A stretch of 64,000 nucleotides of DNA from Lutjanus erythropterus (lineage: Eukaryota; Chordata; Actinopteri; Lutjaniformes; Lutjanidae): positions 1,607,465-1,671,464 of the forward strand of contig CM034608.1 of assembly GCA_020091685.1 (NCBI GenBank), written 5' to 3'. Below, one piece after another: positions 1 to 64,000 of the stretch. Positions within the stretch are counted from its first letter, which is position 1. Each line of letters opens with the position of its first letter. Under the pieces are notes generated by a model that saw only the letters and a list, made by a program, of their open reading frames with translations, made no database searches and was not told where the DNA came from. The translations under genes were made by a program, and so were the position numbers.

Positions 1-2270
1 ATATTTTGTTGGAAGATAAGTCTTATATTAGATGGCGCGCTGAGAACCACATCTGGTTTTGAAGTCACTCCACTACCAATTTGGTGATTAAATAAATAGC
101 AATAAAGTAATAATGGTAAAAATGTAACTAAACAATTTAAATCAGCATTTTGATCCAAATTGTTCTAGTAGACTCAAAGTCCTAAAAGTCTTAGGACACT
201 AGTTTTAGTTACTAGTTAAATTTCCAAACAGCAAAGGTCAGCTGATCACCGTGGCTTTCACAATACATGTCATTGACGAGCTGATACAGAGACTCTCTCA
301 CCATCCATTCACCAACAAACCTCTGGAACATTTAAGGTCTGCAGCATGCACTGTGGGCCTCGTGAAAAAACAAGGTAGTTCACTATGTGGGGATAGGAAA
401 TAGAAGCTCAAATTGTCGGGTTTCTGTTCCAAGATGAAAGAGCCAGCACATATGGATCTTAACCTGAGTGACCTGGGGCCTTGTTAGAAAAAAATCCTAA
501 GTGTTTGTCCTGTCTTAACTTAAGTTTCCAAAATAGGAAAAATCCTCTTGTTCTATTACAGAAGCAGCTCCTACACTCATGGTTGTGTCCTTTCCTGTCT
601 CAGACCTCATGTCTTGTCTGAACTTAAGAAATCCTAACCAGAGCTGATTCTTCAGTCAGTTGGGCCTGTATCTGAGTTTAAAATGTTCAGACGACTGCCT
701 GTATCCATGACAACAGCTGTCTCACTTCACTTGTCACTGACCATCTTGTGAATGGACAAGAAAAGACGGCGTTCATTATCTTTGATGAGTCAGAGGAACT
801 AATTGTGTCTTGAAGGAGAGGAAACACCACCTCTCAGGGAAGTTTTTTTGGCAATTATAGACCCATGAGAAGGATTTGAATGGACAGAGCATGTTGATCA
901 AATTCAAAATTAATCATCTTGGCAGTTGATATACACCCATCTATATGTGGTCCGGGATCTTTAATGCATCATCATCGGGCATCATAGTGGCCTTTCAGTC
1001 ATAGTATTATGTATTCATGTTGTTCCCCATCTTCACTGTCTTTTCCATTCAGACCTAACAACAGCAGTGCTACTATTTCTCACAGTTATTTTAAATTTAA
1101 GACAGGGTCTGTGCCATCCTAATTTAGGATTCCTAACTTAAGTAATGCTTCAATTAGGATGCTTCTGTGCAAGTTAATTTCTGATCCTAAGATAAGATGG
1201 GATGTTTTCCTAAATGTAGTTAGGAAACAGATTTCTTCAAAACCAAAAATCCTAAATGTTATCCTAAACTGAGATAAGAGAGGATTTCAGACTTTGGATG
1301 TTTCTTTAATGAGGCCCCAAGTCCGTCTCTGTAAGTTTTAGCAGCTTCCAGTTCAGTTTTCCTGAACTTTTTCCTGGTTTAGACATCCTGAAGTCAGCTT
1401 AAGTTAAATATTCAGCATGTAATCCATTCATTATCTCCAACATGGCCATGCATCCTGTTTATCTGTGACAAATCTGTGACGTAGTGGATTGCAGCTATCT
1501 GAAGGAGCAGCGGGACACGTATGTTAAATTAAATCTGGAGCCACAGCTGACTGACTCATTTGCTCTGTTTACCTCGATTAAAGGACCCGCAAATTGCACC
1601 AGGCTGCCAGAGGAAAACACACACACCTGTACACACATCACACTGGTTGATGAGAACTCACAGTACACAGACAGTTACTGTGGGATACTGGGGCTCATTA
1701 ATTCTGTTCATTATTGCCTCGGTATAAGTGATGTTTCATGTTTTATTCTTGAGATGCATTACAGTGCAAATTGTGCTGCTGTTATATAACATCACAATGT
1801 GAAACAGCAGAATTGTGTCTGAGACTGCGTCAGAGTGTTGTCATGTAAATGGCTTCATCTGCATTTTTGTATTATTTATTTCTATCTGCACTGTACTAAT
1901 TAACAGTCACACACTCACACACTCACACCACCTGCCTCTGGCTGCAGATTTGTGGTACCGTCTTATCATACTGCAGCCCTCTGCTCCATCCAGACAACAA
2001 AATGATCTGTTTCATCTTTGCTAAATCTTGTTGTTTAATTGTGTTGTCATACTTCACTGTGATTGGCTCAGATGAGACCAGTGATGTGAGTGGCTGATTT
2101 ATTTAAATACACATCATGTGATCTATATCCCACTTCACACAGTGGAAGTGTAGTACCCATCTGCTCCATTCATTGTGCTAGCGTTATAAAAATTGTTCCT
2201 CTTTTTTTTCTGTGTGAGTTTTTCTGGGTTTTTATGCCGCCACTGTAAAAGACCCCTCTGTCTCTTTCAG
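1..2270 (+). other. mvb12b: mvb12b intron (partial) with a MITE-like repeat
   Basis: No earlier mvb12b exon is recognisable here, so the stretch is read as the 3' part of the intron that ends at the 2270 acceptor. It holds one inverted-end repeat (475-1318, listed separately) and a short CA-rich patch at about 1905-1930. The two following introns (2327-2651 and 2712-4121) contain nothing I can name beyond A-rich patches near 3057-3090. Confidence 0.7.
475..1318. mobile_element. MITE-like element with ~30-bp imperfect inverted ends
   Basis: The left end begins GGGGCCTTGTTAGAAAAA and the right end, read in reverse complement, begins GGGGCCTCATTAAAGAAA. Further inward both arms contain repeated ATCCTAA / TTAGGAT words. 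No transposase coding sequence is visible and I found no clean target-site duplication, so the superfamily is undecided. Non-autonomous DNA transposon is the best reading. Confidence 0.6.
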
Positions 2271-2326
2271 CAATGGATGGAGTGCCTTTCATGATCTCTG
2301 AGAAGTTTGCCTGTGCCTCATCCGAT
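2271..2326 (+). CDS. mvb12b: mvb12b antepenultimate coding exon (start of the UMA region)
   Basis: Mvb12b is a subunit of ESCRT-I, the endosomal complex (with TSG101, VPS28 and a VPS37) that sorts ubiquitinated cargo into multivesicular bodies. The exon follows a good acceptor (tctctttcag, 2261-2270) and ends before gtaagt at 2327. It opens with two bases of a split Ala codon and then reads MDGVPFMISEKFACASSD, ending on a codon boundary. The GVPFMISEKF stretch is the start of the UMA (UBAP1-MVB12-associated) domain, which docks the subunit onto the ESCRT-I core. The residues agree closely with my recall of human MVB12B; MVB12A and UBAP1 share the domain but match less well. The N-terminal MABP domain and earlier exons lie left of the window. 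Sequence family assignment is strong; the teleost paralogue is not resolved. Confidence 0.92.
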
Positions 2327-2651
2327 GTAAGTTGCCTGAGCTGTGACTCAAGACCTCTGATGGCAGATTGACTTGATTCTGGCTCGCAGGTTTTGTGGGT
2401 CTTGTGCTTTTAATACCTCTGCTCAAGCACTGCAGTTATGTTTAATACAACCAGTGTTAAAAAAGAATGTTTAACCTGTAATTCAGTCCTTGTGTGTGAC
2501 TGGTCGATATTCTGTAAAACAGCTTTGAAAGATGTATAGCATTAACAGGTTGAAAGAAAAGAAGTGCAGAAGTAACACAGGAGTTGTTGAAATTTAACTT
2601 GCTTATTTACATTATTGCAACTAATTAACTATCACTCCTCTCCATGTTCAG

Positions 2652-2711
2652 CTGCAGCAGGTGGACCTGATGGGCATTACAATCAAGTCATTGGCTGAGA
2701 TTGAGAAAGAG
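2652..2711 (+). CDS. mvb12b: mvb12b penultimate coding exon (UMA domain core)
   Basis: This 60-bp exon sits between acceptor ttcag (AG at 2650-2651) and donor gtgagt at 2712. Both boundaries are phase 0. It reads LQQVDLMGITIKSLAEIEKE, with the conserved DLxGITIKSLAEIEKE signature of the UMA domain. Counting from the preceding exon, the spacing between the conserved Cys and the DLMGI motif equals that of the human protein as I recall it, which supports the acceptor at 2651 over the nearby ctgcag alternative. It joins in frame to exons 2271-2326 and 4122-4208. Confidence 0.93.
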
Positions 2712-4121
2712 GTGAGTAAACTCATCAATTAGAGTTCCTAGAGTTCTGCTAAGTTATGATAACATGGTGCTCACCAAAGTAATAGCTAAAATATGGGTAC
2801 ATGGCGACAAAATGGAGGGATGTACAAATGCAAGCAGTTAGATGACACGTTGTTAGCAAACCAGCAGTTAATCCAACCTTTATTTTGAGGTCAGACTAAA
2901 AATGAGCACCTGAAATGTTGATAACACCTACTGTATTGTAGCAATATTGCTATAAAGAACCAAGTTTTAATAAGTAGGAATTATCCTGAATTAGACTCTC
3001 TCAATAGAGACTGAGGACAGTCTCTCACTGTTTGTTGTTAAAACTGGGTGGAAACATAAAAAAAACATTAAAAAACATAATAAAAAAAAAAACCTGCACT
3101 GCAGAACCAGCCTAAAGGCTTAAGGGGAGCCCTTCACATTGTGGTGGACATGCAGAACAAGTCATATGAGTTCCACTGAGGAGAATGGGGGATGAGCGTT
3201 GATTCTGGTAAGGCGTGTCCTCGGGTGTAGGTTTGTTAGCAGCCACTTGTGCCACTATTCAAACAACTATTTTGCATTTTGAAATCCCCAGATATTCAGT
3301 AGACGTCTGATCATCTGGTATCACGAGACAAATACTTTATCTGCTGTGGTTTAACTTGAAGAAGGTGTTGGAAGTGGTGGCTGTTTAAATGAGAAACATT
3401 TCCAACAGCAGTTGAATACATGATGTTATCTAGTGAAAAGATGGTGCTGGAGACGGCAGTGTCTCAAGCTCCTTCTGAACTTGGTTTGCCTTTCTTACAA
3501 TGTACAAATGCTATCACACATTATGATAGGAGAACAACACTTTTTCACAACAATCAGCAAGCAATAAGAAATACCCATGTCTGGGATTGTGTGTTGCTGT
3601 ACCTGGAAAACTGAGGAGACAAAGGAAGCAAGGGTCACATGCCAATATTATGGGTACATCCCAAGTCTCTTCATAACAACCACATTTTCCTAATTTGCAT
3701 CTACTCCTTGCATCTTAGTCCTTACCACTAAAGATGCATGGAGAGACACAAGGAAACTGAGAGAGGAAACAAGGACATGTGTTTTTAGGGAAATGAGATG
3801 TGCTTTCCTGTGAAGCGTCATGGAAAGCATCATCCACTTCTGATGATAGCGCAGCTGATAACAGCTGGATCAGCTGTTGGTCTGCTTCAACCACTGCACT
3901 GAGTTTTAATGGAGTTTGTGTCTGCACACACATGCATGTGTTTTGTTCCTGTAAGTACACACTGTGTCCACCAGAGGCCAGTGTGGCCCTTAGTTTGAAC
4001 TGTATCACTGTTATTCACAGATGTTTTGCAGAAGATTTGATGAATTTGGTGTAGATTAAGATGATATCTGTCAGACCATATTACACAGTAATAATTGTTT
4101 ACCCCCCTTCCCTCCTCTCAG

Positions 4122-4208
4122 TATGATTACAGTTTCCGCACAGAGCACAGTGCAGCAGCTCGCCTCCCTCCCAGTCCAACGCGGACCTCGCTGAGCTCCG
4201 AGGCCTGA
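4122..4208 (+). CDS. mvb12b: mvb12b last coding exon and stop codon
   Basis: Acceptor cctctcag (AG at 4120-4121) is preceded by a pyrimidine tract. The exon encodes 28 residues beginning YDYSFRTEHSAAARLPPSPT and ending ...SSEA, with TGA at 4206-4208. The YSFRTE-SAAARLPPSPTR block is the well-conserved C-terminus of MVB12B; only the last seven or so residues differ from the human end as I recall it, and the total length is the same. Together the three exons supply about the last 66 residues of the protein. The stop here fixes the gene's 3' end and shows that it is transcribed toward lmx1b. Confidence 0.93.
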   Translation, partial: YDYSFRTEHSAAARLPPSPTRTSLSSEA

Positions 4209-5100
4209 GGATCCCCTCCTGAACCCTCCATGATAACACTCTCCTATAATGGACGGCAGCAGGAGAGACCTGTACACAACTACTGAGGACGCTCACAACA
4301 AACCGTCCCAAACATCCGTACTGAGAAGAAAAAAGCAAAAAAGATTCCTTGGGTCTTGACTGAAACCACTACATACAGCATTAGTGAACTGACTTCTGAG
4401 AGTGAACTGTCCCACTGTGAGACAAAACTTTCCTACTCAAGGAAGTGGAAAATCATATGATTTTAAAATACATTTCTGTTCCCAAACAGTCGTGAGTGTC
4501 ATTCCCTGTGATACTAATAACCACTCCCCATCTGAAGGACTTATTTCAGACAAGATAAAGGATTTAAAGGAGATTTTATCCTGGTGGAGGGCACCTGTTG
4601 GGCCTTTGCTCTTTCATATGGAACGAGAGACTGAGCAGCCATCATATTCGCCTTCCTTGTTCATGACACACCTGCTGCTCTGTCACTGGCCTAAATCAAG
4701 AAATCAGGAAGGCACATCCTCATGTGGGAGTACAAAAGGAAAAGGTCATGGGATTTAGTTTTCAAGCATATACAGCTCTTCTTAATGGAGAATAATCATC
4801 ATTGTTCTCTAGATGTTACTGTAATATACTGGTGTGACTGTGAGTGCACTTTGTGTTTGGGAATTTCAGTGTGCTTCCTGTGTGCCACAGATCTTCTGTT
4901 AACCACTCCTTCACTGTCTGTGTGTGAGCCAGCAGCTTCACTTACATATATGACCACTGTTACTGTTCAAGGTTTGTTACTGTGGGACTACACATACCAC
5001 TATTCTTATGGTTTCTGTCAACCATATTGTCATAGCTTCATATTGTCTGCCTGTCTAATGTTTTTTTAGGGCTGGGTATAATTTCTCCATGTTAGTGATG
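4209..5100 (+). other. mvb12b: probable start of the mvb12b 3' untranslated region
   Basis: Sequence immediately after the TGA is presumed 3' UTR. I could not place the polyadenylation site. Candidate AATAAA hexamers are seen only well downstream, for example at about 7215 and 7443. Open frames of 118 and 115 codons at 4402-4758 and 4722-5069 have no recognisable domain and are probably chance frames in UTR. The right limit given is arbitrary. Confidence 0.4.
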
Positions 5101-8100
5101 ATACACCGTGTGAGTGTTGGAAACAGTAACAATTCTTGTTCACTACCTTACTTAGTATAACTATATAATAATTTTACTAAAAATCAAAATCATAACAAGA
5201 GCATCACTTATTTTAGCTTATATACTATACCTTTCCTTCACATGCTCAAATAGTGCATTAAAGTTTATAAATGCAGTACAGTACATTGGTCCAGTGACCT
5301 TCCCCTGTCTAAACCAAATGCCTTCTAGTCAGTTTTCACTGCTTTATTCCACCAGCCAAGGCTGTTCTGGTTGGGTGTGAAGGCAATGCTTGTGATTCCA
5401 CCAGAAGCGGCTCTCCACTCTGCTTTGGAGAATACAAGCCAAATATATTTTTGACAGAAGTCGCATGAAGCTGCACAGAGCAGATCAAGGTGGGCAAGAA
5501 GTCAGACAGAGTAACGGAATAGAGAATCTGGTCAGTTTCTGGTCAATTTACAAAAATGAACCAATTTAACTGCGTAGCTTATTTAACCCTGGTAAAAGCA
5601 CAGAATGTTGTCATACCCTGGTGGGGTATGAAGCTGTGTGTAGGATGACTCAAAACATTACTACAGATACATCATCCCCATTGTAATCAAGGTGTTAGTC
5701 CATTGCATAGTCTTGCATAGCTAGACCTCTCTGCGCTGGTGAAAGATCTGGCTCCACACATACACATTCTGCTATAAGGCCCTGCCTTGTTTGCATTTCT
5801 TTAAACCAAACACAAAGGTCTTGGGCAGTGCTAAGCTCAGGATGCAGCAACAGTGATGCTCCGAAATAGTGTTGATAGGGAGCTTGTTTTGGTGGAACAC
5901 TTGCATGTTGGGAGGCAAGCTCTGGCATTAAAACAACTGCATCACTGACTGCAGCTGTTAGCTTGTTTACGTTTGTACCATTAGTGTCCCCAGGTGCTAA
6001 TTTACTGTTTTCAGCATGTAGGCTGCAGCTTGGATGTCTTTTGTTGTTTCCGGGGGACTTTGAAAGCTTAGCTGCAGACACTGCAACACCGCTTGGAGCA
6101 AATGACCATTGTCACGACTTATGCCAGCAGTGTGGATCCGGTGAGTCAGACTAGTACTTTTCAGTTTTTCTCCACACATCTGTGTACATTAGCAGTGTAA
6201 AGCCTGGATTGTAGTCCCAAACAGATGCATACACAGACACCTGCGGACACCTGGGATGTGTAATAGTTCTGTTTATACTATTTTGTCCACGTGAGGATGT
6301 GTTCCATCAAATGCGCAGTACATTGGTAGTGGCAGTCGCAACAAACTGGGGAGCACATACACCCTCTGATGACAAAATTTACATCATGCAGACTCTCGGG
6401 CACTCGCGGACACAACATATAATACTGGCTTAACTCAGGCTGAACTACAAACCAACCAATGTTCGTTTCTACAAATACACTTTACAAATGACAACCTCAA
6501 AAGAAAGTTACATATGTAACTATGCTTCTAAGAATTCTGGATGAATTCTATTCTGTTAGTCTGGCTTCTGTAACTCACTACAATCCAAGGTTTAATGTTT
6601 ACTGTCCACTACAGACCTCGATATTAGAAGTAGAAAGCTTCATGCAATTAAAAAAAACTTGAATGGTTAATTTGTTAGCACTAAATCACAGCTAAAGTCC
6701 TGCTAAGATCATCTTGAGCTCATGGGAATTTTTGTTCAGAAAAACAATGTTAGATTGTGGATTTGATTGTGTTTCTTTTATTCCATCCTCATCTTGACAC
6801 AAAGATTAGACCACACAGCAGACTCTTTGATGCCAGCCTTTGGTACTTGACTAATTTCTATTGGTACCTAAAAAAGTCTTCAGGTTTGATACCCTACTCT
6901 AGTTTCTTTACATCATCAGAACCATCTTCTCTCTTCTTTTTTGTTGCTCTTCTAAGCACAATGCTTACAAACAGAAGTATGTTGCAGTTTTAAGTGTCTC
7001 AAATTGTTGTCTATTATCATCATACATGGACAAAGGCGAAGTTGTCAAGCAGAAGTGCTCTGTTTTTTTATTTGACTCTGTTGATTACATGTGAACAAGC
7101 TTTGTGCCTACAGTGCGTATTTATCCTCTGTAACAATGGTCAGTCTTTAATGCAGCTTGTTTTGCCTCCAGCCTTTTAAACAGTTTCTTTTAGCTTGAGT
7201 CTGTTTTCATAGTGTAATAAATATTTTATTTTTTACTCATTTGACATTTGAAGACCACTATCAACTGAGAACCACTAGAGTTTAGTTCTAATGAGACTGA
7301 TGGGACTTAGACACCAGGAAGGGGTCAGTCCTGGCTCTGAGAACGTTTGTGACTTTTGACTTTTGACCACAGTCGGCGTTTCCCTGAAGCTTTAAGGTTC
7401 TGGCATTGAACCAGTTTAGTCAGGCAACAAAAACTTCTTTAACAATAAAAATGTCACAGATTACTTGAGAGGCGGTTCAGGAACCAGCTGCAACGCTGGC
7501 TTCTCATTGGTGGAAAAGTCCTGTGATAAAAAATGTCGAAATTCACCTTTAAGGGATCATATCAGGATATTGGACCCTCGGTACTTTAGTCAACTTTCTC
7601 CTTTGTTGTAAAAGTGACATATCTTAAACTAGCAAAATACTAGTTAACTAGCTGGTTAATGATTGATTTATGTTAGCTAGTTAGCCAGTGTTAGCTAATG
7701 TTAGTAAAATGCTTTTACAAGTCCCCCACCATCATCTTTTAACCAACTTCAAAATGTGTATTTCTTTTCAACATAGACAAGCCGAGCACGTAGCATGTTT
7801 AGGTACAGAAAATGGAAAGGAGAAAGGAGAGCCCAAGTACTAAACTAGCACAGTTATTGGAGCACAGAGCAAAATGGGGCGGGACTCATGAAGGGTCAAT
7901 CATGGACTAGTATTATCTCTAATCGTAGTTATTAATTGCTGCATGCTAATCTTAAATTTCATCTATCAATTACTGGAATTTTCACACAAATAACAATAAA
8001 GATAATGGTATATTTAGACATGATATGAAAAACATGCTCATAGAGATCTCAAATTTTGTGCAGGGCCTTATTTCTTCTGTTGTCTCAATATATTTTGTCA

Positions 8101-9127
8101 TTTTTTTTCCAGATCTGTTTTAATTTGCTGAAAAGAACTTTTTTTGATCAGTTGAGTATAATAAATTACACTGACTTTCATTAAGACTTCACTTCTATGT
8201 TCACTCCGGCAAGGCGTTTCTGTGCGACCTTTCCCTTATGTTAATACAGTATTGATTTGAAAAGCACGAAGGATTTTGGTGAAGAACATTGATCCTGTTT
8301 GATTTAGATTTTTTTCACTCCATTTGTTTAATAAGAAAATAATGTTTTTTGTTTTTTTTCCCTGCAAGTGTCTCTCCAATGTTATCAAGTCATAAATGCA
8401 TGGATTAACTCCTTTTATTTTCTGTTTTTGTTTGTCTAATTTATTAGTCATTTCAGTATTGTGTTGTCCAAAAGACTCTGTTGTTTTTTCAGAAATGTAA
8501 AATTGTCATTTGCACTGCTGACATGTTTGCGAGGGAGAGAAGATGATCGGCTCATGTCCATGTGAAGCTCTGTGTATTTGAGCTGAGTGTATCGTTCTGC
8601 TCTGTGATAAGCTACACATGTATCATTTCTTAGCTGTGGTGTTTACTTGCACCCAGTTTTGCTGAAACATTTAATAGCTAACTAATATGGTGTCTGCATT
8701 AACAACAAATAACAATCCTGCTTTGATCTGTCTGTTAGTTTGCATGCATGGTGACATGAGACGTCAGAGGTTTCAATAGGACAGTTATTTTTGTAGTTTG
8801 TTATTGATCAGAAGTCACAGATTTTGTCTCATAAATAGATTTTATTCACTAAAGAATGAACAAAATGGCATCAGTTGAATTTGTATTATAAGGATGTTTT
8901 ATTAAACTATGAAGAACTGAAGACCTCGACTCAGAGTTGCATTTTATTTTGGTAAGGATGGTGATGTCACTGAACTTTAAGTTCTGGCTGATGAAGATAT
9001 TTCAGCGTGTAACAAATCTGTATAAAGTCCTAAATTTTAAAATGTGTTTTTTGATAATAATCTATTAATCTTAAACAAGTACCAACCTCGCAGGCTGAAA
9101 AATGACACTGAAGTGCTAAAAACTGCA
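5101..9127. other. intergenic stretch without recognised genes
   Basis: AT-rich intergenic DNA (apart from any remaining mvb12b 3' UTR). A minus-strand open frame of 128 codons at 5695-6081 has coding-like composition but no domain that I recognise; it is discussed in the findings. Otherwise I see nothing specific. Confidence 0.5.
5695..6081 (-). pseudogene. unidentified 128-codon open frame, possibly transposon-derived
   Basis: The frame is long for AT-rich intergenic DNA, uses diverse amino acids and avoids low complexity. It has a Pro/Ala/Gln-rich first half and a more structured C-terminal part (QDLCVWFKEMQTRQGLIAEC). I recognise no domain. A second minus-strand frame (5997-6179) overlaps it and may reflect a frameshifted extension. 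It could be a relic of a mobile element protein, an exon of an unknown gene, or chance. Composition is the only evidence. Confidence 0.25.
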
Positions 9128-9420
9128 GTTCCTCAAATGGCCACTTGAGGCTCACTCCAAAAGTGAGTCAGTCCCCACAGAGCACCATTTTGAAATGTCC
9201 AACTTGGCCCAAAAGACGTTTATAGTCTTTATAGTTAATTTCCCCCATTCATGACAAATGTACATGGTGGAATTTTATGTAAATGACCTGTATAAATGAT
9301 TAAGTCTTATCATTATGTATAATTAAGGGAGTGCCCAATTTGAATTTGCCATCACAGATGGTTAGCAGCATTCAACCCATCTCAGCTGCACCCACCTTCC
9401 CCCTTGGCCCATTTTGGAAT
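9128..9420. repeat. dispersed teleost repeat copy
   Basis: The stretch starting AAATGGCCACTTGAGGCTCA and continuing through 'AAAAGTGAGTCAGTCCCCA' and 'TTTCCCCCATTCATGACAA' matches a high-copy teleost repeat that I recognise in general form. Family name and exact ends are not determined. Confidence 0.5.
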
Positions 9421-11063
9421 TTGATGGGACTTTCCTTTTCACCTGAGAACAGTCTGTTTCTCCAGGGATAAAACATGTATGTCTCAGTTAGTGCAGCTCA
9501 CAGAGTTATTATTATGAGTCGCAGTGTACCTTTTATGTCTTCCTGTTCAGACACAGGCAGTGCAGCTGTGTGTCCACAGTACTGACTGAATGTGGAGAGG
9601 TGTTGTTCAGTGATCAGTGCAGCTGAAACAGAGAAATTAAACGTTATTTCCTAATTGTTTCACAGCAGTTAAGCTCTACACGAATAACTACCCCTGCTCA
9701 CTGCAGCAACAACTGATTCACCTGATAGGAAGTTACAACAGCTTCACCACTTCCTCCACAATACATTTCTATGCAAACATATTTCCTCATATAAAGAAAA
9801 GTGGGCGTGGCCGATTGAAGACAGCAGGCATGAGCCTGTCGATTTAGAATGATTCTAATTCACTAACATATAAACAGTAGTAAGAACAAACTCGGAGAGA
9901 ACTTAATTTGTATGCACAGTAAGAACATTTCTATGCACATGCTAGTGAATGAAAGCCATTGCTATTTGTAACAAGTAAGGGTGTTTTGTTTTAAAATTTG
10001 AGAGCTTTAAAACAAAAATTCAGTGAGACAAAAAGTGTTACAACTGTCCCTGATCTCCCCTATTTAATTTTAGTTGAGTCTTAACTGAACTTAATTATTG
10101 GTATTTTAATGTCAGCAAATTTGACATCGAGACCACGTGAACTTTTATTGAGACAAAAAGTAATAATATAACAGTGGCAATTTCTATGAGGTCAGTATGA
10201 TTTTCTTGACCTTCTGTGTAATTTCTATTAAAAAAACTTTTTAAAAGAAAATACTTTTAGGAAAAGTCAGGTACCAGCAGCACTGTATTTTTTTAATTCA
10301 AGTTTATCTTTTTTCCTCATGCTTTTCTAAACACATTCAATCTCCCGAGGGGATAAACATTTATGATTTTTACACACTTATGACTCTTCCTCACATGCCA
10401 CAATAAGGACAAATTACAGGAGTGGACTAACAAATTAGAACTTAGAATAACAAATACATTTACTTGATCCAAGACTTGTGGTGTGAAAATTGCTGTGTTT
10501 AAGGGCCTGCAGTAAGTTTGTGTCTCATTTAAACTTCAAAGCCTGGTTGACAGTGAGCTTCAGACAGTATAATCCTCTCAGTGTGGTTGTCTTGAACACA
10601 TGTTGAAGGTTCTGAAGGCAAACTGTTGGTGGTTCATTTCTCCTACAGTGTTTCATCTCTGTGTGTTAATCTGTATGGTTTAGTCACAAACACAAGTCAA
10701 TTAGCTCCCTAACAAACGTCACTGCCACCAGGAGCTTTACAGGGTGGAGACATCTGGAGCTGCATCACTACACCACAGAGGGCAGAAGTGGAAAAACTCA
10801 GTGTGTTTGACTTTACTTTATCATATGTTGTGCACACAAGTAAGCAGTGTTCTTGTTCTGCATCCCAGCTGTTCCAGTCAATGTGAGTACTTTTCATAAA
10901 TATGCAAATAATATATTAATAATATTACTTAATAATAATAATAATAATACTTTCCATTAAGCAGTCCTCCAGGATTTCTCAAGATTTCTTTGGGATTGTT
11001 GCATCATAAAATACCTGCAAATGCAACCAACAAACTGATAAACCTAACAATGAACATAAAACA

Positions 11064-11290
11064 CAGAGAGCTGCAACGATTTATCGTTGTTATTCCACAA
11101 TTAAATTCTAATTATCTGCATCTATTTGGATAATCAATTAATCATTTTTGTCATTTTTAATTCCAAAAAAAAAAATCTCTGATTTCAGCTTCTTCTTTAG
11201 TTCACATTTGAGGACATCATCTTGGACTTTGGGAAACAGATTGATGTTTTTCACTATTTTATGACATTTGATGGACTAAATATCTAATAG
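11064..11290. repeat. dispersed hAT-like repeat copy (same family as 16133-16414)
   Basis: It shares the opening AGAGCTGCAAC(G/A)ATT, a middle segment GAGGACATCATCTTGGACTT, and a following TTTGGGAA-C run with the repeat at 16133-16414. The right end is lost. The copies differ by many substitutions, which suggests old insertions. Confidence 0.55.
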
Positions 11291-11779
11291 ATTCATCGAG
11301 ACAGTGGTTGACAGTGCACCCAGGTGCAACAGTCCAATCCAGAATACTGTGGAGCAGGTCTATCTGTGTGGACACAACAGTCTCTGCTTTAATGTTGCTT
11401 GTCCAGCCTGAGGCCCATTTCAGCCAGTTTCATTCTCCTGACTGGTCATTATCCCACAGCAGCTTTAAGTCCCAGCTATAACATGGTTCTTGTCTCCAAC
11501 TCACCTCTGCTCCTCCTGGGGTGTCTGCAGCGCTGTGTCCAGCTGATCTGATTGCATGTCCAAAAGATGGCAACTGCATTATTGATCATCTGAGAGTCCA
11601 CTGCTCCTTAATCCAAACCCCATGTGTCATTTCCCAACATATGCAAGTGTATTTCTGTCACTGGTGATGCGTGTTACAGCACTAAGCCAAAAATGACAGA
11701 TTGACGGAGAAAAGTAGCACAGCTTGAAGGAGCCACTGGCCACTGCATCTACAGGTGCAGCCGTTGCCAATGGTTTATT

Positions 11780-11940
<161 letters not shown>

Positions 11941-12069
11941 AACATTGTTTAACAAACTTGTGTTTTCAACAACAGAGAAACAAAGATACTTAAAACTGGA
12001 TGATGTTTCAGAGCTCTGAGTAACTCAAATTAGCTCCTCTTACTTCCCGTTATTTGAACTATGCCTTTA

Positions 12070-12250
12070 TTGCTGTTTATCCATCTAGATTTGGTGTGAG
12101 TTGCAGAGTTTTGGAGATATCAACTATAGCAATGTCTGCCTTCTCTCAGTATTACGGGACTAGATGACACTGTGATGCTCAAAGCACCAAAAATTATTTG
12201 CAAAAACACCAATAGCAGTGTCTCCTTCCAGAAATCACAGTGTGGTTCAT
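12070..12250. repeat. fragment of dispersed teleost repeat (family of 26615-27160)
   Basis: It contains TTTATCCATCTAGAT, GAGTTTTGGAGATATCA, ATGTCTGCCTTCTCTC and GCTCAAAGCACCAAAA in the same order as the longer copy at 26615-27160. This is a high-copy teleost family known to me only by its sequence. Confidence 0.6.
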
Positions 12251-12576
12251 GTATGTAATGTATATTATTTGGTGCTGGTGCATATTTGGCTTGTACTTGT
12301 GTTGTTACACCTTTATACTGCTACTGCATCTTTAAGTAAAAAAATAAATAAATATTATTTCAGAGGGAGGCTGCATCAACAAATGTATTATTTTTAATGT
12401 GTTAAATGTGATACTAACATGACTTAATGGTTGTATCTTGTTCTGCTGCACCAGTTTCATTCTGTGTCAGTATTTGAGATCAACTAGCTATGTTTTAAAA
12501 ATTAACTTAACAACCCTGCTGTATTTGTCGACTTGTATGTTAATTGTATCATTTATCATCTGTCTGTCAGAAGCAA

Positions 12577-12646
12577 CACTCACACACACACACACACATT
12601 GTCTCTCAGCCCTCTCCTCACAGTCACACACACACACACACACACA
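12577..12646. repeat. two (CA)n microsatellites
   Basis: Two CA tracts, about 12577-12599 and 12625-12646, are separated by a short CT-rich spacer. Confidence 0.9.
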
Positions 12647-12934
12647 GAGTCCACTTCTACCGACAGCACTTGAATGAGTGTGAATGAGACGGACTGTCAT
12701 TATGTGTAATTAACATGTCAGCAGGTACTGTAAGATGAATGCTTGTACTGGGCTGCTGATGGTACTTATCTGATGATTAATGGAACACTGACTGTTTGCA
12801 CATAAATGCAGAGGCAGACTGGCCTGAGCAGCACACACAGACTGAGGAGTGATGACAGCTGATACACAGGAGCTGTCTTTAGTGCAGTCCTGAGTCAGGC
12901 TTTCACTGGGAGCAGAGGTTATTTACATGCTCAA

Positions 12935-13150
12935 AGAGGTGGAAGTAACTAAGTACAAATACTTACTACAATACTGTACTGTAGATCTATCAGATATCTG
13001 TTCTTAAGTATTTCTTTTTCTGACTTTTACTTTACTAACCCTAACCCTAACCCTAACCTCCTGTCTACATTCGAACACAAATAACTGTACTTTATACTCC
13101 TTACAGTTTCAAAACTGGCTCATTACTTTAGTTTTAATGCATTTGAAGGG
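12935..13150. repeat. dispersed 'AAGTA' teleost repeat interrupted by telomere-like repeats
   Basis: The sequence GAGGTGGAAGTAACTAAGTA... and the later ...CTGTACTTTATACTCCTTACA and AAAACTGGCTCATTACTTTA belong to a very common teleost repeat rich in AAGTA / TACTT words. The internal telomere-like tract is listed separately. Confidence 0.6.
13036..13058. repeat. short interstitial telomeric repeat
   Basis: Three complete TAACCC hexamers followed by TAACC (23 bp), the complement of vertebrate TTAGGG. It interrupts the AAGTA repeat at a point where related copies read through, as far as I can recall. Confidence 0.85.
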
Positions 13151-13270
13151 AATAGGGATGTAAACATGAACTGTGTCCTCCTCTTTTGAGCTGTAACATC
13201 TTCCATGAGTAGATGTGCACTTCCTTCTGCACAGTGATACAGTTGGGGTCGTAGTTTAGTAGAGAGAAAA
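13150..13270 (-). repeat. fragment of dispersed teleost repeat, reverse orientation
   Basis: The segment AGTAGATGTGCACTTCCTTC followed by TGCACAGTGATACAGTTGGGG matches, in reverse orientation, the central part of the same teleost family as 12070-12250 and 26615-27160. It abuts the Tc1-like relic that starts at 13273. Confidence 0.45.
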
Positions 13271-13272
13271 TA

Positions 13273-13490
13273 CACTCCTGGCCAAAAAAAAAGTCACACA
13301 TTCTAATATTTCCTTGGGCGCCTTTGCTTTGATTACACCATGCATTCTTCATGGCGTCATTTAGGTAAGCTTATGCAATGTCACAACATTTATTTCTGTC
13401 CAGAGCTGCATTAATTTTTCACCCAGATCTTGTATTGATGATAGGAGAGTTGGACCACTGTGTAAAGTCTTCTCCAGCACAGATAACATA
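13273..13490 (-). mobile_element. truncated Tc1/mariner-like transposon end
   Basis: It begins CACTCCTGGCCAAAAAAAAA just after a TA dinucleotide, a typical inverted-repeat start of a teleost Tc1-like element. The following bases, read on the minus strand, encode a decayed transposase C-terminus (about 13273-13352 and beyond) with stops. The distal end and the rest of the element are missing. The plus-strand open frame at 13378-13821 is an antisense artefact running out of it. Confidence 0.65.
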
Positions 13491-14399
13491 CTGTATCACA
13501 ACATGTGACTTGAGATTATTTCATAAAAACATTCACATTCTATATTTAAACCTGACTCGTCTTGTTGCACTTAACTGCCCAGAATGCTGTGTGTTGTTAC
13601 CACCACTCCTTAAAGACTGTCGCTTCCACAACCTTCCCAAGCGCTCAGATACATCACACAGACAACATTATAAAAACGTGTTTACAAGGACGTCAGCTGC
13701 TGATGATTTCCGAACAAACCGGTTTACAACTCTCTTTGACAACAGCTGCTTGTTAAAATCAGAGGATGATGGGAGTCAATGTGTGGCCCACATGTCATCA
13801 AACATCTTCACTGAGCTTTGACGCTCTTATCATCATGCATACATGTGCGGCGTTACATTTACAGGCATCTGATGGTTAAGAAGATCAAACCTGCTCCTGT
13901 CTTTGTGTCAGTTTTACACCAGCTGCTGGATAATTAGTAGAATGAGCTGTTAGGGTGTGTTAATTAAGCTTCTCTCAAAACTAGCATGGCACAGTGGTCT
14001 GATTAACCCGACAGGCCCTGGGGCCAAAGCGACTGCAGGCCTCTGGTGACCTGCAGGTAAATATTTAGATAAAGTGGATTTCTGCGAAATTGTTTTGTCA
14101 TAAATGTAATTTGCTACAAGTTTCATTGTGTTTATCATTTGTTCTCACATAGCAAAACTCTCATGGATGGTACACATGCTGTGAGACCAAACCAGAGCTA
14201 CAAGGAGTGAATATTGCACTTACAGTTGTACATTAAAACTGGTGATAAGAGCCAGACTGAAATAAAGCCTTAAAGCTCCAGAGTGCAAGCTTTACTGGCA
14301 GAATGTGGAGGAAATAGAAACAATATTTATATATATTTAAACTTGTTTTCATTAGTTAATAATCATCTGAAAATCAGTGTTTTAGTTACCTTGGCATGA

Positions 14400-14600
14400 A
14401 TCTTTGGATTACTGGTTCCCAACCTGGGGTCAGACCCCACTAGGAGTCACGGCTTCACAGTTGGTTGTAGCCCTTGGTTTTAAAGGTGTAAAACAGTGAT
14501 ACTCAACTTGGGCCCTTCAGACAAAATCTGGCCTGATAGTGTGTTAATTGGCCCTTCAATCATTTTCTATTTCACAATGAAAATAAATTGATTCACAGGA
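14400..14600. repeat. hAT-like fragments
   Basis: GGTTCCCAACCTGGGGTCAG at about 14412 and CAGTGATACTCAACTTGGGC at about 14494 resemble terminal segments of vertebrate hAT elements. No matching opposite ends or target duplications were found, so this is tentative. Confidence 0.35.
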
Positions 14601-15854
14601 TTTTTATTCCTTTGTTTACACATTAGTAAACATTCAATAATGTTGCTTTGTTAGTGGGAAGTTGAATTTTTGCCGCACAAAGAAGAACATAAAAGAATTT
14701 AAATATGCTGTTCATCCCATTCGTGGAAGGCAGATTATATTAATCCAACATTTGACTGACTGCATGATGGAAGAGATTCCAGTTATGTTTAATCTTATTA
14801 GAGCCAGACAGATTTTAGTCAGATATAATCAACCTGATATTGGCTTATCACAGCTATGTAGGTGTATCTGTTGTTTCATTTTATTTTATTTTATTTACAG
14901 AAAATAATGCAATATTTTGTGTTTTATTTGTTTTTTTATAGACAACATCTGATCATTTTCTTTATTTAAGTTCTGTTTATGTTTTTTTATTTCTAGTTAT
15001 TTATAATTATTAAAAGTACCAGTGAAAGTTTGCCGTTTCAGTGCCCTGATGTCGTTTTTGGATTTTATATAAATATCATCCAATATACTGATATCAGAAT
15101 GTTTTACTGCTAATATTTTTCTGCTCCAAACCTCAAGTATCAGTCAGGTTCAAATGTTTTGTAACTCTTTAAAATGTAAATGACACACTTTCAACTAAAC
15201 TGCAGCTGCTGCTATTAAATGGAGTAAAATATCTGATTTATCTGTCATTCATTCAGGCCTGGCATCAATCATTGTACCAAGTTAATTTAGTTAATAAGTC
15301 AGTTAATTTGAAAACAAAGAATTCCAAAGAAAGATGAGTTACTGGTATATTAATCTTTTCATTTTGTCCTATAATAGTAGTTATGTTTGTTTATTAACTG
15401 GTCCATCGCCTCCTGTCATTTTGCAAAAGTGGACTCCAGGAAAAGAAAGTTGAGTCTCTCTGGTGTGAGAAAACTCAAGTAAACTGAATGAAATTGTTAT
15501 TTTGAAAGTTTAGATTATTCTTTAAGATATAAACATAAAAAAATAATCTGACCAGGATAAAGGTGAAGACCTGAACATCAGCTGTATTCACAGAGCCTCA
15601 CTGTCTGCTGAACAGCCTCGTCCTGCGTTAGAACAGTGCAACCAAAGAGTTAGAAGAAGAAAAAAACAAAAACAAACAAACAAACAATAAAGACAACACC
15701 AAAAGTTCCTAACAATAAATTAAATTAACAGTAAATAATCTGCACAGAATTTAAACTGCTGGTTTTACACAAAGCTCAGTGGTTATTTTGTCACTATTTG
15801 TGTTAATTATACACTTTATCAGTTGTTCTGCACTGTTAGTGAAATATCAATAAG

Positions 15855-15985
15855 ATATGCAAGTTCTGTTGCCACTGTATGTTCTTCAACATTAGGAAGG
15901 GAAGGTGAGACAAGATGTTTGTGCTCTGCAAAATCACAGCTGATTGTCACTAAATCCTCCACACTGCTCCTTTAAGGCTGTGGTC
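15855..15985. repeat. dispersed repeat tail (family also at 29000-29175)
   Basis: It ends in CACTAAATCCTCCACACTGC followed by TCCTTTAA, and carries GGAAGGGAAGGTGAGACAAG upstream. The copy at 29000-29175 shows the same order of motifs. Confidence 0.5.
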
Positions 15986-16132
15986 TTATTTCTTTTACCT
16001 GAATTTTCTAAAAGTGCTAAATGAGTAAAAATCATTATTATTATTATTAGTAGTAGTAGTAGTAAAATTAATTAATTCATGTCAATAAAAGAAAAGAGGT
16101 GTTAACTGCCGTTGCCTTATAACTTAAGTCAC

Positions 16133-16414
16133 TAGAGCTGCAACAATTAACTGATTAACAGACTAGGTGTGTTGATAATCGTTTTGATCATTTTTTTTTT
16201 TTTAAGAAAAAAATGTCCAAATTCGTAAATATTTTCTGGTGTCTTTACTCCTCTGACTGTAAACTGAATATTTTTAAGTTGTGGACAAAACAAGACACTT
16301 GAGGACATCATCTTGGACTTTGGGAAGCACTGACTGACATTTTATGGACCAAACAACTAACTGAGAACATGATCGCCAGATTTATCAATAATGAAAAAGT
16401 CAGCTGCATCCCTA
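16133..16414. mobile_element. non-autonomous hAT-like element
   Basis: The left end TAGAGCTGCAACAATTAACT and the right end ...CAGCTGCATCCCTA form an imperfect inverted pair (TAGRGCTGCA / TAGGGATGCA). The flanks carry AACTTAAG (16121-16128) and AACTTGAG (16415-16422), a 7/8 match, but four bases separate the left copy from the element, so the duplication is not clean. No coding capacity. Confidence 0.5.
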
Positions 16415-16867
16415 AACTTGAGATATTTCTTCATACTAAATACAGATATATAAGATATGATGCACTGTATGTGACTTCAGTTTGCTGTTGTAGGTCACCT
16501 GTGTCTCTCATCCTTGCAGCAGCTCTGCACTCCTGACCTGCAGTTTTCTGTTATTGGTGAGTTTCAGCTTCTGACCACAGGGCGTCAGGATTGTCTGCTG
16601 TACGGAGGAGGATCCAGTCTACTTTTCAAAAATAGGAAAGAATGGTTTTGATTTTCTGTCTGAACGTATTCATATTATGACCTTGTTCAAAATATCTGAA
16701 TCTGATGAAAGGAACTGAATAACTACCTACTTCTTCAGATACAGATCCTCACTCAAACACAGCATGAATGTTTAATGCTGTTACATACAGCATGTTTCAG
16801 AGAGGTGTGGAGAAACTATCAAAATGCAGGATCATCCTCAGTCTCACAAAACAACTTTCATTCATGA

Positions 16868-17125
16868 AAATGAGACATTTAAATGTAACACTTTATGTCT
16901 ATAATGCATGATATTTATGAGCATACTATAGCAATGTATGATATGGTTATAACACATAAATATCCATATGCTTTATAACAAAAAAAAATAGCACATATGA
17001 AGTATTATCTTTTCACTCAGTTACATTTGATGATCATAGTATAGTATCGTTCTCATAGTTGTAATAGATTATAACCACTACATAATTCATTATAAACACT
17101 GTTATAATACATACAATGCATTATT
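16868..17125. repeat. AT-rich dispersed repeat with internal symmetry (family of 46785-47325)
   Basis: AACACTTTATGTCTATAATG at the left, and repeated words ATAATGCAT, TTATGAGCATA and TTATAATACAT, match the longer repeat at 46785-47325. The family is common in teleosts; ends are uncertain. Confidence 0.45.
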
Positions 17126-17679
17126 TTTCTCCCAATAAGTTCAAATTTTAAGATGTGTGTTATGTTATTTCATTTTTTATTCCATGATTGTTGTTCTTGA
17201 ATAAAAACATATTTACATGTCTTCATTTACTCTTTTGAAATCTGCTTTTTTCCATTTGAAATCTTATTTTATTCTAAAATCTTTGACAGTTCCTTCACAA
17301 ACTTTGAATTTGTTTCAAACATTTGAGTCAAACGTGTGGTTGAATATACACGACTGCCTGTCTCATTGCTGTCTTAACAATGTTGTTTTAAGGCTACCTA
17401 TATATATTTTTGTGATGTCCCATTATTATTATTAAAAATCTGAATGGTTCTTCTACATAATCTCTCTTCCTCTAAAAAAGAAATGATAGCTTTACTGTTA
17501 CTGTTACTTTACTGTTCCTACCCATACACACTGTGTATATATGATAAATATATAACTGTGAGAGATTAGACTGACTGTATCTGGTTCCTCTGATATATTT
17601 GTAAAGATCTGGAACTCTTTCAGGAGTATCATCTGTCACACTGTTTTACAAGATATCTTTTGGTGTGCTAATTTCTTTT

Positions 17680-18140
17680 TGTAATTAATCATCTTGCTTG
17701 GTAATTGCCTAATATATTATGGTTTTATGTTTTATATCAGCCAGAGGACAGCTCTGACGTAGAATGTGTCTCTCGCGCCTCGTCAATTAAACATGACCCG
17801 CGCATCTTTCAGTATTTAATTTCTCTTTGTTAATTAAACCTCTTGTCGTCATACATGAGACAACACAGATCAGCCAGCTGATGAATGCTGCTCTTATTGC
17901 TCCTCGCTCAGCTGATCTCAGGCCTGCCTGCGGAGCAGAGCTGATCAACGTGTGGACGTTTATTTAAACTGCCGGAGGTCAGATCTGTACGTTCACACCG
18001 ACGTGATGTTACCTGTGTGAATTAACATGAATGTGACAAATCAGACTCATCATGCAAATTCACAATCAGGCTGCACGTGCACAGATCGGATCTCAGATTG
18101 ATAAACATATTTCATATCCTTTGTAAATTCAACACAACAT
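17680..18140. promoter_or_regulatory. candidate upstream regulatory block of lmx1b
   Basis: About 1.4-1.9 kb before the lmx1b start lies a non-repetitive block with several homeodomain-type cores: TAATTAAT at 17682, CAATTAA at 17784 and TAATTAAA at 17831. It also has CpG-containing segments (TCTCGCGCCTCG, CCCGCGCATC) unlike the AT-rich surroundings. This composition is typical of conserved non-coding elements, but conservation cannot be judged from one sequence. Confidence 0.3.
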
Positions 18141-18475
18141 CAGTCACATGTCCAAACACCCCGAACACGTGGAACTAAAACGACTCACATGACATGTAAA
18201 ATATTTCAGCGTAAATGTCCTTAATAATTCATCACATTTTAATCTCAATAAAATGTTTCCACGAGGAGAAAAACCTTATAGTGTGTTTGTACACACAGTA
18301 TCAACAGAGAGATCGTAGGATATTTGATATTTGAATAATTTGATATACGTTTTTCTACTTATTTAGAATTTTTATATTTAATTTGAGTTAAATATTCAAT
18401 ACATTATAATTCTTAACCCATACGTACAAATTGCAGGTGTCCAGTCAGGGGTTCAGGGTGGTCTAAATGCTTCCA

Positions 18476-18494
18476 TTATTATTATTATTATGTG

Positions 18495-18534
<40 letters not shown>

Positions 18535-18535
18535 T
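18476..18535. repeat. (ATT)n microsatellite
   Basis: Trinucleotide ATT repeats with one GTGTGTT interruption near 18491-18498. Confidence 0.95.
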
Positions 18536-18677
18536 ACGAAAAGATCACCATGTTAATGAGGACAAAAAATAAGCCAATACATGCAGTAGAGTTAATTTCA
18601 CACATTCGGTTTGGTCAAACGAAAACAGCACAAGAGTTCAACCCAGCACGTGTTCTGTCCCAGATGACCAGTGGTTG

Positions 18678-18679
18678 GG

Positions 18680-18719
<40 letters not shown>

Positions 18720-18722
18720 GTG
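18678..18722. repeat. (GT)n microsatellite
   Basis: Sixteen or so GT dinucleotides with a single GC step near 18714. Confidence 0.95.
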
Positions 18723-19161
18723 TAATAATCCTTTCATTTTATTGTTTTTGCAGTCGTCAAATAGAAAAAATGCTGAGTCTAAACATACTGGAATCAGCCT
18801 TTAAAATATTATGTAGATTTTAAATTGTGATGTCAAAACAACACAAACAAAACAAAATAAATAAATAAATAAATAAACGAACAAACAAACAAAAAGACCA
18901 GAAAAAAAATCCAGAAGAGGAAAAGTGTCCAGCCAGTGGAAATGTTTTAATGGAGCACAACAACAATAATCCTCTGGTAAAATCAGGAGTTGTTTGATTG
19001 GATGTTACCTGTTTTAAATACACTTATTGTGTGTGTGGATATTTGATTTGATTCCAGATGATACATTTAGCATCAATTTAACATTAATTCATAAATCAAA
19101 AGAAAATGTTTACATCATGTCAATAGATTAGTAAATTACAGGAATATAATGACCACAGGAA

Positions 19162-19200
19162 TATAAAGTTAGCAGTGTGAGAGCAGTGAGGCTCTGAGGA
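19162..19200 (+). promoter_or_regulatory. lmx1b: candidate lmx1b core promoter (TATA-like)
   Basis: TATAAAG at 19162-19168 is followed about 30 bp later by GAGGCTCTGAGGA (19188-19200), where transcription could begin. The composition changes from AT-rich to GC- and CpG-rich at about 19200, consistent with the start of a 5' exon. This is a motif-based proposal only. Confidence 0.35.
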
Positions 19201-19232
19201 CTGACCGAGCAGCTGCCGCTGGAGGCGGATCC

Positions 19233-19445
19233 ATGCGGAGGAGAGAGCGCGCTGTGCGGAGGGCAGGGGGACTTGTGGAGGGGGGCGGGGGAGGGCTTCT
19301 GTCCCCGCTGTTCTTTGAGAGAGGAGGCTCCGGCTCAGGATGGCACATCGAGTTCAGGACTGCTGGAGCCTTTTCACCCCGTACATCTGGATTTACAGCT
19401 GCTGATGCCTTCTTTCCTCCCCTGCCTGTCTTTCTTGGACACTGA
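19233..19445 (+). other. upstream open reading frame in the lmx1b 5' UTR
   Basis: A 70-codon frame starts at the ATG at 19233 and stops 131 bp before the lmx1b start. Its start context (tccATGc) is weak. The peptide is Arg-, Gly- and Phe-rich with no domain, so it is likely regulatory at most. It lies in the GC-rich leader, so its composition need not reflect coding selection. Confidence 0.4.
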
Positions 19446-19575
19446 GAACTTGTGAAGGTTGAACTTTGCGGATTTAAAGAAGTCCGTGTCAGAGGGGACT
19501 GAGGGCTGAGACGGAGCTCACGGTGAGACGGCCGGGACCCGAGCAGCAGCTGAGTGTTTATCATAAAAATAAAAG

Positions 19576-19642
19576 ATGCTGAACGACATTAAAATCGAGG
19601 ACCGTCTGCGGACTGATGCGAGCTCTCTGGATGATCTGATCG
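19576..19642 (+). CDS. lmx1b: lmx1b exon 1 coding part (N-terminus)
   Basis: Lmx1b is a nuclear LIM-homeodomain transcription factor; in vertebrates it patterns dorsal limb or fin, kidney podocytes, anterior eye, the isthmic organiser and serotonergic and dopaminergic neurons. The exon reads MLNDIKIEDRLRTDASSLDD then LI and one base of a Gly codon, ending at donor gtgagt (19643). ML(D/N)-IKIE is the conserved LMX1 start. ATG 19576 has A at -3, and an in-frame TAA at 19570-19572 excludes an upstream extension. The 'LIGGD' junction to exon 2 matches 'LLGSD' of mammalian LMX1B as I recall it. N3-D4, where other family members have Asp-Gly, is a small departure. LMX1 family is secure; lmx1b rests on the synteny with mvb12b. 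Confidence 0.9.
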
Positions 19643-20761
19643 GTGAGTTCAGTTTTCTGTCTCCACCAACTCCAGCAGTCCAGTCTGTGATCAGCCTGGA
19701 CACAAGACTTCTTCAGTTTGACAAAGTGTCAACTTTGATTCAAAACGTGAAATGATGATATTCTCAGTCTGTTTTCAGTTATGATATCAATTCATTTCTT
19801 GTTTCTGTTGTTTAGTTGTTCATTTTCTTTCCATTCGCTGTTGCTGCAACCGATTTGAAAATGTCTTTTTTTTATTTTTTAGGCTATTCAGTTCAGTTTG
19901 ATATCACTGCTTCTAATATGAGCCTATAACTAGATTTTTTCTCTTCTAATGTTGATTTTATTAGATTTATTTATTTTGGTTTAATCAGGGCCAGACAGTT
20001 CAAAGTGAAAAACTCTTTTTGAGGACAGATTTTTGTTACAGATGGATTTCTACTCGGCTAACATCTATATAATAATAATTAAGGACCGAGCAAAAGCCGA
20101 TCACATCAGTCTTTATTAAAACAGTATTTGTATGTTTATTCTTCTTCGTCAGCTTCACACTGACTGTGCAGCTTCCTCCTCGTTTTCCTGTTTTTTAAAT
20201 TTTTTTTCTATTTACTTTCTACATTTCCTGGTATGATTTTAGGGGAGTTTATGGTTATTTTTGTTGGAGCCTATTTTTTTTTATTTTATATGTATTTAAA
20301 CAGGAATTAATAATTTCAGCTGAATTAAGTTTTACATCCAGCTGTTTTAAACCTGCATCAAACGTTATAATATAGCTTTTCTATATTATAGGATAATTAT
20401 TAATTCATATTTAGGCTACAAAATGAAAACAGGGGACTTGGCGCGTGTATATTTGCACACTAAACTGTTTTCGTAATAACGTGGGGACAGTAATTCCTGC
20501 CTGGATTGTGTCCACAGCCGAGGGGTTTTATTTGTAAATGTAGTGAATGCTCAGGCCTATATGGAAATATGACTGATGTTTGCTGTCACCATGGTGATTA
20601 TGAGGTGACGTCGGCCCTGACATAAAGGCCACATGGATGCAAATGAATGATAGCGTTATCTTTTCTCTTCACTGTATTGTAATGGAGAGAAAGAAAAGTG
20701 CAGCCAACTCCGGAAAAATAGTGTTCATTTTATTGACTTATTCATATGACACGTTCAATGG

Positions 20762-20962
20762 AAGAAAACAAACAAACAAAACAAAAAAAAAACAAAAAAC
20801 AAACAAAAAAACAGTACAATTAAACAAGAGAAGACAGAGTGAAACCCCCGAACCTTCATATAAAAAACGACCAGGATAAAATGAATTCTTTCACCCAACA
20901 AAACAAAACAAAATAAAACAAAACAAAACAAAACAAAACAAAACAAAACAAAACAAAACATG
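20762..20962. repeat. A-rich region with (AAAAC)n microsatellite
   Basis: Mixed AAAC/AAAAAC tracts at 20766-20815 are followed by a regular AAAAC array at about 20896-20960 (roughly 12 units). Confidence 0.9.
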
Positions 20963-23263
20963 AAACACTCTGCCATAGTTTGATTTTGATTTTTTCATGT
21001 TCTGTCTGTGAAATAATAAATTTTATTCAAATAGTGCCTTTTACAATACATTTTCACAAGATGCTTCACAGAATAAAAATAACAATAACAGGAATCACGG
21101 AGGCGCTGAATATTAAAACATCATCAATAAATAATATAAAGAAGAAAGAATAAAACATAAAAACAAGTAAAATAAGGGAGATATGCAGAAAGCGAGAAGA
21201 GAAATATCAGCCTACAGCTTTAAAAATGACATTTTAAAATCCAGTAGCGACCTGTTCCTCTGCTGATCCACAGACCTCACTCTGAACAATTTTTATTGGT
21301 GCTTTCTGCAGGCCAAAAAACTTCTATAATAAAACATACATTTCTATCTGCATGGCTGGATTACATTTTGGCAACTGCGATTTTATTTTCTTATAATTTG
21401 AGAGAACTGATCCTTTAGGACACAGCTGTATGAGAGCGGGCCGTCAGGTCACACTTTTTGCTTTCACTTCAATTTCTAGGTCTCAGTACATCACAGTCAC
21501 TCATTTATCATATTAAAAGAAATAATAAAGGTTTGTTCATAAATGTATAATCTGAATATTTTTATACTTTTCACTTTAACCCTTAAATGCATCTGACTGG
21601 CTGCGGGGGAGGGTTTTAAACTTTACATAATGAAAAACACTGAAGGGAGGGTGGGTCGAGTAGTCAGGTCATGTGACTTCATAAAAATATTCTAAAAATA
21701 TATTCTAAAAATATACTCCTAATAATTTGTATCAAAGTCCAAGATGGCAGCGTCCCTGGACAGAGACACTGACCTGACACTGAGCAGGGTGCTTTTATCT
21801 ATTTTTTATTTTTTTGTATTTAATCAATTTGGGACCTGATTTTGTTTTAGAAAATTGATTTTTAGACATGTTTCTATATGTATATTTTTCTTGAAAAATA
21901 ATGAATTACATTTTCACAACCTTGATAATCAGATATTAAATGTCTGTATTTATGTCTGTATCTTATTGCCCAAATTAAAAAAAAACAAAACAGATATAAT
22001 TGATTATAATAAGTATAAGCATAATCATAATAAGTCAGATATACTTATGTTTTGAGGCCTATACTCTACAGATAACCAACATATGATATGTATAATAAGC
22101 AGGTGTGAAATATGAATCACTCTTTTTTAATCTTAAATATATATTAATGTTAAATTTATGTCCTAACTGAGATTCAGAGTGTAATTTGGAAACTAAAGAT
22201 CATATTCTGAAATGTGTTTATCTTAGATAATTAGAAAATAGCAATTAATTGATTTTCGACATTTTTTATATGTGCTTGCCCATTTAAGGGTCAATATAGG
22301 GTTATAGATGGTGAAGAACAGAATGAAGTTGCCTTGTCAGTTGTCAAACTATGTGAGGTCTGAATGATATTAAGCAGAGGCTTTTCACACTCATTTTTGC
22401 AGTTAAAAATCAGATTTTTTAGACAGATGTTTTTGTGTATTATCAATATATTCCAGCCTCACCGCCCTGAGAATTATGTTGGGTGGTGTTCTGCCATTGT
22501 TGGTCTTTCATCTGTAATTTCAAACCTCATTAACAGCATTCATTATGTGCTTCCTTCTGTCTTTATTTTCTTCCTTCTGTTTGCATATTCCTACAAAGAG
22601 ATATTTTATCATTAAAAATCCTTTACTAATTAAAGGCTTATTACGTGCCCTCCTGTGTATTTTAAACATTTTGTGGCCACATCATTTCTAACAATTTAAT
22701 TACTAATAATACTGTGTGTAACAGTATATCAACACATACACACTGTTATTTAAATATTGCATAGCAACCACCAACTTTAGCAGCTAGCAAAGTCAGCTTC
22801 TGTAGCACTGCGGCTGAATAATGAACATTGGGACTTCCTCCCCTGGAGTGACATATGTATTTTAGCTAGCTACATCAAAGCTAGCTATAGTACAGGATTA
22901 AAAGACACTTTTTCTCTCCACTAGTCTGTGCAAAAATAACATAACTGAACAAACTTTCTTATCACAGTGTTCTTGCATAAATAACAGCATTTATTTTTTT
23001 TTACTTTTATGGTTGAAAAATATGAAAATTGTTCTCACCTCAAATTCAGTGACATATTATAATGTCTAGAACAAAGTGATGAATGATGACAGTGAGTTGC
23101 ACATGCAACTGTTAGACTCAGATAGCATCATCTGGTGTTGGAGATAAAAGCAGTGTGACAACCTATCCATGTGACGAGATGTCCCGTTTCATCTTGTAAC
23201 CACAGACACACAGTCCATGTGAATGCAGGACCAATAATTAATTCTGTCAGTGTTTCCTTAGGA

Positions 23264-23444
23264 CAGTGGCTCCAAAACTAGGGGGCCATAGAGCCACTGC
23301 AGGGAGGGTGTGAATGACCAGGGCAGAAACTTGAATCTTTTTTATTAGTTGCTTCCCAAATTATGGTTAATGATTATAATAACTGTGAGGTGGTGGGGGG
23401 CTTCTGAGAAAGAAAAAGAAAAAGAAGAAGTTTGGGAACCACTG
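23264..23444. mobile_element. non-autonomous hAT element with perfect 8-bp target duplication
   Basis: The left end CAGTGGCTCCAAAACT and the right end AGTTTGGGAACCACTG are the inverted termini typical of vertebrate hAT elements. Direct 8-bp duplications CCTTAGGA flank it at 23256-23263 and 23445-23452. The 181-bp body has no coding sequence and contains an (AGAAAA)n-like patch before the right end. It lies in lmx1b intron 1. Confidence 0.9.
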
Positions 23445-23471
23445 CCTTAGGATGTTACATACATGAATGTA

Positions 23472-23850
23472 CAAGGTCTCCATAAAGTCTCTTTACAATT
23501 TAACAAATTTATTACAAAAGCAAATGAATAGACAAATCTGTGGAAGTTATTACAAAATGAAAAGTAGATATTGGAGTTTTTTTTGCCTCATTTAATACAC
23601 CTCTATATGGGCACCATTAGTTGCATGAAGCACATCAAGACGGTACTCGATTTCTTGCCATGTTCACTGTAGCACAGCCTCATCAATGGTGGCAATGGCA
23701 TCAGTGATCCTTTGCTTCATTTGTGAAGCATGAATGTGATTAAAAACTTTGATAACCACTGAGTACGTAGAACAAATCTGATTAACATATCTCATCAATT
23801 GCTTTTGTAATAAATTTTTTAAATTGTAAAAAGACTTTGTGGACAGCCTG
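23472..23850 (-). mobile_element. mariner-type DNA transposon relic
   Basis: Imperfect inverted ends of about 30 bp (left CAAGGTCTCCATAAAGTCTC; right in reverse complement CAGGCTGTCCACAAAGTCTT) are flanked by TA at 23470-23471 and 23851-23852. On the minus strand a short stretch at about 23600-23665 reads (W/-)QEIEYRLDVLHATNGAHIE, the typical C-terminus of one DDE transposase group in this superfamily. Only this tail survives, so the copy is an internally deleted, non-autonomous relic. It ends 174 bp before lmx1b exon 2. Confidence 0.85.
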
Positions 23851-24024
23851 TATATATAAGGTTTTTGGTGGTAAACTGTATAATGTGCAGTAATGAGTCT
23901 GACCTCCTGAGCCCTGTGTTCACCTCCTCCTCTCTGCTTTTACATTAATCATTCTGCGACAGCTCATGAGGCAGCCGTAAGGCCGACTGCACACTTAAAG
24001 GTTTTCTCCTCTCATGTCTTCCAG

Positions 24025-24211
24025 GAGGTGACTCCCCACAGCAGGCCGTATGTTCCGGCTGCACGCGGATCATCTCAGACCGCTTCCTGATGCGGGTCAA
24101 CGATGCGTCCTGGCACGAGGAGTGTCTGCAATGCACCGCTTGTCAGCAGCCACTCACCTCCACCTGCTACTGCAGGGACACCAAACTGTACTGCAGGACA
24201 GACTACCAGAG
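24025..24211 (+). CDS. lmx1b: lmx1b exon 2 (first LIM domain)
   Basis: Acceptor tcttccag (AG at 24023-24024); donor gtaaga at 24212. It joins in frame to exon 1 (G|GA = Gly23) and ends after two bases of a codon. The encoded segment holds a complete LIM1 double zinc finger. Predicted zinc ligands, numbered from Met1, are C32, C35, H53, C56 for the first finger and C59, C62, C79, D82 for the second, with spacing C-x2-C-x17-H-x2-C-x2-C-x2-C-x16-C-x2-D as expected. The motif [20 protein letters not shown] is nearly the vertebrate LMX1B sequence and fits LMX1A less well. LIM domains of this class bind the cofactor LDB1. The 3' end of this exon has been copied several times into the adjacent intron (24265-24540). 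Confidence 0.95.
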
Positions 24212-24264
24212 GTAAGACTGCAGAGACAAAAAAAAAATACTGCTTCCAGTACACTTCTAAACAG

Positions 24265-24540
24265 CAGGGACACCAAATTGTACTGTAGGACAGACTACCA
24301 TACCACAGGGACACCAAACTATTCCTCAGGACAGACTAATAAACCACAGGGACACTAAATTGCACTACAGGACAGACTAACTATACCTCAGGACAGGCTA
24401 CTTGACTGCAGGGATACCAAACTGTACTGCAGGACAGACTACAAGAGGTGAGACTGCAGGGACACCGAACTATACCACAGGACAGACTACCAGACTGCGG
24501 GGACACCAAACTGTACTGCAGGACAGACGATCAGAAGTAA
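24265..24540 (+). repeat. 41-bp tandem array copied from the 3' end of lmx1b exon 2
   Basis: Six units begin at 24265, 24306, 24347, 24409, 24457 and 24498 (spacings 41, 41, 62, 48, 41). Each resembles exon bases from 24173 onward: CAGGGACACCAAACTGTACT then GCAGGACAGACTACCAGA. The 62-bp spacing contains an extra half unit. The unit at 24409 also copies the exon-intron junction, giving AGAG|GTGAGACTG with a second donor-like GT at 24448. The unit at 24498 ends GATCAGAAGTAAGG, a degraded version. A 40-bp non-repeat insert (about 24222-24264) separates the exon from the array. Confidence 0.92.
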
Positions 24541-25549
24541 GGAGCGTTTCTTCCAGTACACCGTCCTGTGTGCTGGGTCAGCCGTGTGTTCAGTGTGAAG
24601 TGTGTGTGGTGCTGGTAAGTGTTGAAAGGAGCTTGTATTAAAAAAAAAATACATTTGCTTATATTTGAGCTGTAGCCTGTTGGACTAAAGGACATTATGA
24701 AGTTGTTCATTTTAACATAAGGAGCCTCTTTTGTATTTGAAGCTGTGCAATGTTCCAAAAGTGCTCCTTTTCTCTGTTGTTTCTTTTCACCTACACAGCA
24801 AAACAATTTCAGACTTCAACACTTTTTTTCATCAGTGCTCAAATAGTTGAAAGCACCAAAAACTCAAAGTATGGCAATAACATGATAAAAAAAAGTCCAT
24901 GATACAGTATTTATCATGATATTAAAAAACAGAGAATGACATTATTATTAAATAATAAATCTGATGTGTGAAGCATTTTTGTTTGCATGAAATGTTTCTG
25001 CTTTCCTTCTTTAATAAAATAACAAAAGTAGAAGCCATGACCTCAACATGTGCAAAAACTTGGCATGAATTATCTTTGGCAATTAATGTTTGAATTATGT
25101 ACAGCAGCAAAACAAAACACTGCAGCAGTCAGCAGCAGTCCTTTTATAAAATAAAATAAGAATAATGAAATAAAGTAAAATAATAACCGTGTAATATCAC
25201 AGTTAATATTGATACACTCTGTTACAGTCTTGAGACATTTTTTATTGTGATACTTGATGTATTGTTACATCCCTACTGTTGAGTTATTCAGATGGGGATT
25301 TTAGGATTAAAAACACATTGAATGAATCAACAAAGTTGGCATTAATTGATCTAATTGAATTTAATTTTACTTCATTTAACTTTATGTCGACACACATGCC
25401 AAGGTTCATCAGTATGAAAACAATAAGATTCTATACAAAAACGAGAACACAGAAATACAATCACTGCAGTCCACAGTGAGTAAAACACATCCAGGTGTTA
25501 ATACCAGTGTTTTCAAAAACATGAGCAGGACCCAGATGATGGAACAATT

Positions 25550-25880
25550 TACAAAGTATTCAGATCTTTTACTTCACCAAAAGTTTACCGAACACACTGA
25601 TTAAGTAAAAGTCCTGCATGTAAATTTTTACTATTTATTGTAGTAAAAGTACAAAAGTATCCACACCAAAATGCCAAAAGTAAAAGTACTCATTATTAGA
25701 GTGGCTCATTTCAGAATAATTTCTATTATATTATTGGATTATAATTATTAATGCATTAATGGGATCATCATTTAAATGTTGCAGCTGGTAAAGATGGAGC
25801 TTTTATTTCTGGGTGGCTTCATATATAATAACTCATCATGTAATCTGCTTATCCTGCCTCATTACAAACCTTTGTCACAT
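25550..25880. repeat. dispersed 'AAAAGTA' teleost repeat
   Basis: Motifs TCTTTTACTTCACCAAAAGT, AGTAAAAGTCCTGCATGTAA, TAAAAGTACTCATTATTAGA and GGCTCATTTCAGAATAA occur in the order seen in a very abundant teleost repeat. Ends are approximate. Confidence 0.55.
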
Positions 25881-26614
25881 GTGTTATCATTGCAAAAAAA
25901 TATGTACATATTCTGTAAATTATATTCTGTATAAAGATATCAGATGATATATTGATATTTTTTCCAAAAATCCAGAATCGGTCGGGTCCTCACCGTGATA
26001 GGCTAATATTGATTGATAATATTGGCCAACCAAAATAGTTTCTGTTGCAAACTGTGTGAGGTGACGTGTAGAAAGAGTCTGTAAAAATGCAAATATTGAA
26101 AAAGAAAAATAATGTGACCTAAACAAAATGCATGTTCTGCTCAAAGCTGTGAGCTAGACATTTTTGGAGATAGCAGCTCCATGTGTTTGATGTGTGTGAT
26201 GTGGTTGTGTGTGATGTGAGCAGTGTTGTTGGTGGGGTGGGGGGTACCCCACTGCAGCTGGGTGGTCCTGCTCTCTGTTGTATGGAGGTTCTCCAGACAG
26301 GCTGAGCAGTGTGCTGACAGCGGGCCGTCTGACTGTCACATCATGTCTCTGCTGGGCTCCTCTCTGAGTCTGTCTGCTTTTCTTAAAGAGCTTTTGTCCA
26401 CTCCTGGAGCTTTACACACTCGCTGCCATGTGTCCCTGCTGCATGCTGGAGGTCTGAGGACCTACACTGGGCAACAAACATCGCACACAATATTACAACA
26501 GAGACCGTGCAGGCCATGCACACAGATGTATTTCAGTTTGTTGTTTTTTTAATTTATATTTATTTATATTTTGATCTATATTTATTATTATCTTTACTTT
26601 CTACATATGAGTTA

Positions 26615-27160
26615 TTAAGAGGACAGTTCACCCTCAACTCAAAAATACATATTTTTCCCCAGACCCGTGGTGATATTTATCCCTCTGGATAGTTTTGGTG
26701 TGCATAGAGATGTCTGCCTTCTCTACAATACAATGGCACTTGGCTTGTGTTGCTCAAAGCACCAAAAGAATACATCTGAAAAATTCAAAATCAGTGTGGC
26801 TTTACACAAATCATGGCCTAATTACTCAAGATAATCCACACATCTTGTTGTGAGCAGTTTCATAAAAGAACTACTTTCTTTTCTACTAGAAAGAAATTTG
26901 TTCCAGTAGATTCAACTGCAGAAAGAAAGTTCCCACATGAAGCCGCTCACAACAAGGTCTGTGGATTATACTGAGCAAGCAGGTCATGATTTTTGGAAAC
27001 AGGCACTGGTTTTGAATTTTTAAAAAGTAAGCTGTCAGACATCTCTTTGGTTAATAATCTAGATGGATAAATAGCACTGCAGGCCTGCATGGGGTAAAAT
27101 TTGTATTTATGATTTTGGGGTGGACTGACCTGTTCAAGGTTTAAATAAAACCAAGAAATG
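26615..27160. repeat. long copy of a dispersed teleost repeat
   Basis: It starts GGACAGTTCACCCTCAACTC and runs through ATGTCTGCCTTCTCTACAAT, GTGTTGCTCAAAGCACCAAA, CTCAAGATAATCCACACATC and GAAGCCGCTCACAACAAGGT. Shorter copies are at 12070-12250 and 13150-13270. The word TTGTTGTGAGC appears once and its inverse GCTCACAACAA once, so the copy may be rearranged. Confidence 0.55.
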
Positions 27161-27794
27161 CACGAAAGAAGGCGAAAAAAATCAAAATAAATAAGACTAA
27201 AAAAATACAATTTAACAATCTAATTAGGTGAGCAAATATCCTTAAAACTGTTAGAGTACAGATGATTTATGGAAAGGCAAGTCTAACTAATATGCTTTAA
27301 ATGCGCGGCCTGATCTCAGCGTTTCGGGGCCCTGCTGCCAATCTCATCTGGTTTTTAGCCTCAACCTGGGAGCTACTAACTAGGATCTCAGGCTACATTC
27401 AGGCTCATATGTGGTTAGTAAGTCAGAAATATAGTCAGGAGCAGACCCCATATGGGTCTTTATGTTGATCATTAAAATGTTAAAATGGACTCTGAAATGT
27501 ACAGGCGACCTATGACATCAGGCTGAAGCAGCTGGAGTTTAACTTGATCGCACTGACTTTGATAGGAATATAATGAGTTCCTAAAATCAAAATGAATTGA
27601 GATAAAATACATTTTCCTCATGTTTTTCACATAAAACAGATGCAAAATTGGTCTGAATTCACACATCATTGAAGTTTAATTTTGTCATCAAAATGATACC
27701 AAACTTTTACCATGGCACAGTAGTGATGTGAAGTATTGATTTAAAAATGTATCTACATTATTATTCATTATAGTGAGACATTTTAAACCAAACT

Positions 27795-28375
27795 CCAATA
27801 AGCAGGGGTGTGTCCAGACTTTTTTGACTGGGGTGGCCCAAGCAGTAACTTATACAGTGGTGGCCACACATATACACAGACACACATCCGAATATAATTA
27901 ATTTAGCATTAAAAACATTAATAACATTCATTTAATTTTTCATATTTAACTGAATTACAAAACTTACGGTATATGACTAATTTCTTACATTCCTGTTTAA
28001 CATTTTTATGACAAAGATAAATCGTCCTAGTCCATAGTCCTTTCTTTTTATGATTGATTTTAATTATTATCTGTCATACATTTACCTGCTTGCAGTATAT
28101 AATGTTTTGTTATTTTGTGAGTAGCATCAAGACAAGTTAACATCCTTTTATACACACTTGTGCAGTAAAATAATCCATGAAGTAAATTAACTTTGTAGAA
28201 AAATAAAAGTAGGCTACACACAAAAGAAGAAAATACGTATATTAAAAATACTTTTAAAACATCGGGTTGAAACTAAGGTCCTGCCTCTCACTGGACAGAT
28301 AGCCAATCATACTTGAGGACAATGGGGTGGCACTTGGGGTGGCCAATAAGATATCAGGGCTCCTGCCTACTTAAG
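27795..28375. repeat. possible dispersed repeat (GGGGTGTGTCCAGAC type)
   Basis: AGGGGTGTGTCCAGACTTTT and GACTGGGGTGGCCCA at the left, and GGCACTTGGGGTGGCCAATA at the right, resemble a teleost repeat family. I could not define matched termini. Confidence 0.35.
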
Positions 28376-28639
28376 AAATATTTCTGTGTTCTGATTAGTT
28401 GTAGAAAACCCTTTGAGGGGTTTATCAGGAGTTTCATGAAACCAGAGAGCCAAGTGAGAATTTGTGTTTATGACTTAAGATTCCAGTGCATCAGTTTTAG
28501 GTGGATTTATTGTCAGAATATTGCTGAAATATAATATTCATAGGTATGTTTTTATTAATTAATATTATAATGATTAATCACCCGAAAATAATAATCCTTA
28601 GATTGTTGTTCCTTTTTCCACGGAGTTTGCCATGATAAG

Positions 28640-29190
28640 GGGAAGAAAAACTAAATATTGATACACTTGAGTATTTCAATATTATGTTTTGCGATCCTGT
28701 ATTGATTCTCAAGAACACTGTATCATGATATCATGATACATGCAAATATTCATGGCGGCAGTTCATTTTGTGTTTTGTTCAATCCCCAACCACTAGATGG
28801 CAGTGTTGCAATCTATCTGCGCTGGTTTATTTTATTTATTTATTTTATTTATGTGGTGATCTAATCTTTACACTATTCAGTTTTTCTAAAATTAGTTTAA
28901 ATAGCAATATATCACAGTATCAGAATATATCGCAATATATTGAAACACTGCAATCGCTGTACCATGATATGTATCATATTGCCAAATTCTTGCCAGCCCA
29001 GATTCTAGTCCAGAATAGACAATTTCCAGATTTGGCATTTCGTAGTTTGTGTAAGTTTCGTGGCCAGCGTAGGTTCTCCTACTCTTTTGGAAGGGGAGGG
29101 TGTGACAAGGTGTTTGCAATGTGCAAGCTCACCACTAGCTGCCACTCAATCCTACACACTAGTCCTTTAATACCAGGTGAACAGAAAAGG
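28640..29190. repeat. composite of two dispersed repeats (ATATCGCAATAT type, then a CACTAAATCC-like tail)
   Basis: 28670-28980 is rich in ATCATGATA, CAATATATC and CGCAATATATTG words typical of a teleost repeat. 29000-29175 shares GGAAGGGGAGGGTGTGACAA and CACTCAATCCTACACACTAG with the copy at 15855-15985. The 160-codon frame at 28768-29250 spans both and is not a gene. Confidence 0.5.
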
Positions 29191-31615
29191 TTTTGCCAAG
29201 ATTTTTTCCTTTTTTTTTTTTTTCATCTGTGTCGACCCACAAAAGCCTGAATTGAAGCACTGCTCCATGTTCTAACAGGATAAAATGTTTTCTGCCAGGA
29301 GAGGTTTAATTTCTCTACATTAGTCTACAACAACAAACAAAATATTCACCTGCCAAAACCTTTTGTTTTCACGTGTTTTCACAGATGAAAAAATACTCAG
29401 GAAAGTGATCCTTTATTTTTCCACCTTTTTTAAGACATTAAGATGGGACAGAAAATGATTTAGATAAATCTTCAAAAATGATTCACCAGAATTTTTGTTC
29501 TCACTTGCCTCTCTGTGTGTTTTAACTGAAGGCCTCTTATTAATAAACACAGTGTATAGTGTGAGGAAGGAATAACTTGAGGTATTATTAATGACTCTTT
29601 CAGTGAATTAGTCTTTCATGGTGCACAGTCACTACTCTGAGGATTAGGGTTTTTTTCTGGAATTAAAAATGTAGAGATGAAATATAAATGATAGCTGTGG
29701 TACACTTGGTATTTTGAATTTAAAACTTACAAAAAAGGGAGCCAATGGGGTTCATTATGACGGAGAAACTGTTAAACACGGCTCTTTGACTGTCTGGAAT
29801 TTATAGTTTGGATTTTATGTCATGATTTCTATTCTATGTTCATATCATCCATCGCTCCTTTACCTCATCTTAACTCTCTTATCTCTACTGGTCAAAGCAA
29901 AACCCCCCCAAACTGTTCTAATGTATTAATTTCACTTTCTGGTGAATTTATAAAAGAGTAAAAAAAGTCCATAATTTAAAACAAATAGCAATATCTATAG
30001 TATTATCATTTTCGTTATATTAATTATTCTTCTGTGGTCCTGATTTGTTCAGCTTTGATCACACATTTCCTGTTCTGTGCCAGCTGGCACACAAATCTCT
30101 TTCACTGTGTTCAGAGAACCTGTGGACACGACACACACACTGCAATGAAAGCATGAAGGAAAACAGTCCCAATATAACAGCAAATAAGTTATATAAGTAA
30201 AGTCATATAAAAACATTATTTTATGCACTTTACTGCAACACAATAAGATAAAAATGAGAAATAATAATTGTTTAATATTTGAATAATATTCTAGTACTCA
30301 TGATAAATATTTAATGGCCTCTCCAGTTTAACATTTATGCCATTTGAAATTTAAAAACATTAAAAATGAGCTATACTGATAAGTTTGTGTGTCTGTTACC
30401 TTCAGGCAACAGTGTATCATTGTGGAACAGCCTGTAGGAATGAACGTGTTAAAGAGTGTCAGTGTATTTCAGCAGACTTTATCAGACCAAATGATCAGAA
30501 CCTCCACAAAACAAGTTAGTAAGTCACATTTCACTATCTGATCATTTGTGTTACATCTAAAAGCTTGTTTTCATGCTTGTGTGTGTCTTTCCTGACACAC
30601 TGTATGTTGCAGCCATTTGTTGTGTTGCTGCACCATTTGATTTAAAATAAAATATTTATCAGTGCATTTTACACCATATCTTATATTGGTTGAAGAGTAT
30701 ATAAACTTAAATGCCTAAAATGGTATAGTGTTCTTTCAAGGCAACATTTACATTTTAACCATGACTTAATTATCAAATAAAGTATATTAATCAATTGAAA
30801 ATGTAACTTCACTCCTCTATTAATGTGAATCATTTTTTCCAGATTGTAAAATGACAGAAAAAAAGACACTTTCAGAACATTTTTGTGAAGGGAGATGATG
30901 GAACTGAACCATGTGAAGAAGGCAACAAAAAAGGGGGGATTCAACATGACCTCCAGAGGGTCGTGTGACAGATTAAAACACTGTATTGTGTATTAGTCTC
31001 CTGAGGGTTCTGCTTTTTTTTTTTTTTTTTAGTATTGCATCATAATTGAGGATATATTGTGTGAGTGATGGGGCTGTTACCTGGAGACAACACTGACAAC
31101 AATAGAGGGTTAAAACTGTTAGAGTAATGTTATAAAAATTTTTGAATATGATTATTATTTCTCATGTGAGAGGAAACGTCTCATAAAGCGTTCAGTGTTT
31201 TCTACTCTGGTTCGGCTGCTGTATTGTTCTGTGTTGTGTATCTGCTGCAGACTGTAGTCACCCACTGCACGCAGTAACGTGTTACGTAGTTTACAGATTC
31301 TGTTCATTTAAAATCCAGCAACCAATGAATTAGCTTGTCTGTCTTCTTAAGACACATTTGTCTTTATGTAACTTGTGGGCAGGGTCACTGCATATAGGCC
31401 AATTCAAATGCAAAATAGATGACAGACTGTACGGTTCTTTTCAGCACATTTTAAAAATACTATAATACTGATAACTATGATCATTTTGGTCACTATAATT
31501 GTAATTTGAACATTTTGTTCATCTCTATAATAAACATAAGTCCAGTCAGAGCTCAGAGGAAACACCAGCTGCACAACAAACACTGACGCACAGAATGATA
31601 TGTATGAATATTCAG

Positions 31616-31700
31616 TCATGCCAACCCTCATGATTTTCTTGGGAGACTCCTGTTTTTCATTGCCCTCTCCAGGTTTTCTCCCAGTGTCACAACGCTCTCA
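31616..31700. repeat. hAT-like repeat fragment
   Basis: CATGCCAACCCTCATGATTT followed by CTTGGGAGACTCCTGTTTTT resembles the end of a vertebrate hAT family. Only this short segment is recognisable. Confidence 0.35.
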
Positions 31701-34440
31701 TATTTCTTTTGATATATAACACATTTGTACAACCTTTCTCCTTTTCTTTTCTCCTTTTTGTTATCACGACCTGTGTGCACATGTTGCACTAGAAAGCTAC
31801 TTGCATCTGCTGTATCCAGTTGAGTTCTCCTCAATACACCCACACTCACGCCTCATCCTCCTCAGTGAATGAGGGACGGAGAGAGAGAACTAGCAGAGAG
31901 AAATATTCAAGCAAATTTAAGACATCCTGGAAAGAAGAATTCCTGTTTCTTTTGAAAAAATTCAAAGAATAATGGCACATTTTTTTCCAAGACCAACCTA
32001 CCTAACATACCCTTATAAAAACATTTGTAAAATGTTCATTTTCTGTGTTATTGTAATCAAATATCAAATTGAACTAGGTAAGCCTAAATGCTGTGGTCCC
32101 ACTGTGATTTCCAGCTAATAAGTGTCAGTTATTGGTCACCTGCAGGCATATATTTGTTAATTCTTCAGCAGAATTCTTTTCATTCTTTAAGTCACCAGAA
32201 TGCAAGAAACTCATTTTTTTCTGGGAGGACCCCCAGGACCCCTCCTTTGGTTTGTAAATCCTCTCAAGGTGCAAGTATGATAAATATTTATTCCTGTGGC
32301 CTTATTTCACAATGTGACTGTATTAACTATTTTGGCTCTTTTACACTAAAAAAAAGTTAAATATATGTTACTGGCATAAACAGTAAACAAAAAAGAATTT
32401 TCAACAAAACACTCGCAGTATACAAGGTCTGTTGTGAATGTGGAGAAAGGTCTGGACAGATATTAGACTCCCAGTCTAAGTCACCAGTCTGCCACTGGTA
32501 ATACAGTCTACAGTGATATACAGCGACATGGGCGTGGGCATCACAAGCAAGCTCACACACATTTGCATCTTGGTACATGTAGGCACTGCCGGCATGACTT
32601 GGATAAGGTGACCAGGTGTCCCACTTTATGTGGGGCTGCACAGCATTTTTATACCTTTGCCCCACCATCCCACATATTGAGACAATTTCCCACATTTTGA
32701 CTGGCTCTAGTTTTCAAAAGTCAAACCACTGCACGACGGACACTTCTTCTAAAATCTGGCTGTTATCCAATAGCTGTGAAGACAGCAGGGAAGGTGATAT
32801 CAATCAAACTGTACAGATGTGGGTCAAGTGCAGGTTAAGATCAGAGATAATCTTGGTTTTAGTTATATATTCACATATGGATCATGGCTGTTTCACTTAT
32901 CCTGTGTCTGTTTAGTTAGTTAGTTTTCAGTTGTGCAAGTCCTCAGAAATTAAAGCTATGGACATGTAAATGCATGGTTAAAAACCAAGTTCGGTTTTGG
33001 CTTAACCTGTCATCATCTTTGCTACCCTATGCCACGTCCAACAGGGAAAATTGTTCCTCACCACAAAGTCACAAGCTATGCAGATTTAAGTGGAATATGA
33101 TAGAAAGTACCCCAAAGAAGAAGACATGCAGCTACTGGGAAACTACTTATTTATGCTCTGCTGTTGCTACAGAATCAGCCAGAGCTAAGGGGCAGAATAG
33201 AATATTTTTTTTTTTTTATTTCAGCATTTTATTCTGTTTCTAAGCATTGGTACATACTCCTTGTCCCACATTTTGGATCTGAGAGAGCCAAATTTTCTTT
33301 TTTATTGTGTTTTGGTAAAAGCAGCTCACATTATTATAGTACTGATACTGTTGCACTTGAATAATCAGTTTCCAAACAAGACAAATGTGTTCCCAAATCC
33401 AACAAGTTTGGAAGTGTGTTATGTTCAAAGAGATGCTAAAACAGGTGCTAAAACCTGCAGAAACACGTCTGCTCAGTCTCAGTGTTCCACATTAACTGCC
33501 CTGTTTTCTGTTTTCTCTTCTCAATGAGCACTCTGTTTTTGTCTTTGTCTTTGTTGGGAGGTTTTGTCTTGGTTGCCTCAGTTTAACGTTAATCTTTTTT
33601 GCTCGTTGCCCTTCAGCATAGGCCCTCCATTATTCACATTTAAACCAGGAGGTGTATGGGATATGTCATTGTAAAAGTGAGCAGGTTTATTTTATTAGAG
33701 ACCAGAGGACCTGCTGTCTTCAGCATTAATCAAAGCAGAGACCCCTGCAGGTGAGGATCCAGGAGTAAATCCTGGACCTGGACACAGCGGGCTGTCCTGC
33801 CAGGACTCTAAATACGCTCCACCCCCCTGGGAGCGGGGGGCAAAGACAAGAGGAGGGTGGGGGTGTACAGAGTCAGCCGAGAGAAACAACAGAGGGAGCA
33901 GCAGGAGCTCCTTAAAGCCCTGTTCTGTTTGGATACCACAGCTGACCGGCGGCCGGGCTCAGCACTAGAAAAACAAGGCTTCATGAAAACTTTGCAGATT
34001 GGGTTTCATCGCCTCTCCACACTCATGCCCCGGCAGCCACAGGTTGTCCTCCTCCCACAGTCTCCAACATCAACTAACTACAGTGATTTATGCCACTGGT
34101 CCTCTGACCCCACCTTGACTTCAAACAGAGGCAACATGAAACAGTGGGTGGATGTGGTGCACAGGGAGCTGTGGAGGGACAGTTTGCAGGATACAGCTAC
34201 AGTATTATCTGAGGAACTATTGCTTTTCAGGACTTTCAAATGGATGCAAAACACATCATCCCATTTTCTATTGAAATAATAATGAATGGGTATATTTGGT
34301 CTAATGAAAAGCCCTGTATGCCCCTGTCTAGACTGAAAATGTCACACCACCATCATACTTGTGTGACAACAGCATTCACACCATACTGATGTGCCTGTTT
34401 AGGTTCTGTATTGTCCAACCATTTCAAAGCACCCAGCAGC

Positions 34441-35020
34441 AACTTTACCTTGCAAGGCAGCTTGATTCACAAAATCATGTGAGAATCCATCTTGCCAGGC
34501 TTCAAGTTATCCGTTTGTGTCCGCACCAAATGTGGTGCAGCTGATCACCGTCCTAGGAGGGACAACTGGCAGCTACGGACGTGGTTTTAGGTGTGACAAC
34601 AGCAAGAAGAGTCTCATCTGAAACAAACAATGGCGGCTCCTGAAGAGGTTAGGATAGATACTGTGATAGCATCAGTTCTATCGAAGAGCAAAGACCAACA
34701 CTGAAAGTTTTTCTCTACAGGAAAGACATTTTCGCTCTTTTCCTGATCAGCTTTGGCAAGAGTTTGATTTACCAACTGGCTCCACCAGATGGTTTGTTAA
34801 AGAGAACCAAAAGATTCTTGATCTCGTGAATCCAGCTGCCTCGCAAGGTCATATGGTTCGTTGATCTGATTGGTTGAAGTTAGCCCATGTTAGACACAAT
34901 AGAGAGATGGTTCATCCATTCACCTGTCAAGTGTTTTTGAAAGTGCTTGTCCTTTTCCAAACACTTTCTAGGGACGACCCAGATAGTTCTTTGTAACAAA
35001 CCATCCAGTATGTCAGGTTA
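34441..35020. mobile_element. repeat A: DNA-transposon-like repeat, long copy
   Basis: ACCTTGCAAGGCAGCTTGAT at 34447 is mirrored by ATCCAGCTGCCTCGCAAGGT ending near 34849, an inverted pair about 400 bp apart. The flanking part continues with TGATCTGATTGGTTGAAGTT and ends near AACAAACCATCCAGTATGTC. A shorter copy lies at 56645-56985 and an inverted one at 58953-59110. Between the inverted ends of this copy sits a decayed helicase-like fragment (34630-34790) missing from the other two. Confidence 0.65.
34630..34790 (+). pseudogene. decayed helicase-like fragment inside repeat A
   Basis: An ATG at 34630 opens a 24-codon frame starting MAAPEEVRIDTVIASVL and stopping at 34702-34704. In a shifted frame from 34707 the bases read VFLYRKDIFALF... 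and then FGKSLIYQLAP, a Walker A-like P-loop as in RecQ-type helicases. Teleost repeats carrying a similar N-terminal helicase segment are familiar to me, but I cannot name the family. The frameshift, the stop and the loss of everything after the P-loop make it non-functional. Confidence 0.55.
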
Positions 35021-36174
35021 GCAGCAAATGAGCAGCCAAATTTTCTGTGCAAAGTGCAGTTTTCCTTTCATATGTGTGAATATTTTCCATCAACGCAATA
35101 CATAAGCGTGTGTGTGTTTGTGTATGTACACAATGGGTGTGGACGAGCAAAAGAGATGAAGAACAAAAGAGAGTGCCAGTGGCTGCAGTCAGGAGAGACA
35201 GGTGTTGGCAATCAGAGCAGAGGGATTAAAGTTTATCCATAAAGTTGTCTTCTGGCAGTAAATGTACAGTTTGCACACAAAAACAGTGCAGAAAAGGTTA
35301 AAGAAGCTCCAGCGTCTTGTGAAGGGAGAGTCTGTAGAAATAAACAGGAGTAGAGGGAGCTGATCTCTGGCTGTGAAGCACACTGCTCCACCTAGGTTAC
35401 AAAATGTGGATAAGATATACTATGTATTGACGTAAAAATATCCTTGATGTCTAGATAAACACTGCAGCTCTCATGCAGACAGCTACACTGATAAAAATGG
35501 AAGCTTTTCTGCTTTGTGAGGCCTGCAACTAACAGTTGAACTGTGGTGTCACCCACTGGTTTGTGGACGACTGTCTTGAAGCCTTGAGTTTGGCATTGAT
35601 GATATCATACAGATGGCTGCTCTTGTTGGCCGCTGCACAGAACACATTTCATTGCTACTGAACAAGATACATGTGATAACACTCTCCCTTTATATCCAGT
35701 CAGCATCCTCTTTTATCACATAAGGTTAGGTGTTAGCACAGTTTAAGAAGTGATGTGTGTTTCTTCCCACTGACCTCAGAACAGCTTGGCATTCCTCTAC
35801 CACACTGGGACAGACTCTAAAAGCTGACAGAGCCACAAATCATGATGGGGCTGCAGGCAGTCTCTGATGGATCTGCCTCTGAACATTCATGCCACCCCAT
35901 CAATCAGGGTTTAATACCACAGCATAGTGTTTGAACTAATCCCAGGTTCACCAACATGGTGCAGTACAAACAGTGATGTATCACTATTGTTATTGCACTG
36001 TTGTTTTTATGCACTGGACTCTCAACACAGCCGAGGTAGAGTGTGTGAATGATGATCAGGTCTAACTTTTTTAACACTTTTTTTTTCAAGTTGAAACAAT
36101 TCTCTGAGATTTACAGAGCGATAGCTTGTGGTCAGTGCCAATATCTACCTTTGGGCAGTGACCTGTATTAAAAC

Positions 36175-37032
36175 TAGGCATGTAATGTACCATTGTTAGT
36201 CTGTGGTCCGTACAGATCAACCCCCACGGTCCAGCCCCCATGCAGTACGTGGACTAAATTCAACCATCATAGTGTGAAACCTAGTTTTAATGTCACTGTT
36301 ACTTTTTAAATAATAATTCCCAGAATCTCCATGGAGATTTGTAACAAAAAGACAAATGTTTTACTCTGAAATGCAGCACTGTGGGATACGGAGTCTTAAA
36401 GAAAAGCTGGAAGAATGACTGATTTAAAAGCTTTCACCTCCATCAAGTGAAATCCAGACCACGACTTTGGTTATTTTCAGTGGTGTACCTGGGAAACTGG
36501 GCATGCAGTCATCATAGTATAGATGATATGATTGAGATGTTTACTGTAACTTCTGCAATATCTGCTGTTATAACTTCTACACACACAGCTCTGCTCGGCT
36601 CACTGTAGCAGCTGCAGTTTGTCTGTCTGTGACACAGCCTTCAGTCTTGATTGGCTATTACTTGTCACTTCTAATCAATCAGATAGTAGTGTGGGCAGGA
36701 CATCGAGCAAGACTACAAAGTGTAGTATCAATATAATGTATGGTGTATAATTATCTATCATATGTATTATCAAATACTATAATACAGTAGAAGACAGTAG
36801 TATATAAGTATACTGTAATTATTAGTCTCATCACGTATTTGTTTTAATTGTTCTAATTATAATTTCCATTACTATGGTGATGACTACAAACAGAGAGAGG
36901 CTTAAAATAATTTAAAGCCAAGCACACTATTTTTTTTGTAAAATCTTTTTTGTTGATCCCAAAAGTGATCCGATTCATGACTCAAAACTGTGATACGATC
37001 CAAACCAAGTTTTGTGATCCATTGCACACCTA
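36175..37032. mobile_element. non-autonomous hAT element, 858 bp, with perfect 8-bp target duplication
   Basis: ATTAAAAC is directly duplicated at 36167-36174 and 37033-37040. The ends are inverted: left TAGGCATGTAATGTACCATT, right in reverse complement TAGGTGTGCAATGGATCACA. No open frame resembling a transposase is present. The middle (about 36570-36720) contains non-terminal sequence with CACTGTAGCAGCTGCAG and GATTGGCTATTACTTG words. Confidence 0.88.
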
Positions 37033-39639
37033 ATTAAAACTCATGTTTAAATCTTTAAATCAACATGTAAGGAGGCAGAATATACAGTAAGAGTGTGGAG
37101 GTCAGGATGATGAATGGGCATGCAACATGTCTGATGTCTGTCATCATAGATATGCTTTTAACTTTAGCATTTTTATCTCCACCAGGTGTAACCATAGACT
37201 GTAAATAAAGATGGTTGATGTGTTTCCTCTTTCTCCCACTGTACAAAACTGAAGCCAAAATATGTACATATTATTATATGTATATGTACATATAAAAGAA
37301 AAACCTGTAATATATTTACTGTAAGAAATCATAAATTTACCACAATATGTGATCAGAGATCAAAGAAACATGTTGAGTTGAAAGTCTTCCTTCAATTGAC
37401 ATGAACACTGCAGCCACAGTGCCCCCCCCCTTGCAGGACTGGAAAAACTGTTAAGTATGTATGTTTCACATTAATCAAAGTTCAAATTAATGTTGAACTT
37501 TTGCCAAATGAGTAAGTGTCTGTTTATGAGTTGTAAGAAATCATTAATAATCTTGTAGAAGGAGCAGCTGTAGAAATGTTAATGGAGTTTGGTAGCAGTG
37601 AGATAGGCAGTCACTTAACTCATCATCCAGAGTGTGTTATTTCAGAGCAGTGAGCTTTTGTTTTCAGGATAACAGGCTGAACTTTACATTGACAGACAAC
37701 TGACAGTTATAAACAGCTGATCACCTTACAGTGGAGGACTTGTCCTCACTTGTGATTGTCAGTTTATGAGGTTGTGTGCATCCTGCAGAGCTCCTGCAGA
37801 GCTCCTGCAGCCTGCTTGTCTCTGCAGTGTCTGGGGAGGAGGGGACAGGTGGGGAACAACTCACTTCCACCATAGACTGTATTTAAACAGGATTATAACT
37901 TATTTATCATGTAGTCTATGTCTGCAACTCACCATTTGATCTGCTGTACTCATTTTCAACCCCAATTTTATACAAATACCAGTGCCACACAAGGGAAAGG
38001 TGTGGCCACAGTGCCTCATGCATCTAGTGGCTGTGCCATCTCATAGTATTCCTTTTATTATTGAATCTCAGTAGACATGAACTGACAGATGCATGATAAA
38101 TTGTATTTTGCATAATCAAGATCATACCAAACAAATCCAGTGTTCCTGGTTTAAGATCTTCCTTTTATAAATGCCATCTTGTGAGAGCGTGACCAGCTGA
38201 GTTGGCAGCTGACAAAAGGAGCAAAAGTAACTTTTGAAACTTTATTCAAAGATTGAAAACTATGTGGGTTTACATAACCATAAAAAAGGATGTTTCCAAG
38301 ATGGATTACACAGATCTTCTCACTGAGTTTGATGGCAGGGAAGCAAGGACGTTTACTTTCACACAATCCGTCCCCTGTATGGTAAGACCATCTCATTTGT
38401 TTGGAACATGCCAACATGACAGCTGACTGGCAGAAACATTTTTAAAATGTAATCTGGGAGGCATTACTGTTCTTTCAAAATGTTTTTTTTTCCTGTTGGA
38501 AAGTAGTCATTAAGCATAATGTTCAGGGGACAGGATTGCTCAGACGTAGGAGTTGTGTTTGTATTGGATTATTCTGCAGCACACCATTTAGACTGAGGAT
38601 CTTTGGCTGTATTCACACAAAATACAGCGCTGTGCGGAGGTGTGGGCCTGTTTATTTGTGCTTTAGAACGTAAGTGCTCATCAACACTCAAAAACATTGC
38701 CATTGAATGTAATCCAGGTTTTGCAGAATCATCCAATATCAATGGTTGTGTGGTGATAGCATTGGCATAATGTTAGAGGCATTCATAATGCTGGATAATC
38801 TGTGTATAGAGCTGTTTTTGACTGTTTTGTCATGCCACTGTAATACACACAAACATGCGTGTCAAAAACACGTGTTTGCCTGAGAAAAGTTGCATGTCAC
38901 TTTTGTTCATTATGGTTTTGATTTAATGTGTTAGAATTGTATATATAACACAAGCTCCATAGAGTGCTGCAGGAATGAGTCCTAACACTGTGAACTGAGT
39001 TACCATCAGCACCATCTGCACCAGTTCTCTCATCTGGAAGTCAGTGGGATTTTTGAATGGGTTTTTCGTTATTTGTCTGGAATAATCTGTGGTTAAAGAT
39101 TGTGTAGAGCAACGATAAATCTGTGTTCTGAGTCTGTCAAACCACAGAAACGTGTTATTAACCACCCAGACAAATGTGAATGAATAAAAGAAAATCAAAA
39201 GTGAAAAAATGAGCAGTTTTCTGTGCTGAAACTCTGGGGGTGTGTCCGCTCCACTGTCTCAGTGTCAAACACCACTACAATCTGAAAACAACCTGAAACA
39301 TGGACGCTCTATCTAGCAGCTTCATTGAACATGTTCAGATATGTTTGAACCACCAGAGCCAGAGGACAGTGACAGGATGGTATTGGGTTTTTTTTGTTTG
39401 TTTGTTTGTTTTTTTTTGTTTTTTGTTTTTTTCTGTGTTGGGTTGTTGGAACTGAAGTGAGCTGCTGGGCTGATTGAACACAGAAATCATAAACAACAGT
39501 AGAATGGTCTAACTCCATAATTCAGGACTACAAAGTTCTCAGTCTTTTCATTTGTTTTCACCATTTTCTAACATGTATAATGTGTGTAGGAGAAAAATTC
39601 CCCATTTCCTTTACACGATCTTTAACACAAGCTGAGAAG

Positions 39640-39870
39640 ATTTTCATGATTTGTTGTACATAGATTTTGGTGGGCAAAGGTCAAAGGTCACTGTGACCTC
39701 ACTAAACACATTTACGGCCATAGCTCAAGATTTCATACTCTAATTATGCCTAAATTACACAGAAATATCTAATAGGATAAAATAATGAAGCGATGACATT
39801 TTATACCAAAACGTCAAAGATCAACTTCACTGTGACATCATAATGTTCAGCTCTGTATCTGTCAGTCAGT
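39640..39870. repeat. dispersed 'GGTCACTGTGACCTC' teleost repeat
   Basis: GGTCAAAGGTCACTGTGACC, ACGGCCATAGCTCAAGATTT, TAGGATAAAATAATGAAGCG and CACTGTGACATCATAATGTT follow the order of a very abundant teleost family. A fuller but more diverged copy is at 60468-60925, and a 5' fragment at 53400-53600. Confidence 0.65.
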
Positions 39871-40079
39871 CGGTCTTCATTACAGAGATTATATGAGTGT
39901 GGACAGACATGGATGTAACCTGTGACTTGACTGTGACTCTGTTTTATACGACCATTGACAGCTGACTTCTCACTCTTCTTAATCGGCCACTAGGGGCCAG
40001 AAGTGATCAACATCTTCTTCAGTTTGAAATCTTGTTTCAGTTCAGAACAATGTATGTGAGGGTCATGTTAATGTTGGTG

Positions 40080-40170
40080 AAACAGCAAATCTCTGCTGGT
40101 TGCATCTGGCAGTTGTGGTGACATTGCAGTAGGTGCTTCACTCTCTGTTGCTTGGCAAGGATCTGCAGTA
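40080..40170. repeat. repeat D copy (GTTGCATCTGGCAGTTGTGG)
   Basis: It shares about 75 bp, centred on GCATCTGGCAGTTGTGGTG, with copies at 52420-52515 and 54415-54512, including the following CATTGCAGTAGGTGCTTCAC. Confidence 0.75.
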
Positions 40171-40589
40171 TAATGTTTACCTCTTTTCATTTATTTATTT
40201 ATTTTTTTGCCAGAAACCAACTGGCAGAATAATATTGTGCCAGTTTATTGTCACAGTCTTTTCCACAGTTAATTCTTTGAATCAATATTTGTTCATCTGA
40301 TAGTGCAGAAGGTAGACAAATACTGTTGTCTTGACTTATTTGTACAGTAGGTGAAAAACGTGGATTTACTAACAAGATGTTTGTGACGTGACATAATGAG
40401 GGGAAATACCAACCACAGGAACACTCTGACATCACACAGCTGGTTTTAGGATGGTGTGTACTCCCCTGTCCTTTTTGTTGTTTATGCCTGAGTGAAAGTC
40501 AATAGCCAATAAATGGTGTCTGCTCTGTGGTTTAACTTTCTAGCAGACGTACCACATTCTTACCGCTCATGGTTTTATCTGTAAAGAGT

Positions 40590-40830
40590 CACTTTTCCAG
40601 CCAGGCACCACCTCTGCACTTCATCCACGTCTGAGTGTGGAGCGCCGCGGCCCTAAACACGTCCCTGACATGAAGCTGTTTATGCAGCAGATTCATAATG
40701 GGGTCTGGGGATCAAAGAGCGAGCCACAGCAGCAGAGCCAAACCACTGCCAGAGGGGTGGGGGGGGGGGGTGTTGGAGGTGGAAGTGGGGGCCACGGTCT
40801 ATTTTGTTGTGTGGACCATAACAGTGGGAT
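40590..40830. promoter_or_regulatory. candidate conserved non-coding block in intron 2
   Basis: A non-repetitive, relatively GC-rich segment (GGAGCGCCGCGGCCCTAAAC, then CATGAAGCTGTTTATGCAGC and AGATTCATAATGGGGTCTGG) interrupts AT-rich repeat DNA. Composition alone suggests a possible regulatory element of lmx1b; a poly-G run at about 40757-40770 follows it. Confidence 0.2.
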
Positions 40831-41949
40831 TTATAGAGCATCGTAGGGTGGGACAGCGTGTCCGAGGAGTTTGTTGAATTAATTATTTTTATTACCAGTG
40901 ACAAGCCAGAGAGAAAATAAGAACCAGATTCTGCTTGTCCCTCACAACAATACTTCAAGACAGACAGACGTCAGAGTGTGGACACTATTTTATATGTCCC
41001 CCCACTATGTCATGTCTTTACCCAGGGCTTGGCCAGACTGCTGATTGGTTTATTGTTTTAGATTCACTTCCCACAACAGCAAATAGTCTGTTTTTGTGCT
41101 CACAGCCCACATCCTCCAGTCACACCAAGGCTGCTGTCAGCCACATTTCCACCTATTAAATATCAACTCAGGACAACTCCAGCTTAAGTTAACAACTTAG
41201 CTCTTATTTTCGTTCTTTTGACCATCATGTATGAGAGGGGTTCAAAAGTTTTGATGACTGAGTGACAGTTTAGGGAGCCAGCATATGATTAAGGGCCACA
41301 AAGGAAAACCCATGAACTCTGAACATTAAATTCACCTGTTTCACCAACTTAGCTAACTTTTGCTAACTTTCACTAACTATTGCTAATTTTGAACTTGGGG
41401 CACAGTTTGATACAGTAGATGAAAAGTGTAAATGCAGACTATTGCGAGTGAAACTGTTGCAAGTATGTATTTCATGTCACGTGCAAGGGCCCCGCAAATT
41501 GTTTCTGAGGGCCGCCCTTGGCCTACAGGCCACATTGTGGCGAACCCTGGGTTTATGATTAACCATGCAACATGTCCTCACACCTAAATGACAGATGAGG
41601 TCTATTGCCATCAATTGCCAAAATGACATACAGCAAAATGAAGAGACCACTTTTTCTCAGATCTTATTCTCTACATGTGTGGCAGCCATTCCATTTAAGT
41701 ATCTGTTGAATTCTGTCTGGAAGAAATGTTAGTTTATAGAATAAAACATACCAACAAGTAGGAAAAAAGAAAAAACAATCATTTGAAGTGGTTTCAGTGA
41801 CAGAAGCACTGAACATTAAGAATGTGACATAGGTTACACATAGGCACACTAAATTACTTGGTTAAGTTTAGGAAAAGATAATGTTTTGGGTTAAAATAAA
41901 CATGTTACATATGTGATGTAATGTAAGTGATGTGACAGAGGTAAAGTGT

Positions 41950-42110
41950 GTAGTGGCACTTTAGTAACTTCAAACTTTGGTCTGGTTTGGTTTCAAACAG
42001 CTCATGAATCCCAGTCTCCTTGCTGACAGTTCTGTGTTTGTGAAAATCCTTCACTAGTCTGACCCATCCATCCACCCCACCTCTGTCCTACGCAGACTTT
42101 AACACTATTT
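41950..42110. repeat. repeat E copy (CCATCCATCCACCCCACCTC)
   Basis: The segment around GACCCATCCATCCACCCCAC also occurs at 44810-44945 and 52600-52720 with the same surrounding words (CCTGGTTTCCTGTGTGAAAG or a variant before it, CTACGTCA after it in two copies). Confidence 0.6.
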
Positions 42111-42212
42111 GTACTGCTGCCACAATTACTGCTGCTGCTAGACGTCTCCGCCTAACAATAAACGTAAATGTGGGTCACAATAAGCTGCTTGTAGAGAACC
42201 TGCGCTGAAATG

Positions 42213-42420
42213 TTGAGAATTAAGTCAAATTGTCTAGAATAAAGTCGAAACATTGAGAATAAAGTTGAAACATTGAGAATAAAGTTGAAACGTTGAGAAT
42301 AAAGTTGCGATAGTAAGAATTATGTGGAAATGTTGAGAATTAAGTTGAAATATCAAGAATAAAGTTGAAATATTGAGAATTAAGTCAAAAGGTTGAGGAT
42401 TAAGTTGAAATGTCGAGAAC
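42213..42420. repeat. 20-bp minisatellite (AATAAAGTTGAAACATTGAG)
   Basis: About ten units of 20 bp, the clearest at 42240-42300 where the period is exact. Later units vary at ATA/ATT and AAA/CAA positions. Confidence 0.92.
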
Positions 42421-44209
42421 AGTCAGACTTTCAGTATTAGTCCTAGACATAAGGAAAAATAAATCAGAGGAAGATGTTTTTCTAGTTTTTTGACCTTGGG
42501 AATAAAGTATGTTGTATGTATGTGTATGTGTGTGTACTTTATTCTCATTTCAACTTGTCCTAAGTGTTTCTCCTTTATGTGGCCCTGATACTCCATTGTA
42601 AAAAAAAAAAAAAGAACTTTTCTTTTCTTCTTTTTCTTTTTGCAGTGATGGCTGAGTTGGTGTGATTGTTTTGTTTCAGGTAACAGTGAGATAATGAAAT
42701 ACGATCGAGGAAGGCCACTTGGAGAAATAAATCCAGAATGTTTAGAAGCTACACAGCTGTTTATAATACTATGAGACCAGATTTATGCTCTGGAAAGTTC
42801 TCACTGTGTCATTCATTTTATCCTACCTGTAGAGATACAGTATTCATGTTATTAAGCATTATACCAGGAGGGTACACTTGCATGTATTTGACTGGTGGAT
42901 GCTGTCACATTGCATTGCAGTAGATCTTGCCATGTTCAACTTTTTGCTGGCCAACTCAATGTTTTTTTGTCGGGGTAAGCTGCACCAAGCCTGTCTGCTT
43001 TGTGTGTGTGAGTGTGTGTTATTTCAGGTCAAGCTCTGTGGGGTTGTAGCATTTCTCCCGTCTTAAACACAGAAACATCAACCACAGTGCAGCCACAGAC
43101 TCTTGTAAAGACTCAAGAACTCCAGCTTTAACAGACCGTCCTGCTTCTCAGTTTCCTTTTCTGTCTTTGAGCCTGATCACAGCACCAAGTGTCACAGTGA
43201 AACAATGTAATCCAACTGTGACGTTTGAGTGTGTCTGAATGATCTGACCAGGGCTGGATGCCAGTGTTTCTATCAGGAATCAGGGCAGTGTATTGATATT
43301 ATATTAATATCATGATAGATATTGTCTCAGATTTTGAATACTGTTATACTGTTATATGGCATAAGTGGAAAAAAGGAAAAGAAAGAATAAAGAAAGAAAA
43401 TCTGGACAGAAGGACAGCTCAAGTTTATTTGGTCATGATTGGATATAATTCAGTGTAACTGTATGGTTTATCAGTTTATCATGACACTCCAGACTGTAGT
43501 CTGCTGACAGTGACAGACACATGAAGTGGTTAGTTTCAGTAACAGGAAAATGGATACAATAAAGATACATATATGGATACATAAAGACCTAAGAATAAAT
43601 ATTTTTGACAAATAATGTAAAGGAGATGCTGTATCTAAACTGTACTGCTATTTTTTGTTACTAATCAACAGACATATATGCTGATACAGTATCATATACT
43701 ATAACTATTACAGATCCAAGAGGAAATACAGATAAAGGGGCAGGACTCAGATAAAAGGTTGTGTAATTTCATCTGCTCCTTCAGCACTGTGGACAGATCC
43801 ATGGATTTATCAATACACAGTCAGAGTGCAGACATTTCACAGCCATGGTCGATACTCGACCGACTCTCAGTTTTCCTGAAACAAATAGTTGAAAATGTAA
43901 ATAATCAATAAATCATTAATAATTTATGAGATACAAACACATTTTCCCCTTATTTTCTTTTTTGTTTGTTTGTTTTTGTGGGTTTGTTTGGTTTTTTTGG
44001 GGTTTTTTTTGTCTTTTTCTTCTCATTTTAAGTCCAAGTTTTAGTTTCCTTAGTCATCAAATGTCTCTGCCAGACAAAACAATATCAAGTGAGGTGCAAA
44101 TTACTGACATCACTATTGATTTAATACAATTTTAATTGACTAAATTCTTAATAGTAATTAATCGATTAATGATTAATCAGTAACATCCTTACTCCAACTG
44201 TGTGACACA

Positions 44210-44420
44210 GCATTTTGTTTTGTTTTTCATTTGTATGTCTTTCTTTTCATTGGCCCACTTTTGATCAGATCACCTTATTGGCTGCGATATTAATTCAAAT
44301 TGTATTGTGTGAGTAAAAGTATAGATTTGAAAATCTACTAAAACTACACATACACATACCCCCAAAAAAACTACTTAATTACAGTAATATGAGTGTTGGT
44401 TACTTTCACCCCTCTATATA
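44210..44420 (-). repeat. dispersed repeat F, reverse orientation (partner of 63408-63670)
   Basis: Reverse complement of the 63408-63670 repeat: CTACTTAATTACAGTAATAT and TACTTTCACCCCT here correspond to ATATTACTGTAATTAAGTAG and AGGGGTGGAAGCAA there. Both copies continue into a GATCAGATCACCT-type segment. Confidence 0.65.
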
Positions 44421-44809
44421 ATATAATATAAAATAAGATTACGAGAATTAAAATTATGGTAAAAGGAAAAAGATTAAGTTAGTTTTTTGACATCACTTGA
44501 TTTTAGAGAGACAAGATGTCGCCTGATGTAAGTTGCTTCACTGGTTTTTAGATTCAGCTTGATACAGTACATGTCAGATTTATATATTAGCAATAAGCCA
44601 GGCAGATTTATTGGCTTTTCATTTGGCAAGAGCAAGTTTATGTGTTGGATTGGAGCTATATGGTTCTCTGGTTCTCTCCAGTTCCTCAGTGTTCAGCACT
44701 GTCAAGCTTAACTTGGGTTATGGAACCTTACATACCATACAAAAGCATAATGTTAACCTTACATAAGCTATGTTAGTTACACACTTTAGGTAACATCTAT
44801 GAAAGAAGT

Positions 44810-44945
44810 GAACGTGTGGTTTCACAGTGGACACAAACCCTGGTTTCCTGTGTGAAAGTCCTCTGTTGGTTTGACCCATCCATCGACCCCACCTCCTCCA
44901 CTTTCTCACTCATTATTCTACGTCACCTGACTTTGACAGCCAATG
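44810..44945. repeat. repeat E copy
   Basis: CACAAACCCTGGTTTCCTGT, GTTTGACCCATCCATCGACC and ATTCTACGTCACCTGACTTT match the repeat E copies at 41950-42110 and 52600-52720. Confidence 0.6.
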
Positions 44946-45159
44946 ACTAAGCTGGCATATTTGACACATTGGGAGTGAGAACAGTCTGGACTGATCGCCT
45001 GACTGCTCATGTTTCTCACCCTGTCAGAAAAATGTTATTATTTCTGATTGGAAGGTTAGCCAGCACTACAAATCGTAATAATCCATGATGTTCTGGCTCA
45101 AAATTTATGCCACCAAAAATGTGGGTGTGACTGCATGAGCCCTTTTTCTTGGTTTCTTT

Positions 45160-45760
45160 TAAAAATTGAAATCTCTCAGAGTATCAGAGCTCTGGGCTCT
45201 GACAGATACATGTTTGCCAATGTTTGGTTGGCTGCGTCTCTCTCTGTTTTCCCCTTTTCTCCTGTTTAATCGTTTTATCAGCGCTGCGGGCCTCTCCTGG
45301 GAATCCAGCTGGCATTTAGCAGGCTGAGACGACTCAAGACCCCAAGGGCTCATCCAAACCCTGCATGCTCCAAGCTGTCCACATTATTAGCTTCCTGCTC
45401 TCAGAGGAGACCTCAGTCACTCACACACACGGCACACACACCAGTGTAAACACACACTCTGTCTCTCTGTCTTTATGGTTCTCTTTCTCTCTCTCTGTTG
45501 TTTGCTTTCCTGCTCTCTGCTTCTTTTCATTTCATCTTTTCTCTTCACTTTCTCCGTTGTTCTGCGTCTTGTTCTCCCTGGAGAAAGATGAAGAAGACGC
45601 GTGTGTTGTCACAGAGCGTCTCCACCACCAGTGTAACAGTAATTACTTCATTGATATTCCTTGCCTAATTACACTGCTGTGGGTCATTTGCATAAATCTT
45701 TTCCCTTTTTTTAATCATGAGGACAAACAGATGTCTGTAATCTTGTTGGGCTCGTCTCAC
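45160..45760. promoter_or_regulatory. candidate conserved non-coding enhancer block in intron 2
   Basis: A non-repetitive block with a dense cluster of developmental transcription factor motifs: TAATTA at 45640 and 45666, a perfect octamer ATTTGCAT at 45686-45693, and TTAATCATGA at 45711. A CT/CA-rich stretch at 45410-45560 lies inside. Such clusters are typical of enhancers near LIM-homeobox genes, and LIM-homeodomain proteins themselves bind TAATTA-type sites. Conservation is unproven here. Confidence 0.35.
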
Positions 45761-46112
45761 TGCTGCATGTCTGCCTCCAGGATCTCTCTCTGTGTTCCTG
45801 CCTGCCTCTCTGTCTCTGCAGACAATACTGCGAGAGTGTGTGACACCAGGGTGACTAACCCACATGCTGTATTGGGTGAATTTTAACCTGTCAGCTGCTC
45901 AGAGCTATTAAAACCCATATTACAAAGCCATATTTGCATCAAAAGAGCAACAAGATCTCTAATAAAAGATGATTAACATTTATCGAATGTAAAAAAAAGA
46001 TTTACCGATAAATATAGGGAATATTACTTATCATTATTTTATCAGATTAGTGCATCCAAATAGAGAGGGGGAGGGAGGAAGAACCATCTGACTAACAGCA
46101 ATCTAGTAACAA

Positions 46113-46462
46113 GTGGATAATTTCAGGTCTGTAAGTGATTTGGTGATGAAGATACCTAGGTATTTAAATCTTTTAAAGACCTTTCCAAAAGGAAAGAGAG
46201 CCTGGGAAAGCCTTTCGGGGAGGGAATTAATAGGGAAATATTTGCTTTTAAGTTTATCACCAGAAAGTTTCCTAAATTGCTCTAAAATACTTCAGATTAT
46301 GAGAAGGGAGAATGTTGGATTAGAGACGTAAAGCATCAAGTCGTCTGCATACAGAGAGAGTTAATGGACTGACTGAAACATGAACTACCCTCAAATCTCT
46401 CCTTATTGTGAAGTCATATGGCCAAGGGCTCAACAGCAAGAGCAGACAATAACAGGGACAGA
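46113..46462 (-). mobile_element. L1-type LINE reverse-transcriptase fragment, decayed
   Basis: Read on the minus strand, 46334-46351 encodes YADDLM, the catalytic YADD box of a non-LTR reverse transcriptase. Upstream in the protein order (46360-46440) lies LAVEPLAI, and downstream (46151-46168) FKYLGI, both typical L1-clade landmarks at the expected distances. A stop after LAVEPLAI and a one-base frameshift before the YADD box show it is dead. Only about 115 codons remain; the endonuclease part and 3' tail are absent. Confidence 0.82.
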
Positions 46463-46784
46463 TAATTAATATTTATAAGCGTATATTCTGTAACACTTTT
46501 TAAGCATAGGTTAAAAAAAAAAAAATTCTGTTTAAAAAAAATGAGTACATATACCATGAATAAAAGTTTAATGTGACATTTGATATCTAAATAAGTAGTA
46601 GGCTAAATAATTTAAAACAGAACTTTATTAGGCCATATGCTACTTTTTTCATTGTGCCACAAGTGGAAATGCGATTTTTTTTGTCTGGACCAGTCCTCCT
46701 GGGTTACAGTGCTATCACTGAAAAATCATCATCATCATCAGTCATGTTCCATGACTTTTCAGTCATAGCTGGCTGCACAGTCAT

Positions 46785-47325
46785 AAGTAATTCATAATTT
46801 GTGAGTACATTCATATTACATTATAATGCATTTGTAAAGATTTATAAATATTTGTAATCATGGATAGCAACTTATTACAAGTTTTATGAAGTATAATGTA
46901 CTTTCAGCATTCATAATGCTTTATAGCTCCATGTCAAAGTGACAAAAGTGTTTGACAGAGGAATCTGAGTCCTGGGTTACATTACTACTAACTGCATTAA
47001 TTTAGTTATAAAGACACACAGAGAGCTGCGTTGATGTGCCATAACATCTTATGAAACAAAGTTTCTAAAATGGAATAATAAGTCTTATAAATATCACATG
47101 AACTTCATACAACTGGTAATAACCATCATGTTACTTAAAGCTTAAAGTCATGCTTTAGCTTATTATTGATGTTTAGCATTATGAATGCTGAACTTATGAT
47201 GCATTATGTTCACCATAAACCCTGTTATATGTCAATATGTATGATTATATATTTATAAAGAGTTTTATAATGTGTCATGAATGTACTGATGCATTATAGA
47301 CATGACCTTCATAGAAAGTGTTACA
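46785..47325. repeat. AT-rich dispersed repeat, long copy
   Basis: Repeated words such as TAATGCATTTGTAAA, TTCATAATGCTTTATAG, GCATTATGAATGCTGA and TTTATAATGTGTCATGAATG, ending in TAGAAAGTGTTACAAG. It shares the family with 16868-17125. It has a loosely palindromic organisation around 47160-47190. Confidence 0.5.
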
Positions 47326-48020
47326 AGCTTCTCCTCAGTTTGCATGGCTGACATTATGGAGCTTTATGAAATAATGATGTTACTGTTGGGTCAGTGATTT
47401 TAGTGGTTATGAAGGGGAGGTACTTATGAACAGACTTAGAGACAACACTGCATGGTTTAATCACAACCCAAGTATGTTTCCTGCCAGGGCTGTCTCCTTT
47501 TTGTTGTGGCAGTAGATTATATCATGCATATTATTTTGTGGGTTTTGGATGATATTACTCATGGTTGTCTCCTGCGTGCAGCCCTAGGCAGAGAGAAAAA
47601 ACACTTCACAGGAGTGTTCAGATATCTGATGTTATTTCTGAGTAAGCTCAGTTACAGAACTGGTAGATCATAAAGACAAGAAACAAGAGACCTGCTGGCC
47701 TGAAGTGACTCATTGGTCACCACAGGAGTTGTATGGATGCTCCTGGAGGCCTTGTTGTGCAAATGAAAGACCAGCACTTAGTGTTTGACACTTGCACTGT
47801 GTCTCTGTGGTGTTGACTAAGTGGTACATGAGCATTTCTGCTGATCAGCACAATGATGAAGGTACAGGACAATGTCTGTTAGTATATCCAGCTAGTGTTG
47901 TTATTGCAGTATATCCGATTTTAAAAAATCTGATTCTGCATTTTATTATCTGTACATTTTCATGTTAAAAAAATCTTGAGCAATTCATTCTTAAGTGACA
48001 AGTGAAGTATATATTGCCCT

Positions 48021-48352
48021 TTCTTGAGAACTGGGACAAATCAAGTAGGATTCATACAAGGTATATGTAGGTATAATTTATGAAATGTTTTCAATTTTTT
48101 AATTTTGATTAGCATTGAGAGAACTCTGAGACACTTTAAAAAATAAAATGGCTGCTCACTACGACTGTGCTGTGAAATGAAAAAAATGTAACATTTTGTC
48201 AACTCTGTAAGACGTCTACATTTAATAGGAAAATTAATCACAAGGAGGCTGGCCTGTTACAAGGGTTAATAGCCAAGATCTTTAAAATATATTTTGCAGC
48301 ATAATCGATGAGTATAATCCAAAGCCCCTTCAAAATACGTTTGTCCCAATTC
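48021..48352. mobile_element. repeat B: MITE-like element with inverted ends
   Basis: The left end TTCTTGAGAACTGGGACAAA is the inverse of the right end TTTGTCCCAATTC (48340-48352). The interior has GATTAGCATTGAGAGAACTC, TGGCTGCTCACTACGACTGT and TTACAAGGGTTAATAGCCAA. It shares this interior with 57082-57342 and, inverted, 58534-58800. Confidence 0.75.
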
Positions 48353-49079
48353 AGTAAGTCATATATAATAATTCATTCAGTATGAAACATATCTGATCAG
48401 TTCTTCATCCTGGATAAAGTGGATCCAGGTAATGAATGAAAAACTGAAAGCAGGAACTACTTTTTGATCCTACCACCAAGGGGCACCAAATTCTGACATT
48501 TTCAAATCCTACACATAGTGGCTTTTTTCTTCTCTTTCTGATATACTTTGGTTTGGCAAACATCATCATGCTGTGTGCAGTTTACTGACAGCATCTCTGA
48601 TATGAACAGTTACCACCTCCTGCCATTTGGTGCCACCCAAATCCAAGGTTGCCATGTGCAGCTTTAAGGGGATCATTCCAAACTATTCAAATATACATGG
48701 CAAACAGTGGCATCTTTGTTTTTCAATGCTGCATCACTTTTGACAATCTGGAGCACAGAGCTCACCAGTGATTGTCAACAATCATTTGTGTATCAGCTGA
48801 CACATTACAGACAGGAAGAAAATAGTACATTTACTCAAAGCAAGTGATATTATACCTCTGTCTATTTGTAGCATTTCTGAGGCTGCTGTTACTCCACACA
48901 AAACTTTACATGTAACTTTTTGGACACACAGATGCTCTCCTCATTGAGCTTAAACAGATTCTCTCTGAAACGGGCCAAAATTCAATTATATTACTCACCA
49001 ATCATTGTTCCATGTTCAAGCCTATAACAGTGGCCACTGGCTTCATCTGCAAAATGACACACAAACTGACTGCAACCAC

Positions 49080-49470
49080 AAGAGATGCACAATGATAATA
49101 AAAAGAGACCAAAGTAACTAAAAACCGATGCAAAATGACCATAGAGATGCAAAACAACTATAGAAAGAGACCAACATGGCTACAAAGAGACTTAAAATCA
49201 TCACAGAGAAGCAAAATCACAACAAAAAGAGACCAAAGTAACTAAAAACCGATGCAAAATGACCATAGAGATGCAAAACAACTACAGAAAGAGGCAATAG
49301 TAACTGAAAAGAGAAAGATATTGCAAAACAAGCACAGAGAGACACAAAGAACTGTAAAGTGATACAAAATCACCACAAAGAGATACAAAACTACAGAAAT
49401 ATGCAGAACAACAAAGATGCAAAATGACAAAAGGGCACACAAAGGCACAGAATGACCACAAAAAGTGGGC
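49080..49470. repeat. 'AAAGAGA-CAAAA-GACCA' minisatellite with a 125-bp higher-order duplication
   Basis: Irregular ~20-bp units of the AGAGATGCAAAACAACTACA type. A longer block of about 68 bp beginning GAGACCAAAGTAACTAAAAA occurs nearly identically at about 49103 and 49228, 125 bp apart, indicating a later segmental duplication inside the array. The unit is widespread in percomorph fish. Minus-strand frames of Phe/Leu/Cys-rich peptides here are artefacts. Confidence 0.85.
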
Positions 49471-51734
49471 ACAACAACCACAAAGACTGTGTGTTTTGTA
49501 GGGACGCAAATATAAATATGGTTTTTGGGAAAGCACAAATAATGGAAACAGATGTTTCTTCTTCTTTCTTCTTATTCTTAAAATTTTTCTGAGAGCACAA
49601 CTTTGCATTGCCAAGAAATATAAGATTACAAAATACAACATTTTCCTGACTTGACATGACTTCCAGTGTAAACCACACCCACTTCCTGTCCTCTATCCAA
49701 ATGCAGATACCATTAATTTTGTTGGCTGAACAGATTCAGATCCATTAAAGGTCTGTAGGACCTATCCTTCAGACATATCTCTGCTCAGGGGCCCATTGTC
49801 TCATACTCCCTCCATGTCTAAAACCCACACCTGCACCTGCCACCACATTCCTTGAATATTGCATCTATTCATAGCTGTCGTGCTGTGGCTTCTTAGCTGC
49901 ATAGTTGCCATCTCTGACTGGATTAAGACTGCCCGTGTGAGTAGATAGTCTGTCAGGTAAGTTTGATGCAGGCCAAGTCTGAGTTCATTAGAGCCATGAC
50001 ACAGGTTTTTCTAGTCTGAACCTGGCTTCACCTCGCCCTCACAAGCTGTTAAACAAAGAGTTCATCAAGAAGAGAGCCCACCAGTCTCACTGCTGCTGCA
50101 CACAACATCCTCAGCCTGTCCTGATGATCTCAGCTCAGAGGTTGGAAATGGTGAAGCAGCACATTTTGTTGTTGTGTTTTTGTGGTGGTGGTGTGTGTGC
50201 AACATGTTCTCACTCCTCACTTGTCAAATATGGCAGCTTGGTCAGTGACCCTACGTACCCCTCTAGTGTCAGTTTTGCACATGCAGGGCTCCTCTGTCAA
50301 GTTAATAATTATATATAGGTAAATAGGTAGACTTTCAAAATAAAGGCACCACAACTACTTAAGTAATATTTAATTCTTGCAGTCATTCATGTCTGTCTTC
50401 ATATTTTATGATGTTATCACCCTAAAAAAAAAAAGTTTTTAAACCCTCAAACAAAATTCTCAATTTGAATAATTCATCTGTCTAAATGGAGTTCTAAGCA
50501 TCAACAATGCTGCAGTTAGCCTACATAATATTTTCATAATCTATTATTTTTTACATGCACTTCGTCAGATAAAAACATGATGTTTTTGGAAATTATTACA
50601 TCTATCTTTTTTTCAATCATTTTTGACTTTCAGCCTTTGCAACATTCTGGAGTTGGTGGAAATGTTTGCATCACACAAGTCAGAAACAATCCTACGCAGC
50701 CACCGCTGAATCTAATTCTACAAGCCAAGCAATAACACAGGTGTTGCTTCATCTTGATTTGAAACCATGCAGAAATACTGGGGAAAACAAAATAAGGAGG
50801 GAAAAAAGAAAAATAAGGCTGTGCAGCATTCAAATGTTTTCAGATATGAATGTGCTCCCCCATCAGACTCAGCATCATCGAGGCTCTGAAGCTAAAGCCT
50901 CTGTGGCACTCATTCTCCTTCTAGCTGACATTTCGTTCTGATATTCTTCCAAGCTCTTTTTCCTACTGGGTTTCAGCTCAGAGCTAAAGCTAGGCTTTAG
51001 CTTTGCAAGAATGCAAAAAAAAAGTTGCTAGGCAACGATGATGCTTTCATTACCAAGAACCATGCCACAACAATATGTAGTTAAAGATTTTAATGAACAT
51101 TCAGAGGAACAGGATGTCGATGATGAATGAGTGAGCGTAAAAGGGAGCGGTGAAGGTGGAAGGAGTATGTCATCAGCTAAGCTGGTCAGACAGGGTGTGC
51201 TGTAGACTGGGCAGAGGGAGACTCAGTGTGGGGGTTCTGTCTCATTGTATTTCTGCCTGAGCTGATTATGGACCCCTGACTGTACCTAGAGACATGAGAG
51301 AGGGGAGAGGTATGCACTAGACTGAATCAGACGGAATGAGAGGAGAAGGGAAGAGGATGAAGGAGAGGGAAAAGGGTGGATGAGTTGAGAGATCTGAGAC
51401 AAAGTTGTCCTGTCAGGTCATTAGAGGTGTGGTTCAGACATGACCCTGGAATGAAATGATACAGTGTTTATAATGTGGTCTGCTATGGCCATTCAAGATA
51501 GAAATACACAGAACTCTTTTGTGATTTGTAACTTTAATAAAATAACAAAGTTAGAATATAATATGGACACATTTAGTAGAGGTCAGGGTCCTGTAGTTAT
51601 ATGGGTTTTATTTCAACAAAGTTATTAACTTTCAAAATTTAAAACCTGTCAAATTGACTGCCTTCTAGTGTTCAGGTTTATGATAAGATTATCGTTTGAG
51701 TTAATTTAATGTACATCAATATATAACGTAAGTA

Positions 51735-52063
51735 GAGGGCTTTTCACACTGCATACTCTGCTTATCCCTGAACTAACTTAGGCCATTTTCACCCTCACAT
51801 TGTTAACCCAGGGTTAAGCTAAGTCCAGGGCTATATGATTCCTATATGAATCCCTGGGGTTAATTGATTTTCAGAGGATAATCTCAGAAACTCAGGGCTA
51901 ACCCTGCTCTAGCTAGCCCTAGGCTAAAGTGAGGGTTAGCCCACTTTGGAACATGCCGGAATTGTGCCGGAGTAAAAGCTCTTTTAGCCTAAGCTAGCAG
52001 TCCCCTCAGCCTGGGGCTAACTGCTCTTTTAACCTGGGACTAAATGCAGTGTGAAAAGCCCTC
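51735..52063. mobile_element. MITE with 20-bp perfect inverted ends and TA duplication
   Basis: GAGGGCTTTTCACACTGCAT at the left end is exactly the reverse complement of the right end (ATGCAGTGTGAAAAGCCCTC). TA flanks it at 51733-51734 and 52064-52065. The 329-bp interior is also largely palindromic (GTTAACCCAGGGTTAAG; CCCTGGGGTTAA; GCTAACCCTGCTCTAGCTAG), so the whole element can fold into a hairpin. No coding capacity. Confidence 0.9.
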
Positions 52064-52139
52064 TATGTAACTTATGTACACAAGTACTTAACATTACGTA
52101 GTATAACGTATGTAACATGTCTTATGTAATTTACATATC

Positions 52140-52515
52140 AATTATGTTGTTGAAAAACTGCCTGGTTTCTTGTAATGTTCTAAATAAAGAACAAAATAAA
52201 TAAATGACAGAATGTTCTAAATAAAGAACTAAATGTTCTAAATAAATTAGTGTTTAAATAGAGAAGTTTGGCCTTGACATCCGGTTTATTGTTTCTTTAT
52301 TAAGTTTATACAGATAAATGATGAACCCAGGATGCTCGATTACAAAACCATCCCACTCTTCTATGCATCTTTAAAAAAATGGAGACTTTAACATACAACA
52401 ACACTTTATTTTAAACTTTGCAAATCTCTTTTGGTTGTATCTGGCAGTTGTGGTGGCATTGCAGTAGGTGTTTCATCATCTGTTTCCTGGCTGAAATCTG
52501 CACTCTCCTGAAGTA
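52140..52515. repeat. composite repeat G (short array) followed by repeat D
   Basis: GCCTGGTTTCTTGTAATGTT, then three or four AATGTTCTAAATAAA units, then GTTTAAATAGAGAAGTTTGG and a TTTATTGTTTCTTTATTAAG segment. Repeat D follows at 52420. The same order is seen at 53925-54512, where the array is much longer. Confidence 0.8.
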
Positions 52516-52599
52516 CCCAACATTATGTAGCATAACTTACATAACATAACTTATGTAACATCTTAAAAATAAGTCAGCGTTGACTTTTGGTTTTAAAAG

Positions 52600-52720
52600 G
52601 GACCTGAACCTTGATCTCTTGGGTGAGTGCTGTTTGTTTGATCCATCCATCCACCCCACCTCCATCATTCCACTTTCTCGCTCTTTATACTACGTCATCT
52701 TACTTCAATGGCACATCAAT
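52600..52720. repeat. repeat E copy
   Basis: TTTGATCCATCCATCCACCC and ATACTACGTCATCTTACTTC match the repeat E copies at 41950-42110 and 44810-44945. Confidence 0.6.
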
Positions 52721-53399
52721 TCATAACGCCAAAGAGGCACCATCAGAACTGACACTAGAGGGATATCTACAGCATCATAGTTTGAAGCTCAGGATCACTG
52801 ATTTGGCAGTGAGGACAGGCATGTATGTGTGTGTTCATGTCTTCACCTGCAGGCCAACATCATATAAACACAGTAGGAGTTACCTTTAACTGATCCGTAA
52901 AGCTGAACACATGTGACCCAGAACAGTGCTAAAGAATTAGTTTCCTTTACCCTCCATTTATTTCTCCAGGGTCAATGCAGTGGACAGCAAGGCTCCTTGA
53001 AATATAGAAAAACAATAATCCAATTATGCAATTATAGCCTCTTACAGAGGTCATCTGATCTGCTGGGGTCAAATTCTACCAGCAGTGACATTTTCTGACC
53101 AGACACACAGACCAGAAATAATGCAGAGGACTGTCTCAGAAAAGAACCTCCATTTATTGGAATGAAAAGTTTGTCTTGGCATCTTTTCTTTGCTTTTTGA
53201 ATTCCCATGTTCATTCATGAGTTGTTTTCTGCTCACATGTTTTGATTTGTTTATGCAGTTGGAGAGAAGTTCGAGACATCCTAAACTTAAAACTAATGGA
53301 ATTGTTATTCATCAGAATGAAATTCCAGGATTGTATTTCATTTTCTCACCAGTACCAGCAGTATTATTAAAAATACACAACAATGCTTTTTTCATTTCT

Positions 53400-53432
53400 T
53401 TCTGTTTGTAAGCCTGGAGGAGATCATACGTC

Positions 53433-53478
<46 letters not shown>

Positions 53479-53600
53479 TCTATTCTGTCTGCAGCTAATC
53501 TGTCACACTACTGGACCCATCAGGCCCATAGTTTTGTGCACATTTATTACTATATGCTCAAGGACCTCTCATGATTGTGCTGATTCAAACTTTTTTGAAA
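53400..53600. repeat. (GA)n microsatellite inside a dispersed teleost repeat
   Basis: About 20 GA dinucleotides at 53437-53476 are followed by CTACTGGACCCATCAGGCCC, TTTTGTGCACATTTATTACT and ATGCTCAAGGACCTCTCATG, the 5' part of the repeat whose copies are also at 39640-39870 and 60468-60925. Confidence 0.75.
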
Positions 53601-53924
53601 AACCTGTTTTATTGGTCTGATCTGTTTTATAGCGACTGCTGACTCCTTACTCCTCTTCTCCAGCTAGTAGGGGTCACAAGTCAACAACAACTGCTAGGCT
53701 AAAAACAAGGCAACTATTCATTCTGAATTGATTTATGTATGGTTACATTATGTTATAAACAAGAAAAATTAAACGTGATAGTGGCTACTTGTTTGAAATA
53801 AATTCACTTACTGGGGGTGATATAACCAGCTCTAATCAACTCTGTTCCAAAACACTCTGCCCCAACCTGTAAACAGCCAACATCGACAGTGAATTATTTT
53901 TGTCAGTTTCTTAAAGGTGCCTGG

Positions 53925-54512
53925 TGTCTTGTAATGTCTTAAATGAATAACAAGATGTTCTAAATAAAGAATAAAATGTTCTAAATAATAACAAAATATA
54001 AATAAATGACACACTTCTAAATAGAGAACAAAATGTTTTAAATAAAAAATTAAATATTCTAAATAAATAACAAAATGTTCTAAATAAATAACAAAATGTT
54101 CTAAATAATAACAAAATGTTCTAAATAAATGACAAAATGCCCTAAATAAAACAAAATATTCTACAAAAATGACAAAATGCCCTAAATAAAACAAAATATT
54201 CTACAAAAATGACAAAAGCTTGTAAATAATAATAAAATGTTCTAAATTAATGACAAAATGTCCTGAATAAAGAGCAATGTTTAAATAGAGAAGTCTGGAC
54301 TGAACGTCCAGTTTATTGTTTCCTCATTAAGTTTATACAGGTAGGTGTGCAGTTACAATACAGTTAGACTATTCTAGGCAAAAGTGAGTATACTATACAA
54401 AAACACTTTTTTCAAAACTTTGCAAATCTCCACTGGTTGCATCTGGCAGTTGTGGTGGCATTGCAGTAGGTGCTTCACTATTTGTTACCGGGTAGAGATC
54501 TGCACTCTCCTG
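53925..54512. repeat. composite repeat G with expanded minisatellite, followed by repeat D
   Basis: It begins GCCTGGTGTCTTGTAATGTC, continues with about 18 units of the ACAAAATGTTCTAAATAA type (53945-54290), and closes with GTTTAAATAGAGAAGTCTGG and the shared TTTATTGTTTCCTCATTAAG segment. Repeat D is at 54415-54512. A pair of units near 54130-54215 (GACAAAATGCCCTAAATAAA) is a higher-order duplication. The minus-strand 120-codon Phe/Tyr/Leu frame is an artefact. Confidence 0.88.
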
Positions 54513-55299
54513 AGTGACCTCTTCTAGTTTGTTCTAAAGACACTGCTCTTTTTGTTGTGAACAGTGTCTAAAGCACTGGAGATGTCTTTAATAAACACAT
54601 TTTCTTTGCAGCTCACTGCATCAAACCCTGATAACTGTACGAGTTTCAGCTCTAAATGACAAAAACAAGAGGTGAACAATAAAAGAGAGCGAGTATTATC
54701 TTTTCACAGGAGTGTGGCTGTTTAAACTGCAGCGGTGGTTTATGAGGCTCAGAGCCAGCTGAGAGCAGACGCTGTAACAGGAAGATGGAAACATGCTGCA
54801 GAGGGCGAGGGCAGCCTTATTGTTATGTCTGCCTCTGCTTCTCTCCCTGTTTTCATCATGAAAATCACTGCTGGTCACCAACACTGTTGGACTGACAGGC
54901 AAAGTGTTTATCTTTGTTCTTCTGGAACCTGGACACTGTGACTTTTTGGACCTTCGTGTTATGAATGTGTACGTGTGTATACACGTGTGTATGGAAGTGT
55001 TAAAGTGTTTTTGGCTGTGACGGGGACACGGTTTCTTATTTTTGGCCAGTGTTGAACACCAAATAAGAAAAATATACATGTATAATCCCCCGACGGTTCT
55101 ATGGCTTAAATAAACCATTCATTTTCTCCCCACTCTACACTGCACCACAGACTGACAGGTGAAAGATGTAAAGAGTGACTTGACGACATGCAACACAAAG
55201 TGAGTTATAAATCAGATTTTAACTACATGAGTTCATATGAGCAGTCTGCTGCTGCGGTATAACTCGAGAAACACGCCACTGCTCTAAACACTATTTGAC

Positions 55300-55372
<73 letters not shown>
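55300..55372. repeat. (GT)n microsatellite
   Basis: About 34 uninterrupted GT dinucleotides ending in GGGTGGGTGC. Confidence 0.97.
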
Positions 55373-55377
<5 letters not shown>

Positions 55378-57494
55378 CATGTGTGTATAGTTCATCATGT
55401 CCATCATAAGCATATACAGCATCACATTAGTGTTACATTATGTTCATCACATGTGCATCTCAGTTGTGATACATTACAGACTGATCATACAAATTTCTCA
55501 TCCATTCAATCCAAAGTACACTGATTTCTGACTCTGCTCACTGTGAATTTGCATACATTTGAAAGGTTCTCCTTAAAAAAAAAATGAGTTCCTTTTCTGT
55601 TTTGTTTGTTGTTGTTATATGTGTACCACATGGTGTAGTAATGTGACACTTTATGGGTATTTAAGATGGCGACTCTATGTATGAGTAGCAGTCTGAGGAA
55701 GAGCCTATAACTCAGGAGCGTTTTTAGTATGTAGATTTTTTCCTCCTTTATTCAAGTATTTTTGTGACGCAGCACCCAACCCATTGGGCTCTGGGATGTG
55801 TGTGTCCTTTTCACATTGTTAAACATACTTGACTCACCCACTTCTAATTTTTGTGAGATTAATTCAAACATTAAAGTCTCAAGTTTTGAGAAATATCTCA
55901 GAACTGAGAGAATAAACTTAATTCATCATTTGGACTTCTCACATTTCTTGGTTTCTTGACTCTTGTCTGTATCGGACAGACACACATCAGCAGCAGCAGC
56001 AGCAGCACAGCTTATGAAGCTGGAGGTCATCCCCCCTGTCAGAGTCAGAGCCAGGTGTCAGTGGTGTGTCAGTGCTGTCCTGTCCTTGGAGAAGACTGTG
56101 GATGCTGGAGGAGGAAGGGCACAGACACTCAGAGACAACCTGCACTGCCAGCAGTGATGAATTCTTCTTCATACAAATGTCTGGGCTGGGGACGGGAGGA
56201 GGGACCCCCCTGGGAAATAAAGTGTGCCCCACCCCCGCCCCTCAGCTCTAAGCCTTGCCTATTTATGAGGGTCTAAGTGGTGTTAAGTCCCTTTGCCTCC
56301 AGGATGGTTATTAGTAGCAGGTCCAACTGACTGACATGTTGGATGGAAATAATGTCTCACCTTTAACCCACAGAGATTCATATGTGGCCATATTAAAAAA
56401 AATGAAAATTTATTCTCTAAGGATTTATATATTATATTTCATTTCTGATTTTTTTGTTTGCTTTATTTTATTTATTTATTTATTTTTATTAAACTTGCTC
56501 TGTGCCAAAAAAAAAACAGCCTTGTCCCAGACAACAAACAAATAAAAATGTGTTTAAAGCCTTCAAAATCTAAAACTAAGAATAACTAATGATGGTAAAA
56601 AGGTATTTAAGGTTATAGTGAAGTAGAAAAAAAGGTGCTTGTATAGTTTTACCTTGCAAGGCAGTTAGATTCACTAGATTGAGAGATCACGTGAGAATCC
56701 ACCTTGCCAGGCTTCAAGTCATACGTTCCCTCTTTGTACACACCAAAAATGGTGCAGCCAATCAGCACCCTAGGAGGGACTGCTAGCAGCTAGGGATGTG
56801 GTTTTAGATGTGACGACAGTGAGAAACGTCCATGGAAGCACTGATCTGATTGGTTGAAGTTAGCCTGTTATTCGTCCAAACACCTGCCAAATGTTTTTGG
56901 AAAGTACCTGCCCTTTTCAGTTTCTGAGGGCGACTTCCCAGCTGGTTCTGTGTAACAAGCCATCTGGTGTATCAGGTTGATTATAATCATTTTGATTTTA
57001 AAATCGATTAGATTTTTATAAAAACATGATTTAATCAGGCATAAAAATGGTTAGCAATACCAGGACTCCAGTCTCACTTTCTGGTTTAAAAATGTGTATA
57101 TTGATTAGCATTAAGAGAACTCTGAGACACTTTAAAAAATTAATGGCTGTTCACTACGACTCTGCTGTGACATGAAAAAAAATTAGATTTTTCATCTGAC
57201 AGTGCTGACATCTACATTTAATAAAACAAAATATATTCACACGAAGATTGTTACAAGGTTTAATAGCCAAGAGTTTGATCTTTTAAAATATATTTTCCAG
57301 CATAACTGAAGAGTTATACAGTTTGGTCCCAATTCTCAAGAATGAGTCTCATATCTAAAGGGACAGAGAGCTGGTCTGTTCTATTGTCACACACACAGGA
57401 CAGACAGACATGCAGTCAGTGTTTCCAGCATCACAGAAAGGCTGGGCAGCAGGGCAGACTGTGGTTTAGATCAACAGGACACCACCCTCTGAGC

Positions 57495-57496
<2 letters not shown>

Positions 57497-57538
<42 letters not shown>
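57497..57538. repeat. (CA)n microsatellite
   Basis: About 21 CA dinucleotides, in the spacer of the large inverted repeat. Confidence 0.97.
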
Positions 57539-57540
<2 letters not shown>

Positions 57541-59109
57541 TGTTTTGACCAATTTGCACATAATGTTTTATTGTAGATTCACCATTTCTGCAAGGGTTAC
57601 AGGATTATTAAAATCCAAATATTATCCTGCAGCATTTGACTGAGCAACTTGTGTTTGATTAAATTCAGGTCCATTTTTAGGTCATTCAAATGTTACAGAT
57701 TGTAATATATTACCAGAAGCTGCCACTCTTCCTTGAGGTCAGTGAGACGTGTCACTCCAGGACAATGTTTTTCTTACCTACAGTTGTCTCTTTTTACCAG
57801 TTCAAGATACGACATATTAATGTTTCTTTAAGCACAAAGCTGGAATACATAAAAACAGACAGGAGCAGTTGTTTTACAGGACATTTGGAGAAACATTGGC
57901 TCTAGTCATTGTTATTGTTCTCACTCAGAGTTGTTTTCAGGCGTGTGTGGAGCTGTGTGAGCAGGAACAAGGAAAACACTCCCCATGTTCTCACTCGACT
58001 TCTCGCATGCCTGCTCAATTAGCACCATGGCTACAGTGTACAGGTACAATGTCATATTACTGCTAATGCAGCAGGGTGACTAACTGCATGAGAGAGCCAT
58101 TCTGAAGAACAAAAAAACAGGCCTGAAGGATGATGAGTCAGCACTGAATAATTTCTTTTAAATCAAATGCACCCTCAAGAGTGCTGCTTCCTTTATAAGA
58201 CATCAGGAGCTGCTATTTACATTTCACATCTTACCTGTCACTTTGTGTTTCAAATGTGGACGTCATTTTGAAGTAAAGAAAAGCCCTGTGATGAACCGTG
58301 CGGGTGAGGTGGTGTTTTACTGGCAATGAGCTGCTCAAATTGGACACAGACTTGTCACCACCTCTCAGTCTGCAGATGGGCTTCAGTCCTCTGTGGGGGT
58401 GTCTGTCATCCTCTGACACACAAAAAGCCAATGACAGTTGACACACTCAGCAAAAAGTTCTATTCTTACTTTGCTGATAAGGTTAATGTCCCTACATACT
58501 GTCACTGACATCCTTGTACAAATATATCACTTGTTCTTGAGAATTGGAACAAAACCATAGAGGGTTTTGATTTTTACTATACAATTAATCTGGAAAATAT
58601 ATTTTAAAAGATCAAAGTCTTGGCCATTAAACCTTGTAATGGGCCAACCTCCTATTACATTTATAATTAATCTAGATGTCAACCAAAATGCTAATTTTTT
58701 TCATTTCACAGCAGAGTCATAGTGAGCAGTCATTTTCTTTTTAAAGTGTCTCATAGTTCTCTTAATGCTAATCAAAATACACATTTTTTAAACCATATTC
58801 TTATTTAGCTTTGATTTAGAAGAACTACAGAGTCGACATGTTATGGTTGAGACACATCTAATAGAAATATTATTTAATATATTTGTCTAAAATTAGAAAG
58901 TTTACCAGTGCTTGAGCTGTATTTCTCTGAAAAAGATCAATTGTAAATCAAATATGATTATAACACAGAACCTTCTGGGAAGTCGTCTTCAGAAACTGTT
59001 TGGAAAAGGGCAGGCACTGTGAACCATGAGCTAACTTCGACCAATCAGATCAGTGCTTCCATGGACGTTTCTCACTGTCGTCACACCTAAAACCACAGCC
59101 CCAGCTGAT

Positions 59110-59190
59110 GGTAGGGATGTGCGCGATTAGTCCACTACATGATTAAACGTCGCCACCCTCACTAGTCAGCACCAGAAATACTAGTTGGTT
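59110..59190. repeat. hAT-like fragment interrupting the right arm
   Basis: TAGGGATGTGCGCGATTAGT and CACCAGAAATACTAGTTGGT are typical of the end of a teleost hAT family. It lies where the A' module of the right arm stops. Confidence 0.45.
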
Positions 59191-59829
59191 AAAGTATTTA
59201 TCAATATTTTATTCATGCACAATGCCTGTTAATTGTTGCCTCTAAGATGTTATGCAGCTGCCCACCACTAGTTGGAGGTGAGACAGGGGTCCTTAGGGTA
59301 TAGCTAACTCTTTTTTATGCTTAAATCAATTTTATGATTAAATCAGGTTGTTGCAAAAATGTGATGGAGTTGATGGAAAACTGGGATACAAATTTAGAGG
59401 ACCAACATTTTCATAAAAAGTCAATTTAATTAGATTACACTTTTTAAAAACTGTTTCAAGTTGTGAATTCTTGTCTGGGACAAGGATATTTTCTGGCACA
59501 GAGCAAGTTTAGAAATTAAAAAACTTAAAGCAATCCAAAATGTTCAAGAAATTATATATATTCCATATATATAAATCCTTAAAGAACATATTTTCACCAA
59601 AAAAAAAAAAAAAAACTGAAATGAGATCGTCATTAATTTTTTGGCAGGACATGATTTGTTCCTCTTTCAGACAGTCTCATTGGTGAAATATAACTATACA
59701 AATGAGAAAATTCCTGAATGATGGGCCTCATGTACAAAACATACCTAAGAAAGGCACTCTGATAATTCTTTGACCTGATAAAAAATAGAGTAAATGGTTT
59801 TATACACGACACATTATTCTGGATCTGTG

Positions 59830-60170
59830 TGGACTGTGTGTGAAAGAGAGGAGAGCAGAGAGTTTCATCCTCTCAGTGTGTGGACAAACAGTGTGGCAGA
59901 GGGCCAATCAAAGGGCTGCTGATGTGAGCGGAGCAGCGGTGAGGAGCACAGGTGAGAGGTTTGTCCTCGGGGGAGGAGGGGTTAGCGGCCTGGAGGCAGG
60001 GATATTGAAGGCATTGTGTGGTGACGGACAGCAGTGTGTCAGGAAACAAATGAACAGTGACAGCCAGCTGGAGCAGCAGCCAGCGAGCCCGAGGCTGTGT
60101 CATCATGTCAGGAGGTGATGATGAGCAGCAGCGCTGATCCACCTGGGGATATGACTCCATCATAACCAAA
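59830..60170. promoter_or_regulatory. GC-richer non-repetitive block, possible regulatory element
   Basis: GAGGGCCAATCAAAGGGCTG (containing an ATCAAAG, TCF/LEF-like word) and GTGAGCGGAGCAGCGG stand out from the AT-rich neighbourhood. Open frames of 92 and 126 codons on the two strands have no domains. The regulatory reading is a guess from composition. Confidence 0.2.
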
Positions 60171-60467
60171 GAAGTGCTTATGAATTGGGCCTGTAAGCAA
60201 TGAATGAAACCCATCAGACTGTTAGTGTGGTGGGGGGGACATCCTGAATACAATAAGTATTGTCAAGGCAACCATAATTTTCTTATCTCCTTTATGAAAT
60301 GTAATGTTTCAAAACTGAGGGGATGCAGGCAGGTTGTATTTCTGTAGGGAGCTGATAGTCTTGTCTGGTCAACAGGAGCTGGAGACAGATTATCAGCTAG
60401 TTTTAGATTTTTCTTTGTCCTGAATTAAAAATCTGGCCAGAAGGGGATCATGTAATTACTGTTGTGT

Positions 60468-60925
60468 GTGAGTGAGTGCATGTGTGATGACTGGACCTGC
60501 ATCTTGTCCAGAACTAATCTTGAATACTACTGGACCAATCAGTCTAATTTTTGTGCACATTCATGACTGTATGCTAAAGGACCTCTGTGATTCAGAATTT
60601 GTCAAAAAAACCTTCGGAAAAAAAAAAGACTTTAATGCTCGTACGTTTTTGTAGCCGGAGGCATTAATGTTTTCAGATCATCCCACTGAAGAAATTTCTT
60701 CAAACTAGACACAAATGTTCACTTTGACTCAAAGATTAAGTGATCAGATTTTAGAGATTAAAGTCAAGGTCTCAGTGCCTGCACTAAACACATTCATGGC
60801 CATAACTCAGCATTTCATACCATAATCGTGACAAAATTACACAAAAAATACACAAGAACAACAAGCAGGATAAAACGATGAAGTGATGATATTTTATATC
60901 CAAAAGGTCATATAATGTTCAGCTG
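60468..60925. repeat. dispersed 'GGTCACTGTGACCTC'-family repeat, long diverged copy
   Basis: ACTACTGGACCAATCAGTCT, TTTTGTGCACATTCATGACT, GCTAAAGGACCTCTGTGATT, then CATGGCCATAACTCAGCATT and AGGATAAAACGATGAAGTGA. It is cut off at 60925-60930 where the MITE at 60933 begins. Confidence 0.7.
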
Positions 60926-60932
60926 TTTTGTA

Positions 60933-61452
60933 GTCCACAAATCACTGCTGGAGTTTCACAGGAAAACAGTGTTGCAGAATCTCCCAAACAATCGAAGTGA
61001 ATGATGACCAGTTTTCAAACAGAAAATAAATAGGTAGATAAATTAATTAATTAAAATAAATAAATAAATAAATAAAAAACCTCCATACTGCTCATCTAGT
61101 ATAATCCAAGTCTCCTAAAGTCCCAACATGCCAAGCTGACTTGAAAGATATCATTTACACCATGTTTTTAGCCTGAATCTTCACTGCAGATCCTTAGCTT
61201 GGAGCCACGTCACATGCACACTGTCTGAACTGTGTGTGTGTGTGTGTTGTGAACATGTACGCATACAACTGAAGAGCCTATCGGGGCTTTAGGAGACTTG
61301 GATCACACCAGATGAGCTGTATGGAGGCTTTTTTTTTCTTCTTCTTCTTCTTCTAGTTCTTTCTTCCATTTGAAAACTGGTCACCATTCACTTCCACTTG
61401 GGAGATTCTGCAACATTGTTTTCCTGTGAAACTCCAGCAGTGTTTTGTGGAC
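60933..61452. mobile_element. MITE with ~190-bp inverted arms and TA duplication
   Basis: The left arm starts GTCCACAAATCACTGCTGGA and the right arm, in reverse complement, GTCCACAAAACACTGCTGGA. In the first 57 bp (counting the flanking TA) the arms differ at about three positions. Inner parts also pair (AAGTGAATGATGACCAGTTT; ATCCAAGTCTCCTAAAGTCC). TA flanks it at 60931-60932 and 61453-61454. (AAAT)n and (CTT)n tracts interrupt the two arms at matching places. It has inserted into or beside the repeat ending at 60925. No coding capacity. Confidence 0.9.
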
Positions 61453-61933
61453 TAATAAAATAAACCTGATCTTCAGTGGGCATGAAGGTGAGAAGATAAT
61501 GACTGAATTCTAATTTTTGGATGAACCATCCCTTTTCTAATTTCTTAATCCTAAATACTAAATACTAACAAAGCAGCTGAGTCACTTGCAACACCAAGTG
61601 GTCAAATCTGGTATTTGGCTCAATATCAAACTGACCTATAACACTTCTCTGCTCACTGACTATAAGAAAACAAAAAAAACAATCACTATTGATGTGTGTG
61701 TGGGGGGGGGGGGATTGGAGTCTAGTTTTTAGTGGAAAATACTGGAGTTTTATTCTTATCACTTTCAAAGAAAACCACAAACATTTTTAATAAATTTCAG
61801 GTTGACAAAAGCACTCGAGAATGTAATAGTCTGCCAGCTCCAAACATTTCAGTCAAACTGAAACTGCTTACAGGATACAATCCACCTTTGGCTTAAAAGA
61901 GAGAGTTTCTGAAAACCTACAGGTTCTATGCTG

Positions 61934-61956
61934 TGTGTGTGTGTGTGTGTGTGTGA
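61934..61956. repeat. (TG)n microsatellite
   Basis: About 11 TG dinucleotides. Confidence 0.9.
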
Positions 61957-62360
61957 GTGATGTGGCTTATCTCTCTGCTGTGTGTTGTAAACATACTTCT
62001 CTCTTTTGTGGTTTCCAGCTGTTAGTGTCTCATCTGAGCTCAGACAGATCAGGTTTTAACGGTGATCACAGAGGAGATTAAAGGATCATTTTGGTTTATT
62101 ACTATTTGGCTCTTATTCTTGTAGTTTAGCCCATCGTTTCTATCAGTTATGATAACATTGTAATCTCCAAAGTAATTGCTGACATGTGAGTACACGATGA
62201 CATCACTAAAAGTATTTGTAAAGAAAAGCCAATCAAAGTTTCACTTGTGTGTGTGTGGCTGGTACACCTGTGCATGCTTGCACCATACACAAATTAAGAT
62301 TCAGACAGAGATTACAAATGAACAATAGCACATATAATTGGCATATCACCTGAGGCTCTG

Positions 62361-62392
<32 letters not shown>

Positions 62393-62601
62393 TAAGAAAT
62401 CCCCTTGATACAGATAAACATAAATATGAGGGTATCAGAGCAGCTGCGTGTTGCAGCAGGATCACAAAGCTTTTCTTCTCTTCTTGAACTCTTCTCTCCT
62501 GCGGTTTGCTTTAAGGGTCCTTTTTGTTGGGGTTTATGGTTCAATGTCTAGACAGAGCATTGGCTTCCAATCACTACACACACACACACACACACACACA
62601 T
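62361..62601. repeat. two (CA)n microsatellites 190 bp apart
   Basis: CA tracts at about 62361-62391 and 62574-62601, with ordinary sequence between them. Confidence 0.93.
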
Positions 62602-62989
62602 TAAGTGACAGCCTGTCTGTCTGGCCTCTCTGGCTGGGCAGCCTCAGCATACCCTCATGGACCCCACACCTTTCAGTTTTTGGTTTGTTTTCTGATCTGT
62701 TACAATGATGATTCACATACTTTCTCTCATATTTTCATCATATTGGTGAGCTTACTACACGGTGTGAATAAAGTGTCCTTATTGTTGATGAAAAAAGACT
62801 AAAGAGCTGGTCATTTCAACTCAGCACAATGCCTGAGTGTCACTGTTTCAACCTGTTGTGATGAATGAGCAGCCTGTTGAGGCAGTGGAGAGTTTTAAAG
62901 TTTGCACTTTAAGTTTTACAGCCAACACAGATTATATTTTGCAAAAGTATTGCAGCACTTATATCTTATCAGAAAACTGACTCATGCAA

Positions 62990-63390
62990 TATAAGCAAGA
63001 GCATTTAGGAGACTGTTTACAGAAGTCTTGTTGAAAGTGAACTTTTAACATGTGTACGTGGTACGGGCACCTGGGAGCTAAGAACAAAAACAGATTGTCC
63101 AGAATCACAAGCATGGCCAGTAAAATTATTGACAAAGAGCAGAAACAGTTGGAATGTAGATATAAATCACAGGTGAAACAAAACGCCCAACAAATTGTGT
63201 CTGATCCTGTGCATCCCCTTTTTAAAGAATTCATAAAACTGCCCCCAAGTAGATGTTACAGAGCCGCTGCAGCAACCTAGAATATCTCTGAAAAATCTTT
63301 CATACCAAGTCACATCTGATTACGTTAATGCAAACTTTTACATAAACTGTGTTTTATGTAATCTAGTGAATAAAGTTTATTTGTTTGTTT
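62990..63390 (+). mobile_element. 3' end of a non-LTR retrotransposon (LINE), decayed
   Basis: At 63050-63280 the plus strand reads WYGHLGAKNKNRLSRI, then QKQLECRYKSQVKQNAQQIV and HPLFKEFIKLPPSRCYRA. This is the characteristic C-terminal tail that follows the reverse transcriptase of many vertebrate LINEs (WYG-L--KNKNRL-RI ... HPL--EF-LLPSGRRYR). The preceding ESELLTF piece (about 63025-63045) is in another frame, so the copy is broken. The stop at 63278-63280 cuts off the last residues; related residues (KSFIPSH-like) continue in another frame. An AATAAAG at 63368 may be the element's own end. The clade was not determined. Confidence 0.78.
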
Positions 63391-63407
63391 ATGTTCAGTT
63401 TATACTA

Positions 63408-63670
63408 AGCATCAGGGGTGGAAGCAACTTATTATAAATACTCATATTACTGTAATTAAGTAGTTTTTTGGGTACTTTTATGAGTATATGTGCTTTTACT
63501 TGTACTTAAGTATGTAATGTACTTAGTTACTTTTAAAATCATAGTTGAGTGCTGAGTACAATTTGACTTAATATCCACACCTGTCATCTGCATTTTAGTA
63601 GCCAATCAGGTGATCTGATCACAGACCAATGAAAACAAAGACATACAAACAAAAAACAAAACAAAACACT
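63408..63670 (+). repeat. dispersed repeat F, forward copy (partner of 44210-44420)
   Basis: AGGGGTGGAAGCAACTTATT, ATTACTGTAATTAAGTAGTT, TACTTGTACTTAAGTATGTA and CAATCAGGTGATCTGATCAC. The reverse copy at 44210-44420 has the same modules. It ends in an A/C-rich tail (63640-63668). Confidence 0.65.
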
Positions 63671-64000
63671 GCAGCAGCACATATTTGGATGGATGTTAAT
63701 GACTGATCATTAATCAATTAATTCCTGTTATGAATTTAACCAATTACAGACGTATTCATTCGGGCGCCCCCAGTTTTTCATAACTGCATGTTTAACAGTA
63801 TGTTAAATATTTTCAGTACATAATTAATGAGCAGCTCAGATGATGAGGCTTCAGCTATAGGCACAACATTTATTTGGCAACATTCTACAGTTTTGAAAAT
63901 ATATCCAGACATATATAGGTTGTGATTTTCATATCCTAGAGAACTGGACTATTGGTCTTGTCTGCTCTCTCTGAGTGTCCTTCTAGTTGCTTGTTCAACT

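Follow-up and report, generated by a model that had tools for sequence, protein, structure and literature searches.

Tandem units in the intron of a predicted Lmx1-type gene that appear to derive from the end of its LIM1-coding exon and splice donor

The window, the whole 64,000-nucleotide stretch of DNA analysed, carries two predicted coding exons of a LIM-homeobox gene.

19576 to 19642, + strand: predicted exon 1, coding part, 67 nt from ATG to a donor GTGAG, phase 1, joined in frame to exon 2
24025 to 24211, + strand: predicted exon 2, 187 nt, LIM1 of an Lmx1-type LIM-homeobox gene, ending in phase 2
24212 to 24216, + strand: GTAAG, predicted authentic splice donor, placed 17th among 3952 GT sites with a score of 5.93

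The translation of exon 2 contains a whole LIM domain (Pfam LIM, E = 1.1e-17), and the acceptor of this exon at 24024 ranks second among the 3984 AG sites of the window. The best PDB match is an Lhx3 construct (E = 1.2e-18), and constructs of Lhx3, Isl1 and Lhx4 top the 31 matching sequences. Both this domain and the reading frame across the two exons fit an Lmx1-type gene. The name is a presumed one: the LIM1 core looks like that of LMX1B, the short N-terminus does not. The original prediction had specified lmx1b and called it dosage-sensitive; the Lmx1 type fits, and the name, the paralogue and the dosage sensitivity are presumed. Zebrafish has lmx1ba and lmx1bb, as given in a passage of PMC12403520.

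Regular expressions for the motifs, applied to six frames of the window, turned up nothing convincing as a second LIM domain or a homeodomain, which makes an intron of more than 39 kb after exon 2 probable. Loose C..C...H..C matches occur twice on the − strand (44761 and 49408), in a frame that has stops and within a tandem array. The CpG observed/expected ratio of 0.26 we take to be that of a vertebrate rather than a lancelet. Ten of the 50 listed open reading frames were compared with Pfam and none matched, so that no transposon or neighbouring gene was named; at gathering scores Rfam recognised no family in the window, and ARAGORN (bacterial code) no tRNA gene. A pattern matched 6 stretches in viral and 31 in prokaryote collections, none of them confirmed, as expected for an animal gene.

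Positions 24169–24541 form a series of units, mostly of 41 or 48 bp, which starts within the LIM1-coding exon and continues into the intron. TRF reports period 41 at 24265–24392 and 24389–24528, with additional rows of period 21 and 62. A repeat search of the window returned the same unit families and an 89-bp two-unit block, and autocorrelation over 24170–24545 (lags 5–129) is strongest at lag 41. An array of period 41 had been claimed, with self-comparison as the check; all three methods bear it out, the period being present both in the autocorrelation and in the TRF rows. The last 38 nt of the exon find 36, 34, 34, 33, 30 and 29 identities of 38 in the intron, and 25 at a shifted place, 24369. 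Among 500 dinucleotide shuffles of 24212–24600 the top match is 24/38, reached in two, and beyond the array no match in the window, on either strand, exceeds 22/38.

Such placement was compared with the rest of the window in a 40-mer frequency scan (step 10 bases; at least three downstream copies of at least 30/40 within 400 bases). Four places were found, 11771 (a TA microsatellite), 24161, 42231 and 53931, and 24161 alone overlaps either of the two predicted coding exons; the scan missed a TRF-reported array at 49081. Other intronic tandem arrays lie at 42206–42419 (20/60-bp units) and 49081–49314 (62/124-bp units), neither overlapping the two predicted exons. Two related blocks about 2 kb apart, 52174–52511 and 53933–54513, have in common a 21/40-bp AT-rich array and its flanks, with a third partial match (63%) at 40049–40176, and are probably a dispersed repeat carrying a tandem array. 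Nested inverted repeats at 56780–59114, with arms of 85, 107 and 64 nt that are 87–92% complementary, have the look of one large palindrome, perhaps what is left of a DNA transposon; a stretch at 57082 has a relative at 48086.

The units were compared in one ungapped register, a MAFFT alignment having been set aside because U0 spoiled it. Differences below are from the exon.

24169 to 24216, + strand: E, founder unit, 48 bp, the exon's last 43 nt plus GTAAG
24217 to 24260, + strand: U0, probable decayed unit with an A-tract, 44 bp
24261 to 24301, + strand: U1, 41 bp, without donor; 3/40 differences; reads 12 residues
24302 to 24342, + strand: U2, 41 bp, Cys codon lost, stops; 8/40 differences
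24343 to 24363, + strand: U3, 21 bp, roughly half a unit as registered here; TRF period 21
24364 to 24404, + strand: U3', shifted 41-bp unit opening an 89-bp higher-order repeat; CTAAC, branch-point-like, at 24377
24405 to 24452, + strand: U4, best copy, 48 bp; 2/40 differences; AG at 24410–24411, GTGAG at 24448; reads 12 residues
24453 to 24493, + strand: U5, 41 bp, Cys codon changed to His, without the donor stretch; 4/40 differences
24494 to 24541, + strand: U6, last unit, 48 bp; 3/40 differences; AG lost (CGG), GTAAG at 24537
24550 to 24561, + strand: CTTCCAGTACAC, intron sequence, common to 24243–24254 within U0; probable right edge of the duplicated region

The donor is present in the 48-bp units and the 41-bp units lack seven bases at that place. 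Blocks 24364–24452 and 24453–24541, two units each, are identical at 71 of 89 positions. Aligned to the exon over 40 nt (24343–24382, 8/40 differences), U3 extends into the next block. U2 and U3 contain stops, and U2, U3 and U5 are without the Cys codon, as had been claimed for the units at 24306, 24347 and 24457. The unit at 24498 had been said to keep the codons; its first codon and AG are lost and its ten-residue reading differs. A copied donor does occur at 24448 as predicted, and it is not single, GTAAGG at 24537 being a second copy.

Did the copied segment include intron? BLAST aligns 24169–24228 with 24405–24464 at 56 of 60 positions, through the donor and into the intron. Directly after the real donor, ACTGCAGAGACA (24217–24228) agrees with the start of a unit in 11 of its 12 nt, a likeness that occurs nowhere else on the + strand, so that the series seems to continue straight from the exon as a decayed, A-rich unit. 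The array had been placed as starting 54 bp after the donor; U0 seems to begin right behind it. The sequence CTTCCAGTACAC follows both the first and the last donor, and none of 5000 pairs of shuffled flanks shares 12 nt, although these flanks were chosen after the match had been seen. By BLAST both items are weak (14/17 and E = 0.32 for the start of U0, E = 0.12 for the shared 12-mer). The alignments thus suggest that exon and intron were copied together, the 56/60 match being the firmer proof and the 12-mer supporting only.

The direction of copying can be read from the unit comparison. At every one of 40 positions the base most common in the six intronic units is the exon's own, and no position is tied; U1 to U6 voted, U0 and U3' were left out, and three positions were carried by three of six votes. 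Among U1, U4, U5 and U6, each of the six pairwise distances equals exactly the two distances to the exon added together. An exon at the node of the star points to an exon that kept the founding sequence and copies that drifted. U2 and U3 are 9 apart (16 when summed via the exon) and U2 and U5 are 7 apart (12); U2 therefore shares changes with both, these copies are not independent, and the history is not a pure star. On the evidence of these distances the exon is the source of the array units, and the pattern would fit a coding exon under selection with free copies in the intron. The earlier proposal of a minisatellite seeded from a coding exon and its donor is well supported by the consensus, the star distances and the 56/60 match. 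Twelve changes in 160 sites, set against neutral rates for fishes, roughly suggest an age around ten million years as an order of magnitude. Evidence of coding constraint on the units is unconvincing: over the first ten codons, synonymous changes make up 7 of the 16 differences where 29% would be expected. Speaking against neutrality, though few in number, the three differences that U1 and U4 show between them in those codons are all synonymous.

The explanation that we regard as highly probable is a boundary-spanning intragenic minisatellite, of the kind termed a mirage in amphioxus, which is probably neutral and removed with the intron. The unit anatomy would place first a tandem duplication of a segment comprising the exon's last 43 nt, the donor GTAAG and probably some of the following intron. 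Units of 48 bp with a donor and of 41 bp without one may then have multiplied and the 89-bp two-unit block doubled, the exon copy remaining fixed and the intronic copies drifting. The strong acceptor at 24024 and the first donor, at 24212, are the sites that most likely define exon 2. If so, the whole array would leave with the intron with little or no effect on the protein, and both neutrality and correct splicing are probable.

Mirages have been described in amphioxus Adh3, the globins BflGb6 and BflGb9, and TnC (PMC3087553, PMC3902484), with similar but imperfect repeats in lancelet PGBD5 (PMC3902484). In the parts of PMC3087553 that describe them, the units measure 10–160 bp, many carry AG/GT signals and their number differs among haplotypes; the lancelet data in that paper and PMC3902484 suggest that regular splicing is undisturbed. 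The array here is alike in having minisatellite-like tandem units over an exon–intron boundary, with exon and intron sequence in the units (56/60 through the donor) and splice signals kept in some (GTGAG at 24448, GTAAG at 24537), and BflGb9, as described in those passages, likewise copies a 3′ exon boundary. Units here are 80–95% like the exon over 40 nt, whereas the 81–100% given in these sources for BflGb6 compares units with one another. The mirages belong to lancelet genes, whereas the gene here looks vertebrate (CpG ratio, intron above 39 kb), and normal splicing and length instability are reported for them, whereas this array is known from one sequence alone. By the features tested the array belongs with the mirages. 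It had been called unusual: the kind is already described in the amphioxus papers, as far as their relevant passages go, although a vertebrate-looking gene does extend the pattern.

Two further systems are comparable. In human segmental duplications, genes carry internal tandem repeats where exon meets intron, and some of these form introns (PMC2812944, in the passages concerned); there, too, a minisatellite has expanded at the boundary, with a unit of about 30 bp on average, but in recent primate paralogues and with some new introns, whereas here the copies lie within an existing intron. A potato RdRp gene is described in part of PMC4974935 as having gained an intron from a boundary-crossing duplication. 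The duplicated segment with splice signals beside an exon is alike. In contrast to that account, here the coding sequence holds no new intron within former exon sequence, LIM1 being unbroken in exon 2, and the copies are inside the intron after it. Intron gain in ray-finned fish is discussed in PMC3151243, with no such array in its passages on the subject. No publication on this array or on a mirage in an Lmx1 gene appeared among the matches listed, judged by title and start of abstract in a partial, subscription-poor collection.

The copied splice signals could matter in two ways. Donors were scored with a matrix of approximate donor frequencies and ranked among the 3952 GT sites of the window. 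The copy at 24448 ranks 13, slightly above the real donor, and that at 24537 ranks 106. A strong donor-like CTG/GTAAGTG at 24615–24620 (score 6.6), some 74 bp beyond the array and unrelated to the copies, pairs with an AG at 24581 to bound an open 33-nt stretch. An acceptor-like site also occurs inside exon 2 at 24175–24176 (pyrimidine-rich, then CTACTGCAG/GG; rank 29 of 3984), just where the repeat unit begins. The RNA fold of the array is unremarkable (z = −1.08), 12 of 100 shuffles doing equally well.

The copies might act as decoys, competing for U1 snRNA or extending exon 2, which would yield a message with truncated LIM1 and lower the dosage. The real donor, the two copies and the 24615 site all lie within 404 nt, and exon 2 extended to 24448, 24537 or 24615 would in each case stop at the TAA at 24213–24215. 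Against this, the first donor gives an ordinary exon of 187 nt and the downstream donors give exons of at least 423 nt; moreover, amphioxus mirages with copied signals are suggested to splice normally from RT-PCR and Adh3 data, in the section of PMC3087553 that treats them. We give this reading a slim chance.

Slimmer is the chance that U4 serves as a small alternative exon of 36 or 51 nt, which would put 12 or 17 more residues between LIM1 and LIM2. The original prediction of a mini-exon in the unit at 24409–24447 stands as to an open, in-frame stretch; its limits would be those given next.

24412 to 24447, + strand: hypothetical mini-exon, 36 nt, symmetric phase 2-2, open and in frame after exon 2

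A 51-nt alternative runs from 24397, behind the AG at 24396, and is also open in phase 2; both lengths are multiples of three. The strong donor of U4 and the CTAAC about 31 nt before 24411 are in keeping with exon use, but other AGs lie between that CTAAC and 24411, and the acceptors are weak (24411 ranks only 551 of 3984; 24396 scores 0.3). A UGC adjoins the AG of U4, as in Srrm4-type microexons, but no UC repeat lies upstream; of 95 zebrafish cases described in part of PMC12626420, where UGC and a UC repeat stand directly upstream, 44 typically have only one of the two. Srrm4-type microexons are very short, 3–27 nt in the passage of PMC7935315 concerned, and the candidate is longer at 36 or 51 nt. 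In a scan of 24230–63899 for AG–GT pairs (donor at least 5.5, acceptor at least −1, 18–60 nt between) 12 pairs pass; the two of U4 rank 9th and 10th, and six of the 12 combine an open frame with symmetric phases, which makes pairs of this sort nothing rare. U4 owes its coding appearance to the exon, and that appearance is by itself no sign of use. A still slimmer chance is that some neurons splice U4 into the message as an in-frame mini-exon whose 12 or 17 residues repeat the last zinc-binding stretch of LIM1.

It is barely probable that the array is instead a pre-existing repeat overlapped or captured by the exon, or that it rewrote the exon by conversion. The two halves of the exon tail (TACTGCAGGG... 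and TACTGCAGGA...) are alike and some of its residues differ from those of LMX1B, but such internal likeness is not unusual, the observed value being reached by 566 of 5000 synonymous recodings. Against these readings, the star has the exon at its centre, the LIM domain encoded there is intact, and no further copy lies within the window. Conversion of the exon by the array found no support in the unit alignment and the star distances. Tandem repeats are generally prone to assembly artefacts, but the seven aligned units, 2–10 of 40 positions apart pairwise and differing in length, are unlike collapsed or stuttered reads, which makes this the least credible explanation of all.

An array read as a boundary-spanning minisatellite offers a simple test: its copied donors are either ignored or used. 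Arrays seeded at a splice boundary place ready-made donors and in-frame coding pieces in an intron and are proposed raw material for new exons and introns. If exonisation of U4 were true, it would give a developmental transcription factor a longer linker between LIM1 and LIM2, and the copied end of one exon would be on its way to becoming a new exon beside it. The interest of the case lies in a vertebrate-looking developmental gene combined with a clean polarity from the exon at the star centre, and its occurrence in such a LIM-homeobox gene widens a pattern reported, in the passages cited above, mainly from lancelets.
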